Origin: a virus | IMG/VR virus record: IMGVR_UViG_3300027028_000034 | Coordinates: 1 to 48,982 of that record | Direction: 5' to 3' (one strand) | Length of the DNA stretch: 48,982 nt | Shown: one piece after another, positions 1 to 48,982 of the stretch | How the letters are laid out: every line of letters begins with the position of its first letter | Position numbering within the stretch: the first letter of the stretch is position 1 | Program-made: the position numbers and the translations under genes | Notes under the pieces: generated by a model | Seen by the model: the letters and a program-made list of their open reading frames with translations, nothing else | Told to the model about the DNA's origin: nothing | Databases searched by the model: none

Positions 1-342
1 TTAGTATTGAATTTGTACTGTTACTTCTTCAATGAGATTACCAAATCTATCTATTACATATACGTACCCTGCCACTCCAAAGCTAAGCGGAAAAGAAGTT
101 GCTTTCAATAAGCCACTGGAGGACACTGCGATATCGGGAGTCCCATCCCAACTTGTACTTGTGATTACTTGGTATTTATATCCTGATCCATACCCCAGTT
201 GATAAGTTCCATTGGGCTGCAAAGTAACTGTGTATACCAATTCTTTGGCTTCAACTTTTGTAGCAAAATACGAATTGTCTGATACTGACAATCCAGTTGC
301 AATGAGTACACCTAATGATAATGAGACAAGCAATTTCTTCAT
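1..342 (-). CDS. small secreted protein, unknown function
   Basis: Predicted 113-residue exported protein. It starts with a clear signal peptide (MKKLL, then a hydrophobic stretch to about residue 20) with likely cleavage after VEA near residue 31. The rest is beta-rich, with many G, Y, T and S residues and no cysteines, and has no domain I recognise. The start at 342 is chosen because AGGAGG lies just upstream (351-358); a longer reading frame to 405 runs through the promoter and is rejected. It has its own strong promoter and sits outside the late operon, so it is either a lysogenic-conversion gene or flanking host DNA. The stop codon is the first three bases of the window. Confidence 0.6.
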   Translation of the reverse strand: MKKLLVSLSLGVLIATGLSVSDNSYFATKVEAKELVYTVTLQPNGTYQLGYGSGYKYQVITSTSWDGTPDIAVSSSGLLKATSFPLSFGVAGYVYVIDRFGNLIEEVTVQIQY

Positions 343-375
343 ATTAGCAAACCTCCTCTTATTATGTATTAATAC

Positions 376-405
376 AATATAATCCTTAATAGATAATTTT
401 GTCAA
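376..405 (-). promoter_or_regulatory. sigma-A promoter for the secreted protein gene
   Basis: On the minus strand a perfect -35 TTGACA (plus 400-405) and a -10 TATATT (plus 376-381) are separated by 18 bp. It lies about 35 bp upstream of the start codon at 342 and is in the right orientation to drive it alone. Confidence 0.7.
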
Positions 406-517
406 TAAATTAAATATAACTACATATATGTAATTATACTTTAAATGTATGTTTTATTTGATCACACCTAGTTGAACGGTCAACAAATCAAGTGATAATA
501 TCTCTATCTAAAAAGAA

Positions 518-551
518 AAGAACCCTGACTATATGTCCAGAATTCTTTTTT
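518..551. terminator. bidirectional intrinsic terminator
   Basis: AAGAACCCTGAC (518-529) pairs, with G-U wobbles, with GTCCAGAATTCTT (535-547). A T run follows on the plus strand (to 551) and an A-rich tract precedes it, so it can stop transcripts from either side. On the minus strand it closes the stalk-domain gene. Confidence 0.55.
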
Positions 552-557
552 GTACCA

Positions 558-1214
558 TTATTTATAGTGTGATGTAGGAAGTACAACAAGAGCAGTGCCT
601 TTACTATAACTTTCAGCTTCCATGGACAACCTAATACCTTTTCCACTTATATTTGTAACATTAACTTCAACTTGCTCGATTTTTCCTTCCTCTAAGAAGA
701 GGGTTTGAAGTTGGTCTCCTGTTTCTAAATCTTTCAGAATAATTTTCCCTGATCCATCAAACAGTTTAAGATCAAGAATCATTGTTTGATATTTCCCCTG
801 AGGAAAGTATTCGATATAACCTAAATTATTTATCAATGATACTTCTTTGTTTTTACCTTCAGTATATTTAGAATCCCTGGTTAGTGCAGCATAATTCCCA
901 GTATGATATACCATTTTCTCTTTATCTAATGGTGTTTTCGCAAGCTTTTCTCCAAAACTCATTTTTCCTGATTTTGAATCGACAGTGATATTAGTCTTTG
1001 TTGCTTCTTTAGCCAAGCTTACTGGTATGTACGTTTGTCCATTGATTACTACTGGTTGTGTTTTTGACTGAGGGGTCCAGTTGCTACCATTTAGAGCATA
1101 CTTGAAATTACTAACTGTAGCTTGAACGGTTTTACTTTTGGTTGCTGCATATGCCCCTGTTCCTCCAACCATTAGGAATGCCAATAATAGTAATCCAGTT
1201 TTCTTAAATCTCAT
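558..1214 (-). CDS. secreted stalk-domain (copper amine oxidase N-terminal-like) protein
   Basis: 218 residues. A lipid-free signal peptide (MRFKKTGLLLLAFLMVGG, cleavage after AYA near residue 23) predicts export. Residues about 35-90 hold the pattern NGSNW-X-VVINGQTYIPVSLAKE-X-VDSKSGKMSFG, typical of the stalk/copper amine oxidase N-terminal-like domain (PF07833-like) abundant in Paenibacillus surface proteins. The remainder (90-218) is a predicted beta domain I do not recognise. The start has a GGAGGAAAAAA ribosome site. It is monocistronic and lies beyond the lysis genes, so it could be a conversion gene or a host gene next to the prophage end. It has no enzymatic residues I can point to. 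Confidence 0.65.
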   Translation of the reverse strand: MRFKKTGLLLLAFLMVGGTGAYAATKSKTVQATVSNFKYALNGSNWTPQSKTQPVVINGQTYIPVSLAKEATKTNITVDSKSGKMSFGEKLAKTPLDKEKMVYHTGNYAALTRDSKYTEGKNKEVSLINNLGYIEYFPQGKYQTMILDLKLFDGSGKIILKDLETGDQLQTLFLEEGKIEQVEVNVTNISGKGIRLSMEAESYSKGTALVVLPTSHYK

Positions 1215-1331
1215 TTTTTTCCTCCTAAGTACTATTTTAGTTTCGTACTACAACATTATCTCAAAACTTCCCTATATAGTAAATAAGCATTATAATAAAG
1301 TAGATAAATATACCTATACGCGGAGGTTGAA

Positions 1332-1535
1332 ATGATTAAAGACCTAATTATTGCAGAGAAAAAAGGATATTCAGTTTGTTTGGTTTTTGAGGATAATTCT
1401 AAGTACATAGGAAAGATTGAAATGTCATCCGACAAAAAAAGAGTGAAATGTAAACATCAGGATGCTATTGAATGGGTCCCATTAGAAGAAATAGCGCATT
1501 GTTCTTTGTCTGTGCCAATTCAAAATAGAGAATAA
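1332..1535 (+). CDS. small protein, unknown function
   Basis: 67 residues, preceded by GGAGGTTGAA and an upstream AT-rich region containing TATAAT (1291-1296). The sequence (MIKDLIIAEKKGYSVCLVFE...) looks like a compact beta-rich domain, possibly SH3- or Sm-like, with a central K/D-rich stretch. It has no signal peptide or membrane segment. It is transcribed away from the neighbouring stalk-domain gene, with no operon partner. No family assignment is offered. Confidence 0.55.
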   Translation: MIKDLIIAEKKGYSVCLVFEDNSKYIGKIEMSSDKKRVKCKHQDAIEWVPLEEIAHCSLSVPIQNRE

Positions 1536-1569
1536 TAATAACTATGAAGTTCACTCTTATAAATAATAT

Positions 1570-1673
1570 CAAGCGGTCCGGATCTTCAAACGTTTACTAG
1601 GGGGCAAGGCTACTGCTGAGCTGCAGACAAACAAGAGCCGGACACGTTGCTTGATAAAAATATATACGTAAAC
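1570..1673 (+). ncRNA. candidate structured non-coding RNA upstream of a shared terminator
   Basis: About 100 bases without a plausible reading frame. GTCCGG (1576-1581) can pair with CCGGAC (1637-1642), enclosing a purine-rich loop with AGGGGGCAAGGC, and the region runs into the bidirectional hairpin at 1674-1716. The arrangement resembles the RNA half of a type I toxin-antitoxin locus, but no toxin peptide is visible. Weak call. Confidence 0.3.
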
Positions 1674-1716
1674 AAAAAAAGGACTCCACCAGCGTTATGC
1701 CAGTGGAGTCCTTTTT
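1674..1716. terminator. bidirectional intrinsic terminator
   Basis: Stem GGACTCCAC (1681-1689) with GTGGAGTCC (1703-1711), a 13-base loop, an A7 tract before and a T tract after. It therefore works on both strands, ending the plus-strand RNA from about 1570 and the short minus-strand RNA from the promoter at 1741-1769. Confidence 0.75.
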
Positions 1717-1740
1717 ACCGATGCCTTCGGATTTGGTTAT

Positions 1741-1769
1741 ATTATAGCCTACTTCGACATTATTGTAAA
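1741..1769 (-). promoter_or_regulatory. strong minus-strand promoter that feeds directly into a terminator
   Basis: Minus-strand TTTACA (plus 1764-1769), 17-bp spacer, TATAAT (plus 1741-1746). A transcript would start near 1734 and reach the hairpin at 1711-1681 after roughly 25 bases, giving an RNA of about 60 nt with no coding capacity. It is convergent with the plus-strand candidate RNA at 1570-1673. Confidence 0.55.
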
Positions 1770-1843
1770 TTATCCCAACAAAATATAGAAACATTTTCCT
1801 ATGTTTGGTAGACTGATAACAATAATAATGAGGAGGAATTGAA

Positions 1844-2701
1844 TTGATACTGGTGGGTGTTTTAATATTAATGACTGCTGTCGTGTTTTTGGTTATGAGT
1901 GTGGTTTCAGTTGTTAGGCGTAACAAGCAAAAGAGCAAGCGAAACGCCCAGATTGCAGTAGTAGGTGCTGTCTTCTCTCTTATACTAATGATTGTCGGTG
2001 GAGGGAATGAAGAACCAACTGAGAAAGCAGTTACACCTGTTGAAGCAAAAGAACAGAATGCTGAGGATACAACCGAAGTTAAAGAAACCAAGGAACCAAC
2101 AGACGAAGAATGGCAAGAAAGTTTCAAGAAAATCGCACTTAGCGAGGCGCAAGCGTACATAGAACTCACCGTTAAAGGAACGATTACACCGGAAAATCAT
2201 GAATCTCGCACCAATGTTCTCTTGAGTCAAGCTGAGAAAATCACTGGATCAGATAAAGAATCTTTTCAGAAGCTTGCCAATGCTGTTAAGAGTGATGATC
2301 TAGCAACATCCAAACAACTGTATACTACATTGGGTGGCGAAGATTTCCCTGAGCTGACCAAAGAAGCGGCTAAGAAGGAAACTGAAGCAAACAATGTCCC
2401 CCGAGAACATAAAGCGGCGTTAGAAAAAGCACTAACATATGCAGAGGCTATGAGCATGTCGAAAGCGGGTATTTACGATCAGTTAACATCTGAGTATGGA
2501 GAGAACTTCCCAAAGGAAGCTGCTCAATACGCAATCGATAACATTTCATTTAATTGGAAAGAAAATGCATTAAAGAAAGCACAAACTTATGCCGAGGGTA
2601 TGAATATGTCAAATTCGGCTATATACGATCAATTGACTTCTGATTACGGTGAGAAATTCACGAAGGAAGAAGCACAATATGCGATAGATAATTTAGAATA
2701 G
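1844..2701 (+). CDS. Ltp-family membrane-anchored protein, likely superinfection exclusion
   Basis: 285 residues. The N-terminus has two hydrophobic segments (about 1-22 and 36-52) flanking a basic stretch RRNKQKSKR, then an acidic linker, a middle domain (about 90-180), and two tandem repeats of about 48 residues at the C-terminus (about 190-285). Each repeat reads ALxKAxTYAExMxMSxxxIYDQLTSxYGExF then EAQYAIDN, the signature of the host-cell surface-exposed lipoprotein/Ltp domain (PF07553). In Streptococcus phage TP-J34 the Ltp protein blocks DNA injection by related phages, acting on the tape measure protein (established knowledge). This copy lacks a lipobox and appears to be anchored by transmembrane helices. 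TTG start at 1844 with AGGAGG 7 bases upstream. It is expressed opposite to the late genes, as expected for a lysogen-expressed gene, and ends at its own terminator. Confidence 0.8.
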   Translation: MILVGVLILMTAVVFLVMSVVSVVRRNKQKSKRNAQIAVVGAVFSLILMIVGGGNEEPTEKAVTPVEAKEQNAEDTTEVKETKEPTDEEWQESFKKIALSEAQAYIELTVKGTITPENHESRTNVLLSQAEKITGSDKESFQKLANAVKSDDLATSKQLYTTLGGEDFPELTKEAAKKETEANNVPREHKAALEKALTYAEAMSMSKAGIYDQLTSEYGENFPKEAAQYAIDNISFNWKENALKKAQTYAEGMNMSNSAIYDQLTSDYGEKFTKEEAQYAIDNLE

Positions 2702-2705
2702 AAAC

Positions 2706-2751
2706 AAAAAAGGCTCTGCCTGGCATTCAAGCCACGGCAGAGCCTTTTTTT
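2706..2751 (+). terminator. intrinsic terminator of the Ltp gene
   Basis: GGCTCTGCC (2712-2720) pairs with GGCAGAGCC (2736-2744), followed by seven T. A6 precedes the stem, so it may also stop leftward late transcripts coming from the amidase gene. Confidence 0.85.
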
Positions 2752-2775
2752 AACAATCCCAAACGTTTGGGATTA

Positions 2776-3501
2776 TTACTGTGTATCCAATCTTGCCGTC
2801 TTTGTCTTCTGGTCCCAATTAACCTTAGCTCCAGGAATGTTATCTCCTGTCGCTCTCAAGGGGATCAGCACTGTTCCACCGTTAAGAACTGCACCCTCGA
2901 TCTCCTTACCGTTCACAATGGCCGTGACGCTGTTCTCTGTTTTGGCTGGATTCGCTTTCTTAACCGTCAGCCCCAAGTATGAAGCAATCCCCTGTACATG
3001 ACCTTCGATGATTGCATTGATCACACTGGCTTGCTTGAGACGATCCGCATCCGCCGCAACATCAACAAACAGATTTTCCGTTAATACGGCAGGCATCTTG
3101 GATTCGCGGACCATATGCAAGTTCTGCGCCTTCTGACCTCGGTCTATTCCTCCCACTTTGCCCATGATCGCCTTGTGTAATGCTTCCTGAAGCTTAATGC
3201 TTCCCTGTGATGCAGATGTATACCTGAACGTCTCAAACCCGCCCTTGCCCCCACCAGCGTTGCAATGGATGGATACCAGGAAATCAGCCCCCGCAGCATT
3301 AGCTTTACTTGTCCGCTCTTTCAGTTCAAGGAAAACATCCGTGGATCTGGAAAGTAGAACCTGAACATTCTCATATCCGGCCTCCAGACGTTGCTTGATG
3401 CCAAGCGACACCTTCAGCGCAATGTCCTTCTCTTGAATTCCGTTTGAGACTGCCCCTGGATCTTTACCACCATGTCCTGCATCAATCCATACCTTAGGCA
3501 T
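2776..3501 (-). CDS. N-acetylmuramoyl-L-alanine amidase endolysin (Amidase_3) with stalk-like C-terminal domain
   Basis: 241 residues. Residues 1-178 are an Amidase_3 zinc hydrolase that cleaves the N-acetylmuramoyl-L-alanine bond of peptidoglycan. Visible zinc ligands are H10 in WIDAGHGG, E24 in IQEKDI and H79 in LVSIHCNAGG, with catalytic E142 in VLTENLFVD. Residues about 185-241 (VNGKEIEGAVLNGGTVLIPLRA) match the copper amine oxidase N-terminal-like/stalk domain, probably a cell-wall-targeting element in place of the usual SH3 or LysM domain. The protein has no signal peptide, so it relies on the holin encoded just upstream, with which it overlaps by 8 bases. It is the last gene of the leftward late operon. 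Start supported by AGGAGCTGGTACAA. Confidence 0.9.
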   Translation of the reverse strand: MPKVWIDAGHGGKDPGAVSNGIQEKDIALKVSLGIKQRLEAGYENVQVLLSRSTDVFLELKERTSKANAAGADFLVSIHCNAGGGKGGFETFRYTSASQGSIKLQEALHKAIMGKVGGIDRGQKAQNLHMVRESKMPAVLTENLFVDVAADADRLKQASVINAIIEGHVQGIASYLGLTVKKANPAKTENSVTAIVNGKEIEGAVLNGGTVLIPLRATGDNIPGAKVNWDQKTKTARLDTQ

Positions 3502-3928
3502 TTGTACCAGCTCCTTTATCGTTATTACCGCCTTTACCCTTCAGAACCTCAATTGCTTGCTTAATTACAGCCGGAATAGGCGCTCCCATTTTCCCGCCAT
3601 TTTCAGTGATGGACAGCAACTCGTTCGCGATATAAAAGAATGCCACCGTGTCCCTGAATAAGTGGCCATCACCAAGGATTCCATCCACCAAGTGTCCAAC
3701 CGCGACCATGGCAAAAATAAAGACCTTACGGGCAATCCCGATCAGGCCGATTTTGCTTTTAAGTTCCCCTGACATCCAACCTGCAGCAACCCCAGTTAGA
3801 TAATCAAAAATCACAAACACCAACAACACGCCGAGCACTCCAGACCAGCCCCCAAACAAATACGATGCCGCTCCACTTGCTACGGCTAAAACCCATCTCC
3901 CCACGTTCTCCAAAATCATATCCCCCAT
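3494..3928 (-). CDS. holin (toxin-secretion/phage-lysis type, Holin_4_1-like)
   Basis: Up to 144 residues with three to four hydrophobic segments (about 10-45, 65-85, 95-120). It contains the family-typical stretch FDYLTGVAAGWMSGELKSKIG and, near the C-terminus, NELLSITENGGKMGAPIP. This matches the phage holin family Cph1/Holin_4_1 (PF05105). It would form membrane lesions that release the amidase. The start is uncertain. The ATG at 3928 has no good ribosome site. The ATG at 3919 and the TTG at 3913 follow GGGGGA, and the TTG has the best spacing. Confidence 0.88.
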   Translation of the reverse strand: MGDMILENVGRWVLAVASGAASYLFGGWSGVLGVLLVFVIFDYLTGVAAGWMSGELKSKIGLIGIARKVFIFAMVAVGHLVDGILGDGHLFRDTVAFFYIANELLSITENGGKMGAPIPAVIKQAIEVLKGKGGNNDKGAGTNA

Positions 3929-3979
3929 CTAATAAATATAATTAATATGAAAAAGCCCCCTGACCACTCCAGAGGTCAT

Positions 3980-4001
3980 AAAAAAAACGCCCTTTTGGCG
4001 T
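3980..4001 (-). terminator. intrinsic terminator overlapping the xkdX stop codon
   Basis: On the minus strand ACGCC-AAAAG-GGCGT is followed by seven T. It lies between the tail genes and the lysis cassette, so it may attenuate expression of holin and amidase or be overridden by late anti-termination. A second weaker hairpin (TGACC...GGTCA, 3961-3978) with a T tract follows. Confidence 0.65.
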
Positions 4002-4147
4002 TATCCCTCCGCATACTCTTTGTCAGTGATTTCTTTGTACTGTTCGGCGGTGATCTTACCCTTTTCGACGAAAAGCTTTACGCCCTCGTCCGTGTACCCA
4101 TTGACGCCGCGATCGTAAGCCTCTTTGATAATTCTAAACCAGTCCAT
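4001..4147 (-). CDS. xkdX: XkdX family small phage protein
   Basis: 48 residues, starting MDWFRIIKEAYDRG and ending EQYKEITDKEYAEG. This pattern (WF.II...Y..G.YT.E.V..FV..G.IT.EQY.EITG..Y) is the XkdX family found next to tail fibre genes in PBSX-type phages. AAAGGGGG lies upstream of the ATG at 4147. It follows the XkdW-position gene with 12 bases between, and its stop codon is part of a terminator stem. The role is unknown; it is thought to be a minor tail-associated protein. Confidence 0.85.
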   Translation of the reverse strand: MDWFRIIKEAYDRGVNGYTDEGVKLFVEKGKITAEQYKEITDKEYAEG

Positions 4148-4159
4148 ACGTATCCCCCT

Positions 4160-4462
4160 TTACATTAAGTTGTTTGCAACAAGAGTCATCAATATTTGAG
4201 CCTGTGTATCGGCTTGCTGCTGTGCCAGCTCCTCAGGCGTCAGCGGTCGGTCGTAAGCCTCGAACCATTGTTCCTTGGTTTTAGGATTCACATACCAGTA
4301 ATAACCCTTACCGATCTGCGGATCCGGAAAGGACGCCTCTTGTTCAACGACGACGCCGATCGACGTATCGAGTCCCGCGTTTTCCGGCACTTCCAAGTTA
4401 TATATAATTTCGACAAACAACTTCTCATCGCTGATAACACTTCCCCTTAATAACTTAGACAT
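4160..4462 (-). CDS. XkdW-position tail-fibre-associated protein
   Basis: 100 residues, soluble, with no membrane segment. It contains the aromatic patch GKGYYWYVNPKTKEQW and a glutamine-rich C-terminal helix (EELAQQQADTQAQI). It occupies the position of xkdW between the fibre and XkdX, and short proteins with such a C-terminal helix often follow tail fibre genes, sometimes as fibre assembly chaperones (inference from context). Start supported by AAAGGAGTGGATATATA. Confidence 0.6.
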   Translation of the reverse strand: MSKLLRGSVISDEKLFVEIIYNLEVPENAGLDTSIGVVVEQEASFPDPQIGKGYYWYVNPKTKEQWFEAYDRPLTPEELAQQQADTQAQILMTLVANNLM

Positions 4463-4477
4463 TATATATCCACTCCT

Positions 4478-6649
4478 TTAATTAACGATTTTGTAGCTGT
4501 CAATACTCTGAGTCAGCTTAACCATGCCGCTACTAGCAGTGGCAATATATACCCCTCCGTAAGCATCGATCGCCATTTCTCTAGCACCAGACACCGCCCC
4601 ATTGCTCCATACGTCCGCTCCCGCCCCCGCACCGTCAAGCCTCCGTGTGGTCTTGGCTGTAGATCCGCTGGAGCCGTTAAAAACCGCATATACGTTTAAA
4701 TCCTTATCAACTTTAATTCCCTCAGCACTTGTAAGATCAGTTCGAGTCCATACCGGAGTACCTGCTTTATTTAGTTTTCTTATTCCACCGCCAGCAACAT
4801 AACAATTCTCAAACCGATCTGTATCAATCCCTTCTATGCGACTAGTCACATCTTTGTTTTGCCAAAGTTGAACGCCTGATGGATCTAGTTTACGTACCCC
4901 ATCGCTTCCATACCCTACATACACGTTTCCGTAAATGTCGACGGCTACGGCATACGCGCTCGTAGGCGCTGTACTTCTCCATACTTCAACTCCGGACGGA
5001 GTTAGCTTTCTAACTCCTACGCCTGAGAAATGCGAAACGTACATGTTTCCTGCTGAATCTATCGCTATATTAGTCGCACTGCCAACATCCGAATTACTTG
5101 CAATCTCTACCCCGGAAGTGTTGTATTTCCTTACTGCCTTCGTTCCCGTGTTAAGGGCTACGCATATATTCCCGGCCGGATCCACCGCTACATTCCAAGC
5201 TGCCGGGGTGTTGGCTATACCCCATACCAATGTAAATCCTTCTGTTAACTTTCTGACGTTCGTTGCCGCTGTATCGGAATTATTATATACACAATAAACA
5301 TTTCCAAGAGCGTCTACCCCGATACCCATACCTATACCAGTCTGCGATGAATCCGTATATACATATTGCTGAGTAACTTTCAATATAGGCTCAGTTAGTT
5401 GACTAGCCGAGATACGATCTCCGTAACTGATATCCCCCCCTTCACCCTGTAAAATAAAAGCCGATGTTCCATCGTATACAAGCGTATAGATCGATCCAGC
5501 TTTAAAGAAGCTACTCGGAACAGCGGTTCCGTCAACCTTTTTAATGGTTTTAGCGCCGAGTCTGTTTACGTTTAGTGTAGACCCGCTTGACGTGTTAGTT
5601 GCGTTAACCTTTATTGTTACACGCGAACCCGGCGAAAGCGAGGAGGGCCTCCCATCCGCTGTTGTGACGCTGTACGTATTACCGGAATACGTAGTTACGC
5701 CAAAGCCTCCCGCCGATGCAGGATCGTCCTTCGCCAGTACTGTCCATGCGCTCCACCCGGCCCAAGTTTTGACCCTATACTGAACGCTACCTCTCTCGCT
5801 AGTGTAATGCTGGTATATTGTCTCGGAAGCATCTGCATACACCTGTAGTAAGCCGTTAGAATCAGGTATTCCCCCGACCATGGCCACAAAATAAAACCCA
5901 GGATCGACCATAGAATCTATCTGAGTATATCTACCATCTTCGTGTACTTTACCGTTATCCTGCGTCAATTTCACCTGCTGGGCTGCGGCTGCCTTATCGT
6001 AGGCTGTCTTAACTGCATTAGGTGTGGCAGCTCTATCCGTTACTGGACTATTGATCGCGTCCGATAATTGCACAATACCTTTTTGTGTCAAGCTTGCATC
6101 TGAGATTTTGATGTTATCCACCTTTTTCAGAATCTCTTCAAGACTGATATTTACCCGGCGATCTTCGAAAGAAATAACACCACTTGTGTCAGTTGCCACA
6201 TAAAAAAACAACAAACCAGCTTTGGCCGTTGCCTGAGATGACGTCTTTTTGACAACTCCATCGGTGTCCACATACAAATATTGTCCCTGGGTTTGATTCA
6301 GCGGCATTTCACCAGCAGCTACTTGGTATCGACGTCCGCCAACATAGGCTACTCCGGATGTCCAGGAAGCTTTGAGGCCCTGTGCGCTACCTTGGAGCCC
6401 CATTGTTCCGTTGATCGAGGCAACGAAATTACCACCCAGCTCCTTTGCCAATTGTTCGACCAATGTATGAGCTACTTCGATACCGCCTTCCATCGTATTA
6501 AGGCGATTTGAAGTGATTCGGGTACCGACTTGAACCAACTCAAATAACGGCCGCCCCGTTTGTGGGTCTGTCTTCTGTTTCCCTGATGCGTCATAGATGG
6601 GCTTTGTCATATCCGGAATTTCATCCAACCACGTTTGTTTGTTATACAA
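4478..6649 (-). CDS. tail fibre with C-terminal seven-repeat beta-propeller
   Basis: 723 residues, TTG start with GGAGGTGAAGGCAG upstream. Layout: residues 1-65 baseplate-attachment segment; 65-180 a beta domain ending FEDRRVNISLEEILKK; about 185-220 a phage tail fibre repeat (KGIVQLSDAINSPVTDRAAT, PF03406-like); about 230-310 a pyocin-knob-like domain (Y...S..G.VQYRVKTWAGWSAW); 315-405 a beta domain; about 420-720 seven successive repeats with the core D-x-x-G-N-V/I-Y-V, for example VDALGNVYC, VDPAGNICV, IDSAGNMYV, VDIYGNVYV, TDRFENCYV, VDKDLNVYA and IDAYGGVYI. These are NHL/SBBP-like and predict a seven-bladed beta-propeller, probably the receptor-binding head. It occupies the xkdV position. 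Confidence 0.8.
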   Translation of the reverse strand: MYNKQTWLDEIPDMTKPIYDASGKQKTDPQTGRPLFELVQVGTRITSNRLNTMEGGIEVAHTLVEQLAKELGGNFVASINGTMGLQGSAQGLKASWTSGVAYVGGRRYQVAAGEMPLNQTQGQYLYVDTDGVVKKTSSQATAKAGLLFFYVATDTSGVISFEDRRVNISLEEILKKVDNIKISDASLTQKGIVQLSDAINSPVTDRAATPNAVKTAYDKAAAAQQVKLTQDNGKVHEDGRYTQIDSMVDPGFYFVAMVGGIPDSNGLLQVYADASETIYQHYTSERGSVQYRVKTWAGWSAWTVLAKDDPASAGGFGVTTYSGNTYSVTTADGRPSSLSPGSRVTIKVNATNTSSGSTLNVNRLGAKTIKKVDGTAVPSSFFKAGSIYTLVYDGTSAFILQGEGGDISYGDRISASQLTEPILKVTQQYVYTDSSQTGIGMGIGVDALGNVYCVYNNSDTAATNVRKLTEGFTLVWGIANTPAAWNVAVDPAGNICVALNTGTKAVRKYNTSGVEIASNSDVGSATNIAIDSAGNMYVSHFSGVGVRKLTPSGVEVWRSTAPTSAYAVAVDIYGNVYVGYGSDGVRKLDPSGVQLWQNKDVTSRIEGIDTDRFENCYVAGGGIRKLNKAGTPVWTRTDLTSAEGIKVDKDLNVYAVFNGSSGSTAKTTRRLDGAGAGADVWSNGAVSGAREMAIDAYGGVYIATASSGMVKLTQSIDSYKIVN

Positions 6650-6962
6650 CTGCCTTCACCTCCAGCTTAATTGAAAATTCGAACCCGATCAGAAAGCCCC
6701 GATCGTTCTTCACAATATTCAACGCCTGGTTCGCAAGCGTCCGACCTTGATCGTCCATAAGCGAAGCGCCAAGGATTTGTTTCCCAATGACTTCGTTATC
6801 GTTTAAAAACACGTATTTGCGGATCGATCTGCCGGAGATGATGGTATTGTGGATCGGATATTTCACCAATTCTCCGTTAATGTTGACGAGTGCGTGATCA
6901 AAATGCGAGTCTGCATCCGTTACTGCATAATCAAGCATTAGGGGCTGAATAACTTCTGCCAT
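6642..6962 (-). CDS. conserved tail protein of unknown function
   Basis: 106 residues, soluble, beta-rich (MAEVIQPLMLDYAVTDADSH...). It lies between the YmfQ-like protein and the fibre, overlapping the fibre start by 8 bases, and has a GGAAGGAGGGATGCCATA ribosome site. By position it could connect baseplate and fibre or be a fibre base. No motif is recognised. Confidence 0.6.
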   Translation of the reverse strand: MAEVIQPLMLDYAVTDADSHFDHALVNINGELVKYPIHNTIISGRSIRKYVFLNDNEVIGKQILGASLMDDQGRTLANQALNIVKNDRGFLIGFEFSIKLEVKAVV

Positions 6963-7615
6963 TATGGCATCCCTCCTTCCATGGGTATTTCAAATCCTGT
7001 TATTGGGCTATCAATCCGGGCATGCGCCACAACTGCAGCTACTGTTATGTTCTGAGTGGCCAAAACTCCACTTGTCCCCAGTTCCAGGGGCATTTCCAGA
7101 CCACAGATTGGAAAGTCCACAGCATGATAATAACCCTTGCCACCCAATGTAATTGCCGGCGTTGATGTTTTGGCTACCGGCATGGCCCGATTAATATGAA
7201 CAGGCCGAATGTATTCAAAATCAGTAAATAGCCCCGCCATGTTGATGGGCGAGCTACTGTCATACTCGAAGTAGATCTCTTTGGTCAAAAACTCTTCCGT
7301 CACTTTCAAAAGTTTTCCATATTGCGAACCGATCTCTCGCAGAATAGGCAGCTTGAATGGCTTTTTGGCCAGTCGCTTCCTTCGGATCGTTTCTCGACGG
7401 TTAACCAATGAACCTACCTGTTCCGTCCGGAAGTAGATCCATTCCCACAGGTCCAAGCCCCAGGTTGACCGCTGCAGTAAAAATTGATTCACGAGTTCGT
7501 TCATTTTCTCTGCTCGCAGATCAATCTCCTCTTCCATCACACCAAAGTGCCAGCCTGCTACCTCGTTTTCATACCAGTACGGCGCAAGTACCTCGCGGTA
7601 CCGAACGGGAATCAT
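6962..7615 (-). CDS. xkdU: baseplate wedge protein, YmfQ/XkdU-like (DUF2313)
   Basis: 217 residues. The N-terminal half (YREVLAPYWYENEVAG then FLLQRSTWGLDLWEWIYF and a basic RRETIRRKRLAKKPFK) follows the YmfQ/XkdU/Mu gp48 pattern: a helical protein that joins the baseplate wedge below the gp47-like protein. The C-terminal half contains two related segments (PICGLEMPLELG and PITGFEIPMEGG), an internal repeat. It overlaps the XkdT-like gene by 4 bases and the following gene by one base. Confidence 0.82.
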   Translation of the reverse strand: MIPVRYREVLAPYWYENEVAGWHFGVMEEEIDLRAEKMNELVNQFLLQRSTWGLDLWEWIYFRTEQVGSLVNRRETIRRKRLAKKPFKLPILREIGSQYGKLLKVTEEFLTKEIYFEYDSSSPINMAGLFTDFEYIRPVHINRAMPVAKTSTPAITLGGKGYYHAVDFPICGLEMPLELGTSGVLATQNITVAAVVAHARIDSPITGFEIPMEGGMP

Positions 7616-8436
7616 AACAGAATCACCTCAACCTGCAGGAACGAGACAGGCGGCACATCAATGTCCTCAACATCATCATTAAGGGTAAAGTCACTGTAAT
7701 TCTCCACGCCTGGTACAAGCAAGAGAGCCGCGATATAGTTGTACAACAACTTGCTGCGACCGTTGGCGTACGCTGTCACACGCTGACGGATCAGTTCGGC
7801 CAGCTGCTGCAGATCTTCCGTTGTTTCCAATGTGGCTTTTACAGTCACTAGGAAGATCGGAGCCGGATGCACAGCCAAGTCATGGCCAGCAATACGGTAA
7901 TCCTCCCACATTAAGGTTTTGACTGTCTCCGCAAACTCAACCGTGATAGGTTGACCGTTCATGTCTGTCAGATACAGATCGATAGAGTTGTCATGATGTT
8001 CCTTTTCTACTGCGACAGCACCACCCACGCCCTGGATCTCTTTAGCCCAGATTTCATAATCTTTACGACGGCCGTTACCTTCTTCAACAAAAGCACGATC
8101 AAGTATTCTCAAACGGTAATCATCGTTGGATTCTCCATACTTACGTACCATACCGTCCGCCCAACCATGCGCGTCCAAAAATTCATCATCGGCCCAGATC
8201 GGTGTCGACTGCAACACGCCATAGCCCCACAATTCTTGCTGTTCAGCAATCTCCTGAGCGATAGGGTACCAAAGGTCATAAAAGTATTCCCCCTCACCCA
8301 CAGGAGGCGGTGGCAGCCCTCTTTCGTTGGCCATCGTAATAGCCCGGTTAACCCATCGTTGATAAATCATATCCGGGGTTTCTTCAAGCACAGGGACAAC
8401 AGGGAATTTAGGCAAATCATTAATCGTTAAGCTCAT
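7612..8436 (-). CDS. xkdT: baseplate J (gp47-like) protein, XkdT-like
   Basis: 274 residues. The stretch DYRLRILDRAFVEEGNG, the following A...I.GVGGA.V.....DNSIDLYLTD and the later QLAELIRQRVTAYANG fit the Baseplate_J family (PF04865), a wedge component around the hub. At 274 residues it is shorter than PBSX XkdT (about 350), mostly in the N-terminal region. It is coupled to the XkdS-like gene (4-base overlap); GAGGTGATCGATAC precedes the ATG. Confidence 0.85.
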   Translation of the reverse strand: MSLTINDLPKFPVVPVLEETPDMIYQRWVNRAITMANERGLPPPPVGEGEYFYDLWYPIAQEIAEQQELWGYGVLQSTPIWADDEFLDAHGWADGMVRKYGESNDDYRLRILDRAFVEEGNGRRKDYEIWAKEIQGVGGAVAVEKEHHDNSIDLYLTDMNGQPITVEFAETVKTLMWEDYRIAGHDLAVHPAPIFLVTVKATLETTEDLQQLAELIRQRVTAYANGRSKLLYNYIAALLLVPGVENYSDFTLNDDVEDIDVPPVSFLQVEVILL

Positions 8437-8876
8437 GTATCGATCACCTCATTCAATTCAGCCACGCCTACAAGACCCGTAATTTGGATGGTCAAATCCA
8501 TGCCCCGATCAACACGTGTCATTGACGTAACCTCGGCTTGTTCAATCTCCGGGTGAGCCGTTAATGCTTCTTCAATATCTCGGATAATTTCAGTGTCTTC
8601 CCAACCTGGCCACTCAGATTTTTCAACGCCCATGTCAGCGCCGTATACAACATATTGGAATCGCTCGGTGCAAAGGATCTTCATGGCGGTTTCAACAAGA
8701 AATTCCTCATAACTGGTTGTACGGACTGGACGCCCCGACTCATCCAGGACCGCCCTGCGGTTACGGTAATCTATTTTGTATGTCCATTTAGTCGCTGAAG
8801 GGATGTTATCCATCAGGTCTGTGACATCGACCTCTTCCAACTCCATTTCAGGGAATAACGTTTCATCTTCTTCCAT
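8433..8876 (-). CDS. xkdS: baseplate protein XkdS-like (DUF2634)
   Basis: 147 residues. An acidic N-terminus is followed by KTYK-like 'WTYKIDYRNRRAVLDESGRPVRT' (here W31 onwards) and then the helix EEFLVETAMKILCTERFQY. It then carries YGADMGVE. This is the gp25-like/DUF2634 pattern of XkdS, a small wedge protein with lysozyme-like gp25 fold. The order XkdR-XkdS-XkdT is exactly that of PBSX. Confidence 0.85.
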   Translation of the reverse strand: MEEDETLFPEMELEEVDVTDLMDNIPSATKWTYKIDYRNRRAVLDESGRPVRTTSYEEFLVETAMKILCTERFQYVVYGADMGVEKSEWPGWEDTEIIRDIEEALTAHPEIEQAEVTSMTRVDRGMDLTIQITGLVGVAELNEVIDT

Positions 8877-8879
8877 GGA

Positions 8880-9203
8880 TTAACGCTCCTTTCCCAACAC
8901 GTAATAACGTTGTCCTGTCATACGCGATACCAGGAGTCGATCACCCACCTGCAGGGAACTTGGAATGATTATTTTGCCTTTCAATACCGAAGGTTCTGGT
9001 TCCAAGACATCAAAGGTGACTTCAATTTCTTGTTCCTGCAGGTAATCCGCAAAAACTAAACTTGCCGACTCATAGGGATGAGGATCTCCATCCACCTCAA
9101 TCTTGGCAGTTGGCCAGCTTAGAAGGGTAGCACGTTCGGTATCCCGTGCATCGATGTGCCCCGCCACTTTCTCTTTTAAAAGCTTGATAGCATCACCCAT
9201 CAT
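8880..9203 (-). CDS. xkdR: baseplate spike-associated protein XkdR-like (DUF2577)
   Basis: 107 residues, with an N-terminal helix then a small beta barrel that includes LQVGDRLLVSRMTGQRYYVL. This matches DUF2577 (XkdR/YqbR), an OB-like domain thought to lie at the central spike. Start supported by GGAGGGAAGCCTA; adjacent ATG-ATG gives a one-codon ambiguity. Confidence 0.82.
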   Translation of the reverse strand: MMGDAIKLLKEKVAGHIDARDTERATLLSWPTAKIEVDGDPHPYESASLVFADYLQEQEIEVTFDVLEPEPSVLKGKIIIPSSLQVGDRLLVSRMTGQRYYVLGKER

Positions 9204-10183
9204 TAGGCTTCCCTCCGTTCCAAAACCATCTTGACCGTGAATATCCCATTACTCCAGCTTGTGTCGGCACTCTCCACGATCCATTTAGTGACGACGGTTG
9301 TCTTGATCAGCACGAGCCACCCAGCGCGTAGTCCCGACAAAGTATGATCCTCATGACGAACAGTGATCTTCTTAATCTGCTTGGGCTTGGCCATCGCCTT
9401 CAACCTTTGAGTTGCAACTGTCGTCGGGTTCTCTTCTTCTTCAACTTCGATGATTTCTTCCATACGTCCAAACGTCTTTAATGCGCTAGCATCAGTTTTA
9501 GTGACAGATGCTGATAGTCTGTCATCTTTGTACTTCTGGGCTGTGACAACGGTGTAAATGTCTTCCATGTTGTATCCTGCGCTGCTGGCTTCCATTTGTT
9601 CAGGAACAAAAATGGGTACCCGCTCGTTTGTCCCTTCACGAATGACCTGCAGGTAAAAATGTGTTTCCGTCCGGATAGCATCCACATGATACCTGTAGCC
9701 GCTACGCTCATATGCTTTTTGCAACACATCCAGGATGATTTCGGAATGTGCCATAGTCCCATATCTTTCATCCAGATTAAAGCCAAGTTTCTGGCAACGA
9801 AAGTCAACGCCCGTCGTCTGGATGTATTTCTGAAGTTCAGCCCCTGCTTCACCTTTCAGATATGGACGAGTCCCTTTATTCTTGGCCAGATACCAACCGA
9901 TCTCACGGGCTTTGATCTCCCATACACCTGAAAACTCGTCTTTCTCATAGTCAATGATTGGACCATGAAAGAACTGATTTTTGTGATGAAGGAGTGCCTT
10001 GCCGATCCGGTGGGAAAAGCACATCAGCATACCGGCCACACTAACCGTAGGGATATCACGCAGCCGCACAGTCATGCTTCGCGCGATTTCGTCCCTTTGG
10101 GATGACCAAGAAATGTCTGTTATAGCTGGAGTCAAGGCAGACCTGGCATCCTGTTTACCGTATATGACTGCAAATTTATCCAT
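9203..10183 (-). CDS. xkdQ: baseplate hub protein XkdQ-like (YqbQ)
   Basis: 326 residues. It has the hub/late-control-D type pattern: N-terminal ITDISWSSQRDEIARSMTVRLRD, a middle segment DVLQKAYERSGYRYHVDAIR, and a C-terminal TVRHEDHTLSGLRAGWLVLI. This corresponds to XkdQ, the gp27-like hub that joins tube and spike. Start supported by GGAGGGCAGTC. Confidence 0.85.
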   Translation of the reverse strand: MDKFAVIYGKQDARSALTPAITDISWSSQRDEIARSMTVRLRDIPTVSVAGMLMCFSHRIGKALLHHKNQFFHGPIIDYEKDEFSGVWEIKAREIGWYLAKNKGTRPYLKGEAGAELQKYIQTTGVDFRCQKLGFNLDERYGTMAHSEIILDVLQKAYERSGYRYHVDAIRTETHFYLQVIREGTNERVPIFVPEQMEASSAGYNMEDIYTVVTAQKYKDDRLSASVTKTDASALKTFGRMEEIIEVEEEENPTTVATQRLKAMAKPKQIKKITVRHEDHTLSGLRAGWLVLIKTTVVTKWIVESADTSWSNGIFTVKMVLERREA

Positions 10184-10194
10184 GACTGCCCTCC

Positions 10195-10848
10195 TTACTT
10201 CGCTTTGTTTACTGCTGCAGATATTTTGTTTTTTTGCCCTGTATAATCAAATGCACCTGTCGCATTATCGGCAGCATCTTTGGCAGCAGTCGTACTTTTC
10301 TTTTTATCTTCGGATTTCTTTTTATCTTTAGACTTCTTTGTCTTATCCTTTTTATCTTTCTTACTGGTCGTGTTCGGCCTGCTCTTACTGGCCTTAGTGA
10401 TGATCACACCGGGTTTCAGGAGTTGCTTTGTATTACTGTATGAAATGATCTTCACTGGCTTATGTTGTACCAAGCCTATTGTGATGTGGATATTACCCTG
10501 GCCATCTTTATAAACGATCTCCATGTTCTCAATCAACATGGTCTGGGAAAACAGTTCTTCAAAGTTGATCACGATCGGCTTAGGCTTCCACTTCTCCAAC
10601 AGTTGCCATGTGGTTTCTGGCCGTTTGTACGTAACGGTCTGTTTCTTATCCGTCTCCCACAGTTCCCGCCATTCACGCGGCAAAATGGTCGTAAAAGAAA
10701 CCCGCTGCAACTTGGCAGTCGGTTTCCCTGTTCGTTCTTGCCCCAAAATATTGTTGAATGTATCCACGTCATTTCCCGATGTGACCTGGATTTCCGCTGG
10801 AGTGATCGGGAAGGTCAAACGGATCTTTCCTTGAGACATTGCAAGCAT
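10195..10848 (-). CDS. XkdP-like baseplate/tail hub adaptor lacking a LysM domain
   Basis: 217 residues. The first 130 residues (RLTFPITPAEIQVTSGNDVDTFN..., REWRELWETDKKQTVTYKRPET, LIENMEIVYKDGQGN) follow the N-terminal XkdP/gp53-type adaptor pattern. PBSX XkdP continues into LysM repeats, but here the C-terminus is instead a lysine-rich low-complexity tail (about 155-190, repeats of KKDKKDKTKKSKDKKKSEDK) and an alanine-rich end. The tail may bind nucleic acid or teichoic acid (inference). The ATG at 10848 or 10839 is possible. Confidence 0.72.
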   Translation of the reverse strand: MLAMSQGKIRLTFPITPAEIQVTSGNDVDTFNNILGQERTGKPTAKLQRVSFTTILPREWRELWETDKKQTVTYKRPETTWQLLEKWKPKPIVINFEELFSQTMLIENMEIVYKDGQGNIHITIGLVQHKPVKIISYSNTKQLLKPGVIITKASKSRPNTTSKKDKKDKTKKSKDKKKSEDKKKSTTAAKDAADNATGAFDYTGQKNKISAAVNKAK

Positions 10849-10851
10849 GAG

Positions 10852-13800
10852 TTAACCCCCTGTCTCCAATGCTTTGTATAACTCTTCACCCAAGACGTCT
10901 CGAAGTAATGCCCGCCCTTCAGGACTCTTCAACATCTGAGCAAACTCAGCAAAATTAGTTATACCTTTAGCGAGCTGACCAAAGTCAATCGTAATGTTGC
11001 CGATCGTTACCGACTTACTCCCATTGGATGCTTGGGCAGACAATGAAGTGGTACGAACAGGAATGTTACTACCGGATAGTCCTGGACCTTCAATGCCATC
11101 TACACCATCTCGCATCGTCCCCGCGATCAAGTTCATTCGTTGTTTAATAGAGTCCGGCCTTAATCCATCCGAAAACATGGATACGAAGTTTCCCGCCCAT
11201 CGATCTGACTTACTGGCAGGGCCCTCTTTAGTCGGAGAACTAAAACCAAGGTAATCCTTGATCACTCCTGCGGCCTTGGATACTATGCTGGTCAATGTCG
11301 GAAATTTACTTTGCATTCCCGCCGCCATCATACTGATCAGATTGCTACCCCAGGTGCTTCCTTTACTTGAAACAGTAGAGAGCGATTCAAGATGTTGCCG
11401 AGTAAGATCAATCGCACGTTTGGCCGATGAGCTCACACCACTAAAACTCAAAGCAGCCTGGCCGTTGCCACTGATAATATCCCTGGTGCTATTCTTCGTA
11501 GTAACGCCCAGATCCTTGGCTTTCTGTTCGGTTTCCTTGGCTGCTGTCCCAACAGCCTTGACATTACTCTCAGCTTCTTTGGACTCAGAACCCTTGAACA
11601 TACCCACTAACTTATCCTTAATATGATCTGCGGCTTGAGTGATGCCGCTCTCGTTCATTGCATCTGTAAGGCCTTGCTTCAGTCCGCTTTTCTGAACATT
11701 AGAAACGACACTTTCCATCGTTTCCTTAATCTTTTGTTCGCCTTCCTTGGTGGTAGAAGCCGTTGTAGTGACAAATGCTTCTATGGGTAACTGAGGCATA
11801 ACCGGCTTAGGCTCTTCTTTTGAACCAAAACCCATCCAACCCTTGATAGAGTCTGTAATAGATGAAACACCATCCACGATGTCACGAGTAATACCGCTTG
11901 AATCAGCAAGTGCGCCGAGTTTCTCGCCTGCCCAGTTCCCAAAGTAAGCACCTGCAGCAGTTCCGAGCGGACCGGCTAACGATCCGACAATACCACCCAA
12001 CGTACCTCCAATGGCACCACCTGCAACTGAACCACCTGACGAAGATATGGCTTCCTTCCACCCGGTTTCCTTGGCTGTCTGGTATAAGTCATATGCTCCG
12101 AAACCCAAGGATGTGGCAGCCCCAATAATTCCACCAGCTTTCAACATTTTCGCATTCGATTTAATGAAGTTCCCTATCTTACCCCCGTTTGGCACGTCAG
12201 GAGTTGGTGGAGGGGTTGGAGGATTAGGCCGACGCACACGATATGGATTTTCACGAGATCTGCGCCTGTTCGGGTCACGTGTATCAGGAGAATTGTTTCT
12301 ATTTCGGTTACGATCTCCCCCTGAACCTCGGTTATTCCCGCCGCCACCTCTTCTATTCCCACGATTTCGACCATTACCTCTACCACCAGATGAAGATCCA
12401 TACACATTCACCCGATTCGCATTAATCGTCATCGTGGATGAGCTGCGAACTCCACCCAATGGGTTACCTGAGTTGTTTCGATTACGACCTAAGTCACCCC
12501 TGATTCGACGGTCACCTACTTGATTACGGATACGATTAGCACGTTCGGCAGGTGTTTCCACCGTCGGCTCAGGTGTTGGTCCGGATGATCTGCCCCGAAT
12601 GCGATCCCAGCCGTTTTTAAGCCCTTGACCCGCCCCGGTTACGACATTCTTCCCTTTTTGTCCTACCCATCCAGCAGCTCCAGCAATATCTGAATTGAGT
12701 TGACGCACTCCCTGACCGAAAGAAACCAGTCCTTTTACCACAAGCACACTAGCCAACCCAATCAATGCCGCATTAATTAAACCAGCATTTTCCTTATAAA
12801 CGCTGGTCACTTTCGTAATTACATTTACAACACCCACACCAAAAGCTTCGATGCTGTCTTTGTTTTCAGTGATTAAGGTGTTAAATTCTTTAAGCGCCGG
12901 CAATGAAGCCTGCATGATATTTCCGCCGATGTCTTGCATCTGCATTTGCATTTGAGCTTGGATCTGGTTGTATTCAGTCATTGGGTTAGCTTGTTGTTGA
13001 GTTGCAACCAATCGATCAGTGGTTCCGGTCATATCCGGTGCTTTTTCGAAAGGTAGACTATACGTACTCAGAATCGAATCTGAATTATCCTCGGCAGCAG
13101 CTGAACCAAGAGTTACAAGCGATTGCTTTAAATCACTTCGACTTTGACTGGCTAAATCAGCAACTAATGCGGCTATAGCTCCCTGTGCTTTTTGCTTATC
13201 CCCAGAGTTAATGTCTTCTGTGAATGCTTGAGCTTGATTGGCTGCATCTTTTTTACCTGAACCCCTGCTAACGAAATAATTAGCCATGTCATCAGCATTT
13301 AGGGCTTTTACTCCAAATGTTTCTTTAAAGAAATCACCAGGCTTGTCAAAATTGAAGGCCCCGCCTTGGACCGTTTTTGATAAAAAATTACTCATCTGCG
13401 CAGAATCCGTCCCGCTACTAGCAAAATAAGGACTATACTCCCAGAATGTATCGAACAAATCTTGCTGACGATCGCCCACACTTTGATAGGCATACATCAT
13501 GCTATCTGCGATCTGAGTAGGCGTTTCCTTAAATGCATTACTAGCTTGGGCTAACGCACGATTGATCTCCTCGGGCCCGGAATCAGGACGAATGTACTGA
13601 ATCTTTGATGAAGCCGTTACTGCTTCCCCGATCATGGATTTATCAGGAAACATTGGTGCGATGTCAGCCAAATTCCTTGCACCAGTTGCGCGATCTGGAA
13701 CAATCGCTCGAGAAACGAGATCATCATTTATTGCGAGTGCTTTTTGCCGTTCCTGAGCAGGTATATAAGGTGCGCTACGCGCTGCTTCCGAGTAATAATC

Positions 13801-14286
13801 CTTTACACCACCAAACAGCGAGTCTGACACGCCACCACCGAGCACAAGCCCACCAGCTACTGTAGCCAAAGCCGCAACTTTGGCGGAAATACCATCCACT
13901 AATGGACTAATCTCATCATTTGCTCTCAGGCGGACATGTGCATCACTTATCCCGCGGATCTCCGCATCGGCACGACTTGCAGACCGCCTTAAATCATCGG
14001 CCCCAGCTCGCGAACGACGAAAAATATCATCCAGTTGGACACGATTGAAATCTCGTACTTCATCCGCTGCACCATGTATTCGTCTGCCCAAATCATCAGC
14101 TGCATCTCTAGCTCTGCGGCTGCTGGAAACTATATCATCGCCCATGCTACCCGCAATGCGTCGAAACTCTTTCACGTCATCTGTGGCTCTTTGGATCAAA
14201 CTGCGCATATTTCGCACAGCGCCAGATATTAAATCTTTAGCTTCAAACGGGACGGTCACCCGACTTGTGGCTGCGATATTGTTCAC
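10852..14286 (-). CDS. xkdO: tail tape measure protein
   Basis: 1144 residues. The N-terminal third is helical and charged with heptad-like repeats (about 25-120). Hydrophobic segments appear near 135-155, 503-525 and 715-790 (a glycine/alanine-rich transmembrane-like stretch GGSVAGGAIGGTLGGIVGSL), as expected of a protein that sets tail length and enters the membrane during DNA injection. Residues about 575-705 form an unusual Arg/Gly/Asn/Pro low-complexity linker. A 'YLGFSSPTKEGPASKSDRW' type motif near 1015-1035 is common in phage tape measures. GTG start; the AAGGGG site lies very close to it, so the true start may be a few codons inside. It directly follows the tail chaperone frameshift product. 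Confidence 0.93.
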   Translation of the reverse strand: MNNIAATSRVTVPFEAKDLISGAVRNMRSLIQRATDDVKEFRRIAGSMGDDIVSSSRRARDAADDLGRRIHGAADEVRDFNRVQLDDIFRRSRAGADDLRRSASRADAEIRGISDAHVRLRANDEISPLVDGISAKVAALATVAGGLVLGGGVSDSLFGGVKDYYSEAARSAPYIPAQERQKALAINDDLVSRAIVPDRATGARNLADIAPMFPDKSMIGEAVTASSKIQYIRPDSGPEEINRALAQASNAFKETPTQIADSMMYAYQSVGDRQQDLFDTFWEYSPYFASSGTDSAQMSNFLSKTVQGGAFNFDKPGDFFKETFGVKALNADDMANYFVSRGSGKKDAANQAQAFTEDINSGDKQKAQGAIAALVADLASQSRSDLKQSLVTLGSAAAEDNSDSILSTYSLPFEKAPDMTGTTDRLVATQQQANPMTEYNQIQAQMQMQMQDIGGNIMQASLPALKEFNTLITENKDSIEAFGVGVVNVITKVTSVYKENAGLINAALIGLASVLVVKGLVSFGQGVRQLNSDIAGAAGWVGQKGKNVVTGAGQGLKNGWDRIRGRSSGPTPEPTVETPAERANRIRNQVGDRRIRGDLGRNRNNSGNPLGGVRSSSTMTINANRVNVYGSSSGGRGNGRNRGNRRGGGGNNRGSGGDRNRNRNNSPDTRDPNRRRSRENPYRVRRPNPPTPPPTPDVPNGGKIGNFIKSNAKMLKAGGIIGAATSLGFGAYDLYQTAKETGWKEAISSSGGSVAGGAIGGTLGGIVGSLAGPLGTAAGAYFGNWAGEKLGALADSSGITRDIVDGVSSITDSIKGWMGFGSKEEPKPVMPQLPIEAFVTTTASTTKEGEQKIKETMESVVSNVQKSGLKQGLTDAMNESGITQAADHIKDKLVGMFKGSESKEAESNVKAVGTAAKETEQKAKDLGVTTKNSTRDIISGNGQAALSFSGVSSSAKRAIDLTRQHLESLSTVSSKGSTWGSNLISMMAAGMQSKFPTLTSIVSKAAGVIKDYLGFSSPTKEGPASKSDRWAGNFVSMFSDGLRPDSIKQRMNLIAGTMRDGVDGIEGPGLSGSNIPVRTTSLSAQASNGSKSVTIGNITIDFGQLAKGITNFAEFAQMLKSPEGRALLRDVLGEELYKALETGG

Positions 14287-14298
14287 CCCCTTCCCATG

Positions 14299-14472
14299 CT
14301 ACTTGTTAAGCTTCTTCATCTCTTCCTCAGCCAGCATCGATGCGGCAAGACAGAAATGATATTGTCTGTTCCGATTTACTTCATATGGCAAGACTTCGGC
14401 AGGCAGCTTCTTTTGATTAATCCAAAAAGATGCTATCCAACTTGCTTCTCCGTCTCGCCGGATGAGTTTTTT
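14299..14472 (-). CDS. -1 frameshift extension of the tail assembly chaperone (gpT-like)
   Basis: The zero frame of the XkdN-like gene contains the canonical slippery heptamer A_AAA_AAC, in frame as GCA-AAA-AAC, at plus 14466-14472. After a -1 slip translation continues for 55 codons (starting LIRRDGEASWIASFWINQKK, ending EEEMKKLNK) to a TAG at 14299-14301, just before the tape measure gene. The fusion would be 181 residues. The WIASFWINQKKLP start and the aromatic, charged composition resemble the gpT/XkdN' halves of other chaperones. The extension has no start codon or ribosome site of its own, supporting expression by frameshift only. Confidence 0.82.
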   Translation of the reverse strand, partial: KKLIRRDGEASWIASFWINQKKLPAEVLPYEVNRNRQYHFCLAASMLAEEEMKKLNK

Positions 14473-14843
14473 GCTTCTTTAAGCAACGCATCTTTAGTTT
14501 TCTGAAAGTTCCGAACAGCCTTGGATAATACAGCATAATGATCAGGATCGTTCAGCAAACGAGGTGGCAGTTCGTTTTTGTTCGTACACTTGTAAGCCAA
14601 CAACAATTCCTTGTTATTCCACTGGAAATCATGTTCTGTTGCACGTACAATCATCGCATCGATCTCGTTGAATGTTTCTTTCGCCGTGCCATCGTCGTTG
14701 AACGCCACATCATAACACCGACGAATATCAATCGTGGTCAGTCGACGAACAGACCATTTTTCTCCGTCTACTGGCACTTCAATCTGTTCTGGCTTGGCCG
14801 CATCTGTACCGGCCGCAAGATATTTTTGTAATTTGTCGCTCAT
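14433..14843 (-). CDS. xkdN: tail assembly chaperone XkdN-like (gpG-like)
   Basis: 136 residues, mainly helical, without hydrophobic segments. The pattern LQKYLAAGTDAAKPEQIEVP then RLTTIDIRRCYDVAFND and CTNKNELPP matches the XkdN/YqbN phage tail assembly chaperone family (PF08890). Such proteins coat the tape measure before tube polymerisation. The gene sits immediately upstream of the tape measure and carries a programmed frameshift signal near its end (14466-14472). Start supported by TTGGAGGAATAACA. Confidence 0.88.
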   Translation of the reverse strand: MSDKLQKYLAAGTDAAKPEQIEVPVDGEKWSVRRLTTIDIRRCYDVAFNDDGTAKETFNEIDAMIVRATEHDFQWNNKELLLAYKCTNKNELPPRLLNDPDHYAVLSKAVRNFQKTKDALLKEAKNSSGETEKQVG

Positions 14844-14875
14844 TGTTATTCCTCCAATAATTTAATTTTTAATGC

Positions 14876-14901
14876 AAAAAGACCGCCATATACTGACGGT
14901 C
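14876..14901 (-). terminator. intrinsic terminator after the small membrane protein gene
   Basis: On the minus strand GACCG, a loop of 11 and CGGTC are followed by TTTTT. The stem is short but well placed between the inserted gene at 14915 and the chaperone gene, so the tail operon must read through or restart here. Confidence 0.5.
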
Positions 14902-14914
14902 AGCGGTGAAACTT

Positions 14915-15154
14915 TTATAATAATGACGTTTTAACAAGTACGATTAAACAAAATATCCCGATTACAAAAAAAATTATCGCTGAATAGCGGTAATCCTTCC
15001 AAATTCGAATCCCATTAGCAATAGTAAGGAGGCACATTGCAATGGCATTTAATGCAGAAGAATACCCTTGAAACATGTTAACAATAAGCAAAATCATTAC
15101 CACTACCCAGACAAACCAAAACCAAAGTGGAACCTTCCGAAAAATCTCATTCAT
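14915..15154 (-). CDS. small membrane protein inserted in the tail operon
   Basis: 79 residues with three hydrophobic segments (about 10-29, 33-48, 56-78) separated by short basic loops (RIWKDYRY). It has no homologue in the PBSX order, where tube is followed directly by the chaperone. It has its own ribosome site (GGAGGATAAATCGTA), an AT-richer composition than its neighbours, and a terminator behind it. These are the marks of a moron or cargo gene, perhaps acting at the membrane as an exclusion or lysis-timing factor (inference). Unknown family. Confidence 0.65.
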   Translation of the reverse strand: MNEIFRKVPLWFWFVWVVVMILLIVNMFQGYSSALNAIAMCLLTIANGIRIWKDYRYSAIIFFVIGIFCLIVLVKTSLL

Positions 15155-15253
15155 TACGATTTATCCTCCAGAATTAAACTATGTCTGATATAGGGTATTC
15201 TTCAACTTATATTAAATTCCTTTATTTGGTGCAAACACATCAAGAAATTAATA

Positions 15254-15697
15254 CTATGCCATGTAGTCCGGAAACTGTTCTACAAAGTCGAAGTCTGTAG
15301 CTGTTCCTTCAAGTGTGATATCAATACCGGTGTTACTATCGATCTGGGCAACCAAAATGTCCATGTTACCGTGAATATGAATACCCGTCAGAAGGACCCG
15401 TTCTGTATTGCCTGTCTGCATATCTTCTAAGGAACCTGTGATCCGATCGAGGAACATGGTTTTACCAGCTTTAAAGTCAGTCAACAGACGATAACGCAAC
15501 CTGGATTCCAATTTGGACATAACAATTTTAACTGGAATCTCATATCCCACGATTTGTTTGGTCTTGGCCATTCTACGAGCTCGGACAACATCCAATGTTT
15601 CAGGATTCAGTGTGACTTCAATTTCCTTGATAGTCTGAACTGCATCCCCATTATCATCTTCAACCGAAAGATTCCGGCCAATTAGTTCGCGCTCCAT
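15254..15697 (-). CDS. xkdM: tail tube protein (XkdM-like, DUF2001)
   Basis: 147 residues. The sequence ERELIGRNLSVEDDNGDAVQ near the N-terminus with QTGNTERVLLTGIHIHGNMD in the middle follows the XkdM tail tube family (PF09393), with the expected length of about 147. It forms the inner tube inside the contractile sheath encoded immediately upstream. Start supported by GGGAGGTGGCATAGTAG. Confidence 0.92.
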   Translation of the reverse strand: MERELIGRNLSVEDDNGDAVQTIKEIEVTLNPETLDVVRARRMAKTKQIVGYEIPVKIVMSKLESRLRYRLLTDFKAGKTMFLDRITGSLEDMQTGNTERVLLTGIHIHGNMDILVAQIDSNTGIDITLEGTATDFDFVEQFPDYMA

Positions 15698-15700
15698 CTA

Positions 15701-17053
15701 CTATGCCACCTCCCAAGTAATATAGAATGCTTCGATGGCATCAAGCGGCTTGGCGAATAGCTTGAAATACGCGTAATCGAAGTCACTCACATTGTTCGGA
15801 TCTTCCGTGAAGGTATAACCTTCATCAATCGCTTTTTGGCTCCTGCGGATTGCTAGGTATTCAAGCACAGCCGCAATAAACATACCCCGACCATCCTTGT
15901 CATTGTCCAGTTTAGCCTTCCACTTCTTCGCCGTGGAATAGATGTCGTTCAGGACTTGGTCGATCGTCATAGAAACACGAATCTTTCCAAAGTCCTCACG
16001 TTCACCTGCACCCATCGTTGTCAGCGTATTGACCGCTGACTCAATGATATAGTCGTAACCGTCTCGTGTAGCCATCAGAGTTCCTTCAGCCAGTCCTTTG
16101 ATAACTTCGCTATGGCTCCAATCGATGGCAGCCTGTGTCATTGGGACCTTAACCCCTGTAAAGGACTTATTCGCAGGTGTACCAGCCATCAGACCAGCCA
16201 ACCATGCTCCCCATTGCACCGAGTTGTACGTTTTCCCGTTGGTGTGTATCCCAGCTAGTGAACAGTTGACGATGTACCGCGCGTTCATAGCCCGGCTACG
16301 AGCATTATGCTTATCAATGTCGGTATCATCCAGTGGAGGGCCAGAAACGACCAACTGAGCAAGTCTGCGGGCCTTCATGCGCCGATCAAGCAACCATTGT
16401 TTTGCCGCTGCTTGGACGGCTGCATCCGTGGAGGGTAAATAGAACACATCGAAGGTCAGACCGTCCACCCGGTTAAAGATCCGACTCCAGTCTCCCGCTG
16501 TAATTGTCGCTGAACCAGATAGGGCTCCCGTAAGCGCCGTGTATGCCACGTCTGCCCAATCAACAGCGCCTATAGACTTAAAGCGGACCATATTGGACTT
16601 CTTCAATGCTTCTTCAGCAGCAGTCTTATCGGCTACTGTGAACGTCTCTGTGTCATAAATCCCTGTGGTATCGCGGATAATGATTTCCTTTTTGGTGGCA
16701 TCGACCAAGCTGGCACGGATCATGTATTCAAAATCATTACCGCGTAATCCTGGATAACGTGCCTCAATCATGTAGCTGTCCGTAACAGATACGGAAGCAA
16801 CCTTTTCCAAGCCACTGGTGACACGGTAACCTACAACCGTTGCCCCCGTTTCCGAAGCCAGCTCTAATTCATCGACCTGCAGGCCGCTTTCCTTCAAGCG
16901 TTCGGACGTGTCGGCCATATCCATGGCTTGGTTGACTGCGCCCCATTCCGCTTGATACGGAATAAGTACGCGCCCTGTCGCTGGTACCACTCTTGCCTTG
17001 GCCAAAGCGATCAGTTCAATGACTGCCCCTGGTCTAACCCTCTGAATTGACAT
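15701..17053 (-). CDS. xkdK: contractile tail sheath protein (XkdK-like)
   Basis: 450 residues, the usual size of XkdK. The N-terminus SIQRVRPGAVIELIALAKA, a central NARYIVNCSLAGIHTNGKTYNS region with the strongly conserved AWLAGLMAGTPANKSFTGVK, and a C-terminal domain (DFGKIRVSMTIDQVLNDIYST) are characteristic of phage tail sheath proteins (PF04984). It marks the phage as a myovirus. AGGAGG precedes the start; the start overlaps the small gene upstream by 20 bases. Confidence 0.96.
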   Translation of the reverse strand: MSIQRVRPGAVIELIALAKARVVPATGRVLIPYQAEWGAVNQAMDMADTSERLKESGLQVDELELASETGATVVGYRVTSGLEKVASVSVTDSYMIEARYPGLRGNDFEYMIRASLVDATKKEIIIRDTTGIYDTETFTVADKTAAEEALKKSNMVRFKSIGAVDWADVAYTALTGALSGSATITAGDWSRIFNRVDGLTFDVFYLPSTDAAVQAAAKQWLLDRRMKARRLAQLVVSGPPLDDTDIDKHNARSRAMNARYIVNCSLAGIHTNGKTYNSVQWGAWLAGLMAGTPANKSFTGVKVPMTQAAIDWSHSEVIKGLAEGTLMATRDGYDYIIESAVNTLTTMGAGEREDFGKIRVSMTIDQVLNDIYSTAKKWKAKLDNDKDGRGMFIAAVLEYLAIRRSQKAIDEGYTFTEDPNNVSDFDYAYFKLFAKPLDAIEAFYITWEVA

Positions 17054-17279
17054 TCAACGTTTCCTCCTTCTGTACCGCTGAACGCAAATAGGCATCCAGT
17101 CGGCTTTGTACTTCCTGCTGGGATAGCAGGATATCAGCTTTGCAATCAAAAAGGGCGCCCGCCACCTCAAAGCGTTCATGCTTCAAGGCGGCTGCACCCT
17201 CAATCCATTCTTGCTTGGTACGCTTGTTCAGATCCTCCTGGACAGCGACAGCAAGCCTTTCCTTGCGTGTTGTACTCAT
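17034..17279 (-). CDS. small protein at the xkzA position, unknown function
   Basis: 81 residues, charged and helical (MSTTRKERLAVAVQEDLNKR...). It occupies the place between the XkdJ-like gene and the sheath where PBSX has the small gene xkzA. AAAGGAGCTCACACC precedes the ATG. It overlaps its neighbours on both sides (20 and 4 bases), so it is translationally coupled. It may help sheath or neck assembly (inference from position). Confidence 0.6.
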   Translation of the reverse strand: MSTTRKERLAVAVQEDLNKRTKQEWIEGAAALKHERFEVAGALFDCKADILLSQQEVQSRLDAYLRSAVQKEETLNVNSEG

Positions 17280-17743
17280 GGTGTGAGCTCCTTTCCATAT
17301 CCAATGTGGAATTCATTGATCTTCGGCACCGGAACCTTCGGCACTGCCAGAAGATACGAATACCTGCAGGTGACTTCAATCCGATCCTTTTCGGGTCGGT
17401 TACGCGGTGGTTCCATCACCAATGCCACACCAAAGCGTTTTGATGCGTAGCAAAACCGTTGTTGCCGTAAGAATGTGAACAACGGCGCTAAATCAAAGGG
17501 GATGGGCTCACCCTCGTCTTCTTCCGTTACTCGCTCCTTATCAAAATGGAAGACAAGTCCTACATCCTCTACGATCCGGTCAGCCCGCGGGGTATGGGTC
17601 TTATCAGATACAAGATCCGTTTCAATAAAAACGGAAGGCGTATCGAAATTCCCAGCCAGCCATTGCGTCCGGTCCCGTAGGATCGTCAGATCCGGGTAAA
17701 CATGCCGCACGATTTCTGCCCATGACTTCAATCCTTCATCCAT
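17276..17743 (-). CDS. xkdJ: tail terminator-like neck protein (XkdJ-like)
   Basis: 155 residues, alpha/beta. It sits between the gp10-like protein and the sheath, the position of XkdJ/YqbJ, whose family is thought to cap the tail tube. Visible features are an N-terminal helix with YPDLTILRDRTQWL, FIETDLVSDKTHTPR and a C-terminal beta strand RIEVTCRYSYLLAVPK. The one-base overlap of start and stop with the XkdI-like gene shows coupling. Confidence 0.65.
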   Translation of the reverse strand: MDEGLKSWAEIVRHVYPDLTILRDRTQWLAGNFDTPSVFIETDLVSDKTHTPRADRIVEDVGLVFHFDKERVTEEDEGEPIPFDLAPLFTFLRQQRFCYASKRFGVALVMEPPRNRPEKDRIEVTCRYSYLLAVPKVPVPKINEFHIGYGKELTP

Positions 17744-18267
17744 CAGCGCAGCACCCTTTCCAACTCAATTTCAAGCCGCCTTATGATGAGTTGATTCATT
17801 CCGCCTTCAAACTGCGTCACGGCAATGTCGAAATACTTCCGACCGATGAAGCTTCGTGGCTTAGCCATGAATCCAGTCTTGGCATTTCGGTCATATACAA
17901 ATGATCCACCACTGTTCCAATAACCTGGTACCCAATGGGCTTTGTGAATCGTGTAACCGTCATTAATCAAACGTGGGTATCCCCATGCCCCCTGATCGTT
18001 TGAACCGGACCCAAGATCAGATCCGACTTCCAACGTGATAGAGTTCCTGTCCACGTCCCATTCCCATACGTTTCCGTCGCCACCACGGGTAAAGGAGTTC
18101 CACATCAAACCTGTATCAATAAGACCTTGCTTATCGATTTCATCAATGATGTGGTTTAACAACGTTTCACCCAAAGCTTCGGCAATGTTGGTCAAAACTC
18201 GCTTCATCCCTTGATCAGCCAATCTTCTGAATCTACGTGCCAATCCATCAAAGTCATTAACGATCAT
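17743..18267 (-). CDS. xkdI: HK97 gp10-like head-tail joining protein (XkdI-like)
   Basis: 174 residues. The pattern RFRRLADQGMKRVLTNIAEA, then DTGLMWNSFTRG and a late AKPRSFIGRKYFDIAV is that of the HK97 gp10 / XkdI family of neck proteins. Gene order (connector, head completion, gp10, terminator, sheath) agrees. GGTGAAAGGCA precedes the start. Confidence 0.82.
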   Translation of the reverse strand: MIVNDFDGLARRFRRLADQGMKRVLTNIAEALGETLLNHIIDEIDKQGLIDTGLMWNSFTRGGDGNVWEWDVDRNSITLEVGSDLGSGSNDQGAWGYPRLINDGYTIHKAHWVPGYWNSGGSFVYDRNAKTGFMAKPRSFIGRKYFDIAVTQFEGGMNQLIIRRLEIELERVLR

Positions 18268-18580
18268 TGCCTTTCACCTCACATGTCATCAACAACTCCA
18301 TCCAATAGCGCCGAGGATTTGCATCGATGACGAGATAACGACGGCCAAATAATACAATTTCATCGCTGATCCGGACATCAGCCAACTTAGGTACTCCGAT
18401 AGTCTTCTTGACGATATACATCACGGGTTTGGCATCAACCTTGTCGGATGTCTCCGTCTTGATAACATGGCATTTGAGGTCCGCAATTTTGCCGCTCTTC
18501 CGATCATTGAACAGATCGTCACCGTCTCGCTTGCTGCCAACCCGATACACAGCAAGTGGCGTTTTAAATCGGTGGTTCAC
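18257..18580 (-). CDS. xkdH: head closure/completion protein (XkdH-like, DUF3599)
   Basis: Predicted 107 residues from a GTG at 18580 that overlaps the previous stop codon as GTGA. A longer frame to 18709 would overlap the connector gene by 133 bases and its extra residues look like out-of-frame translation, so it is rejected. The protein is beta-rich (KTPLAVYRVGSKRDGDDLF..., IVLFGRRYLVIDANPRRY) and fits XkdH/YqbH, about 115 residues, which closes the head after packaging. Confidence 0.72.
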   Translation of the reverse strand: MNHRFKTPLAVYRVGSKRDGDDLFNDRKSGKIADLKCHVIKTETSDKVDAKPVMYIVKKTIGVPKLADVRISDEIVLFGRRYLVIDANPRRYWMELLMTCEVKGNDR

Positions 18581-18963
18581 AACAAATAGGCCGTGATGTT
18601 TCCATCGTCCGGCCCTTCCTGTTGTTTCTTCACCCACAAGAACAGTATCGCATCCACGTCCGGGTTCCCCGTGGTCATGCCTGCAATAGCCTGCCGAGTG
18701 TATGTCCAAGCACCGTCACTTTCAGAAGCATAATTACGAGCGACTGCAGCAAGATATTCCTCGCTGTCCTGCAGGGCAAGCCCTTCGGCCAGCTTCACCC
18801 AAGCAAGCATGAGTTGCCGATCCACGTCTTCGGGAAATGGAATAGGCAGATACAATTCAATACGCACTTGGGCGTCATCGATGTACTGTTCCAACTGTTC
18901 CGTTTCAGCTTCTTGGATTGGAGAGACGCGGCTACGAGTTTTAAGAAGTTGGGGCGTTAGCAT
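18577..18963 (-). CDS. head-tail connector (YqbG-like, DUF3199)
   Basis: 128 residues from the ATG at 18963 (AAGGATGATCCTT upstream; longer reading frame to 19002 rejected). Helical protein: MLTPQLLKTRSRVSPI, then TEQLEQYIDDAQVRIELYLP and a second helical pair ending DPVDAILFLWVKKQ. This is the gp6/gp15-like adaptor pattern of YqbG from the skin element, which docks onto the portal. Confidence 0.75.
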   Translation of the reverse strand: MLTPQLLKTRSRVSPIQEAETEQLEQYIDDAQVRIELYLPIPFPEDVDRQLMLAWVKLAEGLALQDSEEYLAAVARNYASESDGAWTYTRQAIAGMTTGNPDVDAILFLWVKKQQEGPDDGNITAYLL

Positions 18964-19270
18964 AAGGATCATCCTTCTGCGATAGAGCTGCCAAAGCATC
19001 AATCAAATCGGGTTTGTTCATCGTCGAAAAACCTTTAATGCCTGCCGCCTTGGCTTGCTCCTTCAGTTCCTGAAGGGAAGGACCATCATCTTTCCCGTTA
19101 TCGTCAGCCGCAGGAGCAGGTTCATCATGATTGTCTTCAACCGTGAAATCCTGCTCCTGTGCCAATTTATCTGCAATCTCATCAGCAATCATGAGAGGCT
19201 TGTTAGGCTCAAAACGAATGCCATACTTTGTTAGTGAAGTATTACTACCTTTAAAGATAATCTTTTTCAT
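18941..19270 (-). CDS. YqbF-like protein with C-terminal HeH/SAP-type domain
   Basis: 109 residues. The N-terminal 45 residues are a small beta domain (MKKIIFKGSNTSLTKYG, EPNKPLMIADEIADKLA), followed by an acidic linker (about 46-65) and a C-terminal helix-extended-helix motif, LQELKEQAKAAGIKGFSTMN then KPDLIDAL (about 66-95). The same arrangement occurs in YqbF downstream of the major capsid gene. The HeH domain is usually a nucleic-acid or protein contact module. Function unproven. Confidence 0.7.
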   Translation of the reverse strand: MKKIIFKGSNTSLTKYGIRFEPNKPLMIADEIADKLAQEQDFTVEDNHDEPAPAADDNGKDDGPSLQELKEQAKAAGIKGFSTMNKPDLIDALAALSQKDDPYANAPTS

Positions 19271-20217
19271 TAGAATTGCACCCCTTCTGCCATTGCAACA
19301 GCACCTGGCTCCTCGAAAATGAAATCCCCATCTGCGTGCGTAGCATAGAATCGTTTGTCCTCTGTTACAGCCGCTTTACCTTCGGTTGTCTTACGGATAA
19401 TCATGTCATAAGTATTTACAATGACAAAGTTTGGTTTATACGTGAATAGAACTGCACCCTCAGGCATATGTGGCACTTCTTCCACATCGTAGTTGTTGAT
19501 TCTCTTTTGCGCCCCTAAGATTTGAATTTGAATCGAAGCACTGGTATCTTTCAAAGCCAATTGTTCCAAGCGCTCCGAGAATGTATTGGGATGCATGAAA
19601 TATTTGAACTGTCCCGCACTGCGCAATCTTGTTGGCACAGAACGTTCTAGTCTGAAGAAAATACCGAGCTTACCAGTTGCGTCAAGTGTAGACCAATCAG
19701 TGAAATTCCCAGTCGAGCGAGCTTTTTTCAACCAGCCATCAGCAATGCTCAGGAAGTCATAATCAGGATCAGTGTTCAGAGTGCTCATATCACCATTAAA
19801 GCCCAAGTCCTGCATGTTTTCGCCAAAGTTTCGGGTCATGCCACCCATGATGATTTCTTCAATGTTCTGTTTCCGAACCCGCTGTTCCATCCGAATCTTT
19901 TCTTCCGTGATCTCATATTGGAGAGTTACAGGAACAACAGAATAAGGAACTTGTTGATACACAGGTTCAGTTTGCTTACCAGCGGGATTCCCCTCTCTTT
20001 TCTTACGTAGGTTTCGCCCTGTCACGCCGATCTTGTCAATAGTCCCCTTCGAACCGTCTCGGGTTTCAGTACGGATTCCTTTCAAGAATTCTGTGGATTC
20101 GTATGCCATCTGCAAAAATGCATCGACTTCCTCATAGTTCATTGCTGCTGGATCAAGACCGGTATGAATTGTACCTTTGCTAATGCTACTGTTTGCGATT
20201 TGTCCGTTATTTCTCAT
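19270..20217 (-). CDS. xkdG: major capsid protein (XkdG-like)
   Basis: 315 residues, the expected size of PBSX XkdG (about 311). Features: MRNNGQIANSSISKGTIHTG start, GVTGRNLRKKREGNPAG in the first third, EITEEKIRMEQRVRKQNIE in an HK97-type spine helix position, and late YDMIIRKTTEGKAAVTEDKR. It lies directly after the XkdF protease/scaffold gene and is preceded by AAAAGGAGGAATATAAAAC, a strong ribosome site as expected for the most abundant structural protein. Confidence 0.92.
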   Translation of the reverse strand: MRNNGQIANSSISKGTIHTGLDPAAMNYEEVDAFLQMAYESTEFLKGIRTETRDGSKGTIDKIGVTGRNLRKKREGNPAGKQTEPVYQQVPYSVVPVTLQYEITEEKIRMEQRVRKQNIEEIIMGGMTRNFGENMQDLGFNGDMSTLNTDPDYDFLSIADGWLKKARSTGNFTDWSTLDATGKLGIFFRLERSVPTRLRSAGQFKYFMHPNTFSERLEQLALKDTSASIQIQILGAQKRINNYDVEEVPHMPEGAVLFTYKPNFVIVNTYDMIIRKTTEGKAAVTEDKRFYATHADGDFIFEEPGAVAMAEGVQF

Positions 20218-20240
20218 AGTTTTATATTCCTCCTTTTAAA

Positions 20241-21479
20241 TTAAACGAAGCGGGCCAGCGTAGAAGTGCCAGATGCTTTCTGAATTTGAGTTTCTTCTGC
20301 GCCACCTTGAGCAGATCCACCGCGGCTGTTTTTAACGATCTGCACATCAGCAGCCAACGTAGTCATTTGCTCAGTCAATGGAGCGAGAGCCTTGGCAATG
20401 GCATCTGTAACAGCATCCGCTTCTGGATTAGTGCCTGTTCCCGCACCAGATGTTCCAGCGTTTGGATCTGGATCATCTTCGCCATCCTGTTTCTTCAGTT
20501 CAGTGACATCAGCTGCCAGTCCCTCCATTTGTTTAACAATAGGCCCAACAGCAGCCTGAACAGCTTTTGCAATATCTTCTGGTTTCAAATCGTCTTCCTC
20601 CTCAGGCTCTTCTTCAGGAGCCGTTTTATTTTTAAGGTCGGTCAATGTAGCAATCGCATCATCAATGTGTTGCAGGTTGCTGGCAGAAATCTTTTTGCCA
20701 GCTTTGACAATAGCTTCAGGGGGTTGGCCTATCGCCTTCACGATATCCTCCTGCACCAATACGTCCTGGGCAATCTCAACAAAATCTTGCAATGCTTCGC
20801 GTATAACTTCAGGATCTGTTTCCATTCCCGATTCCCACGAGTCCCAACGAAAAAGAACCGCGTTCAAGGCGTCTTGCGCTGCCCAAAACTCACGGTTCTT
20901 TCTGTTCTTATTGTACTTTTCTGCTACAGTGCCCTTCTCAATCAGGCCAAGCGCTTTGGCAATACGTTTCATCAAGCCCTTAGAAACAGCCGTATCTTCC
21001 TCGACTTCTTCACGTTTACCAACGCCCCACATACTGAATCCGGTGATTTCCCCCTTCTGAATATCTTCCCAAGTAGCGTCGTCAGTGACCTTCACGCCAG
21101 CGACCCATGAACCTTTTGCAATTACTTGGTCGCCAATCTCCATATCACACGGGGCGATGTAGGACTCAACAACGTAACCTTTGTCAGTGTCAAGATCATG
21201 CTGCTTATCGATGTTATAGGTGTGCTGACCCTCCATAAACAAATGAGCTGCCTTCTCGATCTCGACTGCATCCATCATGTCCCCATGGGAATCTTCCACA
21301 TCCGGTTGGTACACAACTCCGATAACTACGTGCTTCGTGTCATCCACTTTAGCAATCTGGACCTGTTTCTGGATGGCATCTTTACCAGATGCTTTAACAA
21401 TAGCGAATGGCACACCATTAGCGCCCTTATCCACGAGCGACAAGTGCGTAATCTTTGCATCCTTCATTTTGTAGGTCAT
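20241..21479 (-). CDS. xkdF: XkdF-like prohead protease/scaffold fusion
   Basis: 412 residues from the ATG at 21479; the GTG at 21491 is within the AAGGAGGTGAG ribosome site and is not used. Residues about 1-170 contain KITHLSLVDKGANGVPFAIVK, VVYQPDVEDSHGDMM, and a later GSWVAGVKVTDDATW then ITGFSMWGVGK, as in XkdF (putative serine protease, PF14550). Residues about 250-412 form a charged, coiled-coil-prone region (acidic PEEEPEEEDD and repeated heptads AVGPIVKQMEGLAADVTELK) that likely serves as internal scaffold removed at maturation. Confidence 0.87.
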   Translation of the reverse strand: MTYKMKDAKITHLSLVDKGANGVPFAIVKASGKDAIQKQVQIAKVDDTKHVVIGVVYQPDVEDSHGDMMDAVEIEKAAHLFMEGQHTYNIDKQHDLDTDKGYVVESYIAPCDMEIGDQVIAKGSWVAGVKVTDDATWEDIQKGEITGFSMWGVGKREEVEEDTAVSKGLMKRIAKALGLIEKGTVAEKYNKNRKNREFWAAQDALNAVLFRWDSWESGMETDPEVIREALQDFVEIAQDVLVQEDIVKAIGQPPEAIVKAGKKISASNLQHIDDAIATLTDLKNKTAPEEEPEEEDDLKPEDIAKAVQAAVGPIVKQMEGLAADVTELKKQDGEDDPDPNAGTSGAGTGTNPEADAVTDAIAKALAPLTEQMTTLAADVQIVKNSRGGSAQGGAEETQIQKASGTSTLARFV

Positions 21480-21676
21480 TTCTTCTCTCACCTCCTTTCT
21501 TATTCAAGTTAAATTTTGTATAATTGCATCATTGTGTATTGAGGTCAGCTTTGCTGGGGTCATGTACCTTGTCACTTCCTATCCTTGGTGGTTGTGTTCT
21601 TGCTGTGGGGTTAACCACTTACATTAGTAATAAGTTAAAACACAAAGAAACTACACATCAAAAGGAGGCGTTGCCT

Positions 21677-21778
21677 ATGGAGAATAAGATGAAAAGAGCT
21701 TCCAAGGAAATCGTATCATCAGCAACTCAAGCAACTGCCAAGATTATTGAAGGGGTGGCTATCGGCTGCCTGACCTGA
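21677..21778 (+). CDS. candidate 33-residue protein on the opposite strand inside the head operon
   Basis: AAAGGAGG at 21661-21667 with 9-base spacing to ATG at 21677 gives MENKMKRASKEIVSSATQAT and a further 13 residues. The frame is open upstream to 21524, where a hydrophobic segment (PILGGCVLAVGLTTYISNK) would precede it, so a longer membrane-anchored form with a TTG start is possible. It runs against the head genes in the only gap of the region (21492-21802). A moron is plausible; chance is not excluded. Confidence 0.4.
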   Translation: MENKMKRASKEIVSSATQATAKIIEGVAIGCLT

Positions 21779-21802
21779 ATACACAAAAGGATCGCTCTCT
21801 CT

Positions 21803-22636
21803 TCAGAATTCTAAAACTAATTGCATCGTGCATCGACAATTGACGATTTCCTTTGCTCCACCCGCAGGATCACCAGGATACATAAGCATGCTTGAACCCA
21901 CTTTGAAAGGCTTGTCCAGAGCAACAACCTGGCCATTCGCTTTCTGGTGGGTTTTTCGTGTCCGTTTCCCGGCAGCCGAACGCCATTTCTTCCCCTTAGC
22001 TATTTCTGACTGCTTCCAGCCCTCCAACTTGCCGCCGTTGGCTGCTGCCGTACTCATCGTACGAGAGATACGTTGTGCTCGCACCATACTGAATGGTCCA
22101 TCTTCGCCCGTAGTGGCTATAGCGCTGATCTCCTGCACCAGCAAAGCGCGATCTGAAGGCGTCTTCCCTTCCTCGATCGCTTTTTCGAAGCTACGCAAGA
22201 GCGTATCCGTTGAAGACTGGTTCATATCGGGTACCAGGCTGCGGATCTCCTTAACAAATTTCTTGGCCGCCTTATTCTTAGTGCTCCACACCTTTTCATC
22301 ATCAAGCTCAAACAGCTCAGACTCTCCCGCCAGATTGAACAACGGTTCGAATGCATCTTGTATCGCCTGTTCAAACAGATCACTAAAGACTTCAGAAGTG
22401 TGTAACGCAATCATGACCTTACCCAACTCACCAATATCACCAAGAGATTCCTCGCTCAGTTCACCGATAGCTTCCTGAAGGGCTTCTCCCTGAAGCTCTA
22501 AGATCTCCACGATCCGGTCTTCACCCTGCTTGTACAACTCTTCAAGCAACTTGCGTTCCACATATATCAGCTCAAGACTATCAAGAAACTCATCGTCATC
22601 AGCTTTGACAATCAGTTCCCAGCAAGCTTCACACAT
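21803..22636 (-). CDS. head morphogenesis protein (SPP1 gp7 / Mu gpF-like)
   Basis: 277 residues from the ATG at 22636, which overlaps the portal stop codon and has GAGGTGGG upstream; the longer frame to 22735 lies inside the portal gene. The C-terminal 60 residues carry the family signature RKTHQKANGQVVALDKPF, then MYPGDPAGGAKEIVNCRCTM (PF04233 Phage_Mu_F). The middle is helical. Proteins of this family are internal minor capsid proteins that bind the portal and help start DNA ejection. It follows the portal as in SPP1. Confidence 0.88.
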   Translation of the reverse strand: MCEACWELIVKADDDEFLDSLELIYVERKLLEELYKQGEDRIVEILELQGEALQEAIGELSEESLGDIGELGKVMIALHTSEVFSDLFEQAIQDAFEPLFNLAGESELFELDDEKVWSTKNKAAKKFVKEIRSLVPDMNQSSTDTLLRSFEKAIEEGKTPSDRALLVQEISAIATTGEDGPFSMVRAQRISRTMSTAAANGGKLEGWKQSEIAKGKKWRSAAGKRTRKTHQKANGQVVALDKPFKVGSSMLMYPGDPAGGAKEIVNCRCTMQLVLEF

Positions 22637-24110
22637 GAGCGCCCACCTCAGCTGATCCTTTTCGCAGTAAACGTTTAGCGATGATCGAAACACGCTCCTG
22701 CAGGTCGTCGGCATCACCGTTTCCTTCCGGATCAAGAATAATCGGTTGGCTTCCTGCTAATTGTGCAATCGGAGTATCAAGGTACTCCGGACTGAACTTG
22801 CTTTCATCAATCGTCGTACCCAGAACATCCTCAGCAATCGGGATCAGGTCACGGACCAACATAATGCCTCGTTCAGCGATAAAGTCCAGCATAGCCTTGC
22901 GATCTTCCGGATCAATGATGCTCGGTGCTCGAAGCACTGCTTTCACTCGGAAGATTCCCATGGCTGGGAACAACCGCTTGTTGAATATCTCATTCATGAT
23001 CCACTTGCGATAAGGCTCAAATACTTGTTCTTCTGCAAACTGCAATGCTGCCTGTGCTGTCGCCCGGTTATAATCTGAGCTTTGGCCAACAAGAATCGGC
23101 GGTAAGCGGAAGGATGACAAGATATCAGCTTTCTTTTCCTTCCCGTATTCCAAGAAGAGCGCATCTTGTTGCAGAAGGTCATTGAGCTTGTCCATCTGGA
23201 TTGATACCTTCTCAACCTTCTCGTCCATGGGGCCGCCAGTCTCTTGCCCTTTGGCTTCAAGGTAAAGAATACCCCCTTGGGATTGAGATCCTTTGACCTT
23301 ACTCAATAGCTCCATGGATTGTTGAGTGAGTCGTCCATTCGTCACAGTCAGGATCATAGAAAGCATCCGACCATTCGAGAAATAGGATACGTTCAATTCC
23401 TCAGCTTCACGGGAGCCGACCACACCAGGCGCGTTCCCAAACCAGCGGGGTTCACCATAGGCGCCGTCATTGCCGACCTTCAACGGAATGACCTGGTTCT
23501 CGGTACCATCAGTACCGAACAATCGAAACCAAACTACCGATGTCCCGCGCTTCATTGCATATCGACGTGCATAGATTTGTTGAGTGAATTCCTCAACCTC
23601 TTTGGTAGAGCTGATTCGTCGTTTGAGTTTAATTGTCGCAAGTTTGCTTTCCTTGGTGTACCGTACATACTTCGGGTCCATCCGGAAGATCGTCGGGAAC
23701 TCACTCCCGCTCGGCCAAGCAACTTCCATGTTGGCCATCCCCGTGCTTTCCAAATCCTCAATAAGCTGACCTATGATCTCTTCAGGATTATCTTCGAGGT
23801 TACATGTCTCCAAAAAGCGTTCAGCACGGTTCCATTCTTCCTTGGCCGAGTTGTCATCTTCACCAGACACATATTCCAAAGCAATACCGTGGCCAGCAAT
23901 GTTCCGCTTGTAAGCCTCAATGCATTGAGGAATGATGTTGCTGTTTTTGACAAGCAGCCTGCAGGAAGCAGGATCGTTGCCTGATTCAAATGGTAACAGC
24001 CCGTGATGATCATATAAGCTGTCGAATACATCGGGAAGTTGGGCGCTTGATGGAATGTGCTTACCTTCCTCTTTCGCATATGGAACCCATGATGCATTGC
24101 CTTCACTCAA
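22629..24110 (-). CDS. xkdE: portal protein (PBSX XkdE type)
   Basis: 493 residues, TTG start with GGGGTGGATATAA. Characteristic portal stretches: PSSAQLPDVFDSLYDHHGLL near the start, NIIPQCIEAYKRNIAGHG, FRMDPKYVRYTKESKL, and LPPILVGQSSDYNRATAQAA, the last being the most conserved region of PBSX-family portals. A long helix follows. It forms the dodecameric DNA channel. The gene starts one base after the terminase stop codon. Confidence 0.93.
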   Translation of the reverse strand: MSEGNASWVPYAKEEGKHIPSSAQLPDVFDSLYDHHGLLPFESGNDPASCRLLVKNSNIIPQCIEAYKRNIAGHGIALEYVSGEDDNSAKEEWNRAERFLETCNLEDNPEEIIGQLIEDLESTGMANMEVAWPSGSEFPTIFRMDPKYVRYTKESKLATIKLKRRISSTKEVEEFTQQIYARRYAMKRGTSVVWFRLFGTDGTENQVIPLKVGNDGAYGEPRWFGNAPGVVGSREAEELNVSYFSNGRMLSMILTVTNGRLTQQSMELLSKVKGSQSQGGILYLEAKGQETGGPMDEKVEKVSIQMDKLNDLLQQDALFLEYGKEKKADILSSFRLPPILVGQSSDYNRATAQAALQFAEEQVFEPYRKWIMNEIFNKRLFPAMGIFRVKAVLRAPSIIDPEDRKAMLDFIAERGIMLVRDLIPIAEDVLGTTIDESKFSPEYLDTPIAQLAGSQPIILDPEGNGDADDLQERVSIIAKRLLRKGSAEVGAHV

Positions 24111-25802
24111 TTATATCCACCCCGCTCCCCCATTGTTTTCTTCATGCTTCGATTCCTCCCGTTGCTGTTGTTTTTTCTTAAACCACTCGAACCACTTATC
24201 AGCTACCTGACGCACTTGCAAGGCGATTGAATAAGCCATAATTCGGTCATCGTGACAACCACTGTCGGCTTCTGCCTTGCCCTTGTTATCAATGAACGTC
24301 ATACACTCGCCGTACAGCTCTGGACAATAAATATCGTAAAGCTCATCACGAATGGCTTCTTTGAAATCACTGATCATCACGGGACGGGTTGCCTTATTGG
24401 TTTCCCATCCAAGCTTGCCCTTCTTATGAAGGAACAGCAGCGGGTAATGACATGTGTTGAACAACGTGTTAAGCACTGATTCACCAGTGTTATTGTTCTC
24501 CACTGCAAGCAATGCTGTGTTGTAATAAAGGCCCAACGTGTTCAGCTTTTTCCCGAACAAGTCAGTGTCCCACTTGCCATGTAGAGCGGCACACATTTCG
24601 CCTGTACGCGCATCGATCACATAAGCAGCATCATAGTCACCATCTTCGGTACCCTTTGCTGTATCTGCAGATAAAATATATTGCTTGCCTTGCTCTGGAA
24701 GGTGATAGATGACCAGTTCCCCCGCATGAGCCGGGATAACCTGTTCTTTAACAAAATCAATTTCATGAATAACACCTTTCAGTTTAATTGCTTCCTTCAG
24801 GCGCTTAATGAATTTGTTATCAAAGATACTTTCACCTGATAACAAGAACGCTTCGTCAGGTTCAGAAGGGTATTCCTGTTCAAACTGTCGTGAATCACCG
24901 CCGCAATCGTTTCGGATGGTATACCGTCGCCATTGCAACTGCTCATCGTCCAACCCGTATTTTGCCTTGAGTTCCAGTTCATCTTCAGTCAGTTCAAAGC
25001 CAGGCGGAACGGGCTTGCGGTAGTCGGGCATCTCAAACCATGCAAAAAAGAGCGGAGAAAAATCATTCTCGCCCTTAACGGCTGCATCCCATATTTGCTT
25101 GAACTCTTCCATGCCGTTTGCTGTAGATTCGATAATTCCGATGCTTCCTGGCTCTTTGGACAAAGCAGCAAGAAGGGAAAGCAAATGTCGCTTCTTCTTT
25201 TTCGCTGGCCAGAACGCCACTTCGGAAGCATGGAGATAATGAATCGTATCCGAACGGGCAAGTACCCGGCTTTCCGCTGATTGTACAGTGATCTTCGATT
25301 TCAGACCTGGATTCCTTCGACGGTCTACCGTCCGGATCGCCGGGTTCTCGAAGGTCAGCTTCTTGGCGTTGTTCTTCCTGGTCATCGGCTGAATCACTGG
25401 TGGAACACGTTCATAATAAAGCTGGAACATGTCGAATAGGTTGCTTGAAGCATCCGAGGACTGAGCAACAATAAAGGCATTCTTCGCCTCTTGTAGAGAC
25501 GTGAAATAGTAGATTAATGCCTCTGTCACGGTGGAAAATCCCATTTGCCTGGCTTTAAGAATGATGATCCGAACGGGCTTCCCTGCTTCTAAATCCTCAA
25601 TTACTTTGGCAGCATAACGCCGTTGGGCTTCATTGAGTATCAAACGCACCATTGCACCGGACTTGTCCTTTATCTTGAGCATGCGGTAACAAAACTGTTC
25701 GAAGTCCAACAGGATCGCTTTTAACTCAGCAAGCTTGTCAGGGCGTTGCTGCAGTTTTCGTTTGATACGCCGACGGTGTTCCTTAGCTAATGCGATCACC
25801 AA
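24111..25802 (-). CDS. terL: terminase large subunit
   Basis: 563 residues. The ATPase domain has Walker A KARQMGFST (about 82-90), a Walker B-like strand TIHYLHASEVAFW (about 188-200) and the coupling region GSIGIIESTANGMEEF. The nuclease domain has the RNase-H-like acidic strand LSADTAKGTEDGDYDAAYVI (about 380-400), AVENNNTGESVLNTL, and C-terminal HDDRIMAYSIALQ. It cuts and pumps DNA through the portal. GTG start overlapping the small subunit stop as GTGA, so translation is coupled. Confidence 0.95.
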   Translation of the reverse strand: MVIALAKEHRRRIKRKLQQRPDKLAELKAILLDFEQFCYRMLKIKDKSGAMVRLILNEAQRRYAAKVIEDLEAGKPVRIIILKARQMGFSTVTEALIYYFTSLQEAKNAFIVAQSSDASSNLFDMFQLYYERVPPVIQPMTRKNNAKKLTFENPAIRTVDRRRNPGLKSKITVQSAESRVLARSDTIHYLHASEVAFWPAKKKKRHLLSLLAALSKEPGSIGIIESTANGMEEFKQIWDAAVKGENDFSPLFFAWFEMPDYRKPVPPGFELTEDELELKAKYGLDDEQLQWRRYTIRNDCGGDSRQFEQEYPSEPDEAFLLSGESIFDNKFIKRLKEAIKLKGVIHEIDFVKEQVIPAHAGELVIYHLPEQGKQYILSADTAKGTEDGDYDAAYVIDARTGEMCAALHGKWDTDLFGKKLNTLGLYYNTALLAVENNNTGESVLNTLFNTCHYPLLFLHKKGKLGWETNKATRPVMISDFKEAIRDELYDIYCPELYGECMTFIDNKGKAEADSGCHDDRIMAYSIALQVRQVADKWFEWFKKKQQQREESKHEENNGGAGWI

Positions 25803-26692
25803 TCTAAATCATCCCCATCGTCGTCATCTTCATCGTCTACATCATCTTCGCCCCCATTCTTACCCCCATGACCTGATGCCTTGTATTTGTCCAACTCAAG
25901 ACGCTCACGGGCAATCCTCAGTTTTTCTTCCTCCTGCTGCAGGCTGGCAATAAGGTTAATGACTCGCAACTTCTTATCCCTCGTCTTCACTAGGGCTTCC
26001 TCTTGTTTAAGGATCTTGTCCAGCTTTGACGTGACAACGGTCGTGATCTCCGTTACCTTCATGCCTTCAGTGGTCAGTGGTACACTGATTGCCTTTCCCG
26101 TCTTAGGGCTCAACATAGAAACCTTGTCCTTCCGTTGCATGAGCTCCTGCTTGGTCTTACGCTCTTCATCAGTCAAACCATCTTCAAGCAGTTTGACACG
26201 CTTCATGTGACGCCGCTCCTGAAGGGTTAACATGATCAACTGTTCTTTGAGCTGAACAAGAGGATCAGTGTCAATCTGGACAAACATACCCTGTTCTTCA
26301 GGTTCCAGCGCATCCAAGAAGATCGTTTCATACATGCCTGTCTTCAACGCCTTTTTATTCCGGTATGGACCACCAGGGCCGCCACTGTTCCCAACGGCAT
26401 TTTTATTCCCGGGTGGAGCACCGCCACGATTGCCAGATGCATTCTTGTTGCCTTTGGGCGCTCCCCTTGATTTCGGAACGCTCCCATTCGTTCCATTTGG
26501 AGCGCTCCCTTTGGAATCCCCCGAAACGCTCCCATTGAGTTCATCTTCCCAGCAATCCATGGACTTCCACTTGCGAACCCTAGATTCGGGAACAGAAAGA
26601 GCGACGGCGATGTCCTTTAACTTCATCGACCCGCCGCTCTCCAGCCACATCAGTTTAGCCTTGTCCCGTTCAGGACTTCTCTCTCTGGCCAT
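25796..26692 (-). CDS. terS: terminase small subunit (PBSX type)
   Basis: 298 residues. The N-terminal winged helix RDKAKLMWLESGGSMKLKDI then VALSVPESRVRKWKSMDCWE is typical of TerS DNA-recognition domains. It is followed by a serine/asparagine/glycine low-complexity segment with repeats of the type G-x-P-x-GNKNA (about 75-110), which is usual in this family. The helical C-terminus (about 130-270) is the oligomerisation region, with an acidic tail of D/E residues that would meet the large subunit. Confidence 0.9.
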   Translation of the reverse strand: MARERSPERDKAKLMWLESGGSMKLKDIAVALSVPESRVRKWKSMDCWEDELNGSVSGDSKGSAPNGTNGSVPKSRGAPKGNKNASGNRGGAPPGNKNAVGNSGGPGGPYRNKKALKTGMYETIFLDALEPEEQGMFVQIDTDPLVQLKEQLIMLTLQERRHMKRVKLLEDGLTDEERKTKQELMQRKDKVSMLSPKTGKAISVPLTTEGMKVTEITTVVTSKLDKILKQEEALVKTRDKKLRVINLIASLQQEEEKLRIARERLELDKYKASGHGGKNGGEDDVDDEDDDDGDDLDW

Positions 26693-26734
26693 CTACATTC
26701 ATCACCACCCCCAACAATCAACTGCAGCAGTTAC

Positions 26735-26974
26735 TCACACATAGGGAATCAAGACTGAATCCATCGTGTAAGTGTACCCGAACTGCCTCTCGTAATTTTT
26801 CCTTGCGATGTCGGCCCGATTCACAGAACCGTATCCCCTGACATCCCTGTTCTGCTTCCTTACATCATTCATTTTCTGTTCCCACCAACCAATGTTGTTC
26901 ACAGACTCAATTACATTGAACAGCTTTCTGTCATGGTCGATAATCACGAAACACAATTCTTCACGCTTATGCAT
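26735..26974 (-). CDS. small phage protein, unknown function
   Basis: 79 residues from the ATG at 26974 (GAGGTGGTTTTTGCT upstream; a longer frame to 26986 has no ribosome site). Soluble, beta strand then helix (MHKREELCFVIIDHDRKLFN..., later RKNYERQFGYTYTMD). It lies just upstream of the terminase small subunit, where accessory packaging proteins often sit. Confidence 0.6.
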   Translation of the reverse strand: MHKREELCFVIIDHDRKLFNVIESVNNIGWWEQKMNDVRKQNRDVRGYGSVNRADIARKNYERQFGYTYTMDSVLIPYV

Positions 26975-27065
26975 AGCAAAAACCACCTCTGCGTCTAGTA
27001 AAGCCGTTGAAGGCTTCCAAAACCAATATAAGGTGGTCAGATTGCTTTATAACACATTAATGAAA

Positions 27066-27278
27066 TTACCACTCATCATCCTTCTGAAGCTTGATATCCA
27101 GTTCGATGAGACGTTCCAGATCCTGAACGGTCTTCATCATTATATGTCCAGCCTGCAGGTCTTTAACCCACTGGGCGATAGCTGCCTTGACGATCTTCCT
27201 GTATTGCTCTTTACTCTCAAGGATACCTTCCATTACAGCGAGTTCATGTTGCAATAAATCTTCATCTGGTGTTCTCAT
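27066..27278 (-). CDS. small helical phage protein, unknown function
   Basis: 70 residues, almost entirely helical and charged (MRTPDEDLLQHELAVMEGIL...). No motif. It is the first leftward gene after the 27.3-kb structured region and precedes the terminase genes, with a 79-base gap to the next gene. Similar short helical proteins occur near terminases of Firmicute phages, without known function. Confidence 0.6.
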   Translation of the reverse strand: MRTPDEDLLQHELAVMEGILESKEQYRKIVKAAIAQWVKDLQAGHIMMKTVQDLERLIELDIKLQKDDEW

Positions 27279-27306
27279 GCGTACCCCTCAGCTTTCCGTT
27301 ATGATG

Positions 27307-27412
27307 GAATGCGAGATAGTGGATGTCTGCAAAATGCCACGCGTGGCGGGCCGCTATCTCAGCCGGGGGATACCCTGGGTGTTAAGGAGGACGTTACCGC
27401 GTCCTCCTTTTT
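27307..27412 (+). ncRNA. candidate structured small RNA with intrinsic terminator
   Basis: A -10-like TATGAT (27300-27305) precedes about 105 bases of nested helices: GAGATAG (27313-27319) with CTATCTC (27354-27360), enclosing GCCACGCGTGGC (27336-27347), then CCGGGGGATACCCTGG, and a terminator AGGAGGACG (27385-27393) / CGTCCTCCT (27400-27408) with T5. No convincing -35 box. It lies in a 228-base gap between leftward genes and is transcribed against them. A frame starting near 27304 is open but has no ribosome site and is crossed by all hairpins. Confidence 0.5.
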
Positions 27413-27441
27413 ATCATGCTTTGGAGTTTTTAGACATTAGG

Positions 27442-27465
27442 AAAACCACCTAAATAGTAGGTGGT
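27442..27465 (-). terminator. intrinsic terminator of the VOC gene
   Basis: ACCACCT (27445-27451) pairs with AGGTGGT (27459-27465); on the minus strand it is followed by TTTT. It separates the VOC gene from the terminase region. Confidence 0.7.
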
Positions 27466-27506
27466 TAATAATGAGCTATCGTTTCCCGTTAGCTTAGACA
27501 GTTGTC

Positions 27507-27902
27507 TTAGAAGATTAACTCACAATCTTTATGCTCCCATACATCAAATAAGTTTCCATCTAGATCTTCAAAAACAAAAAACTTGCCGTAAATGCCTTCA
27601 TTGCTAATTGGTCTGGTTGTAACTCCATCCGATGTTAGTCTCATGTGTAATGATTCGATATCATCTGTAAAAAATGTTACAACCCACCTTGGCCGTCCGT
27701 TTACTTCAAAAACCGCTCTTGTGTCATTATCAGATTCAATTAAATCAATTATTGGGCGGTTATCCCTGAATAAACTTATATAATTCCCTCTATCGTTTCT
27801 GATGTTAAAACCAAAGTGACTGACGAACCATTCTCCAGATTTTTTTGCATTTTTAACTGGAATAACATTATATGCGATTCCTAAAATACTCCCATTTACC
27901 AT
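27507..27902 (-). CDS. VOC (glyoxalase/bleomycin-resistance fold) family protein
   Basis: 131 residues with the paired beta-alpha-beta-beta-beta modules of the vicinal oxygen chelate fold: NVIPVKNAKKSGEWFVSHFGF in the first half and VVTFFTDDIESLHMRL then GKFFVFEDLDGNLFDVWEH in the second. Substrate unknown; the family includes glyoxalases, dioxygenases and fosfomycin/bleomycin resistance proteins. E at FDVWE is a candidate metal ligand. It has its own terminator and is AT-richer than the phage genes, so it is probably a moron that benefits the lysogen rather than a virion gene. Start supported by GGGGCTGAGTAGT. Confidence 0.8.
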   Translation of the reverse strand: MVNGSILGIAYNVIPVKNAKKSGEWFVSHFGFNIRNDRGNYISLFRDNRPIIDLIESDNDTRAVFEVNGRPRWVVTFFTDDIESLHMRLTSDGVTTRPISNEGIYGKFFVFEDLDGNLFDVWEHKDCELIF

Positions 27903-28063
27903 ACTACTCAGCCCCTGTCATAAATTCGTCTCCAAATTAATTCAAGGTTGTTATTGCAATATCCTGCCCGTTAGATTAACAAGATTACTTTCAGCAATGT
28001 TAAATAAAGTGTCTCATCATAAAGCATCATCACTTTGCTTAACCAAAGCAGGAACCTTTCCTT

Positions 28064-28672
28064 TTATTTTGGATAGGGTTTGTGCAAAGGCAGGATCTTA
28101 CGCCGCATCTTCTTGTTCAATGGCATTAAGTACTTGTGCTTGCCCTCTGTCCGGTACAATTCGGCATTGGCATCCAGATTGTTCCTGATCCAATCGATGC
28201 GTTGACTGCCGGTACCATACTTGCTGTGAATCGATTTGGGATGTGTCTTCTTGCCCCGGATGATGAAATAATGCTCCCCGTCCGTCTTGCCCTCATAGAT
28301 CCAGTTCGTCGCCTGATAGATCCCACCGTGATGCTTTTGCTCAACGTCGGCATAACTGACGATCAACTCCACATTGGGGGATTGCTCCTTCAAGAAACGG
28401 ATCGCTTTGGCAAGAATCTCCGATACAAATGATTGATGCTTGGTTAAGGCAACCCGTGTCAACTCACAACATTCACGCTGCGTCAGGCCATAAGGAGAAC
28501 CGATATTCTGAGTCGCCCCACGGCTGAATATAACAACACCGATAAACTGGCCATCCTCCCATGCTCCCACTTTGACCGACTTCCCTGCGGGCAAGCTGCG
28601 GCTATAGTGGAAATTCTCACAGGAAAACTTCGCTGCTGCATGTGTCGCCCAATCCACTTTTAAATCAATCAT
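28064..28672 (-). CDS. Mom-like DNA adenine modification protein (GNAT-related)
   Basis: 202 residues from the ATG at 28672, which overlaps the ParB-like stop codon (GAGG 9 bases upstream). The sequence pattern fits the Mom family, the phage Mu enzyme group that converts adenine in DNA to N6-(methylcarbamoyl)adenine using an acetyl-CoA-type cofactor and a GNAT fold (established knowledge for Mu). Features: FIGVVIFSRGATQNIGSPYG, then CCELTRVALTKHQ, VELIVSYADVEQKHHGGIYQ and a C-terminal basic segment RTEGKHKYLMPLNKKMRRK. The modification would protect phage DNA from host restriction. Family membership is recognised by eye; catalytic residues are not verified. Confidence 0.7.
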   Translation of the reverse strand: MIDLKVDWATHAAAKFSCENFHYSRSLPAGKSVKVGAWEDGQFIGVVIFSRGATQNIGSPYGLTQRECCELTRVALTKHQSFVSEILAKAIRFLKEQSPNVELIVSYADVEQKHHGGIYQATNWIYEGKTDGEHYFIIRGKKTHPKSIHSKYGTGSQRIDWIRNNLDANAELYRTEGKHKYLMPLNKKMRRKILPLHKPYPK

Positions 28673-29177
28673 GTTCGAATTCCTCATTACAGTGCGGACA
28701 AGTCACCAGTTTTGAACTCAATACCCCCAAATCGCCTTGATCCTCGGAAGTACCCGCATCGAAGTTCGGGATCTCAATCTCACCAAGCATCTGTTTCAGG
28801 TCCACATCGTCGAACCCGGACAAGGAAATATCCACGCCTTCCTGTTTCAGCTCAACAAGCAACTGCGAAAGGGCATCTTCATCCCAATCACCTGATACCT
28901 TATTCAAAGCGATATTCAGGAGCCGTTCCTGCTGATCGTCCAGATCCACCACGGATACCTGCAGCCCAGTGTGGCCCAGCTCATTGACCATGATCTTATA
29001 ACGTTGATGGCCACCAACCATGTTCCCTGTACGTTCGTTCCAGACAATCGGCTCAACATAACCGAATTCCTCTATACTGCGGCGAAGCTTCTCATATTCC
29101 AGATCCCCGGGCTGAAGGTCAACGCGGGGGTTGTAGGCTGCTGCATTAATCTGATCGATTGGCACGATTCTGATGTT
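28665..29177 (-). CDS. ParB-like N-terminal-domain protein with C-terminal zinc motif
   Basis: 170 residues from the ATG at 29177 (GAGGTGGTAGAA upstream; a longer frame to 29237 lacks a site). Residues about 1-85 are a ParB/Sulfiredoxin-type domain: IRIVPIDQINAAAYNPR, LRRSIEEFGYVEPIVWNE, and the nucleotide/nuclease motif GGHQRYK. The C-terminus carries a CPHC pair followed by EFEHD, probably binding zinc with the H. In phages such proteins are often paired with DNA-modifying enzymes, and here it overlaps the Mom-like gene, suggesting a joint role in DNA modification or its targeting. Confidence 0.85.
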   Translation of the reverse strand, partial: NIRIVPIDQINAAAYNPRVDLQPGDLEYEKLRRSIEEFGYVEPIVWNERTGNMVGGHQRYKIMVNELGHTGLQVSVVDLDDQQERLLNIALNKVSGDWDEDALSQLLVELKQEGVDISLSGFDDVDLKQMLGEIEIPNFDAGTSEDQGDLGVLSSKLVTCPHCNEEFEHD

Positions 29178-29208
29178 CATTTCTACCACCTCAAAGTTTT
29201 TTATGGCA

Positions 29209-29242
29209 ACAAAAAAGGGATAAGCATCAATGCTCATCCCTT
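29209..29242 (-). terminator. intrinsic terminator before the ParB/Mom pair
   Basis: On the minus strand an imperfect stem of about 12 bp formed by plus 29215-29227 and 29231-29242 (AAGGGAT-AGCAT type) is followed by six T. It closes the transcription unit of the 29267 gene. Confidence 0.75.
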
Positions 29243-29266
29243 CTCAGTGGTTAATTCGATTCGTTA

Positions 29267-29638
29267 TTATTTATACCAGCCATGAAGTCCATCAGCGCAA
29301 CTACTAAAGCCACTTTGATAGTTGTACTCGCTGTTACCTTCAACATGTTCAAGCGCCTCGTAAACCTTACGTAACGCACCGGAACCATTAGACATACCGA
29401 TAATATCGATTTGAGCTCTAACCATAGCTGTCCAATACTCTTGAGCATTCAAATCAAGGTCATATTGTTCGTAAATGCCACCTTGTTTATCCAGATCATC
29501 AATAAATTTATCCAGGCCTTCAAGTAAATTGGATTCTTTCACTTCCCCGTACCCAGGAGCTCTCTTTTGAGCTAACTTCCGTTCCTTAAGTCCTTCGGCT
29601 AATTTCTCAGCCAACTCTTGAATCAATTTCGCTTCCAT
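29267..29638 (-). CDS. helical phage protein, unknown function
   Basis: 123 residues from the ATG at 29638, with GGGGTGATAAGG upstream. The N-terminal 60 residues are strongly helical and charged (MEAKLIQELAEKLAEGLKER...), the rest contains QYDLDLNAQEYWTAMVRAQI and a C-terminal aromatic SGFSSCADGLHGWYK. No family recognised. Own terminator at 29209-29242 and a structured 250-base upstream region suggest independent regulation. Confidence 0.6.
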   Translation of the reverse strand: MEAKLIQELAEKLAEGLKERKLAQKRAPGYGEVKESNLLEGLDKFIDDLDKQGGIYEQYDLDLNAQEYWTAMVRAQIDIIGMSNGSGALRKVYEALEHVEGNSEYNYQSGFSSCADGLHGWYK

Positions 29639-29725
29639 CCTTATCACCCCTTTTCTAATTTTAGGATACTATATTTTCCCAGCCTGTCTAGTATTCTTCT
29701 TCCAGTAATTGTGTTGAGTTGGTTT

Positions 29726-29774
29726 CAGCGTTTGGGTGACCATCATATGCATGCGTAGGCTCACTCAGACGCTG
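29726..29774. repeat. long imperfect inverted repeat in a 260-base intergenic gap
   Basis: CAGCGTTTGGGTGACC at 29726-29741 is matched at 14 of 16 positions by the reverse complement of the sequence ending GACGCTG at 29774. The loop of about 18 bases contains ATGCATGCG. It lies upstream of the leftward gene at 29638, so it may be a leader RNA structure, a protein site, or a remnant of an inserted element. The rest of the gap (29639-29865) holds a weaker hairpin AGAATG...CATTCT (29832-29848) with a T tract on the minus strand and no gene. Confidence 0.45.
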
Positions 29775-29865
29775 TTCTCCGCTCTTCAATGGACTGATCC
29801 CTGCAAACGGACGTTCTCATATAAAAAAGCTTAGAATGGCTCACATTCTGTTATATGCAAGCAAA

Positions 29866-29891
29866 AGAAAAAGCACCACGATGGGTGCTTT
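29866..29891 (-). terminator. intrinsic terminator of the 29901 gene
   Basis: On the minus strand AAAGCACC, a 6-base loop and GGTGCTTT run into TTTTCTTTT. It ends the unit of the gene at 29901-30257. Confidence 0.7.
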
Positions 29892-29900
29892 AATTTAGAA

Positions 29901-30257
29901 TTACAATTCAATCCTAATAGTAATGTCATCATTTTCAATTTCAAGAGTGAGCACATTAAGCTTCATTTTTTGGTAGCTTGTAGACGCAGATCTTGAAAAT
30001 GTTGAATTAAGGACTTTAATTTGTTCTTTTTCTAAATTGTGATCGGCATCTTCCCAATTTATTCCTATGTTGTAGTATGGAGTATTCGCATAATGTTGTC
30101 CTTCTAAAGAAATGACTACACCCCGTATACTGATATAATCGTTATCAGTAGTTGTAAAGTCAACATCTGCCATGAAAGTATACCCTCTTTTGTTGTATAT
30201 ACCATGAATTAGATTATATTGCTCATTAGCCTTTTTATAACTTAGTTGCTTCCCCAC
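29901..30257 (-). CDS. hypothetical protein, unknown function
   Basis: 118 residues, soluble. An N-terminal basic helix (MGKQLSYKKANEQYNLIHGI) is followed by a beta-rich domain with several strands ending in ITIRIEL. AT-rich, with a separate terminator, so likely accessory cargo. GGGAGGTGTATAGATAGT precedes the start. No family recognised. Confidence 0.6.
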   Translation of the reverse strand: MGKQLSYKKANEQYNLIHGIYNKRGYTFMADVDFTTTDNDYISIRGVVISLEGQHYANTPYYNIGINWEDADHNLEKEQIKVLNSTFSRSASTSYQKMKLNVLTLEIENDDITIRIEL

Positions 30258-30294
30258 TATCTATACACCTCCCTTCGACATCACAATTCGACAA

Positions 30295-30438
30295 TTAGGA
30301 AGGTTTTACCTCTTTTGGACATAAAGGTCTACAGCAAAACTGTTTTACCCCGTCGAAGCGACCCCATACACAACCTTTGCATTTCTCAGGCTGTTTGTTG
30401 AGGCGAATGCGTATCTTCTTCCGTCTTCTGCTGATCAC
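30295..30438 (-). CDS. small cysteine-rich (zinc-knuckle-like) protein
   Basis: 47 residues, GTG start with GGAGGATTTAAA. The N-terminus is strongly basic (MISRRRKKIRIRLNKQPEKC) and the C-terminal half has five cysteines arranged C-x2-C-x11-CC-x4-C (CKGC, QFCC, RPLC), suggesting a small zinc-binding fold with nucleic-acid affinity. It is the first gene after a strong leftward promoter (30613-30641). Such mini-proteins are frequent in Firmicute phage middle regions. Confidence 0.65.
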   Translation of the reverse strand: MISRRRKKIRIRLNKQPEKCKGCVWGRFDGVKQFCCRPLCPKEVKPS

Positions 30439-30612
30439 TTTAAATCCTCCAATGAAAAAAAGCCGATCCAGTGAAGGAACGACTTTAATGTGATATGTAT
30501 GATGTTGTTGTTACGTCCTAAAAGCATGCGCCCGAAACGGTCGCCGCAAAAACGCTGTGCTCTTTGCTTTAAATGCATACGTACTATGTAACTATAGAGG
30601 AAGAACAAGACC

Positions 30613-30641
30613 ATTTTACTGAGGTTACATTATTGAGTCAA
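30613..30641 (-). promoter_or_regulatory. leftward sigma-A promoter
   Basis: Minus-strand TTGACT (plus 30636-30641), 17-bp spacer, TAAAAT (plus 30613-30618). It points at the gene starting at 30438 about 170 bases away. The stretch between contains an open frame of 59 codons without a ribosome site (30439-30615) that I do not call. It could supply a second start for the leftward middle genes. Confidence 0.6.
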
Positions 30642-30707
30642 AAACACTAATCTTCATTATAGTAGTATAACTTTTCGTTAGCTCCTGATCTCGTCTATTT
30701 CCTCACT

Positions 30708-30854
30708 TTATTGATTAAAAATCCAAAATATGAATGTACCAAATAAGCAAACAAGCGACACAGGATACATTATCCATTTGCTTACCCGATCTTTATACGC
30801 AATAACCCAGCAGATGATACCAATCCACGCAATTAATAGTTGCCAGAAATCCAA
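30708..30854 (-). CDS. small two-helix membrane protein
   Basis: 48 residues with two hydrophobic helices (MDFWQLLIAWIGIICWVIAY, then a basic turn KDRVSKW, then the second helix ending FIFWIFNQ). TTG start with GGGGAGG nine bases upstream. It has the size of a small phage membrane protein with unknown role; it is monocistronic or follows the large gap at 30855-31061. Confidence 0.65.
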   Translation of the reverse strand: MDFWQLLIAWIGIICWVIAYKDRVSKWIMYPVSLVCLFGTFIFWIFNQ

Positions 30855-31060
30855 TGATCGACACCTCCCCAACAACTAATTCGGTATCTGAATTGAATTA
30901 CCTTCTTAAGTTAACAGAAAAGGCGAGAAGAGGAACGCCCCAGTCATATGCCGCATGTGCAGCTGTGCGTTTCATTCTCGCTCGATTTCCACAATACAAA
31001 TATATCACGCCTAAAGTCCAACGAACGGCCATCATATGGCCATATATCGGTCAAAAATAG
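30854..31060 (+). CDS. doubtful small plus-strand reading frame
   Basis: 68 codons (ends QRTAIIWPYIGQK). Protein-like composition in residues 15-68, but no ribosome site and the start coincides with the start codon of the opposite-strand membrane protein gene. A competing minus-strand frame of 44 codons also exists in this 207-base gap. Listed only because the gap is otherwise unexplained. Confidence 0.25.
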   Translation: MIDTSPTTNSVSELNYLLKLTEKARRGTPQSYAACAAVRFILARFPQYKYITPKVQRTAIIWPYIGQK

Positions 31061-31061
31061 G

Positions 31062-31700
31062 TCACTTTTTTTTCTTCAAACGATTCTCTCTTACCTCCTT
31101 TATGTTCTTACTTGATTCCTTCACATCTTTAAGAAATTTTTCTTGTTCCATATAAGCGCTATCTATACAATCTTTTAAACTTATGATCCACTGGTATCTC
31201 AGAAAGAATAGCGAAAAGCTTAATAGTAGCATCATCATAACTATAATCAGCATTCTCCCATGAGCATCTTGAAGGCTACTTATATATTTTGCGTAGTCTT
31301 CTGACTCTTTTAATATAGCCTCTGTTATATATTCCGCTTTTTCCTCAAGACTTTCCACTGGGATTAGTGCTTCTTTATAGAGGTACATATTTTTCTCATG
31401 TTGCCAATCAACAGGTTTTAGACCTTGTCCTAAATAAAAAACAGTTGGAGATAAGATAGCAGTTAACACGAATGTAACAATAACCCAAATAAGATTAATT
31501 TGCTTAGCTATCTCAGCTTGAGTAGTAATTCCGCTTCTAATTACACCCAACTCATCTAAATTAGGATGCTTCTCTTTTATCCTCTTTTTTAGTTCCGAGG
31601 ATGTGTTCAAACTAATTGAGCCGAAACACCTAAAGAAACTCCCAGTAGCTCCATGTTTCATTAATAAATATCTACTCGCACTTGAATATTTAAATCCCAA
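31062..31700 (-). CDS. membrane protein with central coiled region, unknown function
   Basis: 212 residues, TTG start with AAGGGGGAGTTCAT. Two transmembrane segments (about 68-90, ending TAILSPTVFYLG, and about 150-170, MLIIVMMMLLLSFSLFFL) flank an extracytoplasmic loop rich in E and K. Both ends are cytoplasmic and very basic, the C-terminus ending RENRLKKKK. AT-rich compared with the phage backbone, and no counterpart in PBSX, so it is likely cargo expressed in the lysogen. Possible phage-exclusion role is only inference from topology and place. Confidence 0.6.
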   Translation of the reverse strand: MGFKYSSASRYLLMKHGATGSFFRCFGSISLNTSSELKKRIKEKHPNLDELGVIRSGITTQAEIAKQINLIWVIVTFVLTAILSPTVFYLGQGLKPVDWQHEKNMYLYKEALIPVESLEEKAEYITEAILKESEDYAKYISSLQDAHGRMLIIVMMMLLLSFSLFFLRYQWIISLKDCIDSAYMEQEKFLKDVKESSKNIKEVRENRLKKKK

Positions 31701-31759
31701 ATGAACTCCCCCTTTTAAACATATATCGGAAAAAAAGGAGAATAGGAATAGGCCGGCAT

Positions 31760-32242
31760 TTAGCCGACCTCAATTTCTTCTTTTGATTCAAAATACACTT
31801 CAAGTCCCAAAGCTGAACCTAAAATATTTAGCCCTTCGGTTTTAACCCTACGAAATGTCCTATCACTTAATCCCAGTTCTCCTGAAATAATCGCATCATA
31901 CTCACCCTCGTTATCTAAATAACTTCGCTGGATGACATCACATTGTATTGAAGAAAGTCTCTCCATTGCCAAACTGAGTAACCGATCCTTTTCCTTCAGT
32001 TCAGCCTCTTTATCGACATTATAAATTGCAATCCGTTCAGTCTGTTTGCTGATTGCATTAGTGGATTGATGTTCTCTATATACATAAGCCTGCGTGATTG
32101 CTGCCTCACGTCTAACGAACCCGATCTGCCGGTACTGACGAACGGTTTCAATAAATTCTTCCACAGCGCGGCGGGTAGCTTTCTCGTCGATCGGCAGTAT
32201 GTTAAAAGTTAATTGTAAGTTGTTTTTTCGGCGTTTCCCCAT
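31760..32242 (-). CDS. arpU: ArpU-family late-gene transcriptional regulator
   Basis: 160 residues. It follows the ArpU/RinA-type pattern: an N-terminal basic helix with LTFNILPIDEKATRRAVEEF, central helices, and a C-terminal sigma-like helix-turn-helix (IQRSYLDNEGEYDAIISGEL then LGLSDRTFRRVKTEGLNILG). In Enterococcus phage and in RinA-type systems these proteins activate the late operon. It sits between the replication module and the packaging genes, as expected. Start supported by GAGGGGATCAAA. Confidence 0.87.
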   Translation of the reverse strand: MGKRRKNNLQLTFNILPIDEKATRRAVEEFIETVRQYRQIGFVRREAAITQAYVYREHQSTNAISKQTERIAIYNVDKEAELKEKDRLLSLAMERLSSIQCDVIQRSYLDNEGEYDAIISGELGLSDRTFRRVKTEGLNILGSALGLEVYFESKEEIEVG

Positions 32243-32250
32243 TTTGATCC

Positions 32251-32330
32251 CCTCACCGTGTTATAATTTTTGGTGAGGTTTATTTGATGTGTCCCCCGCC
32301 GTGCCGCCAAGCTCGCGGGGGATATTTATT
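32251..32330 (+). ncRNA. candidate plus-strand promoter and short GC-hairpin RNA
   Basis: An extended -10 (TGTTATAAT, TATAAT at 32262-32267) lies inside the palindrome CCTCACC (32251-32257) / GGTGAGG (32272-32278). An RNA from about 32274 would end at the hairpin CCCCCGC (32293-32299) / GCGGGGG (32315-32321), followed by a modest U-rich tract. The palindrome partly reflects the ArpU ribosome site on the other strand. An ATG at 32287 follows GGTGAGG, so a leader peptide is also possible. Confidence 0.4.
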
Positions 32331-32454
32331 ATACTGGTATAACTTCGTTGCAAAACTCGTCCCACTCCGCTTCACATTCTTCAGCACTCCATCCACTTAC
32401 CAGGTCATGCGGATATCCATACTCCAAAAGCAACGCTCTAAAATCCCGTTCCAA
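32329..32454 (-). CDS. small acidic protein, unknown function
   Basis: 41 residues, TTG start with GGAGGTGAGTGGTAA, the start codon coming directly after the stop of the preceding gene. Sequence MERDFRALLLEYGYPHDLVS followed by a tryptophan- and glutamate-rich half (GWSAEECEAEWDEFCNE). Probably a small helical phage protein, translationally coupled to its neighbour. Confidence 0.65.
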   Translation of the reverse strand: MERDFRALLLEYGYPHDLVSGWSAEECEAEWDEFCNEVIPV

Positions 32455-32634
32455 TTACCACTCACCTCCACGTTTGTAGTAGCGACTATTACCATTATGT
32501 TGTTGTGGAGCAGTTACCGCCTTTTGAAGCTTGTCGGGCCGTTTAGGTGGATGCTCAGCACCAATTGCCTTCAAGTGATTTGCTATCTGCTCCGGTGTCC
32601 ACAATACCGTGTTCACTTTGCGATAATCGATCAT
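32455..32634 (-). CDS. small phage protein, unknown function
   Basis: 59 residues, ATG with AAGGAGGATCTGCTG. The start MIDYRKVNTVLWTPEQIANH resembles short Firmicute phage proteins with a helical WTPEQ segment; the C-terminus is polar and basic (QQHNGNSRYYKRGGEW). It forms a two-gene unit with the 41-residue protein and precedes arpU. Confidence 0.65.
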   Translation of the reverse strand: MIDYRKVNTVLWTPEQIANHLKAIGAEHPPKRPDKLQKAVTAPQQHNGNSRYYKRGGEW

Positions 32635-32717
32635 CAGCAGATCCTCCTTAAATCTAAATTTAAAATGGAACTTTTTAATATATTTGTCGTATTTATCATC
32701 AAAAGGAGATGACTAAG

Positions 32718-32927
32718 TTGGGAATGATTGTATTAGGTATCATAATAATCGCGCTCACGGTGTATGATCGCAATTATCCGAACTCTATTGTTTCACGATT
32801 TTTTAAACGTATTACCCCTGGGCACAAAAACGTAGAAAGTGCTCAAATCAGTAGTACAACGGGCATAGGTTCTGGTGTGATATTTATCTTAATAGGAGTA
32901 GTAGTAACGCTTTTTCGATTAAATTAG
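32718..32927 (+). CDS. small membrane protein on the opposite strand (moron)
   Basis: 69 residues from the TTG at 32718 (AAAGGAG nine bases upstream; the ATG at 32709 abuts the site). Two hydrophobic segments: MGMIVLGIIIIALTVYD at the start and GSGVIFILIGVVVTLFRLN at the end, with a basic loop between (RFFKRITPGHKN). It is transcribed against the surrounding phage genes, AT-rich, and ends at its own terminator, all features of a lysogen-expressed cargo gene. Confidence 0.65.
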   Translation: MGMIVLGIIIIALTVYDRNYPNSIVSRFFKRITPGHKNVESAQISSTTGIGSGVIFILIGVVVTLFRLN

Positions 32928-32971
32928 AAAACGATACATACGAGTGATTATTCTTTATTTCTGATCCCTAC

Positions 32972-32999
32972 GAAGAGGCAATGCGCCTCTTCTTTTGTT
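32972..32999 (+). terminator. intrinsic terminator of the plus-strand membrane protein gene
   Basis: GAAGAGGC (32972-32979) pairs with GCCTCTTC (32985-32992) and is followed by TTTTGTT. Confidence 0.75.
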
Positions 33000-33036
33000 A
33001 TCTCCCTTTGGTTGATATAGACCCCATTCAAAAGAG

Positions 33037-33273
33037 TCATTTTACCCATGCGAAGCCCTGGTACCGATCTTCAATAAGGTAAGCTCGTCCCTGTGGCACA
33101 CGGTCCCCTGGTTCCACTCGTAAAGTTCCATACCATGTCTGAACCGTTCCTTGCTTTTCAAGTTCAGTACCTTCAGCCACGACCATTTTTATCTTATCGA
33201 TGTGACAACCGGAATCGATCAACGGGGTAAGCGTTCGGTTAATCAGTTTGATTACATCGGGATTAATGGCCAT
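33037..33273 (-). CDS. small phage protein, unknown function
   Basis: 78 residues, beta-rich in the second half (GTVQTWYGTLRVEPGDRVPQ). GAGGAGCTGATGAC precedes the ATG. It starts a tight leftward cluster with the genes at 33294 and 33473. No motif. Confidence 0.6.
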   Translation of the reverse strand: MAINPDVIKLINRTLTPLIDSGCHIDKIKMVVAEGTELEKQGTVQTWYGTLRVEPGDRVPQGRAYLIEDRYQGFAWVK

Positions 33274-33293
33274 GTCATCAGCTCCTCACTAAA

Positions 33294-33476
33294 TCAATCA
33301 ATTACATCAGCAACAGTGCATTTATCAGGATTCTTACGTTTGGCAAGTCGTCGCTTAGCCGTTGGCATCGGCAGCCAAACGATATACTTCTCGGTAACAT
33401 TCATCTTGAGGGCACATTCGGCTGCTGTTCCCATGGCTAAAAGGTTCTCGCCTTTATAAACTGCGTATTCCTTCAT
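33294..33476 (-). CDS. small phage protein, unknown function
   Basis: 60 residues (MKEYAVYKGENLLAMGTAAE...), beta strands then a basic tail (KRRLAKRKNPDK). The pattern YAVYKGE then GTA.E.A resembles the small conserved phage proteins annotated as uncharacterised in many Bacillus phages. It overlaps the upstream zinc-finger gene by 4 bases, so it is coupled. Confidence 0.65.
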   Translation of the reverse strand: MKEYAVYKGENLLAMGTAAECALKMNVTEKYIVWLPMPTAKRRLAKRKNPDKCTVADVID

Positions 33477-33883
33477 CCGTGGTTCCTCAGGTCATTGATG
33501 TACCATTCAGTGTGCTGAAGGACATTAATGGACTTAGTGAGCAGATCCTTGTCAAACCATCCGAAGTGACATTCATTAACGGGGATGCCTAACTTCGTGG
33601 CCAAGATGCTGTATGCCTGGCGGCGTTTAACCTTCTTGCCTTTCCACGTCGGGTCAAACAGGGCATGACATTGCTTTTTCAGCTGTCGCAATTCTTTGTT
33701 GGCTAATCGACCCAAAGGGATATCCGTCCCAGTGTGGACGCCCACATAAGCATCACAGCCGGTGCATTTGTACACTCGGCCGTTACCATACTCCTTACCG
33801 TAAATCGCTGCGTTACTGGTATAGATAACGTCACTTCTGCAATATGGACAGGTAATAGGGATAGGGTATTTAGCGATCTTCAT
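33473..33883 (-). CDS. zinc-finger-containing phage protein (DUF3268-like)
   Basis: 136 residues. N-terminal CPYC and a later CTGC motif (C13, C16 and C41, C44) form a zinc ribbon, followed by a helical, basic domain (RRQAYSILATKLG, then VNECHFGWFDKDL). This matches the zinc-finger-containing family PF11672, common near phage replication genes. Role unknown, likely nucleic-acid binding. AAAGGAGCGCTACTCAAA precedes the ATG. The 100-base gap upstream holds a GC-rich hairpin CCCCGG/CCGGGG (33941-33963). Confidence 0.78.
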   Translation of the reverse strand: MKIAKYPIPITCPYCRSDVIYTSNAAIYGKEYGNGRVYKCTGCDAYVGVHTGTDIPLGRLANKELRQLKKQCHALFDPTWKGKKVKRRQAYSILATKLGIPVNECHFGWFDKDLLTKSINVLQHTEWYINDLRNHG

Positions 33884-33985
33884 TTTGAGTAGCGCTCCTT
33901 TCTGCGATCATATGTTCCGTTTCACGGGTGTAAGTGGTCACCCCGGCCAACGATCGACCGGGGGATGCTACTATATGAATGATGC

Positions 33986-34855
33986 TTAGACTGCTACGCC
34001 ATCCTGCATCATTTTAGTGACGCGCTTTTTGTACGCTCCGTATTTGGTGCTGATCTGTCCGCTAGGGACATTGATCTCCTTGGATATCTCCATCCAAGTC
34101 TTGCCCTCGTTCCGTTGTTGCAGCAGGGTAGGGAAATCGGCAGGAGCGTCAGCAAGTTTGATATCATCAAAGATTGGCCGTTTATTGAGAATGAACATCT
34201 CAAGTTCTTCCTTGCCGATCTCGGCAGGCGGATTGGCTTTATCACCTGCAGGCGGTTCTTCTTGTGTAACGCGTTGGGTATCGGTCGGCGGTTGGTCACC
34301 TTCTGAACCCTCAGAAGAACTAAAGTCCATTTCTCTCGATCCGGACTGATCATCTCCTCCATCCTTCATCCAGTCTGGGATGTCATTGTTATCGTTATCA
34401 CCGTAGGGATCATTTGGATCGGTACCAGGATCATCGGCGCTTGTCAGTGGAACAGTTGGTTGGGCATCACCATCACCCGTTTCCTGACCGTCTCCAGTAG
34501 GTTGCTCTTGATCAATCGGCGCCTCAGCCGGTCCAAACAACTGAGCTTGATTCTCGTCTTGCTCAGGTTCGTCAGCTCCTTCAATTCTGGTTACCACACC
34601 GGATGAATCGGTTGTCACACGGCGACCTCCGTTCCAGGTACGGTACATGGCGTCCCGTTCATCCTCTTCGAACTCAAATGCAGCTTGCGGATCTCCAAGG
34701 AACACATTGATTTTTTCACCTTGGTTAGTGGACAAGAACATGAAATTATCCTGAACAACCTTCAACGGCAAAGTAAGTTTAATCTCCACATCAGACTCGC
34801 CGACTTTAAATCCTTTTCCCATAGTTGCGCTGAATTTTGCAAAGTTTTTAATCAT
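33986..34855 (-). CDS. protein with disordered acidic centre and C-terminal DNA-binding-like helix
   Basis: 289 residues from the ATG at 34855 (AAGGAGATGACTGGA upstream; the ATG at 34864 lies inside the ribosome site). Residues 1-85 form a beta-rich domain (KLTLPLKVVQDNFMFLS); 90-210 are an acidic, proline/glutamine-rich disordered linker; 215-289 are helical with GKTWMEISKEINVPSGQIST, a helix-turn-helix-like end. It sits just ahead of RusA. The N-terminal domain suggests a single-strand-binding or replication accessory function, but no family is assigned. Confidence 0.55.
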   Translation of the reverse strand: MIKNFAKFSATMGKGFKVGESDVEIKLTLPLKVVQDNFMFLSTNQGEKINVFLGDPQAAFEFEEDERDAMYRTWNGGRRVTTDSSGVVTRIEGADEPEQDENQAQLFGPAEAPIDQEQPTGDGQETGDGDAQPTVPLTSADDPGTDPNDPYGDNDNNDIPDWMKDGGDDQSGSREMDFSSSEGSEGDQPPTDTQRVTQEEPPAGDKANPPAEIGKEELEMFILNKRPIFDDIKLADAPADFPTLLQQRNEGKTWMEISKEINVPSGQISTKYGAYKKRVTKMMQDGVAV

Positions 34856-34875
34856 TCCAGTCATCTCCTTAAATT

Positions 34876-35301
34876 TTATAATTGTGATAATTCCTTGATC
34901 TTCACTTCAATGCGTGGTCGTGCGCTGTATCGCTTCCGAGCAAACACTTCAACAACCTGACTATCATCCTTCCAAATCACACCTTTGAGGGCATCTTTTA
35001 CACCCTTCAGGTAATTGTCCACGTCCGGCTTAGTTGTCGGTACGATGTGCCCAGCTTCAGCGAGCATCGCCTTCTTTGGGCTTTTGCTAATGGATTTTGG
35101 TATAGATCGGTAAACCGTCAACACCATGCCGATAGGTCCGAGTAACAAAGCATCAGGTGCGTGTTCACTGGCTGCCAGCTTCACGTAATCTTTGTAATCC
35201 TTAGACTTCTTCGGATCGTACATCTTCACAAAACCTGTTCTGGTCGAAGCTTTTGGACGCCCCTGCGCCACCGGCTCACCATATACTGTGAAAGTGATCA
35301 T
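34876..35301 (-). CDS. rusA: RusA-family Holliday junction resolvase
   Basis: 141 residues. Acidic metal-binding residues lie in KPDVDNYLKGVKDAL (D93, D95) and KDDSQV (D112, D113), the canonical RusA motifs, with the N-terminal TVYGEPVAQGRPK and C-terminal SARPRIEVKI. It resolves recombination intermediates produced by RecT. It overlaps the small upstream gene by 4 bases. Confidence 0.92.
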   Translation of the reverse strand: MITFTVYGEPVAQGRPKASTRTGFVKMYDPKKSKDYKDYVKLAASEHAPDALLLGPIGMVLTVYRSIPKSISKSPKKAMLAEAGHIVPTTKPDVDNYLKGVKDALKGVIWKDDSQVVEVFARKRYSARPRIEVKIKELSQL

Positions 35302-35456
35302 GTGCGTCGCCGTCCTTTCGTTCTTTCTCTACGCCGTTGACGCGCCGGCAACATGTCCCGCCGAATGACAAACACCTCAGCCAGTTTCCGACCATCGTCA
35401 CCGCGTACGGCGTAACTCAAATGTGTCTGATGGTGCGGATCAATCAGCTTTCGCAT
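35298..35456 (-). CDS. small basic protein, unknown function
   Basis: 52 residues from the ATG at 35456 (GGAGGTGCAGC upstream; the longer frame to 35534 is out of place). Sequence MRKLIDPHHQTHLSYAVRGD then a very basic tail RQRRRERTKGRRRT, suggesting nucleic-acid binding. Coupled to RusA by a 4-base overlap and overlapping the next gene by 17 bases. Confidence 0.65.
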   Translation of the reverse strand: MRKLIDPHHQTHLSYAVRGDDGRKLAEVFVIRRDMLPARQRRRERTKGRRRT

Positions 35457-35646
35457 GCTGCACCTCCAGTTCCGGCCATTCGCCAGCAATTTCATCAAAC
35501 TCAGCGATCCCTTCGTGGAGCTCAGTTTGATCAATTCCCTCGAACTCTGCTTGCAGCTCGTCCAGATCTGGAACCTGTCCTGTATTCATGAATCGATGTC
35601 TCATGTACTCTGACACCGACCATCTGGTATAAGGACTGCCCATCAT
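35440..35646 (-). CDS. small acidic protein, unknown function
   Basis: 68 residues, acidic and helical (VPDLDELQAEFEGIDQTELH). Start MM at 35646/35643 with GGGGAGC; it overlaps the stop of the 52-residue DUF6906-like gene. No motif. Confidence 0.6.
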   Translation of the reverse strand: MMGSPYTRWSVSEYMRHRFMNTGQVPDLDELQAEFEGIDQTELHEGIAEFDEIAGEWPELEVQHAKAD

Positions 35647-35801
35647 GCTCCCCGCCGAATAGTTCTTGGCTTACCTGAGAAGCAGTGAACAATGACCATT
35701 TGATCTGGCAAATCCCTTTCAACCAGCCAGTTCTCTGCATTCAGGCCATTAGCCTTAATCTCAATCTTTTGCCGCTTTGTCGGCCGTTTACCTTGCTTCA
35801 T
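35643..35801 (-). CDS. DUF6906-like small basic protein
   Basis: 52 residues beginning MKQGKRPTKRQKIEIKANGL and continuing NAENWLVERD, a pattern I recognise from the DUF6906 family of short phage proteins in Bacilli. AAGGAGGAACGGAC precedes the ATG. It directly follows the DnaB helicase gene and is coupled to the next gene by its overlapping stop/start. Confidence 0.75.
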   Translation of the reverse strand: MKQGKRPTKRQKIEIKANGLNAENWLVERDLPDQMVIVHCFSGKPRTIRRGA

Positions 35802-35813
35802 GTCCGTTCCTCC

Positions 35814-37232
35814 TTACGCCCATTGGTGTTGTTCAATGTTTTGGGGCAGTTGTGGCGGCGTTGGGCCATAGTTATGCTTCCGCTCATAGTTCACAAATTT
35901 ATTGAACTGCTTCAGGAAGACCAGTTCAACGGTACCCACGGGGCCGTTACGTTGTTTACCAATGATGATTTCGATGATGTTCTTCTTCTCTGTCTCAGCG
36001 TTGTAGTAGTCGTCCCGGTACAAGAACGATACGATGTCGGCATCTTGCTCAATCGAACCCGATTCACGAAGATCACTCATCATCGGCCGTTTGTCCTGTC
36101 GTTGCTCGACAGCTCGGCTGAGCTGGGATAATGCGATGACTGGAACGTCCAGTTCGCGGGCTAAATGCTTCAATGTCCGACTGATGTAAGAAACTTCTTG
36201 CTGACGATTTTCACCCGATTTACCTTTACCTCCGGCAACTTCGATAAGCTGCAGGTAATCGATCATGATCATGGCCAATCCTTTTTCTTTCTTCAGACGA
36301 CGGCATTTGGAACAAATGTCCTGAATGGTTATTCCTGCTGAATCATCGACATAAATATTAGTTTCAGCCAAAATCCCAACTGCTTTGGTCATGTTGATCC
36401 AATCCTGGTCCTCCATTTCACCCATTTTCATTGCAGTGGCTTCAACGTTGCCCTCTGAACTGACCATCCGTTGTGCGAACTGTCCAGCAGACATCTCCAG
36501 ACTGAATACTGCTACTGCTTCTTTGGTATCTTTCGCAACGTTCTGAGCAATGTTCAAGGCAAACGCCGTCTTACCCACGGAAGGACGAGCTGCCACAATA
36601 ATCAAGTCACTGCGCTGGAGTCCACCAGTGATACTGTCCAGATCAATGAACCCGGTATGAATGCCATTGACAATGCCATGCTTGACGTTATATGCACGAG
36701 TTTCCACATCATCAACAAGCTGCATCATGATTCCTTTAATTGGCTTAAAGTCCTCTTTTGGAGCAGCACGATCAGCAATCTTGGCCTGCGCCGCTGAAGC
36801 ACTGGCAAGTAGCTGCGGAACTTTGGTTCCACTGGCAGCTTGTTGGATCTGCAAAAGACTTGTTTGGATGAACTCCCTGCGAATAGCCATGTCTTGCAAC
36901 TGCTCGATGTAATAGCTGGCATTTGCAGTTGTTGGTACAGCATGAACTAAGTTGGCCAAATAACTAACGCCGCCGATGTCTTGAAGTTCTCCGTTAGCCT
37001 TTAAACGTGAAGTCAACGTCACCAGATCAATGGGCTGTTGGGATTCTTTCAGATCAGCTATGGCTATATAAATCAAGCGATGGGCTTTATCGTAAAACGC
37101 ATCGTCTGAGAGTCCTTCAGCCAGTTCCATGACCTCATCAGGATTTAATAACATTGCCCCAAGTGTTGATTGTTCAAATTCCATGCTGTGCGGCAGATTA
37201 TTTTGTATGTCGAAGCTTTGCAAGTAACTCAT
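35814..37232 (-). CDS. replicative DNA helicase, DnaB family
   Basis: 472 residues from the ATG at 37232 (GGATGGAAGG upstream, 35-base overlap with the loader gene). The N-terminal DnaB_N domain (QNNLPHSMEFEQSTLGAMLL) is followed by a RecA-like ATPase with Walker A ARPSVGKTAFALN near residue 218, GLAMIMIDYLQLI as Walker B and the H4-type motif LSQLSRAVEQRQDKRPMMSD. It unwinds DNA ahead of the host replisome. The loader and initiator genes just upstream are its partners. Confidence 0.95.
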   Translation of the reverse strand: MSYLQSFDIQNNLPHSMEFEQSTLGAMLLNPDEVMELAEGLSDDAFYDKAHRLIYIAIADLKESQQPIDLVTLTSRLKANGELQDIGGVSYLANLVHAVPTTANASYYIEQLQDMAIRREFIQTSLLQIQQAASGTKVPQLLASASAAQAKIADRAAPKEDFKPIKGIMMQLVDDVETRAYNVKHGIVNGIHTGFIDLDSITGGLQRSDLIIVAARPSVGKTAFALNIAQNVAKDTKEAVAVFSLEMSAGQFAQRMVSSEGNVEATAMKMGEMEDQDWINMTKAVGILAETNIYVDDSAGITIQDICSKCRRLKKEKGLAMIMIDYLQLIEVAGGKGKSGENRQQEVSYISRTLKHLARELDVPVIALSQLSRAVEQRQDKRPMMSDLRESGSIEQDADIVSFLYRDDYYNAETEKKNIIEIIIGKQRNGPVGTVELVFLKQFNKFVNYERKHNYGPTPPQLPQNIEQHQWA

Positions 37233-37536
37233 CCTTCCATCCAGGCGGCGGTAACGTAGCTTTTGCCCGGTTTGCTTCTCGTTGATCCAGATAAGCCCTG
37301 GTAGCTTCCAGCTCACGTTCACGCGCTGACTGGTCAGCGGCAAACCCCCGTATCTCAGAGATCTTGGGGTAAAAACTGCTTATCTTGATGTGACGCTCAA
37401 CATTTTGGACAGCCGTTTCAAAAGGGAAATCTTTCAGCTCCTTGAGATGACGGTCTATGTTCTCGTCACTAGTTATAAAATTTGGGTACTCATCGCTGAT
37501 TAGCATGAACAACCGAAGAACATCAGCCCTTTCCAC
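37198..37536 (-). CDS. helicase loader, G39P-like
   Basis: 112 residues. The N-terminal helical domain (LRLFMLISDEYPNFITSDEN, then YPKISEIRGF) matches the replisome organiser/helicase loader-inhibitor family of SPP1 G39P (PF11417), and the C-terminal part is a disordered, charged tail (GWKDELLAKLRHTK) that in SPP1 contacts the helicase. It lies between initiator and helicase genes as G39P does between G38P and G40P. Overlaps both neighbours. Confidence 0.8.
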   Translation of the reverse strand: MERADVLRLFMLISDEYPNFITSDENIDRHLKELKDFPFETAVQNVERHIKISSFYPKISEIRGFAADQSARERELEATRAYLDQREANRAKATLPPPGWKDELLAKLRHTK

Positions 37537-38503
37537 GCGCCTCCTCCTCCCTCAACATTTGTTGCAGTCGGCTCTGGTTCTGCTGTTGCCTAGACGATTG
37601 TTGTCTCCGACCACTTGGTACCGAAGCTGTTGTAACTGAAGAACCTTTCCTTGCTTCGAAAGCGTCGTCCAACGCTTTGGCTGCTTCAAATGTTTTGGCC
37701 CCAGACCTCAGATAATCTCCAAGGATCTTAGTAATAAGGGTGAACCTGTATCCTGAAGCAGCTAATGCCGCACGTTCCATCGCTCGTATCACCACAGCCT
37801 CGTCCATATGATCCTCATCGATGTAAACGATAAGTTGCTGTGCTTGGAATGGATTGCATTCGAATCCAAACACTCGCTTGTGAGCTGAGTAAAATGATTC
37901 ATACTTCGGATCAGGTAGACGATCAATTTTATTTCCGTCTGCAGTAGCAGATGATGAAGCAGAAGAAGAAAGAAGATCTTTTAATACAGGGTCTAAAATT
38001 TGTTCCACTTTCTGTTCTACTTGCGGAAAGTGGTTTAATTTTTGTTCCACTTTCTCACCTACCCCGTCAAAGTGGTCTAAATTCTGTTCCACTTCCTGTC
38101 CTACTTCGCCAGAGTAGCTATCCAAGTGGTTCGAATTTTGTTCCACTCCGACACCCAGTAAGTCAAATTCGACGCTGTAATCTCCTTTGGATTGCCCTCT
38201 TGGAGGTTGAATGTAAGCAATCAATCCTGCTTCAACCAGTTTTTTTCGGTGAGCATTTAGCGTACCTTTGTTCGTGATTCCCGTCTGAACCATGAGATCC
38301 GTGTTAGTCATTTTCCACGCCTTACGCCACCCAAGCTTTGCACTGCGGCGCCATAAGGCAATCATTATTGCTATCCCTTCAGGACCAAACTCTTCCGGCC
38401 CGCCAATGGCTTCGAATTGTTCCAGAAGCCCGGAAAGGGTCGGTCTGGCTGTCTCAGTCACTTGCGTCTCCCCCTCCCGTAGCAGCCGTGATTTCAGTTC
38501 CAT
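37523..38503 (-). CDS. phage replication initiator (DnaD/O-like) with iteron-encoded repeats
   Basis: 326 residues. Residues about 20-115 are a winged-helix DNA-binding domain (MIALWRRSAKLGWRKAWKMT..., THRKKLVEAGLIAYIQPPRG type). Residues about 118-172 consist of four repeats with a core VEQxLxHFxxVxxK, encoded by direct repeats of 42 bp. Residues about 195-270 (YESFYSAHKRVFGFECNPFQ) are a DnaD-like helical C-terminal domain. The final part is a glutamine/serine-rich tail. It probably recruits the loader and helicase to an origin within its own gene, as λ O does. Confidence 0.83.
   Translation of the reverse strand: MELKSRLLREGETQVTETARPTLSGLLEQFEAIGGPEEFGPEGIAIMIALWRRSAKLGWRKAWKMTNTDLMVQTGITNKGTLNAHRKKLVEAGLIAYIQPPRGQSKGDYSVEFDLLGVGVEQNSNHLDSYSGEVGQEVEQNLDHFDGVGEKVEQKLNHFPQVEQKVEQILDPVLKDLLSSSASSSATADGNKIDRLPDPKYESFYSAHKRVFGFECNPFQAQQLIVYIDEDHMDEAVVIRAMERAALAASGYRFTLITKILGDYLRSGAKTFEAAKALDDAFEARKGSSVTTASVPSGRRQQSSRQQQNQSRLQQMLREEEARGKG
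37995..38155. repeat. iteron array, candidate replication origin
   Basis: The core TTTGTTCCAC (or TCTGTTCCAC) occurs at 38001, 38043, 38085 and 38139, a period of 42, 42 and 54 bases, each preceded by a variant of AAGTGGTTTAA. The array lies inside the initiator gene and is AT-rich beside it. This is the arrangement of the lambda O/ori and many Firmicute phage origins. Confidence 0.65.
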
Positions 38504-38512
38504 ACACCAAGT

Positions 38513-38794
38513 TTATTTCTGTTGAACAGCGTAAACAGCGACATCGAATTTGCTTTCTTTACCTGTAATTTCTTGAATAACCGTTTGTATTCCATGTCCG
38601 AATTGTGCAATTAGATCGTTGATTGCATCTGGCATTTGGTTCGGTTCAGTGATAATAGCTGCCTGTGCTCCCAATGAAAAAGCAACATCTCTTAAATGGG
38701 ATTCGATAGCTTCTGGCCCTTCAATTACAGCTTCCTCAAACATTTGTTGTAACTGGTTGAAGACTGCCTTTCTGCTCTGTTTAGTGTCACTCAT
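38513..38794 (-). CDS. small phage protein, unknown function
   Basis: 93 residues, helical (MSDTKQSRKAVFNQLQQMFE...), including HGIQTVIQEITGKESKFDVA. AAGGGGCAACCAAA precedes the ATG; 4-base overlap with the 64-residue gene upstream. Likely early protein ahead of the initiator. Confidence 0.6.
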   Translation of the reverse strand: MSDTKQSRKAVFNQLQQMFEEAVIEGPEAIESHLRDVAFSLGAQAAIITEPNQMPDAINDLIAQFGHGIQTVIQEITGKESKFDVAVYAVQQK

Positions 38795-38985
38795 TTTGGT
38801 TGCCCCTTCCCTAATCCCTTACGAACCTGATCTTGTACCTTTGCCCAAGCATCTTCATAAACGACGCTCGGATCTTCATCGTCAAGTAGCTCCATAACGA
38901 TGCTCGCTTCAACCTTCAAACTTTGAAAATTGCCAAGGTTTTTGGTATATGAAGCACCGACAGATATTTGTTTTACCTTGGGCAT
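38791..38985 (-). CDS. small phage protein, unknown function
   Basis: 64 residues from the ATG at 38985 (GGGGGCATTGAGG upstream; the longer frame to 39048 overlaps the next gene). Sequence MPKVKQISVGASYTKNLGNF, a strand-helix pattern ending in a basic KGLGKGQPK. Proteins starting with this KQISVGASYTKNLGNF motif are seen beside phage recombination genes; role unknown. Confidence 0.6.
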   Translation of the reverse strand: MPKVKQISVGASYTKNLGNFQSLKVEASIVMELLDDEDPSVVYEDAWAKVQDQVRKGLGKGQPK

Positions 38986-38987
38986 CC

Positions 38988-39176
38988 TCAATGCCCCCTT
39001 CTGTGTTGTAAGAATACATGTGGATACTTGACCCGCTTGACCTCCCAATCCGGGTACCCGCGTTCGAAATACGCAAAGGTTTCACGTTGAAAGGCTGCCT
39101 TGTCAGTATCAAACAACTTCCAAATCCGTTCCCCCATCATGCTCTTCAGGGGCGGCTTGCCTGACAGATCGTTCAT
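38988..39176 (-). CDS. small phage protein, unknown function
   Basis: 62 residues from the ATG at 39176 (GGTGATCGAT upstream). Compact, mixed composition with RIWKLFDTDKAAFQRETFAY. Lies between the MBL-fold gene and the small genes above, in the recombination module. Confidence 0.6.
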   Translation of the reverse strand: MNDLSGKPPLKSMMGERIWKLFDTDKAAFQRETFAYFERGYPDWEVKRVKYPHVFLQHRRGH

Positions 39177-39181
39177 ATCGA

Positions 39182-39889
39182 TCACCTACCCGCTACATAT
39201 ACCTGTTTGCCTGTAATGGCCGCTATTTCACGTTTGAACAGTTCTTCATCAGAATTGTTGTCCGACAAGTGCAATAAGTGAATCTCTTGCACCCGCCGCA
39301 TGTCGTTCGCTCTGATGAATTCCTTCACGTTCTCGAGCGAGAAGTGCGAACGTAGTAATCTATGTTTCATCACCGCCGGCACATGGCCAGCGGCAATATT
39401 TTGATTGAGTATATTAATTGAATAATTGCATTCCACCATGATGTGGGTTAGACCCGTGAACCGATGCTTGATGTAATAGGTGTCTGTCGCAAACAAAAGC
39501 TTGTCACCTGCTGTATTAGCCAAGAGGAACCCCAAGGGCTCCGCTGCGTCATGCTGAACATCAAAGGGTAGAATTGACCAGGTACCAATGGTGAATGGCT
39601 CAAGTGCCGATACACGCCGCACACGATGACTGTCTATCCCTAAAGCATCAGCAGTGCCGGAACTGGTGTATATGTCCACTCCTGCCTTGATCAGATCCTT
39701 AACAGCGACGCTATGGTCTCCATGTTCGTGACTCACAAGGCATCCGGCCAACTCCGACACACGGAAGGCAAGACCGCGCTGAATGTCTTTATAGCGAAGC
39801 CCTGCATCCAGAAGGAGGGGCGTGTGGCCATCCGTGATTCGGTAGGCATTACCCGCGCTACTGGAGCCGAGGGAAGTAATCTCAATCAT
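39182..39889 (-). CDS. MBL-fold metallohydrolase
   Basis: 235 residues. The metal motif SHEHGDHS (H54, H56, D58, H59) and a later LLRSHFSLENVKEF with HLLHLSDNNSDEEL supply the other ligands of a metallo-beta-lactamase fold close to YycJ-type nucleases. Genes of this type often sit immediately beside phage recT genes, and this one overlaps recT by one base, so a nuclease partner for RecT is likely (inference). Confidence 0.85.
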   Translation of the reverse strand: MIEITSLGSSSAGNAYRITDGHTPLLLDAGLRYKDIQRGLAFRVSELAGCLVSHEHGDHSVAVKDLIKAGVDIYTSSGTADALGIDSHRVRRVSALEPFTIGTWSILPFDVQHDAAEPLGFLLANTAGDKLLFATDTYYIKHRFTGLTHIMVECNYSINILNQNIAAGHVPAVMKHRLLRSHFSLENVKEFIRANDMRRVQEIHLLHLSDNNSDEELFKREIAAITGKQVYVAGR

Positions 39890-40920
39890 CAGAATCCGGG
39901 TCCGCCGGATGTATCGTCATCACCGAAAGTCATTTCACGTTGTTCATCACCTGAAGGTTGATCGTCGTTAGGAACATCATCCAGGTGTGGCGGGGTAACA
40001 TCGATTACATCACGATTTGCATTCGCTCTTATCTCTTCTGAAACCTCAGCATCTGACAAGTCGCTCTCTATCTGTTTCAGTCGCAGATAATCGTCATCGA
40101 TCTTCTGACTGTCTATGGTGATATCGTTATGCGCTGCGCGATATACAGTTTTCCATGCCATTTTGTCATGCCAGCCTTCCACCGTTTCCGTACCTACCTT
40201 TTTACCTTTCTCCCATTTGTCTTTCTCGCCTCCCCAGAACTCGGCACTAGCTTTTTCTGGTTTTCTCTTCTCAATCTCTTTGAGCGTCATCATGACCAAC
40301 TTGTTTTTCTCTGGAGTTTTTATGAATGAGTGAAAATAAAATCCCCCAAGGATAGTGCCACGATCAAAAGGATTTTTAATTTCAAACTCATAGCTTTCAT
40401 TCGGGTGATTTGCATCTCTTTTAATTGGTGCAAAGTAATCATTGGAGTAAACCAGTTCAACAGTTACATGGTCCGGAACATCCAAGCCGTATTTCACTGA
40501 TTTGAGTTCAAGGCCCCGGTACCCTTCGATGAAGCCGATATCGTATTTACCTGTATTGTTGTTTTTAAAAGGAATTAAGCTAATATGATTCGGTTGCGCA
40601 GGATCGAAACCAATACGAGCATAAGCAACTACATCGCGTGATAACTTATCCATGTTGACGTTCGCCCAATTCATAGGAACAGGATCACGATACTGGTCAG
40701 ATTTTTTCAGGCGCTTTTCTTCTGCAGTCTTCAATACTGCATCCAAAGCGATGAAGTAATTCTGTGCAAGACGTTTCTGGAAGTTAGTAAGAGCAACTTC
40801 GCCAACGCTTGAACCAAATTCGGAAATGACTTTGGTCATGAAGCGTTCGGACTGTGTCGGCTCTGTTTTAGCAATGGCTTGCTCCCCTGTTTGGGGAGCT
40901 TGTTGGTTTTGTGTAGACAA
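39889..40920 (-). CDS. recT: RecT single-strand annealing protein
   Basis: 343 residues, TTG start with AGGAGGCGATTGAA. It has the RecT family pattern: an N-terminal helical region, the conserved central NHISLIPFKNNNTGKYDIGF then GYRGLELKSVKYGLD, and a C-terminal acidic tail (VIDVTPPHLDDVPNDDQPSG). It anneals complementary single strands during recombination-dependent replication. No RecE/YqaJ-type exonuclease is visible; an MBL-fold protein and a Rad50-like ATPase flank it. Confidence 0.95.
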   Translation of the reverse strand: MSTQNQQAPQTGEQAIAKTEPTQSERFMTKVISEFGSSVGEVALTNFQKRLAQNYFIALDAVLKTAEEKRLKKSDQYRDPVPMNWANVNMDKLSRDVVAYARIGFDPAQPNHISLIPFKNNNTGKYDIGFIEGYRGLELKSVKYGLDVPDHVTVELVYSNDYFAPIKRDANHPNESYEFEIKNPFDRGTILGGFYFHSFIKTPEKNKLVMMTLKEIEKRKPEKASAEFWGGEKDKWEKGKKVGTETVEGWHDKMAWKTVYRAAHNDITIDSQKIDDDYLRLKQIESDLSDAEVSEEIRANANRDVIDVTPPHLDDVPNDDQPSGDEQREMTFGDDDTSGGPGF

Positions 40921-40941
40921 TTCAATCGCCTCCTGAATGTG

Positions 40942-41175
40942 TTAGTCGCAATATGTTCTATTGCAATGAGGGCAACCAGTAATCAGTTCGGAACCCGCTT
41001 TTTCAACCGTTATCCCACTGGTACGAGTACCGCCATTCCAAGTGGGTTTTTCTAGTGGAGCGTAGATGTTCTGATTACAATTCCAGCAACGCCCATTTTG
41101 CGGGGCGAAGTGTGGAGCCTTTTTGTCTTCACAGTATTTTTTCTGTGCTTCAATACTTTTGGGGATGTCATACAT
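40942..41175 (-). CDS. small zinc-ribbon protein
   Basis: 77 residues with two CxxC pairs, CWNC (residues 30-33) and CPHC (68-71), plus surrounding YKC and G residues, typical of a zinc ribbon. Between the ATPase and RecT genes. AGGAGGCGATCTAA precedes the ATG. DNA-binding accessory role is inferred only from the ribbon. Confidence 0.7.
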   Translation of the reverse strand: MYDIPKSIEAQKKYCEDKKAPHFAPQNGRCWNCNQNIYAPLEKPTWNGGTRTSGITVEKAGSELITGCPHCNRTYCD

Positions 41176-43164
41176 TTAGATCGCCTCCTGGATGTTGTGC
41201 TCCAAACGGAGCTTCTTGTCGCCTTCAGATACCACTAAGCGAATCACTTGGGCATCTGTATCGATGAGCTGCGTCACGGCTTCGGCATTGTCTACGAAGA
41301 TCGGGGCTGAGAATCCGTAATGTTGTCCCAGCGTGTTGATGATGTCCAAGCCAACGTTTATCCGAGCAGCGTTGTTCAAACCGCCCTCATAAGGCACACC
41401 GTTGAACAATGTTTTGCAAACGTCCTTCAGACCACCATTGATCTGTTCTTCAAAGAGTCTGAACCGGGCATATTTGAATTTGCTGTTGATCTTGGATTCA
41501 AGAAGCGACACTTTCGTTCGTGTGAACTCTTCTGTGAGGAACAATTCGTGTTCCAGCTTTTCGAACTCTCCGGCGAGCTTCCTCTCTTCCTCTCTCAGCT
41601 CAGTAATCCGTTTTTCAGTAGCCGCTACTGTCGTCAGCTTCGCTTTGTCCGCTTCCAAATCATCAACTTGCGAGCGGATCAGCCTGATCTCGGATTGCAC
41701 TTTGCCAATGGCATCAGCAGAAGAAGAACGAAGTTGCTCAATCTCAGCACGGACTTTTTCTCCATCTCGCTGTATGGATTGATACTTGGTATTGTCTAAT
41801 GGATCAGCAACATTCGTTTGTAAGCTCTGTAGGGTTGCTTCAGCCGCCCTAACTTCTGCCGCCTTCGATGCAATTTCCTCCTGCAGCTTGGCCAACTCGC
41901 CATCAAGTGTCTTCAATGCCTTTTCAAGGTCGTTCTTCTCTGCTGTTGCAAGTTTACCGTCAGCACTTATTGCTTCAAGACGTTTGGATTTATCCAAGTT
42001 AAATGCTTCAAGCGCTTTGTCCTTTGCCGACTGGACTTGATCATCTGGAAGTGCTTGTCCGCATGTAGGGCAGTTGGCATCATGTTCGTGTTCGTGCACC
42101 GGGTATTGGAGACTGTCAAGTGAAGTCCATTCCGCACGCAGCCTTTTAACCTGACTATCTGCACGAACAATCTGTCCTTTATAGCGTTCTTCCTCACGTT
42201 GCCCTGCAGTTAACCGGGATTGTAGTTCAGAAGCTTCACCACGTAATTGCGAAAGCCTTGCTTGCTGCCCACTTACTGCTTGTAATCCATCTGCCTGAAT
42301 CACTTGCTTAATTTCATTCAACTCCGCGTTGATCTCACGCAAGCGGATCTCCTTAGCCGACAATTCACCACCGGATTGAATCCGTTGAAGCTCAGCTGTC
42401 TTGGCATCCACCCTGCCGCGCATCGTTTCGATGTCCTCCTGAAGCAGTTCAGCATCCAAGTCGGACACGTCTGGCATGCTTCGGCGGGCTTCATCGATGC
42501 GAACAGGAATCTTATCCAACTCTTTGTTGATCTCCGAACGCCGAGCCGCGATCACTTTACGATGATCTTCAAGGCTTCGATCACCCAAGATGTCAGTCAA
42601 CGGTGCTAACTGTTCATTGCCTGCAATGATCTCCACATCGGTCATCTCACCACTCACATCCAGGAGCACCCGACGACGAGCTTCCGGCTTCAGAACCTCA
42701 TTGAAATATGAAGGGCTTGTCAGAAGTTTGAAAATGTCCTCACTGATCAGCCCATCGACTTCTGCAGTGTATTGACTGAGTTTGACCGGCACCCCATCAA
42801 CGTAATAATCCGTTGTATGGCCACTGGATTCAGCAATAGCAGCACCGCGTTTCTTGGTGAATTTTTCGTAGTACACCTTTTTGAAAGAACGCCGACGACG
42901 GTCAACCATCAGAACCGCTTCTACTTCATGTTGCAAGCCGTGTTCAGCTACGCGCCCCTGTTCGTCCAGGCCCTTAATTTCAAAGGTCGTCCGATTCTGA
43001 CTGTCCTTATGGAACAATGCCCACAGGAATCCATCGAACAACGTTGTCTTGCCAGTGGCGTTGTCACCGTAAGCAGAAACACTGCGACCGTCAGCTTCCA
43101 ATACAAAATCCCGTAAACCTTTAAAATTACGAAGGGTCAGGGATATCAATGTGATCTGTCTCAT
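41176..43164 (-). CDS. Rad50/SbcC-like AAA ATPase with zinc hook
   Basis: 662 residues. N-terminal Walker A GDNATGKTT (residues 33-41); long coiled-coil arms (about 180-360 and 375-560) flank a CPTC zinc hook near residue 367 (HEHDANCPTCGQALPDD); the C-terminus (about 600-662) has AARINVGLDIINTLG and PIFVDNAEAVTQLI as the D-box/Walker B side. This is the architecture of Rad50/SbcC, shorter than SbcC. It probably organises DNA ends for recombination with RecT. GGAGGTAACCGC precedes the ATG, which overlaps the upstream gene by 4 bases. Confidence 0.88.
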   Translation of the reverse strand: MRQITLISLTLRNFKGLRDFVLEADGRSVSAYGDNATGKTTLFDGFLWALFHKDSQNRTTFEIKGLDEQGRVAEHGLQHEVEAVLMVDRRRRSFKKVYYEKFTKKRGAAIAESSGHTTDYYVDGVPVKLSQYTAEVDGLISEDIFKLLTSPSYFNEVLKPEARRRVLLDVSGEMTDVEIIAGNEQLAPLTDILGDRSLEDHRKVIAARRSEINKELDKIPVRIDEARRSMPDVSDLDAELLQEDIETMRGRVDAKTAELQRIQSGGELSAKEIRLREINAELNEIKQVIQADGLQAVSGQQARLSQLRGEASELQSRLTAGQREEERYKGQIVRADSQVKRLRAEWTSLDSLQYPVHEHEHDANCPTCGQALPDDQVQSAKDKALEAFNLDKSKRLEAISADGKLATAEKNDLEKALKTLDGELAKLQEEIASKAAEVRAAEATLQSLQTNVADPLDNTKYQSIQRDGEKVRAEIEQLRSSSADAIGKVQSEIRLIRSQVDDLEADKAKLTTVAATEKRITELREEERKLAGEFEKLEHELFLTEEFTRTKVSLLESKINSKFKYARFRLFEEQINGGLKDVCKTLFNGVPYEGGLNNAARINVGLDIINTLGQHYGFSAPIFVDNAEAVTQLIDTDAQVIRLVVSEGDKKLRLEHNIQEAI

Positions 43165-43400
43165 GCGGTTACCTCCTCTTGAACCGGAGGAACCGGCTGC
43201 GGATATTTAATCTTGTTAAGATGATCCTTAATCGCATATTCGATCTCAGCAAGTTGCCCATCAGAAGCAACGATCTGAATGCTTCCGAAGCTACCCTTGA
43301 TCTCAAGTGCAGCCGGATTGTAAATGTCAGCTGGGAGCACCTTTGTTTCAGTGTTTTGTTGACTCAAATCGACCGTATATGCCGAATGCGGCTTTGCCAT
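43161..43400 (-). CDS. small phage protein coupled to the Rad50-like ATPase
   Basis: 79 residues, alpha/beta with a proline-rich tail (YPQPVPPVQEEVTA). AAGGAGAGTTGATGTT precedes the ATG. Its 4-base overlap with the ATPase suggests a direct partner, as the small subunits of other phage ATPase/nuclease pairs; it does not resemble Mre11. Confidence 0.65.
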   Translation of the reverse strand: MAKPHSAYTVDLSQQNTETKVLPADIYNPAALEIKGSFGSIQIVASDGQLAEIEYAIKDHLNKIKYPQPVPPVQEEVTA

Positions 43401-43414
43401 AACATCAACTCTCC

Positions 43415-43443
43415 TTGTTTGGGACGGTCACCCATGGTAAGAT
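43415..43443 (+). promoter_or_regulatory. plus-strand promoter with overlapping palindrome
   Basis: TTGTTT (43415-43420), 17-bp spacer, TAAGAT (43438-43443) preceded by TG, an extended -10. The palindrome ACGGTCA (43424-43430) / TGACCGT (43443-43449) covers spacer and -10, so binding of a regulator there would block it. It points against the early genes. Confidence 0.5.
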
Positions 43444-43448
43444 GACCG

Positions 43449-43499
43449 TGTATTTAGTTTTCAATGTTCTGAGATAGCCCGTAGCCGCGGGCTATTTTT
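43449..43499 (+). ncRNA. candidate 50-nt plus-strand small RNA with terminator
   Basis: From the promoter at 43415-43443 an RNA of about 50 nt would end at ATAGCCCG (43474-43481) / CGGGCTAT (43488-43495) and T5. It is antisense to the end of the leader between two leftward genes and has no coding capacity beyond 11 codons. Confidence 0.5.
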
Positions 43500-43740
43500 C
43501 GTTTTCTGGAACAGGTCCATCTTCAGCAATCGTCTTCCAATCAACGATGACTGGGGCATTTTCGATGCTGGCGATCAGTTGTCCATTCTCGTCCAACACA
43601 TGAAACTCGGAATGAACGCGATCGGGATATTCGTCTCCTACCTGTTTGATCTCAATGACCTCGCGGCCTTCTATTTCGGTACCCACTTCAAAAAATCGAG
43701 TGGGATTGCTTACAACAGTAAGCCGATGAATAATTTGCAC
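43492..43740 (-). CDS. small phage protein, unknown function
   Basis: 82 residues, GTG start with GGGAGGATAACAC. Beta-rich (VSNPTRFFEVGTEIEGREVI), acidic C-terminus. No motif. It precedes the recombination cluster. Confidence 0.6.
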   Translation of the reverse strand: MQIIHRLTVVSNPTRFFEVGTEIEGREVIEIKQVGDEYPDRVHSEFHVLDENGQLIASIENAPVIVDWKTIAEDGPVPENEK

Positions 43741-43765
43741 GTGTTATCCTCCCTTCATATGTATT

Positions 43766-43860
43766 GATGCGTCAGCCGCATCTTCCGACGCCGTACGGGA
43801 GTTGGTTATGAAACCGTCCGACGCCGGAAGACAAGGCCGACTTGGCTTGTCTTATTCTTA
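43766..43860. ncRNA. structured intergenic region, candidate RNA with three tandem hairpins
   Basis: A 126-base gap holds GATGCG/CGCATC (43766-43782), an imperfect 16-bp stem TTCCGACGCCGTACGG/CCGTCCGACGCCGGAA (43783-43829) and AAGACAAG/CTTGTCTT (43828-43853) with a U-rich end on the plus strand. Strand uncertain; the last hairpin is oriented like a plus-strand terminator. Confidence 0.4.
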
Positions 43861-43866
43861 TGTGTT

Positions 43867-44103
43867 CTAAATCTCGTCGATTGCTTCAACCGCAAGTGAC
43901 ATATATTCCGTAGGTAGCTCACGAAGGCTTGCGGCAGCATTCTGCCAGCGGTGATAAATCATATCCCGTTCCCGCCAAAGGGCTTCGAAGTCAGTTCCCT
44001 GAACCGATCCATTGAAGGACATAACAGCCGCCGTGTTATCGCGTAGAGCCTTGGCTGATTCCGTATAATTGATGATGATTTGGATGGCCATCTGATTGTT
44101 CAT
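43867..44103 (-). CDS. small phage protein, unknown function
   Basis: 78 residues, helical (MNNQMAIQIIINYTESAKAL...; central FEALWRERDMIYHRWQNAAA). GGGGGAGTCTGT precedes the ATG; its start overlaps the previous stop by 4 bases. No family recognised. Confidence 0.6.
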   Translation of the reverse strand: MNNQMAIQIIINYTESAKALRDNTAAVMSFNGSVQGTDFEALWRERDMIYHRWQNAAASLRELPTEYMSLAVEAIDEI

Positions 44104-44372
44104 ACAGACTCCCCCTTGCGCTTTTGCTCGGGAGACTGTAAAATGTGCAGCACAAGAGACTTTAGTCGAGTTCTCAAACCAAGTGTCCGCCCTGCCAGGC
44201 GGGCATTTTTCATTTCTACTTCCGCGAACCGGATCATCTGATTAAGATACTGCTCCGCTTCATTCATCTTCCCAGGCAACAATTTCTCAGGCTGTTTGCG
44301 AATCAGTTCCAAGTTGTGCTTCGAGTTTCTTCCAGCCTGCAATGCTTCATATGCCAACTGTTCACAAGACAT
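44100..44372 (-). CDS. small phage protein, unknown function
   Basis: 90 residues, helical and basic at the C-terminus (SPEQKRKGESV). GAGGTTGATTGA precedes the ATG. Early gene, coupled to the next by a 4-base overlap. Confidence 0.6.
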   Translation of the reverse strand: MSCEQLAYEALQAGRNSKHNLELIRKQPEKLLPGKMNEAEQYLNQMIRFAEVEMKNARLAGRTLGLRTRLKSLVLHILQSPEQKRKGESV

Positions 44373-44382
44373 TCAATCAACC

Positions 44383-44898
44383 TCATTTCATATATTTTTT
44401 AGCCTTTAGCTCGGCCCGATGCTCTTTCCAGATCCCGAACCAAGAGAACGAATACTCTTTGCACAGTACGGCTGCAAAGTGCGTGAGCGCCGTTATCGCT
44501 TCGACCGTCTCCATCAGAAGCCGCTTCATTATCTGCCGATCAGCTTCGGTGAGCTGGTCGGCCGTCTTATTGATCGGCACCTCGGATGACAGGTCCAAAA
44601 CTTCCTTCATTTCCTCGACCGTTTTAAAAAGTACACTCGCTCTATGTAAATCCACATTGTCTAGCCAGGGAGCAAAAGCGCCGCCTGTGACTTCCCCAGC
44701 TGCAGCAATGTATAACTGACCATCATCGTAATGTTCAGCCGCGCTACGCATCAGTTCTTTCGATGGATTGCGTGTGCCTTTAAGCACCTTTCCAATCTGT
44801 GAGCCATCCATATGAACCGCTTGACCTGCTTTGGCCAATGTATCGCCTGTACGTTTGATTACTTCTTCTAGCGCACCCGAAAAGTGTCCAATTGACAT
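44383..44898 (-). CDS. HTH-like regulator, early region
   Basis: 171 residues. Residues about 1-50 (SGALEEVIKRTGDTLAKAGQ, then DGSQIGKVLKGTRNPSKEL) look like an XRE-type helix-turn-helix; the remainder is helical and unrecognised. AAAGGAGATCTAAACAAA precedes the ATG. It is the second or third early gene and may act as an antirepressor or late-timing regulator (inference). Confidence 0.6.
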   Translation of the reverse strand: MSIGHFSGALEEVIKRTGDTLAKAGQAVHMDGSQIGKVLKGTRNPSKELMRSAAEHYDDGQLYIAAAGEVTGGAFAPWLDNVDLHRASVLFKTVEEMKEVLDLSSEVPINKTADQLTEADRQIMKRLLMETVEAITALTHFAAVLCKEYSFSWFGIWKEHRAELKAKKYMK

Positions 44899-44989
44899 TT
44901 TGTTTAGATCTCCTTTGTCCGATTAGATTAGATGAATTTGGACAGAGGGTTGAAGTAATATTGAGTTGTAAGGTCTTCCCCTGATCCCT

Positions 44990-45235
44990 TCATCGTCCGC
45001 CGGTAGCCGGTAAAGCTCCGGCGGATTTTCTTATTTGCTCAAGGTGAGCTTGGGTTGTTTCCTTCAATGAATTTAGTTCGTCAAACGTAATCTCTTCCGG
45101 ATTGTCAGTATGACGACCGTTATATAACGTTTGCTGGAGTGCTTCATCAGGCTCAATGCCTTGAAGTAAAACTCTTATAGTTGCTCCTGCGACGCATGCA
45201 GCTGGAGAGGATTCGCGATACCAGTGTAGTGGCAT
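44990..45235 (-). CDS. small early phage protein, unknown function
   Basis: 81 residues from the ATG at 45235, whose start overlaps the previous stop as TAATG, with GAGGAGGCACTGCTTA upstream; a longer frame to 45289 lies inside the upstream gene and is rejected. Helical with DELNSLKETTQAHLEQIRKS. Its last codons overlap the plus-strand terminator at 44996-45036. Confidence 0.6.
   Translation of the reverse strand: MPLHWYRESSPAACVAGATIRVLLQGIEPDEALQQTLYNGRHTDNPEEITFDELNSLKETTQAHLEQIRKSAGALPATGGR
44996..45036 (+). terminator. plus-strand intrinsic terminator inside the 3' end of a leftward gene
   Basis: TCCGCCGG (44996-45003) pairs with CCGGCGGA (45018-45025), followed by TTTTCTTATTT. On the minus strand there is no T tract, so it works only for plus-strand RNA. 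I could not find a convincing promoter in the 90-base gap to its left. Confidence 0.45.
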
Positions 45236-45552
45236 TAAGCAGTGCCTCCTCGCTGCTCCCAATAGCCTTTGGCATTGGATTTCACCCACTCAGTGTGTTC
45301 GTCAATCCAAACCATTAATGAGTGAAAAGGTACTCTTGGGTGACCAAACTCTCTGATCACTGGGAAATCCTCTCTGTTCAGGAGCTCTGCCGCTTTCGTA
45401 GCGCCGATCTGTAGCAACTCCATTAACTGCTTCTTGTCCATCAGGGTTGGATGTGTTTGGGAAGAAGCAAATGCTGATTGTTCAATTGCTTTGTGAACGG
45501 CCGACATGATCATTTGTTCCAGTTCACTGGGATTGACTTCGATTTTGAACAT
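45235..45552 (-). CDS. helix-turn-helix (excisionase-like) DNA-binding protein
   Basis: 105 residues from the ATG at 45552 (AAGGAGACTTAGC; the frame to 45687 starts in the cro-like gene). Residues about 40-85 (KKQLMELLQIGATKAAELLN then REFGHPRVPFHSLMVWI) match the winged helix-turn-helix of excisionase/MerR-type DNA-binding domains with a C-terminal dimer helix (WIDEHTEWVKS). It follows the Cro-like gene and an embedded operator, the usual place of an early regulator or excisionase. Confidence 0.72.
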   Translation of the reverse strand: MFKIEVNPSELEQMIMSAVHKAIEQSAFASSQTHPTLMDKKQLMELLQIGATKAAELLNREDFPVIREFGHPRVPFHSLMVWIDEHTEWVKSNAKGYWEQRGGTA

Positions 45553-45574
45553 GCTAAGTCTCCTTTCAGAAGTA

Positions 45575-45802
45575 TTACTTTGCTGTTTTAGCAAAGTTTT
45601 CAGCAAAAAAATTACTAAGATTACATTCAAGTTGTTTTGCCAAAACTGGCAAGTGTACTGCTTTAAAAGAATACTCACCATTTTCATATTTCATATAAGT
45701 CGAAGCATTCTTCATGTCTAGTGAATCAGCCATGTCTTGAAGTGTTTTACCTAATTTCTTGCGTCTTTCTTTTATAAAGTGAAGATTGAATTCCCTAAGC
45801 AT
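45575..45802 (-). CDS. Cro-like XRE-family regulator
   Basis: 75 residues. One XRE helix-turn-helix (HFIKERRKKLGKTLQDMADS, then LDMKNASTYMKYENGEYSFK) covers nearly the whole protein, with no extra domain, as in lytic-phase Cro regulators. Divergent from the repressor across the operator region. GGGAGTGAAGAA precedes the ATG. The last codons contain an operator copy (45578-45596) that regulates the next gene. Confidence 0.8.
   Translation of the reverse strand: MLREFNLHFIKERRKKLGKTLQDMADSLDMKNASTYMKYENGEYSFKAVHLPVLAKQLECNLSNFFAENFAKTAK
45578..45596. promoter_or_regulatory. operator/promoter inside the end of the Cro-like gene
   Basis: CTTTGCTGTTTTAGCAAAG is a near-perfect copy of the divergent-region operator. 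On the minus strand it is followed directly by TAATAC and preceded by AAAACT, the same geometry as the main early promoter (operator as the 17-bp spacer), so it may start transcription of the excisionase-like gene. Confidence 0.55.
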
Positions 45803-45818
45803 TTCTTCACTCCCTCTC

Positions 45819-45954
45819 TTTGCTGATTTAGCAATCTTCTTGTTCCATATATTACATTGCTAAATTAGCAAAGTCAAACTAATTTTTGCCACTTTAGCAA
45901 AATTGTTTTTTCTAAAATAGAAAAATGGTATCATTTAATTGCTGTTTTAGAAAG
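45819..45954. promoter_or_regulatory. divergent operator region (at least five TTTGCT-type palindromes)
   Basis: Copies: TTTGCTGATTTAGCAA (45819-45834), TTGCTAAATTAGCAAA (45857-45872), TTTTGCCACTTTAGCAAAA (45884-45902), TTTTTCTAAAATAGAAAAA (45906-45924, diverged) and TTGCTGTTTTAGAAAG (45939-45954, half-site). They flank the repressor start on one side and the Cro-like start on the other, the expected switch region of a lambdoid lysogeny module. Confidence 0.78.
45849..45877 (-). promoter_or_regulatory. leftward early promoter with operator as spacer
   Basis: Minus-strand TTGACT (plus 45872-45877), 17-bp spacer that is exactly the operator copy 45857-45872, and TAATAT (plus 45849-45854). Repressor binding would cover both hexamers. 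It drives the Cro-like gene and the early leftward genes. Confidence 0.75.
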
Positions 45955-45972
45955 AAAGGGAGTGTTATTCCT

Positions 45973-46302
45973 TTGTCCGTAACAGGAAAACGTATTAAGA
46001 ACTTGCGTGAGGAAAGAGGTTTAAGTCAGCTTGAATTTTCAGAACGTATCGGTATGAGTAATAGTGTTCTATCGAGAATTGAATCTGGAAAACGTCCAAT
46101 AGAAGATAACGAAATCAATATCTTTGCTGATTTTTTTGAAGTATCAGGTGATTATATTTTAGGTCGCTCAATTTCAAAAACTCCTTCAGGTGGTAGTGCT
46201 TACTTGGATGGCGGGAAGAGTTGGACTGAAGAGGAAAAGCAGGTCGCAGATGCAGCAATTCAGGCTTGGAGAGAAATGAAGAAAAAGCAACAGGATAAAT
46301 AA
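45973..46302 (+). CDS. CI-like repressor (XRE family)
   Basis: 109 residues from a TTG at 45973 (GGGAG ten bases upstream; ATG at 45925 would read through the operators). The N-terminal XRE helix-turn-helix is complete (GKRIKNLREERGLSQLEFSE, GMSNSVLSRIESGKR). The short C-terminal helix (SWTEEEKQVADAAIQAWREM) is dimerisation-like; there is no peptidase S24 domain, so it is not RecA-cleaved like CI of lambda. The neighbouring ImmA-like protease is the likely trigger. Promoter: extended -10 TGGTATCAT at 45926-45934 region. It is followed by a membrane protein and the protease on the same strand. Confidence 0.85.
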   Translation: MSVTGKRIKNLREERGLSQLEFSERIGMSNSVLSRIESGKRPIEDNEINIFADFFEVSGDYILGRSISKTPSGGSAYLDGGKSWTEEEKQVADAAIQAWREMKKKQQDK

Positions 46303-46336
46303 TTGCTGGTTAGTAGGATAATTAAGAGGTGAGATT

Positions 46337-47065
46337 TTGCAAGATGTATTCACAATACTATTCTTAATTGGTTTCTTTGCATTTTTCATATTTATTGTTC
46401 TTGCTGTCAAATCCGTAAAAAAACAAAACGGAAAAGCTAAGAGACATTGGATTTTAACAGGTATATTTCTTACAATCTGTTGTGTTGGTCTTTATGGCAT
46501 TCGGGCCCTGGCTGATAATTCTATCAACGCAGTGTCGGATCAGACTGAAGACACACCTGTTGCCTCTACTGTTGTTGATTATCAAAAAGCTCTAAACCAG
46601 AATGGTCTGTCACTCTTTACCATGACAACAGATGAATTCAAGAATGTGTTCAATTCAATCGTGGGTAAATACGGGTTAAATGGATTAGGTATAACCAAAC
46701 TCGATTTAACTAAGTCTCAAGAGAGCGATACGAGAACTTTCCAATATACTTTCAATGATGACTTAAGTATGGTTGGTGTATTAAACTCCAATGAGGAAAT
46801 ACAGGAAGTTATGCTCATAGGAACTGGTGGTTTCAGTGAACAAACTGGCGGAACGCTAATGACAGCCATCGCTACATTTATTATGACAACTAATAGCGAG
46901 TACACATATAGCGATGCGCAAGATGTTATAAAAGATATAGGTTTACTCGATAGCGATGTAAACTTGAATGCTTTTGATGGAGCGACTGTTAGGAATGGTT
47001 TTAAATATCGATTCAAAATCCAAGACAATAACATCTCTACTTTTGGTATCACAGCAGCAAAGTAA
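46337..47065 (+). CDS. membrane protein, unknown function, in the lysogeny operon
   Basis: 242 residues, TTG start with GAGGTGAGATT. Two N-terminal transmembrane helices (about 5-25 and 38-55) flank a basic loop (KSVKKQNGKAKRH), followed by a large outside domain (about 65-242) of beta strands and helices with no recognised family. It sits between the repressor and the ImmA-like gene and is expressed from the prophage, so superinfection exclusion or conversion is plausible (inference). It ends at a terminator. Confidence 0.65.
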   Translation: MQDVFTILFLIGFFAFFIFIVLAVKSVKKQNGKAKRHWILTGIFLTICCVGLYGIRALADNSINAVSDQTEDTPVASTVVDYQKALNQNGLSLFTMTTDEFKNVFNSIVGKYGLNGLGITKLDLTKSQESDTRTFQYTFNDDLSMVGVLNSNEEIQEVMLIGTGGFSEQTGGTLMTAIATFIMTTNSEYTYSDAQDVIKDIGLLDSDVNLNAFDGATVRNGFKYRFKIQDNNISTFGITAAK

Positions 47066-47072
47066 TTCGAAC

Positions 47073-47095
47073 AAGCCCTTTTGGGCTTTTCTTTC
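47073..47095 (+). terminator. intrinsic terminator after the membrane protein gene
   Basis: AAGCCC (47073-47078) pairs with GGGCTT (47083-47088), followed by TTCTTT. It separates the repressor/membrane-protein unit from the protease and integrase, so the protease is probably made from read-through or its own start. Confidence 0.65.
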
Positions 47096-47143
47096 AAACT
47101 AAAAACCGAACATATGTACTATTTTACAAGGGGAAATGGCATA

Positions 47144-47758
47144 ATGCTTCCATATTATGAACCAACGGATACAGAACTGTTGATCTGCGATTTGTATCAA
47201 GTATTTGGAATTAATCATCCTCATGAGCTGGATATCGACCAGATCGCCTCCATATGGGGTGCGGACATCATCTACTACAATGGAAAACCGAAATCTCATT
47301 GGGAAGATTGGGGGAGTGTAATTTTTTTAAACAAAGACGCTTCTGTCATACAGCAAAGAGCTGACTTTTTCCATGAGCTTGCACACATTGTTCGGCACGA
47401 AGGGCACCAGGATGATATGCCAGAGCTCTTTGTAGATCTTCAAGAGATCCAAGCAACAAACTTTAGATTGATGGCTTCTATGCCCTACTACCTGCTTCCT
47501 ACGCCGTTAGATATGACCTGGGGAGAATATATCGGACTTCTAGCGGAGGAGTTCAAAGTACCTATTGCGCTGGCTGCAGATCGTGCTGAACAGATTGCTT
47601 CTAGATTACACGAAGAATACCATAGCTACCGTGAAGATGTTGAACTTATGAAAGGTAAAATTCAAATGGCAGTCACCCTATTTCGGTCAACAAAACCAAG
47701 ACAGCCTTCAAGTGAATCAAGACGTCTTCTCCAACAATTAAAAAATCAAACTAGTTAA
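47144..47758 (+). CDS. ImmA/IrrE-family metalloprotease
   Basis: 204 residues from the ATG at 47144 (AAGGGG ten bases upstream; the longer frame from 47081 has no site). The zinc motif HELAH (residues about 77-81) with a downstream glutamate in EIQATNFRLMASMPYYLLP is the ImmA/IrrE (PF06114) signature. In ICEBs1 ImmA cleaves the ImmR repressor after a signal. Here it is downstream of a repressor lacking a self-cleavage domain, so it is the probable induction protease. Confidence 0.88.
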   Translation: MLPYYEPTDTELLICDLYQVFGINHPHELDIDQIASIWGADIIYYNGKPKSHWEDWGSVIFLNKDASVIQQRADFFHELAHIVRHEGHQDDMPELFVDLQEIQATNFRLMASMPYYLLPTPLDMTWGEYIGLLAEEFKVPIALAADRAEQIASRLHEEYHSYREDVELMKGKIQMAVTLFRSTKPRQPSSESRRLLQQLKNQTS

Positions 47759-47776
47759 TTTTAGGAGCTGATCATC

Positions 47777-48982
47777 ATGGCATATTTCTACAAAGTGGCA
47801 TCAAACAATAAACAAGGATATAAGTGGGTTTGTGTTGGGGATGCTCCACCTGATCCTGCCACAGGAAAGAGAAAACAAATATCACGAAGAGCAGACACAA
47901 AAAAGGAAGCCGAAAAACGAGTTAATAAAGTTATTTCTGATTTAACATCCTACGGAATTGATGCCCAAAAAAATAAAAAACTCACTTTTGAAATGGTAGC
48001 TAATGAATGGCTGTCTATATATTCAAAAGGTAAAATAAAGCAACGCACCATAGATCAGCGAGCATCAACTATTATTTCAATCTGTAAGTACCTTGGACAG
48101 CTTAAAATTGATCGAATTACACATAAACAGTATCAAAACATGCTTAATGATTACGATAGTAAAAGATACTCAACCAGTGCAATTGTTACTTTGAACAGTG
48201 TAGCCAATATGATTTTTAAGTACGCGATAAAAAATAAATTGAGATTAGACAATCCGTGTTTTGGGGCAGTTATTCCTAAGAAAACTCGGACAGTTGAAGA
48301 GATTGAAAACGATGTAATTGCTGAGAAGTACTTTGAAAAAAATGAGTTGATAGAGTTTTTGGAAGCAACAAAAAGATATGGTCAGTACCAGGACATTGAA
48401 ATGTTTTACTTATTAACCTTTTCAGGCATGAGATCTGGTGAAATGTGTGCATTAAAGTGGACAGATATATATATCGAAACTAATGAAATTCGAATTACAA
48501 AAACTATTTACAGTAAAAACGATAATCGCGGTAATTATATTTTAACTCCACCTAAAACAGACGGTTCGATCAGGACTATTGACATCGACAGCAGCATTAT
48601 GAAATTATTAAAAGAACATAAAGAGCTTCAAAGAAAAGCACCCCGGACAATGAATTTTCATGATAAGAATTTTGTTTTTTGTAGAATAAATGGATCTCCT
48701 TTTTTCCCGAAGATTGTATTAAGTCGTATGAAAAAAATTCTTCTCAAGACAACTATAACAAAACCTGCTACCCCTCATATCTTTAGGCATACTCATATCA
48801 GTATGCTTGCGGAAGCAGGAGCCGATTTGAAATCAACAATGGGCAGAGTTGGACATGCAAATTCAAAGACGACTCTGCAGGTATACACTCACGTTACAGA
48901 TAAAATGAAAAAAGACACCTCTAACAAGATAAAAATACATTACTCAGATATACTTGATTCAACAGAATTGCAAGAAAAGTGA
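47777..48982 (+). CDS. int: tyrosine-type site-specific integrase
   Basis: 401 residues, AGGAGCTGATCATC before the ATG. N-terminal arm-binding domain (YKWVCVGDAPPDPATGKRK), SAM-like core-binding domain (about 60-160, VANEWLSIYSKGKIKQRTID) and catalytic domain with R in SGMRSGEMCALKW (about 219), HxxR in PHIFRHTHIS (about 333-340) and Y in TTLQVYTHV (about 370). It inserts and excises the prophage. The window ends at its stop codon, so attP/attL would lie just beyond. Confidence 0.96.
   Translation: MAYFYKVASNNKQGYKWVCVGDAPPDPATGKRKQISRRADTKKEAEKRVNKVISDLTSYGIDAQKNKKLTFEMVANEWLSIYSKGKIKQRTIDQRASTIISICKYLGQLKIDRITHKQYQNMLNDYDSKRYSTSAIVTLNSVANMIFKYAIKNKLRLDNPCFGAVIPKKTRTVEEIENDVIAEKYFEKNELIEFLEATKRYGQYQDIEMFYLLTFSGMRSGEMCALKWTDIYIETNEIRITKTIYSKNDNRGNYILTPPKTDGSIRTIDIDSSIMKLLKEHKELQRKAPRTMNFHDKNFVFCRINGSPFFPKIVLSRMKKILLKTTITKPATPHIFRHTHISMLAEAGADLKSTMGRVGHANSKTTLQVYTHVTDKMKKDTSNKIKIHYSDILDSTELQEK

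Follow-up and report, generated by a model that had tools for sequence, protein, structure and literature searches.

Two overlapping genes in a viral genome, one encoding a Mom-like protein and the other a ParB-like protein, raise the question of what the pair does and from which donor Mom would draw the group that it attaches to adenine. We have examined the pair in the window (the whole stretch of 48,982 nucleotides that was analysed) together with its relatives in other phages. The features at the pair are as follows.

28665..29180, minus strand: parB-like gene, 171 aa, ParB/sulfiredoxin fold, GGHQR motif
29186..29192, minus strand: Shine-Dalgarno-like GAGGTGG for the parB-like gene, read from the sequence
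28668..28703, minus strand: C-terminal TCPHCNEEFEHD of the ParB-like protein, with one CxxC pair (CPHC end), read from the sequence
28682..28685, minus strand: Shine-Dalgarno-like GAGG for mom, inside the parB-like gene, read from the sequence
28665..28672, minus strand: 8 bp shared by the parB-like gene, at its stop, and mom, at its start, read from the sequence
28064..28672, minus strand: mom, 202 aa, predicted adenine-modifying enzyme, GNAT fold

The mom and parB-like genes of the window

The product of 28064-28672 on the minus strand is a full-length Mom-family protein, as the initial annotation had proposed from the sequence alone. It is matched by the Mom profile PF25680 with an E-value of 1.2e-44 and 152.8 bits, well above the curated cut-off of 27.1 bits, and by PHROG 1384 ('Mom-like DNA modification protein') at 4.7e-64. 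The alignment with Mu Mom that had been suggested as a check runs end to end over 200 aa (24% identity, E 2e-12) and shows HYS, ELxR, S(F/Y)AD and YQA.N to be shared, as well as the C terminus, which reads KPYPK as in Mu Mom, the last four residues PYPK being common to both. The structure predicted by AF2 has a mean pLDDT of 95.2, and its best match in the PDB is Mu Mom itself (8bv8, E 7e-12, TM 0.75), followed at far weaker E-values by CoA-binding GNATs. Apart from the low identity, Mu differs in having com in place of a ParB partner and in having no tRNA-like element of the kind described below. N6-methylcarbamoyl/carbamoylmethyl adenine is a plausible product of the window Mom by family. 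The gene runs from ATG 28672 to a stop at 28064, with a second in-frame ATG at 28687. The window is read as a Paenibacillus prophage, and close relatives reside in Paenibacillus genomes; fragmented mom matches in two such genomes (L402, L408 and L411) are apparently decayed copies or sequencing errors.

The parB-like gene starts at ATG 29180, the start having earlier been placed at 29177, and stops at 28665; a longer open reading frame from 29237 has no Shine-Dalgarno-like signal upstream. The two genes, described before as overlapping, do share 8 bp on the minus strand, a tight spacing that is kept in relatives, and translational coupling through this overlap is likely. The ParB/Srx core, the GGHQR motif and the CPHC end reported previously are also borne out. 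PHROG 620 (ParB-like) matches the protein at 7.3e-51, whereas PF02195 scores 26.1 bits, just below its curated cut-off of 26.3 bits, and the AF2 model (pLDDT 92.8) has its best PDB matches among Noc/ParB proteins (Noc 7nfu, E 8.5e-7), with sulfiredoxin at weaker E-values. By inspection, GGHQR (residues 56-60 of the 171-aa form) lies at the place of the ParB GxxR, and the C-terminal family consensus of 89 ParB-like relatives is CPxCGxEF. The fold is that of the ParB/Noc CTPases and sulfiredoxin, but the window protein is short and has the CxxC tail, and no parS system was found.

The pairing of mom with parB

A functional link between the two genes had been suggested, and the comparison across phages supports it. 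Among the 80 viral-contig loci retrieved with the window Mom, 78 have a ParB-like gene directly upstream of mom on the same strand, and the remaining two begin 11 and 154 nt away from a contig end. ParB adjoins Mom at 202 of the 211 Mom places retrieved, the exceptions being contig edges, for the most part, or second mom copies. In addition, three Chloroflexi loci combine mom and parB with the tRNA-like RNA described below in a different order, the usual one being parB-mom-RNA.

L413:2797-3811, L415:4891-5892 and L416:4380-5889: Chloroflexi loci with the order RNA-mom-parB, about 30% Mom identity

Since the same three parts are found here reordered, the Chloroflexi arrangement is strong evidence that RNA, mom and parB are a functional unit.

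The pairing is widespread and not unique to the window. The initial annotation had regarded it as a special and undescribed combination, which does not hold for its occurrence, as the two genes are each annotated in Enterococcus phage phiEf11, Arthrobacter Sonny (where one small ORF separates the ParB-like gene and mom) and Microbacterium Appa. What stands is that no paper was found, in the literature searched, that deals with the Mom+ParB pair itself; a prior description is possible. Two mom genes are present at L250:2001-3193, in tandem, and at L032:2807-5603, with a tRNA-like element 3' of the downstream copy (L250 3195-3270 and L032 5603-5670).

The same ParB family is also found without Mom, either next to a C5 cytosine methyltransferase or fused to an N6/N4 methyltransferase, the latter enzyme being once (L104) a separate protein encoded after ParB.

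L092, L097, L099, L101, L110, L116-L118, L121, L126-L128 and L154, at about 5020-6580 (L117 950-2500, L121 920-2470): ParB, then a C5 cytosine methyltransferase at the position that mom occupies in the window

Fusions of ParB domains to phage DNA methyltransferases have already been described (PMC12783734). In these ParB_N fusions (PHROG 498; CmoX neighbourhoods, PMC12783734) the same ParB_N/Srx domain is tied to a DNA base modifier, whereas the window ParB is a separate protein with a CxxC tail and the partner of a GNAT-type enzyme. Since members of one family stand beside C5 methyltransferases or are joined to N6/N4 methyltransferases, the ParB-like protein is most readily understood as a partner of phage DNA-modification enzymes in general. 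Targeting or energising the modification had both been suggested as its role; since the family also serves C5 and N6/N4 methyltransferases, whose chemistry proceeds without ATP or CTP, the comparison speaks for targeting or DNA loading rather than energising. The module lies near the terminase genes, as would suit a packaging or partition protein that is a mere neighbour of the modification gene, but this we find rather improbable given the tie of the family to three chemistries (Mom, C5 methyltransferase and fused N6/N4 methyltransferase) and given that ParB changes side in the Chloroflexi together with mom. With one ParB family for DNA-modifying enzymes of three chemistries, the role of ParB becomes a general question of phage anti-restriction.

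A glycine-tRNA-like RNA at mom

An unannotated RNA of about 69-76 nt that resembles a glycine tRNA is present in most Mom relatives that are neither Firmicute nor enterobacterial. Its usual place is within the 3'-terminal part of the mom reading frame, where it begins at the last Lys codon of the C-terminal KPYPK or 2 nt beyond it and ends in U-CCA; in the Chloroflexi it is upstream of mom. Class I elements align without gaps at 76 nt, and class II elements, of 68-70 nt including CCA, have a reduced D arm. RF00005 and ARAGORN overlook most of them. In the set L002-L005 (phiEf11, Sonny, Appa and Salinibacter B2_17), the element lies unannotated at 3616-3690 in Sonny, and in B2_17 and Appa it is annotated as tRNA-Gly without comment.

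The structure of the element is supported by very strong covariation in the acceptor, anticodon and T helices, and compensatory changes occur in every stem. In the class I alignment (n=12) 99.2% of cells are paired and 56 are changed on both sides; shuffles average 17.4 such cells, and none of 500 is as high. Structures slid along the same alignment are 34-47% paired. The class II alignment (n=8) is 98.5% paired, with 24 two-sided changes against 7.1 in shuffles. A covariance model built on class I alone recovers class II (E 1e-9 to 1e-3). Of 55 further Mom loci, among them L169, whose contig had been present in the first set, 54 match it at the mom 3' end, and the remaining locus is truncated by the end of its contig. 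This model gave no match in the ParB-without-Mom loci searched, and its strong matches elsewhere in 762 kb are just two: a regular tRNA-Gly belonging to a tRNA cluster, and the tRNA-Gly of Appa, which lies by mom on the other strand.

The association also holds when the search is made blind to mom. An 18-base pattern covering the T arm and acceptor end, scanned against viral contigs, gave 80 loci, 76 of which have a same-strand Mom homologue no more than 2.5 kb away (directly upstream in 35, further upstream in 25 and downstream in 16); the remaining four are 87-728 nt from a contig end. The RNA is specific for mom. It accompanies Bacteroidota, Clostridium and Nitrosomonas Moms as well, and neither the RNA nor ParB was found with Mu-like and Polaribacter-like Moms. 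An ordinary tRNA-Met is located directly 3' of one Polaribacter-like mom (L325:861-934). Within the element the mom frame is interrupted by a stop in 1 of 83 cases, the other frames in 47 of 83 and 62 of 83. Because the mom frame is kept open where the others have stops, the sequence is selected both for its RNA and for an open frame.

The relatives' RNA is glycine-specific and unlike a translating tRNA, as judged from its sequence. The element starts with G1C2G3 (GCG) in 85 of 86 unique elements and carries U73 in 85 of 86, with an encoded CCA in 78 of 86. In the 85 elements that remain when Appa is set aside, a glycine (NCC) anticodon is possible in 80 (ACC 42, TCC 31, CCC 7) and all 7 acceptor pairs form in 82. 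The glycine identity elements G1-C72, C2-G71, G3-C70, U73, C35 and C36 are near-invariant; among these, G1-C72, C2-G71, U73, C35 and C36 are the known identity elements of bacterial tRNA-Gly. The features that translation needs (U33, a canonical D arm and T-loop) are not kept: U33 is present in only 27 of the 86 unique elements and a canonical T-loop in 5 of 85, and one T-stem pair is mismatched in 84 of 85. Such a mismatch might lower the affinity for EF-Tu and so exclude the RNA from translation.

The window itself has no such element by ARAGORN, R1 or R2; no tRNA or other known RNA was found near its pair, and no such RNA was found in the Firmicute branch, the enterobacterial branch or Mu. 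In the Mom tree, where the Polaribacter row is out of frame and its position was disregarded, the Firmicute branch of the window falls among the RNA-bearing Moms with moderate support (SH-aLRT 86-94), and for this reason the likeliest reading is that the RNA was lost in this branch and host tRNA-Gly is used. The sequence between mom and the terminase genes contains three further features.

27507-27902, minus strand: glyoxalase-like gene that separates mom from the structured element
27278..27375, minus strand: conserved structured element of Firmicute phages, lying after mom and before the terminase genes (R3 97 bits, E 2.8e-23)
27066-27278: small gene of PHROG 1476

The structured element, which has 57 R3 matches in 78 sources, these matches being in Firmicute phages, and no Rfam match, consists of an outer stem with covariation, a 10-bp hairpin with an inner palindrome and a small third hairpin. 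We considered it as a counterpart of the tRNA and rejected this, as it also lies 3' of ParB+methyltransferase modules without Mom. It stands just before the PHROG 1476 gene and the terminase genes, belongs to the terminase side and is not Mom-specific; it may be a cos-like site for packaging, or else a leader RNA. The glyoxalase-like gene looks like an insertion, being absent there in close relatives such as L006. The genes for both the small and large terminase subunits are near the pair, and the small subunit matches NCBIfam 'TerS_not_xtmA', which argues against a PBSX-type terminase.

The donor of the modifying group

We propose, with a probability of about 0.6, that the two genes are a phage DNA-modification module in which the Mom of this clade takes its group from glycyl-tRNA(Gly) and the ParB-like protein is its DNA partner. 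Mom would use its GNAT fold to add a glycine-derived group to N6 of phage DNA adenines, hiding restriction sites, and the ParB-like protein would most likely act as a nucleotide-dependent clamp or adaptor and recruit Mom to DNA. The dedicated tRNA-Gly-like RNA of most members that are neither Firmicute nor enterobacterial could be charged by host GlyRS, while in the Firmicute branch, which includes the window and has no such RNA, host Gly-tRNA would be the donor. Glycyl transfer from Gly-tRNA to N6 of adenine would be followed by attack of the free amine on C6, a Smiles-type shift with a five-membered spiro intermediate, and N6 would be released as the amide to give a glycinamide-type base, N6-CH2-CO-NH2, as reported for Mu. 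We infer all of these steps: the charging of the RNA, its use as donor, the rearrangement, the role of ParB and the use of host tRNA in the group of the window. The fuller form of the proposal, that the Moms of the clade are glycyl-tRNA-dependent, with a non-translating tRNA-Gly charged by GlyRS feeding N6 while ParB loads the DNA, we put at even odds.

The mass added in the Mu base corresponds to one glycyl residue. The peptidyl transferases FemX, FemA and FemB have a GNAT-like fold and use glycyl-tRNA as donor, and the staphylococcal non-proteogenic tRNA-Gly is ill-suited for translation. FemXAB may offer a precedent in kind, with a comparable fold, donor and dedicated tRNA-Gly; their substrates are peptidoglycan precursors and not DNA. 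The title of Swinton 1983 (cited in PMC3874153) names the Mu base as a glycinamide.

In the published view the Mom donor is an acyl-CoA, 'such as glycyl coA' (PMC7824862), which in the literature searched is proposed and not demonstrated. A Mom that used glycyl- or acetyl-CoA would leave the RNA to the translation of glycine-rich late proteins or, for example, to service as a decoy for the tRNA nucleases of the host. The GNAT fold and the binding of CoA by the closest non-Mom PDB neighbours are consistent with such a donor, but the GNAT CoA pyrophosphate loop [QR]xxGx[GA], between beta4 and alpha3, is missing at the expected place in 84 of 84 Moms; the scarcity of U33, the reduced class II D arm, the T-stem mismatch and the non-canonical T-loop make the RNA ill-made for translation, and its near-exclusive occurrence with mom argues against its serving something else. 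On balance we think an acyl-CoA donor unlikely. A somewhat better case, although still a minority one in our estimation, can be made for a role of the element in cis, as a signal in the mom transcript for processing or autoregulation (punctuation by RNase P/Z, or a mimic to which Mom or GlyRS binds) and not as the source of the group. The element lies inside a mom frame that continues through it in 82 of 85 cases and is kept almost free of stops, which is needless for a free tRNA and could point to such a role; the glycine anticodon, acceptor identity and encoded CCA, all of them kept, are needless for processing, and the element is upstream of mom in the Chloroflexi and on the other strand in Appa.

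Prophages often integrate in tRNA genes, so that the tRNA-like sequence might also be the remnant of an integration into a host tRNA-Gly gene. This reading is disfavoured, and hardly credible, in view of the compensatory changes in every stem, the constant position at the 3' end of mom and the conserved departures from cellular tRNA. The glycyl-tRNA reading has its own counter-point in the window, the Firmicute and enterobacterial branches and Mu, all of which are without the RNA; since the window lacks it, its donor is assigned by kinship with the RNA-bearing Moms.

No link of Mom with glycyl-tRNA was found in the literature searched, and prior publication is possible. The elements described here constitute a whole family of phage tRNAs that tRNA finders overlook, and a glycine-specific tRNA tied to mom provides a concrete and directly testable alternative to the acyl-CoA donor. 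If true, a glycyl-tRNA donor would account for the Mu base being a glycinamide and would link the chemistry of translation to DNA modification, with a DNA base modification drawn from an aminoacyl-tRNA whose gene overlaps the reading frame of its enzyme.
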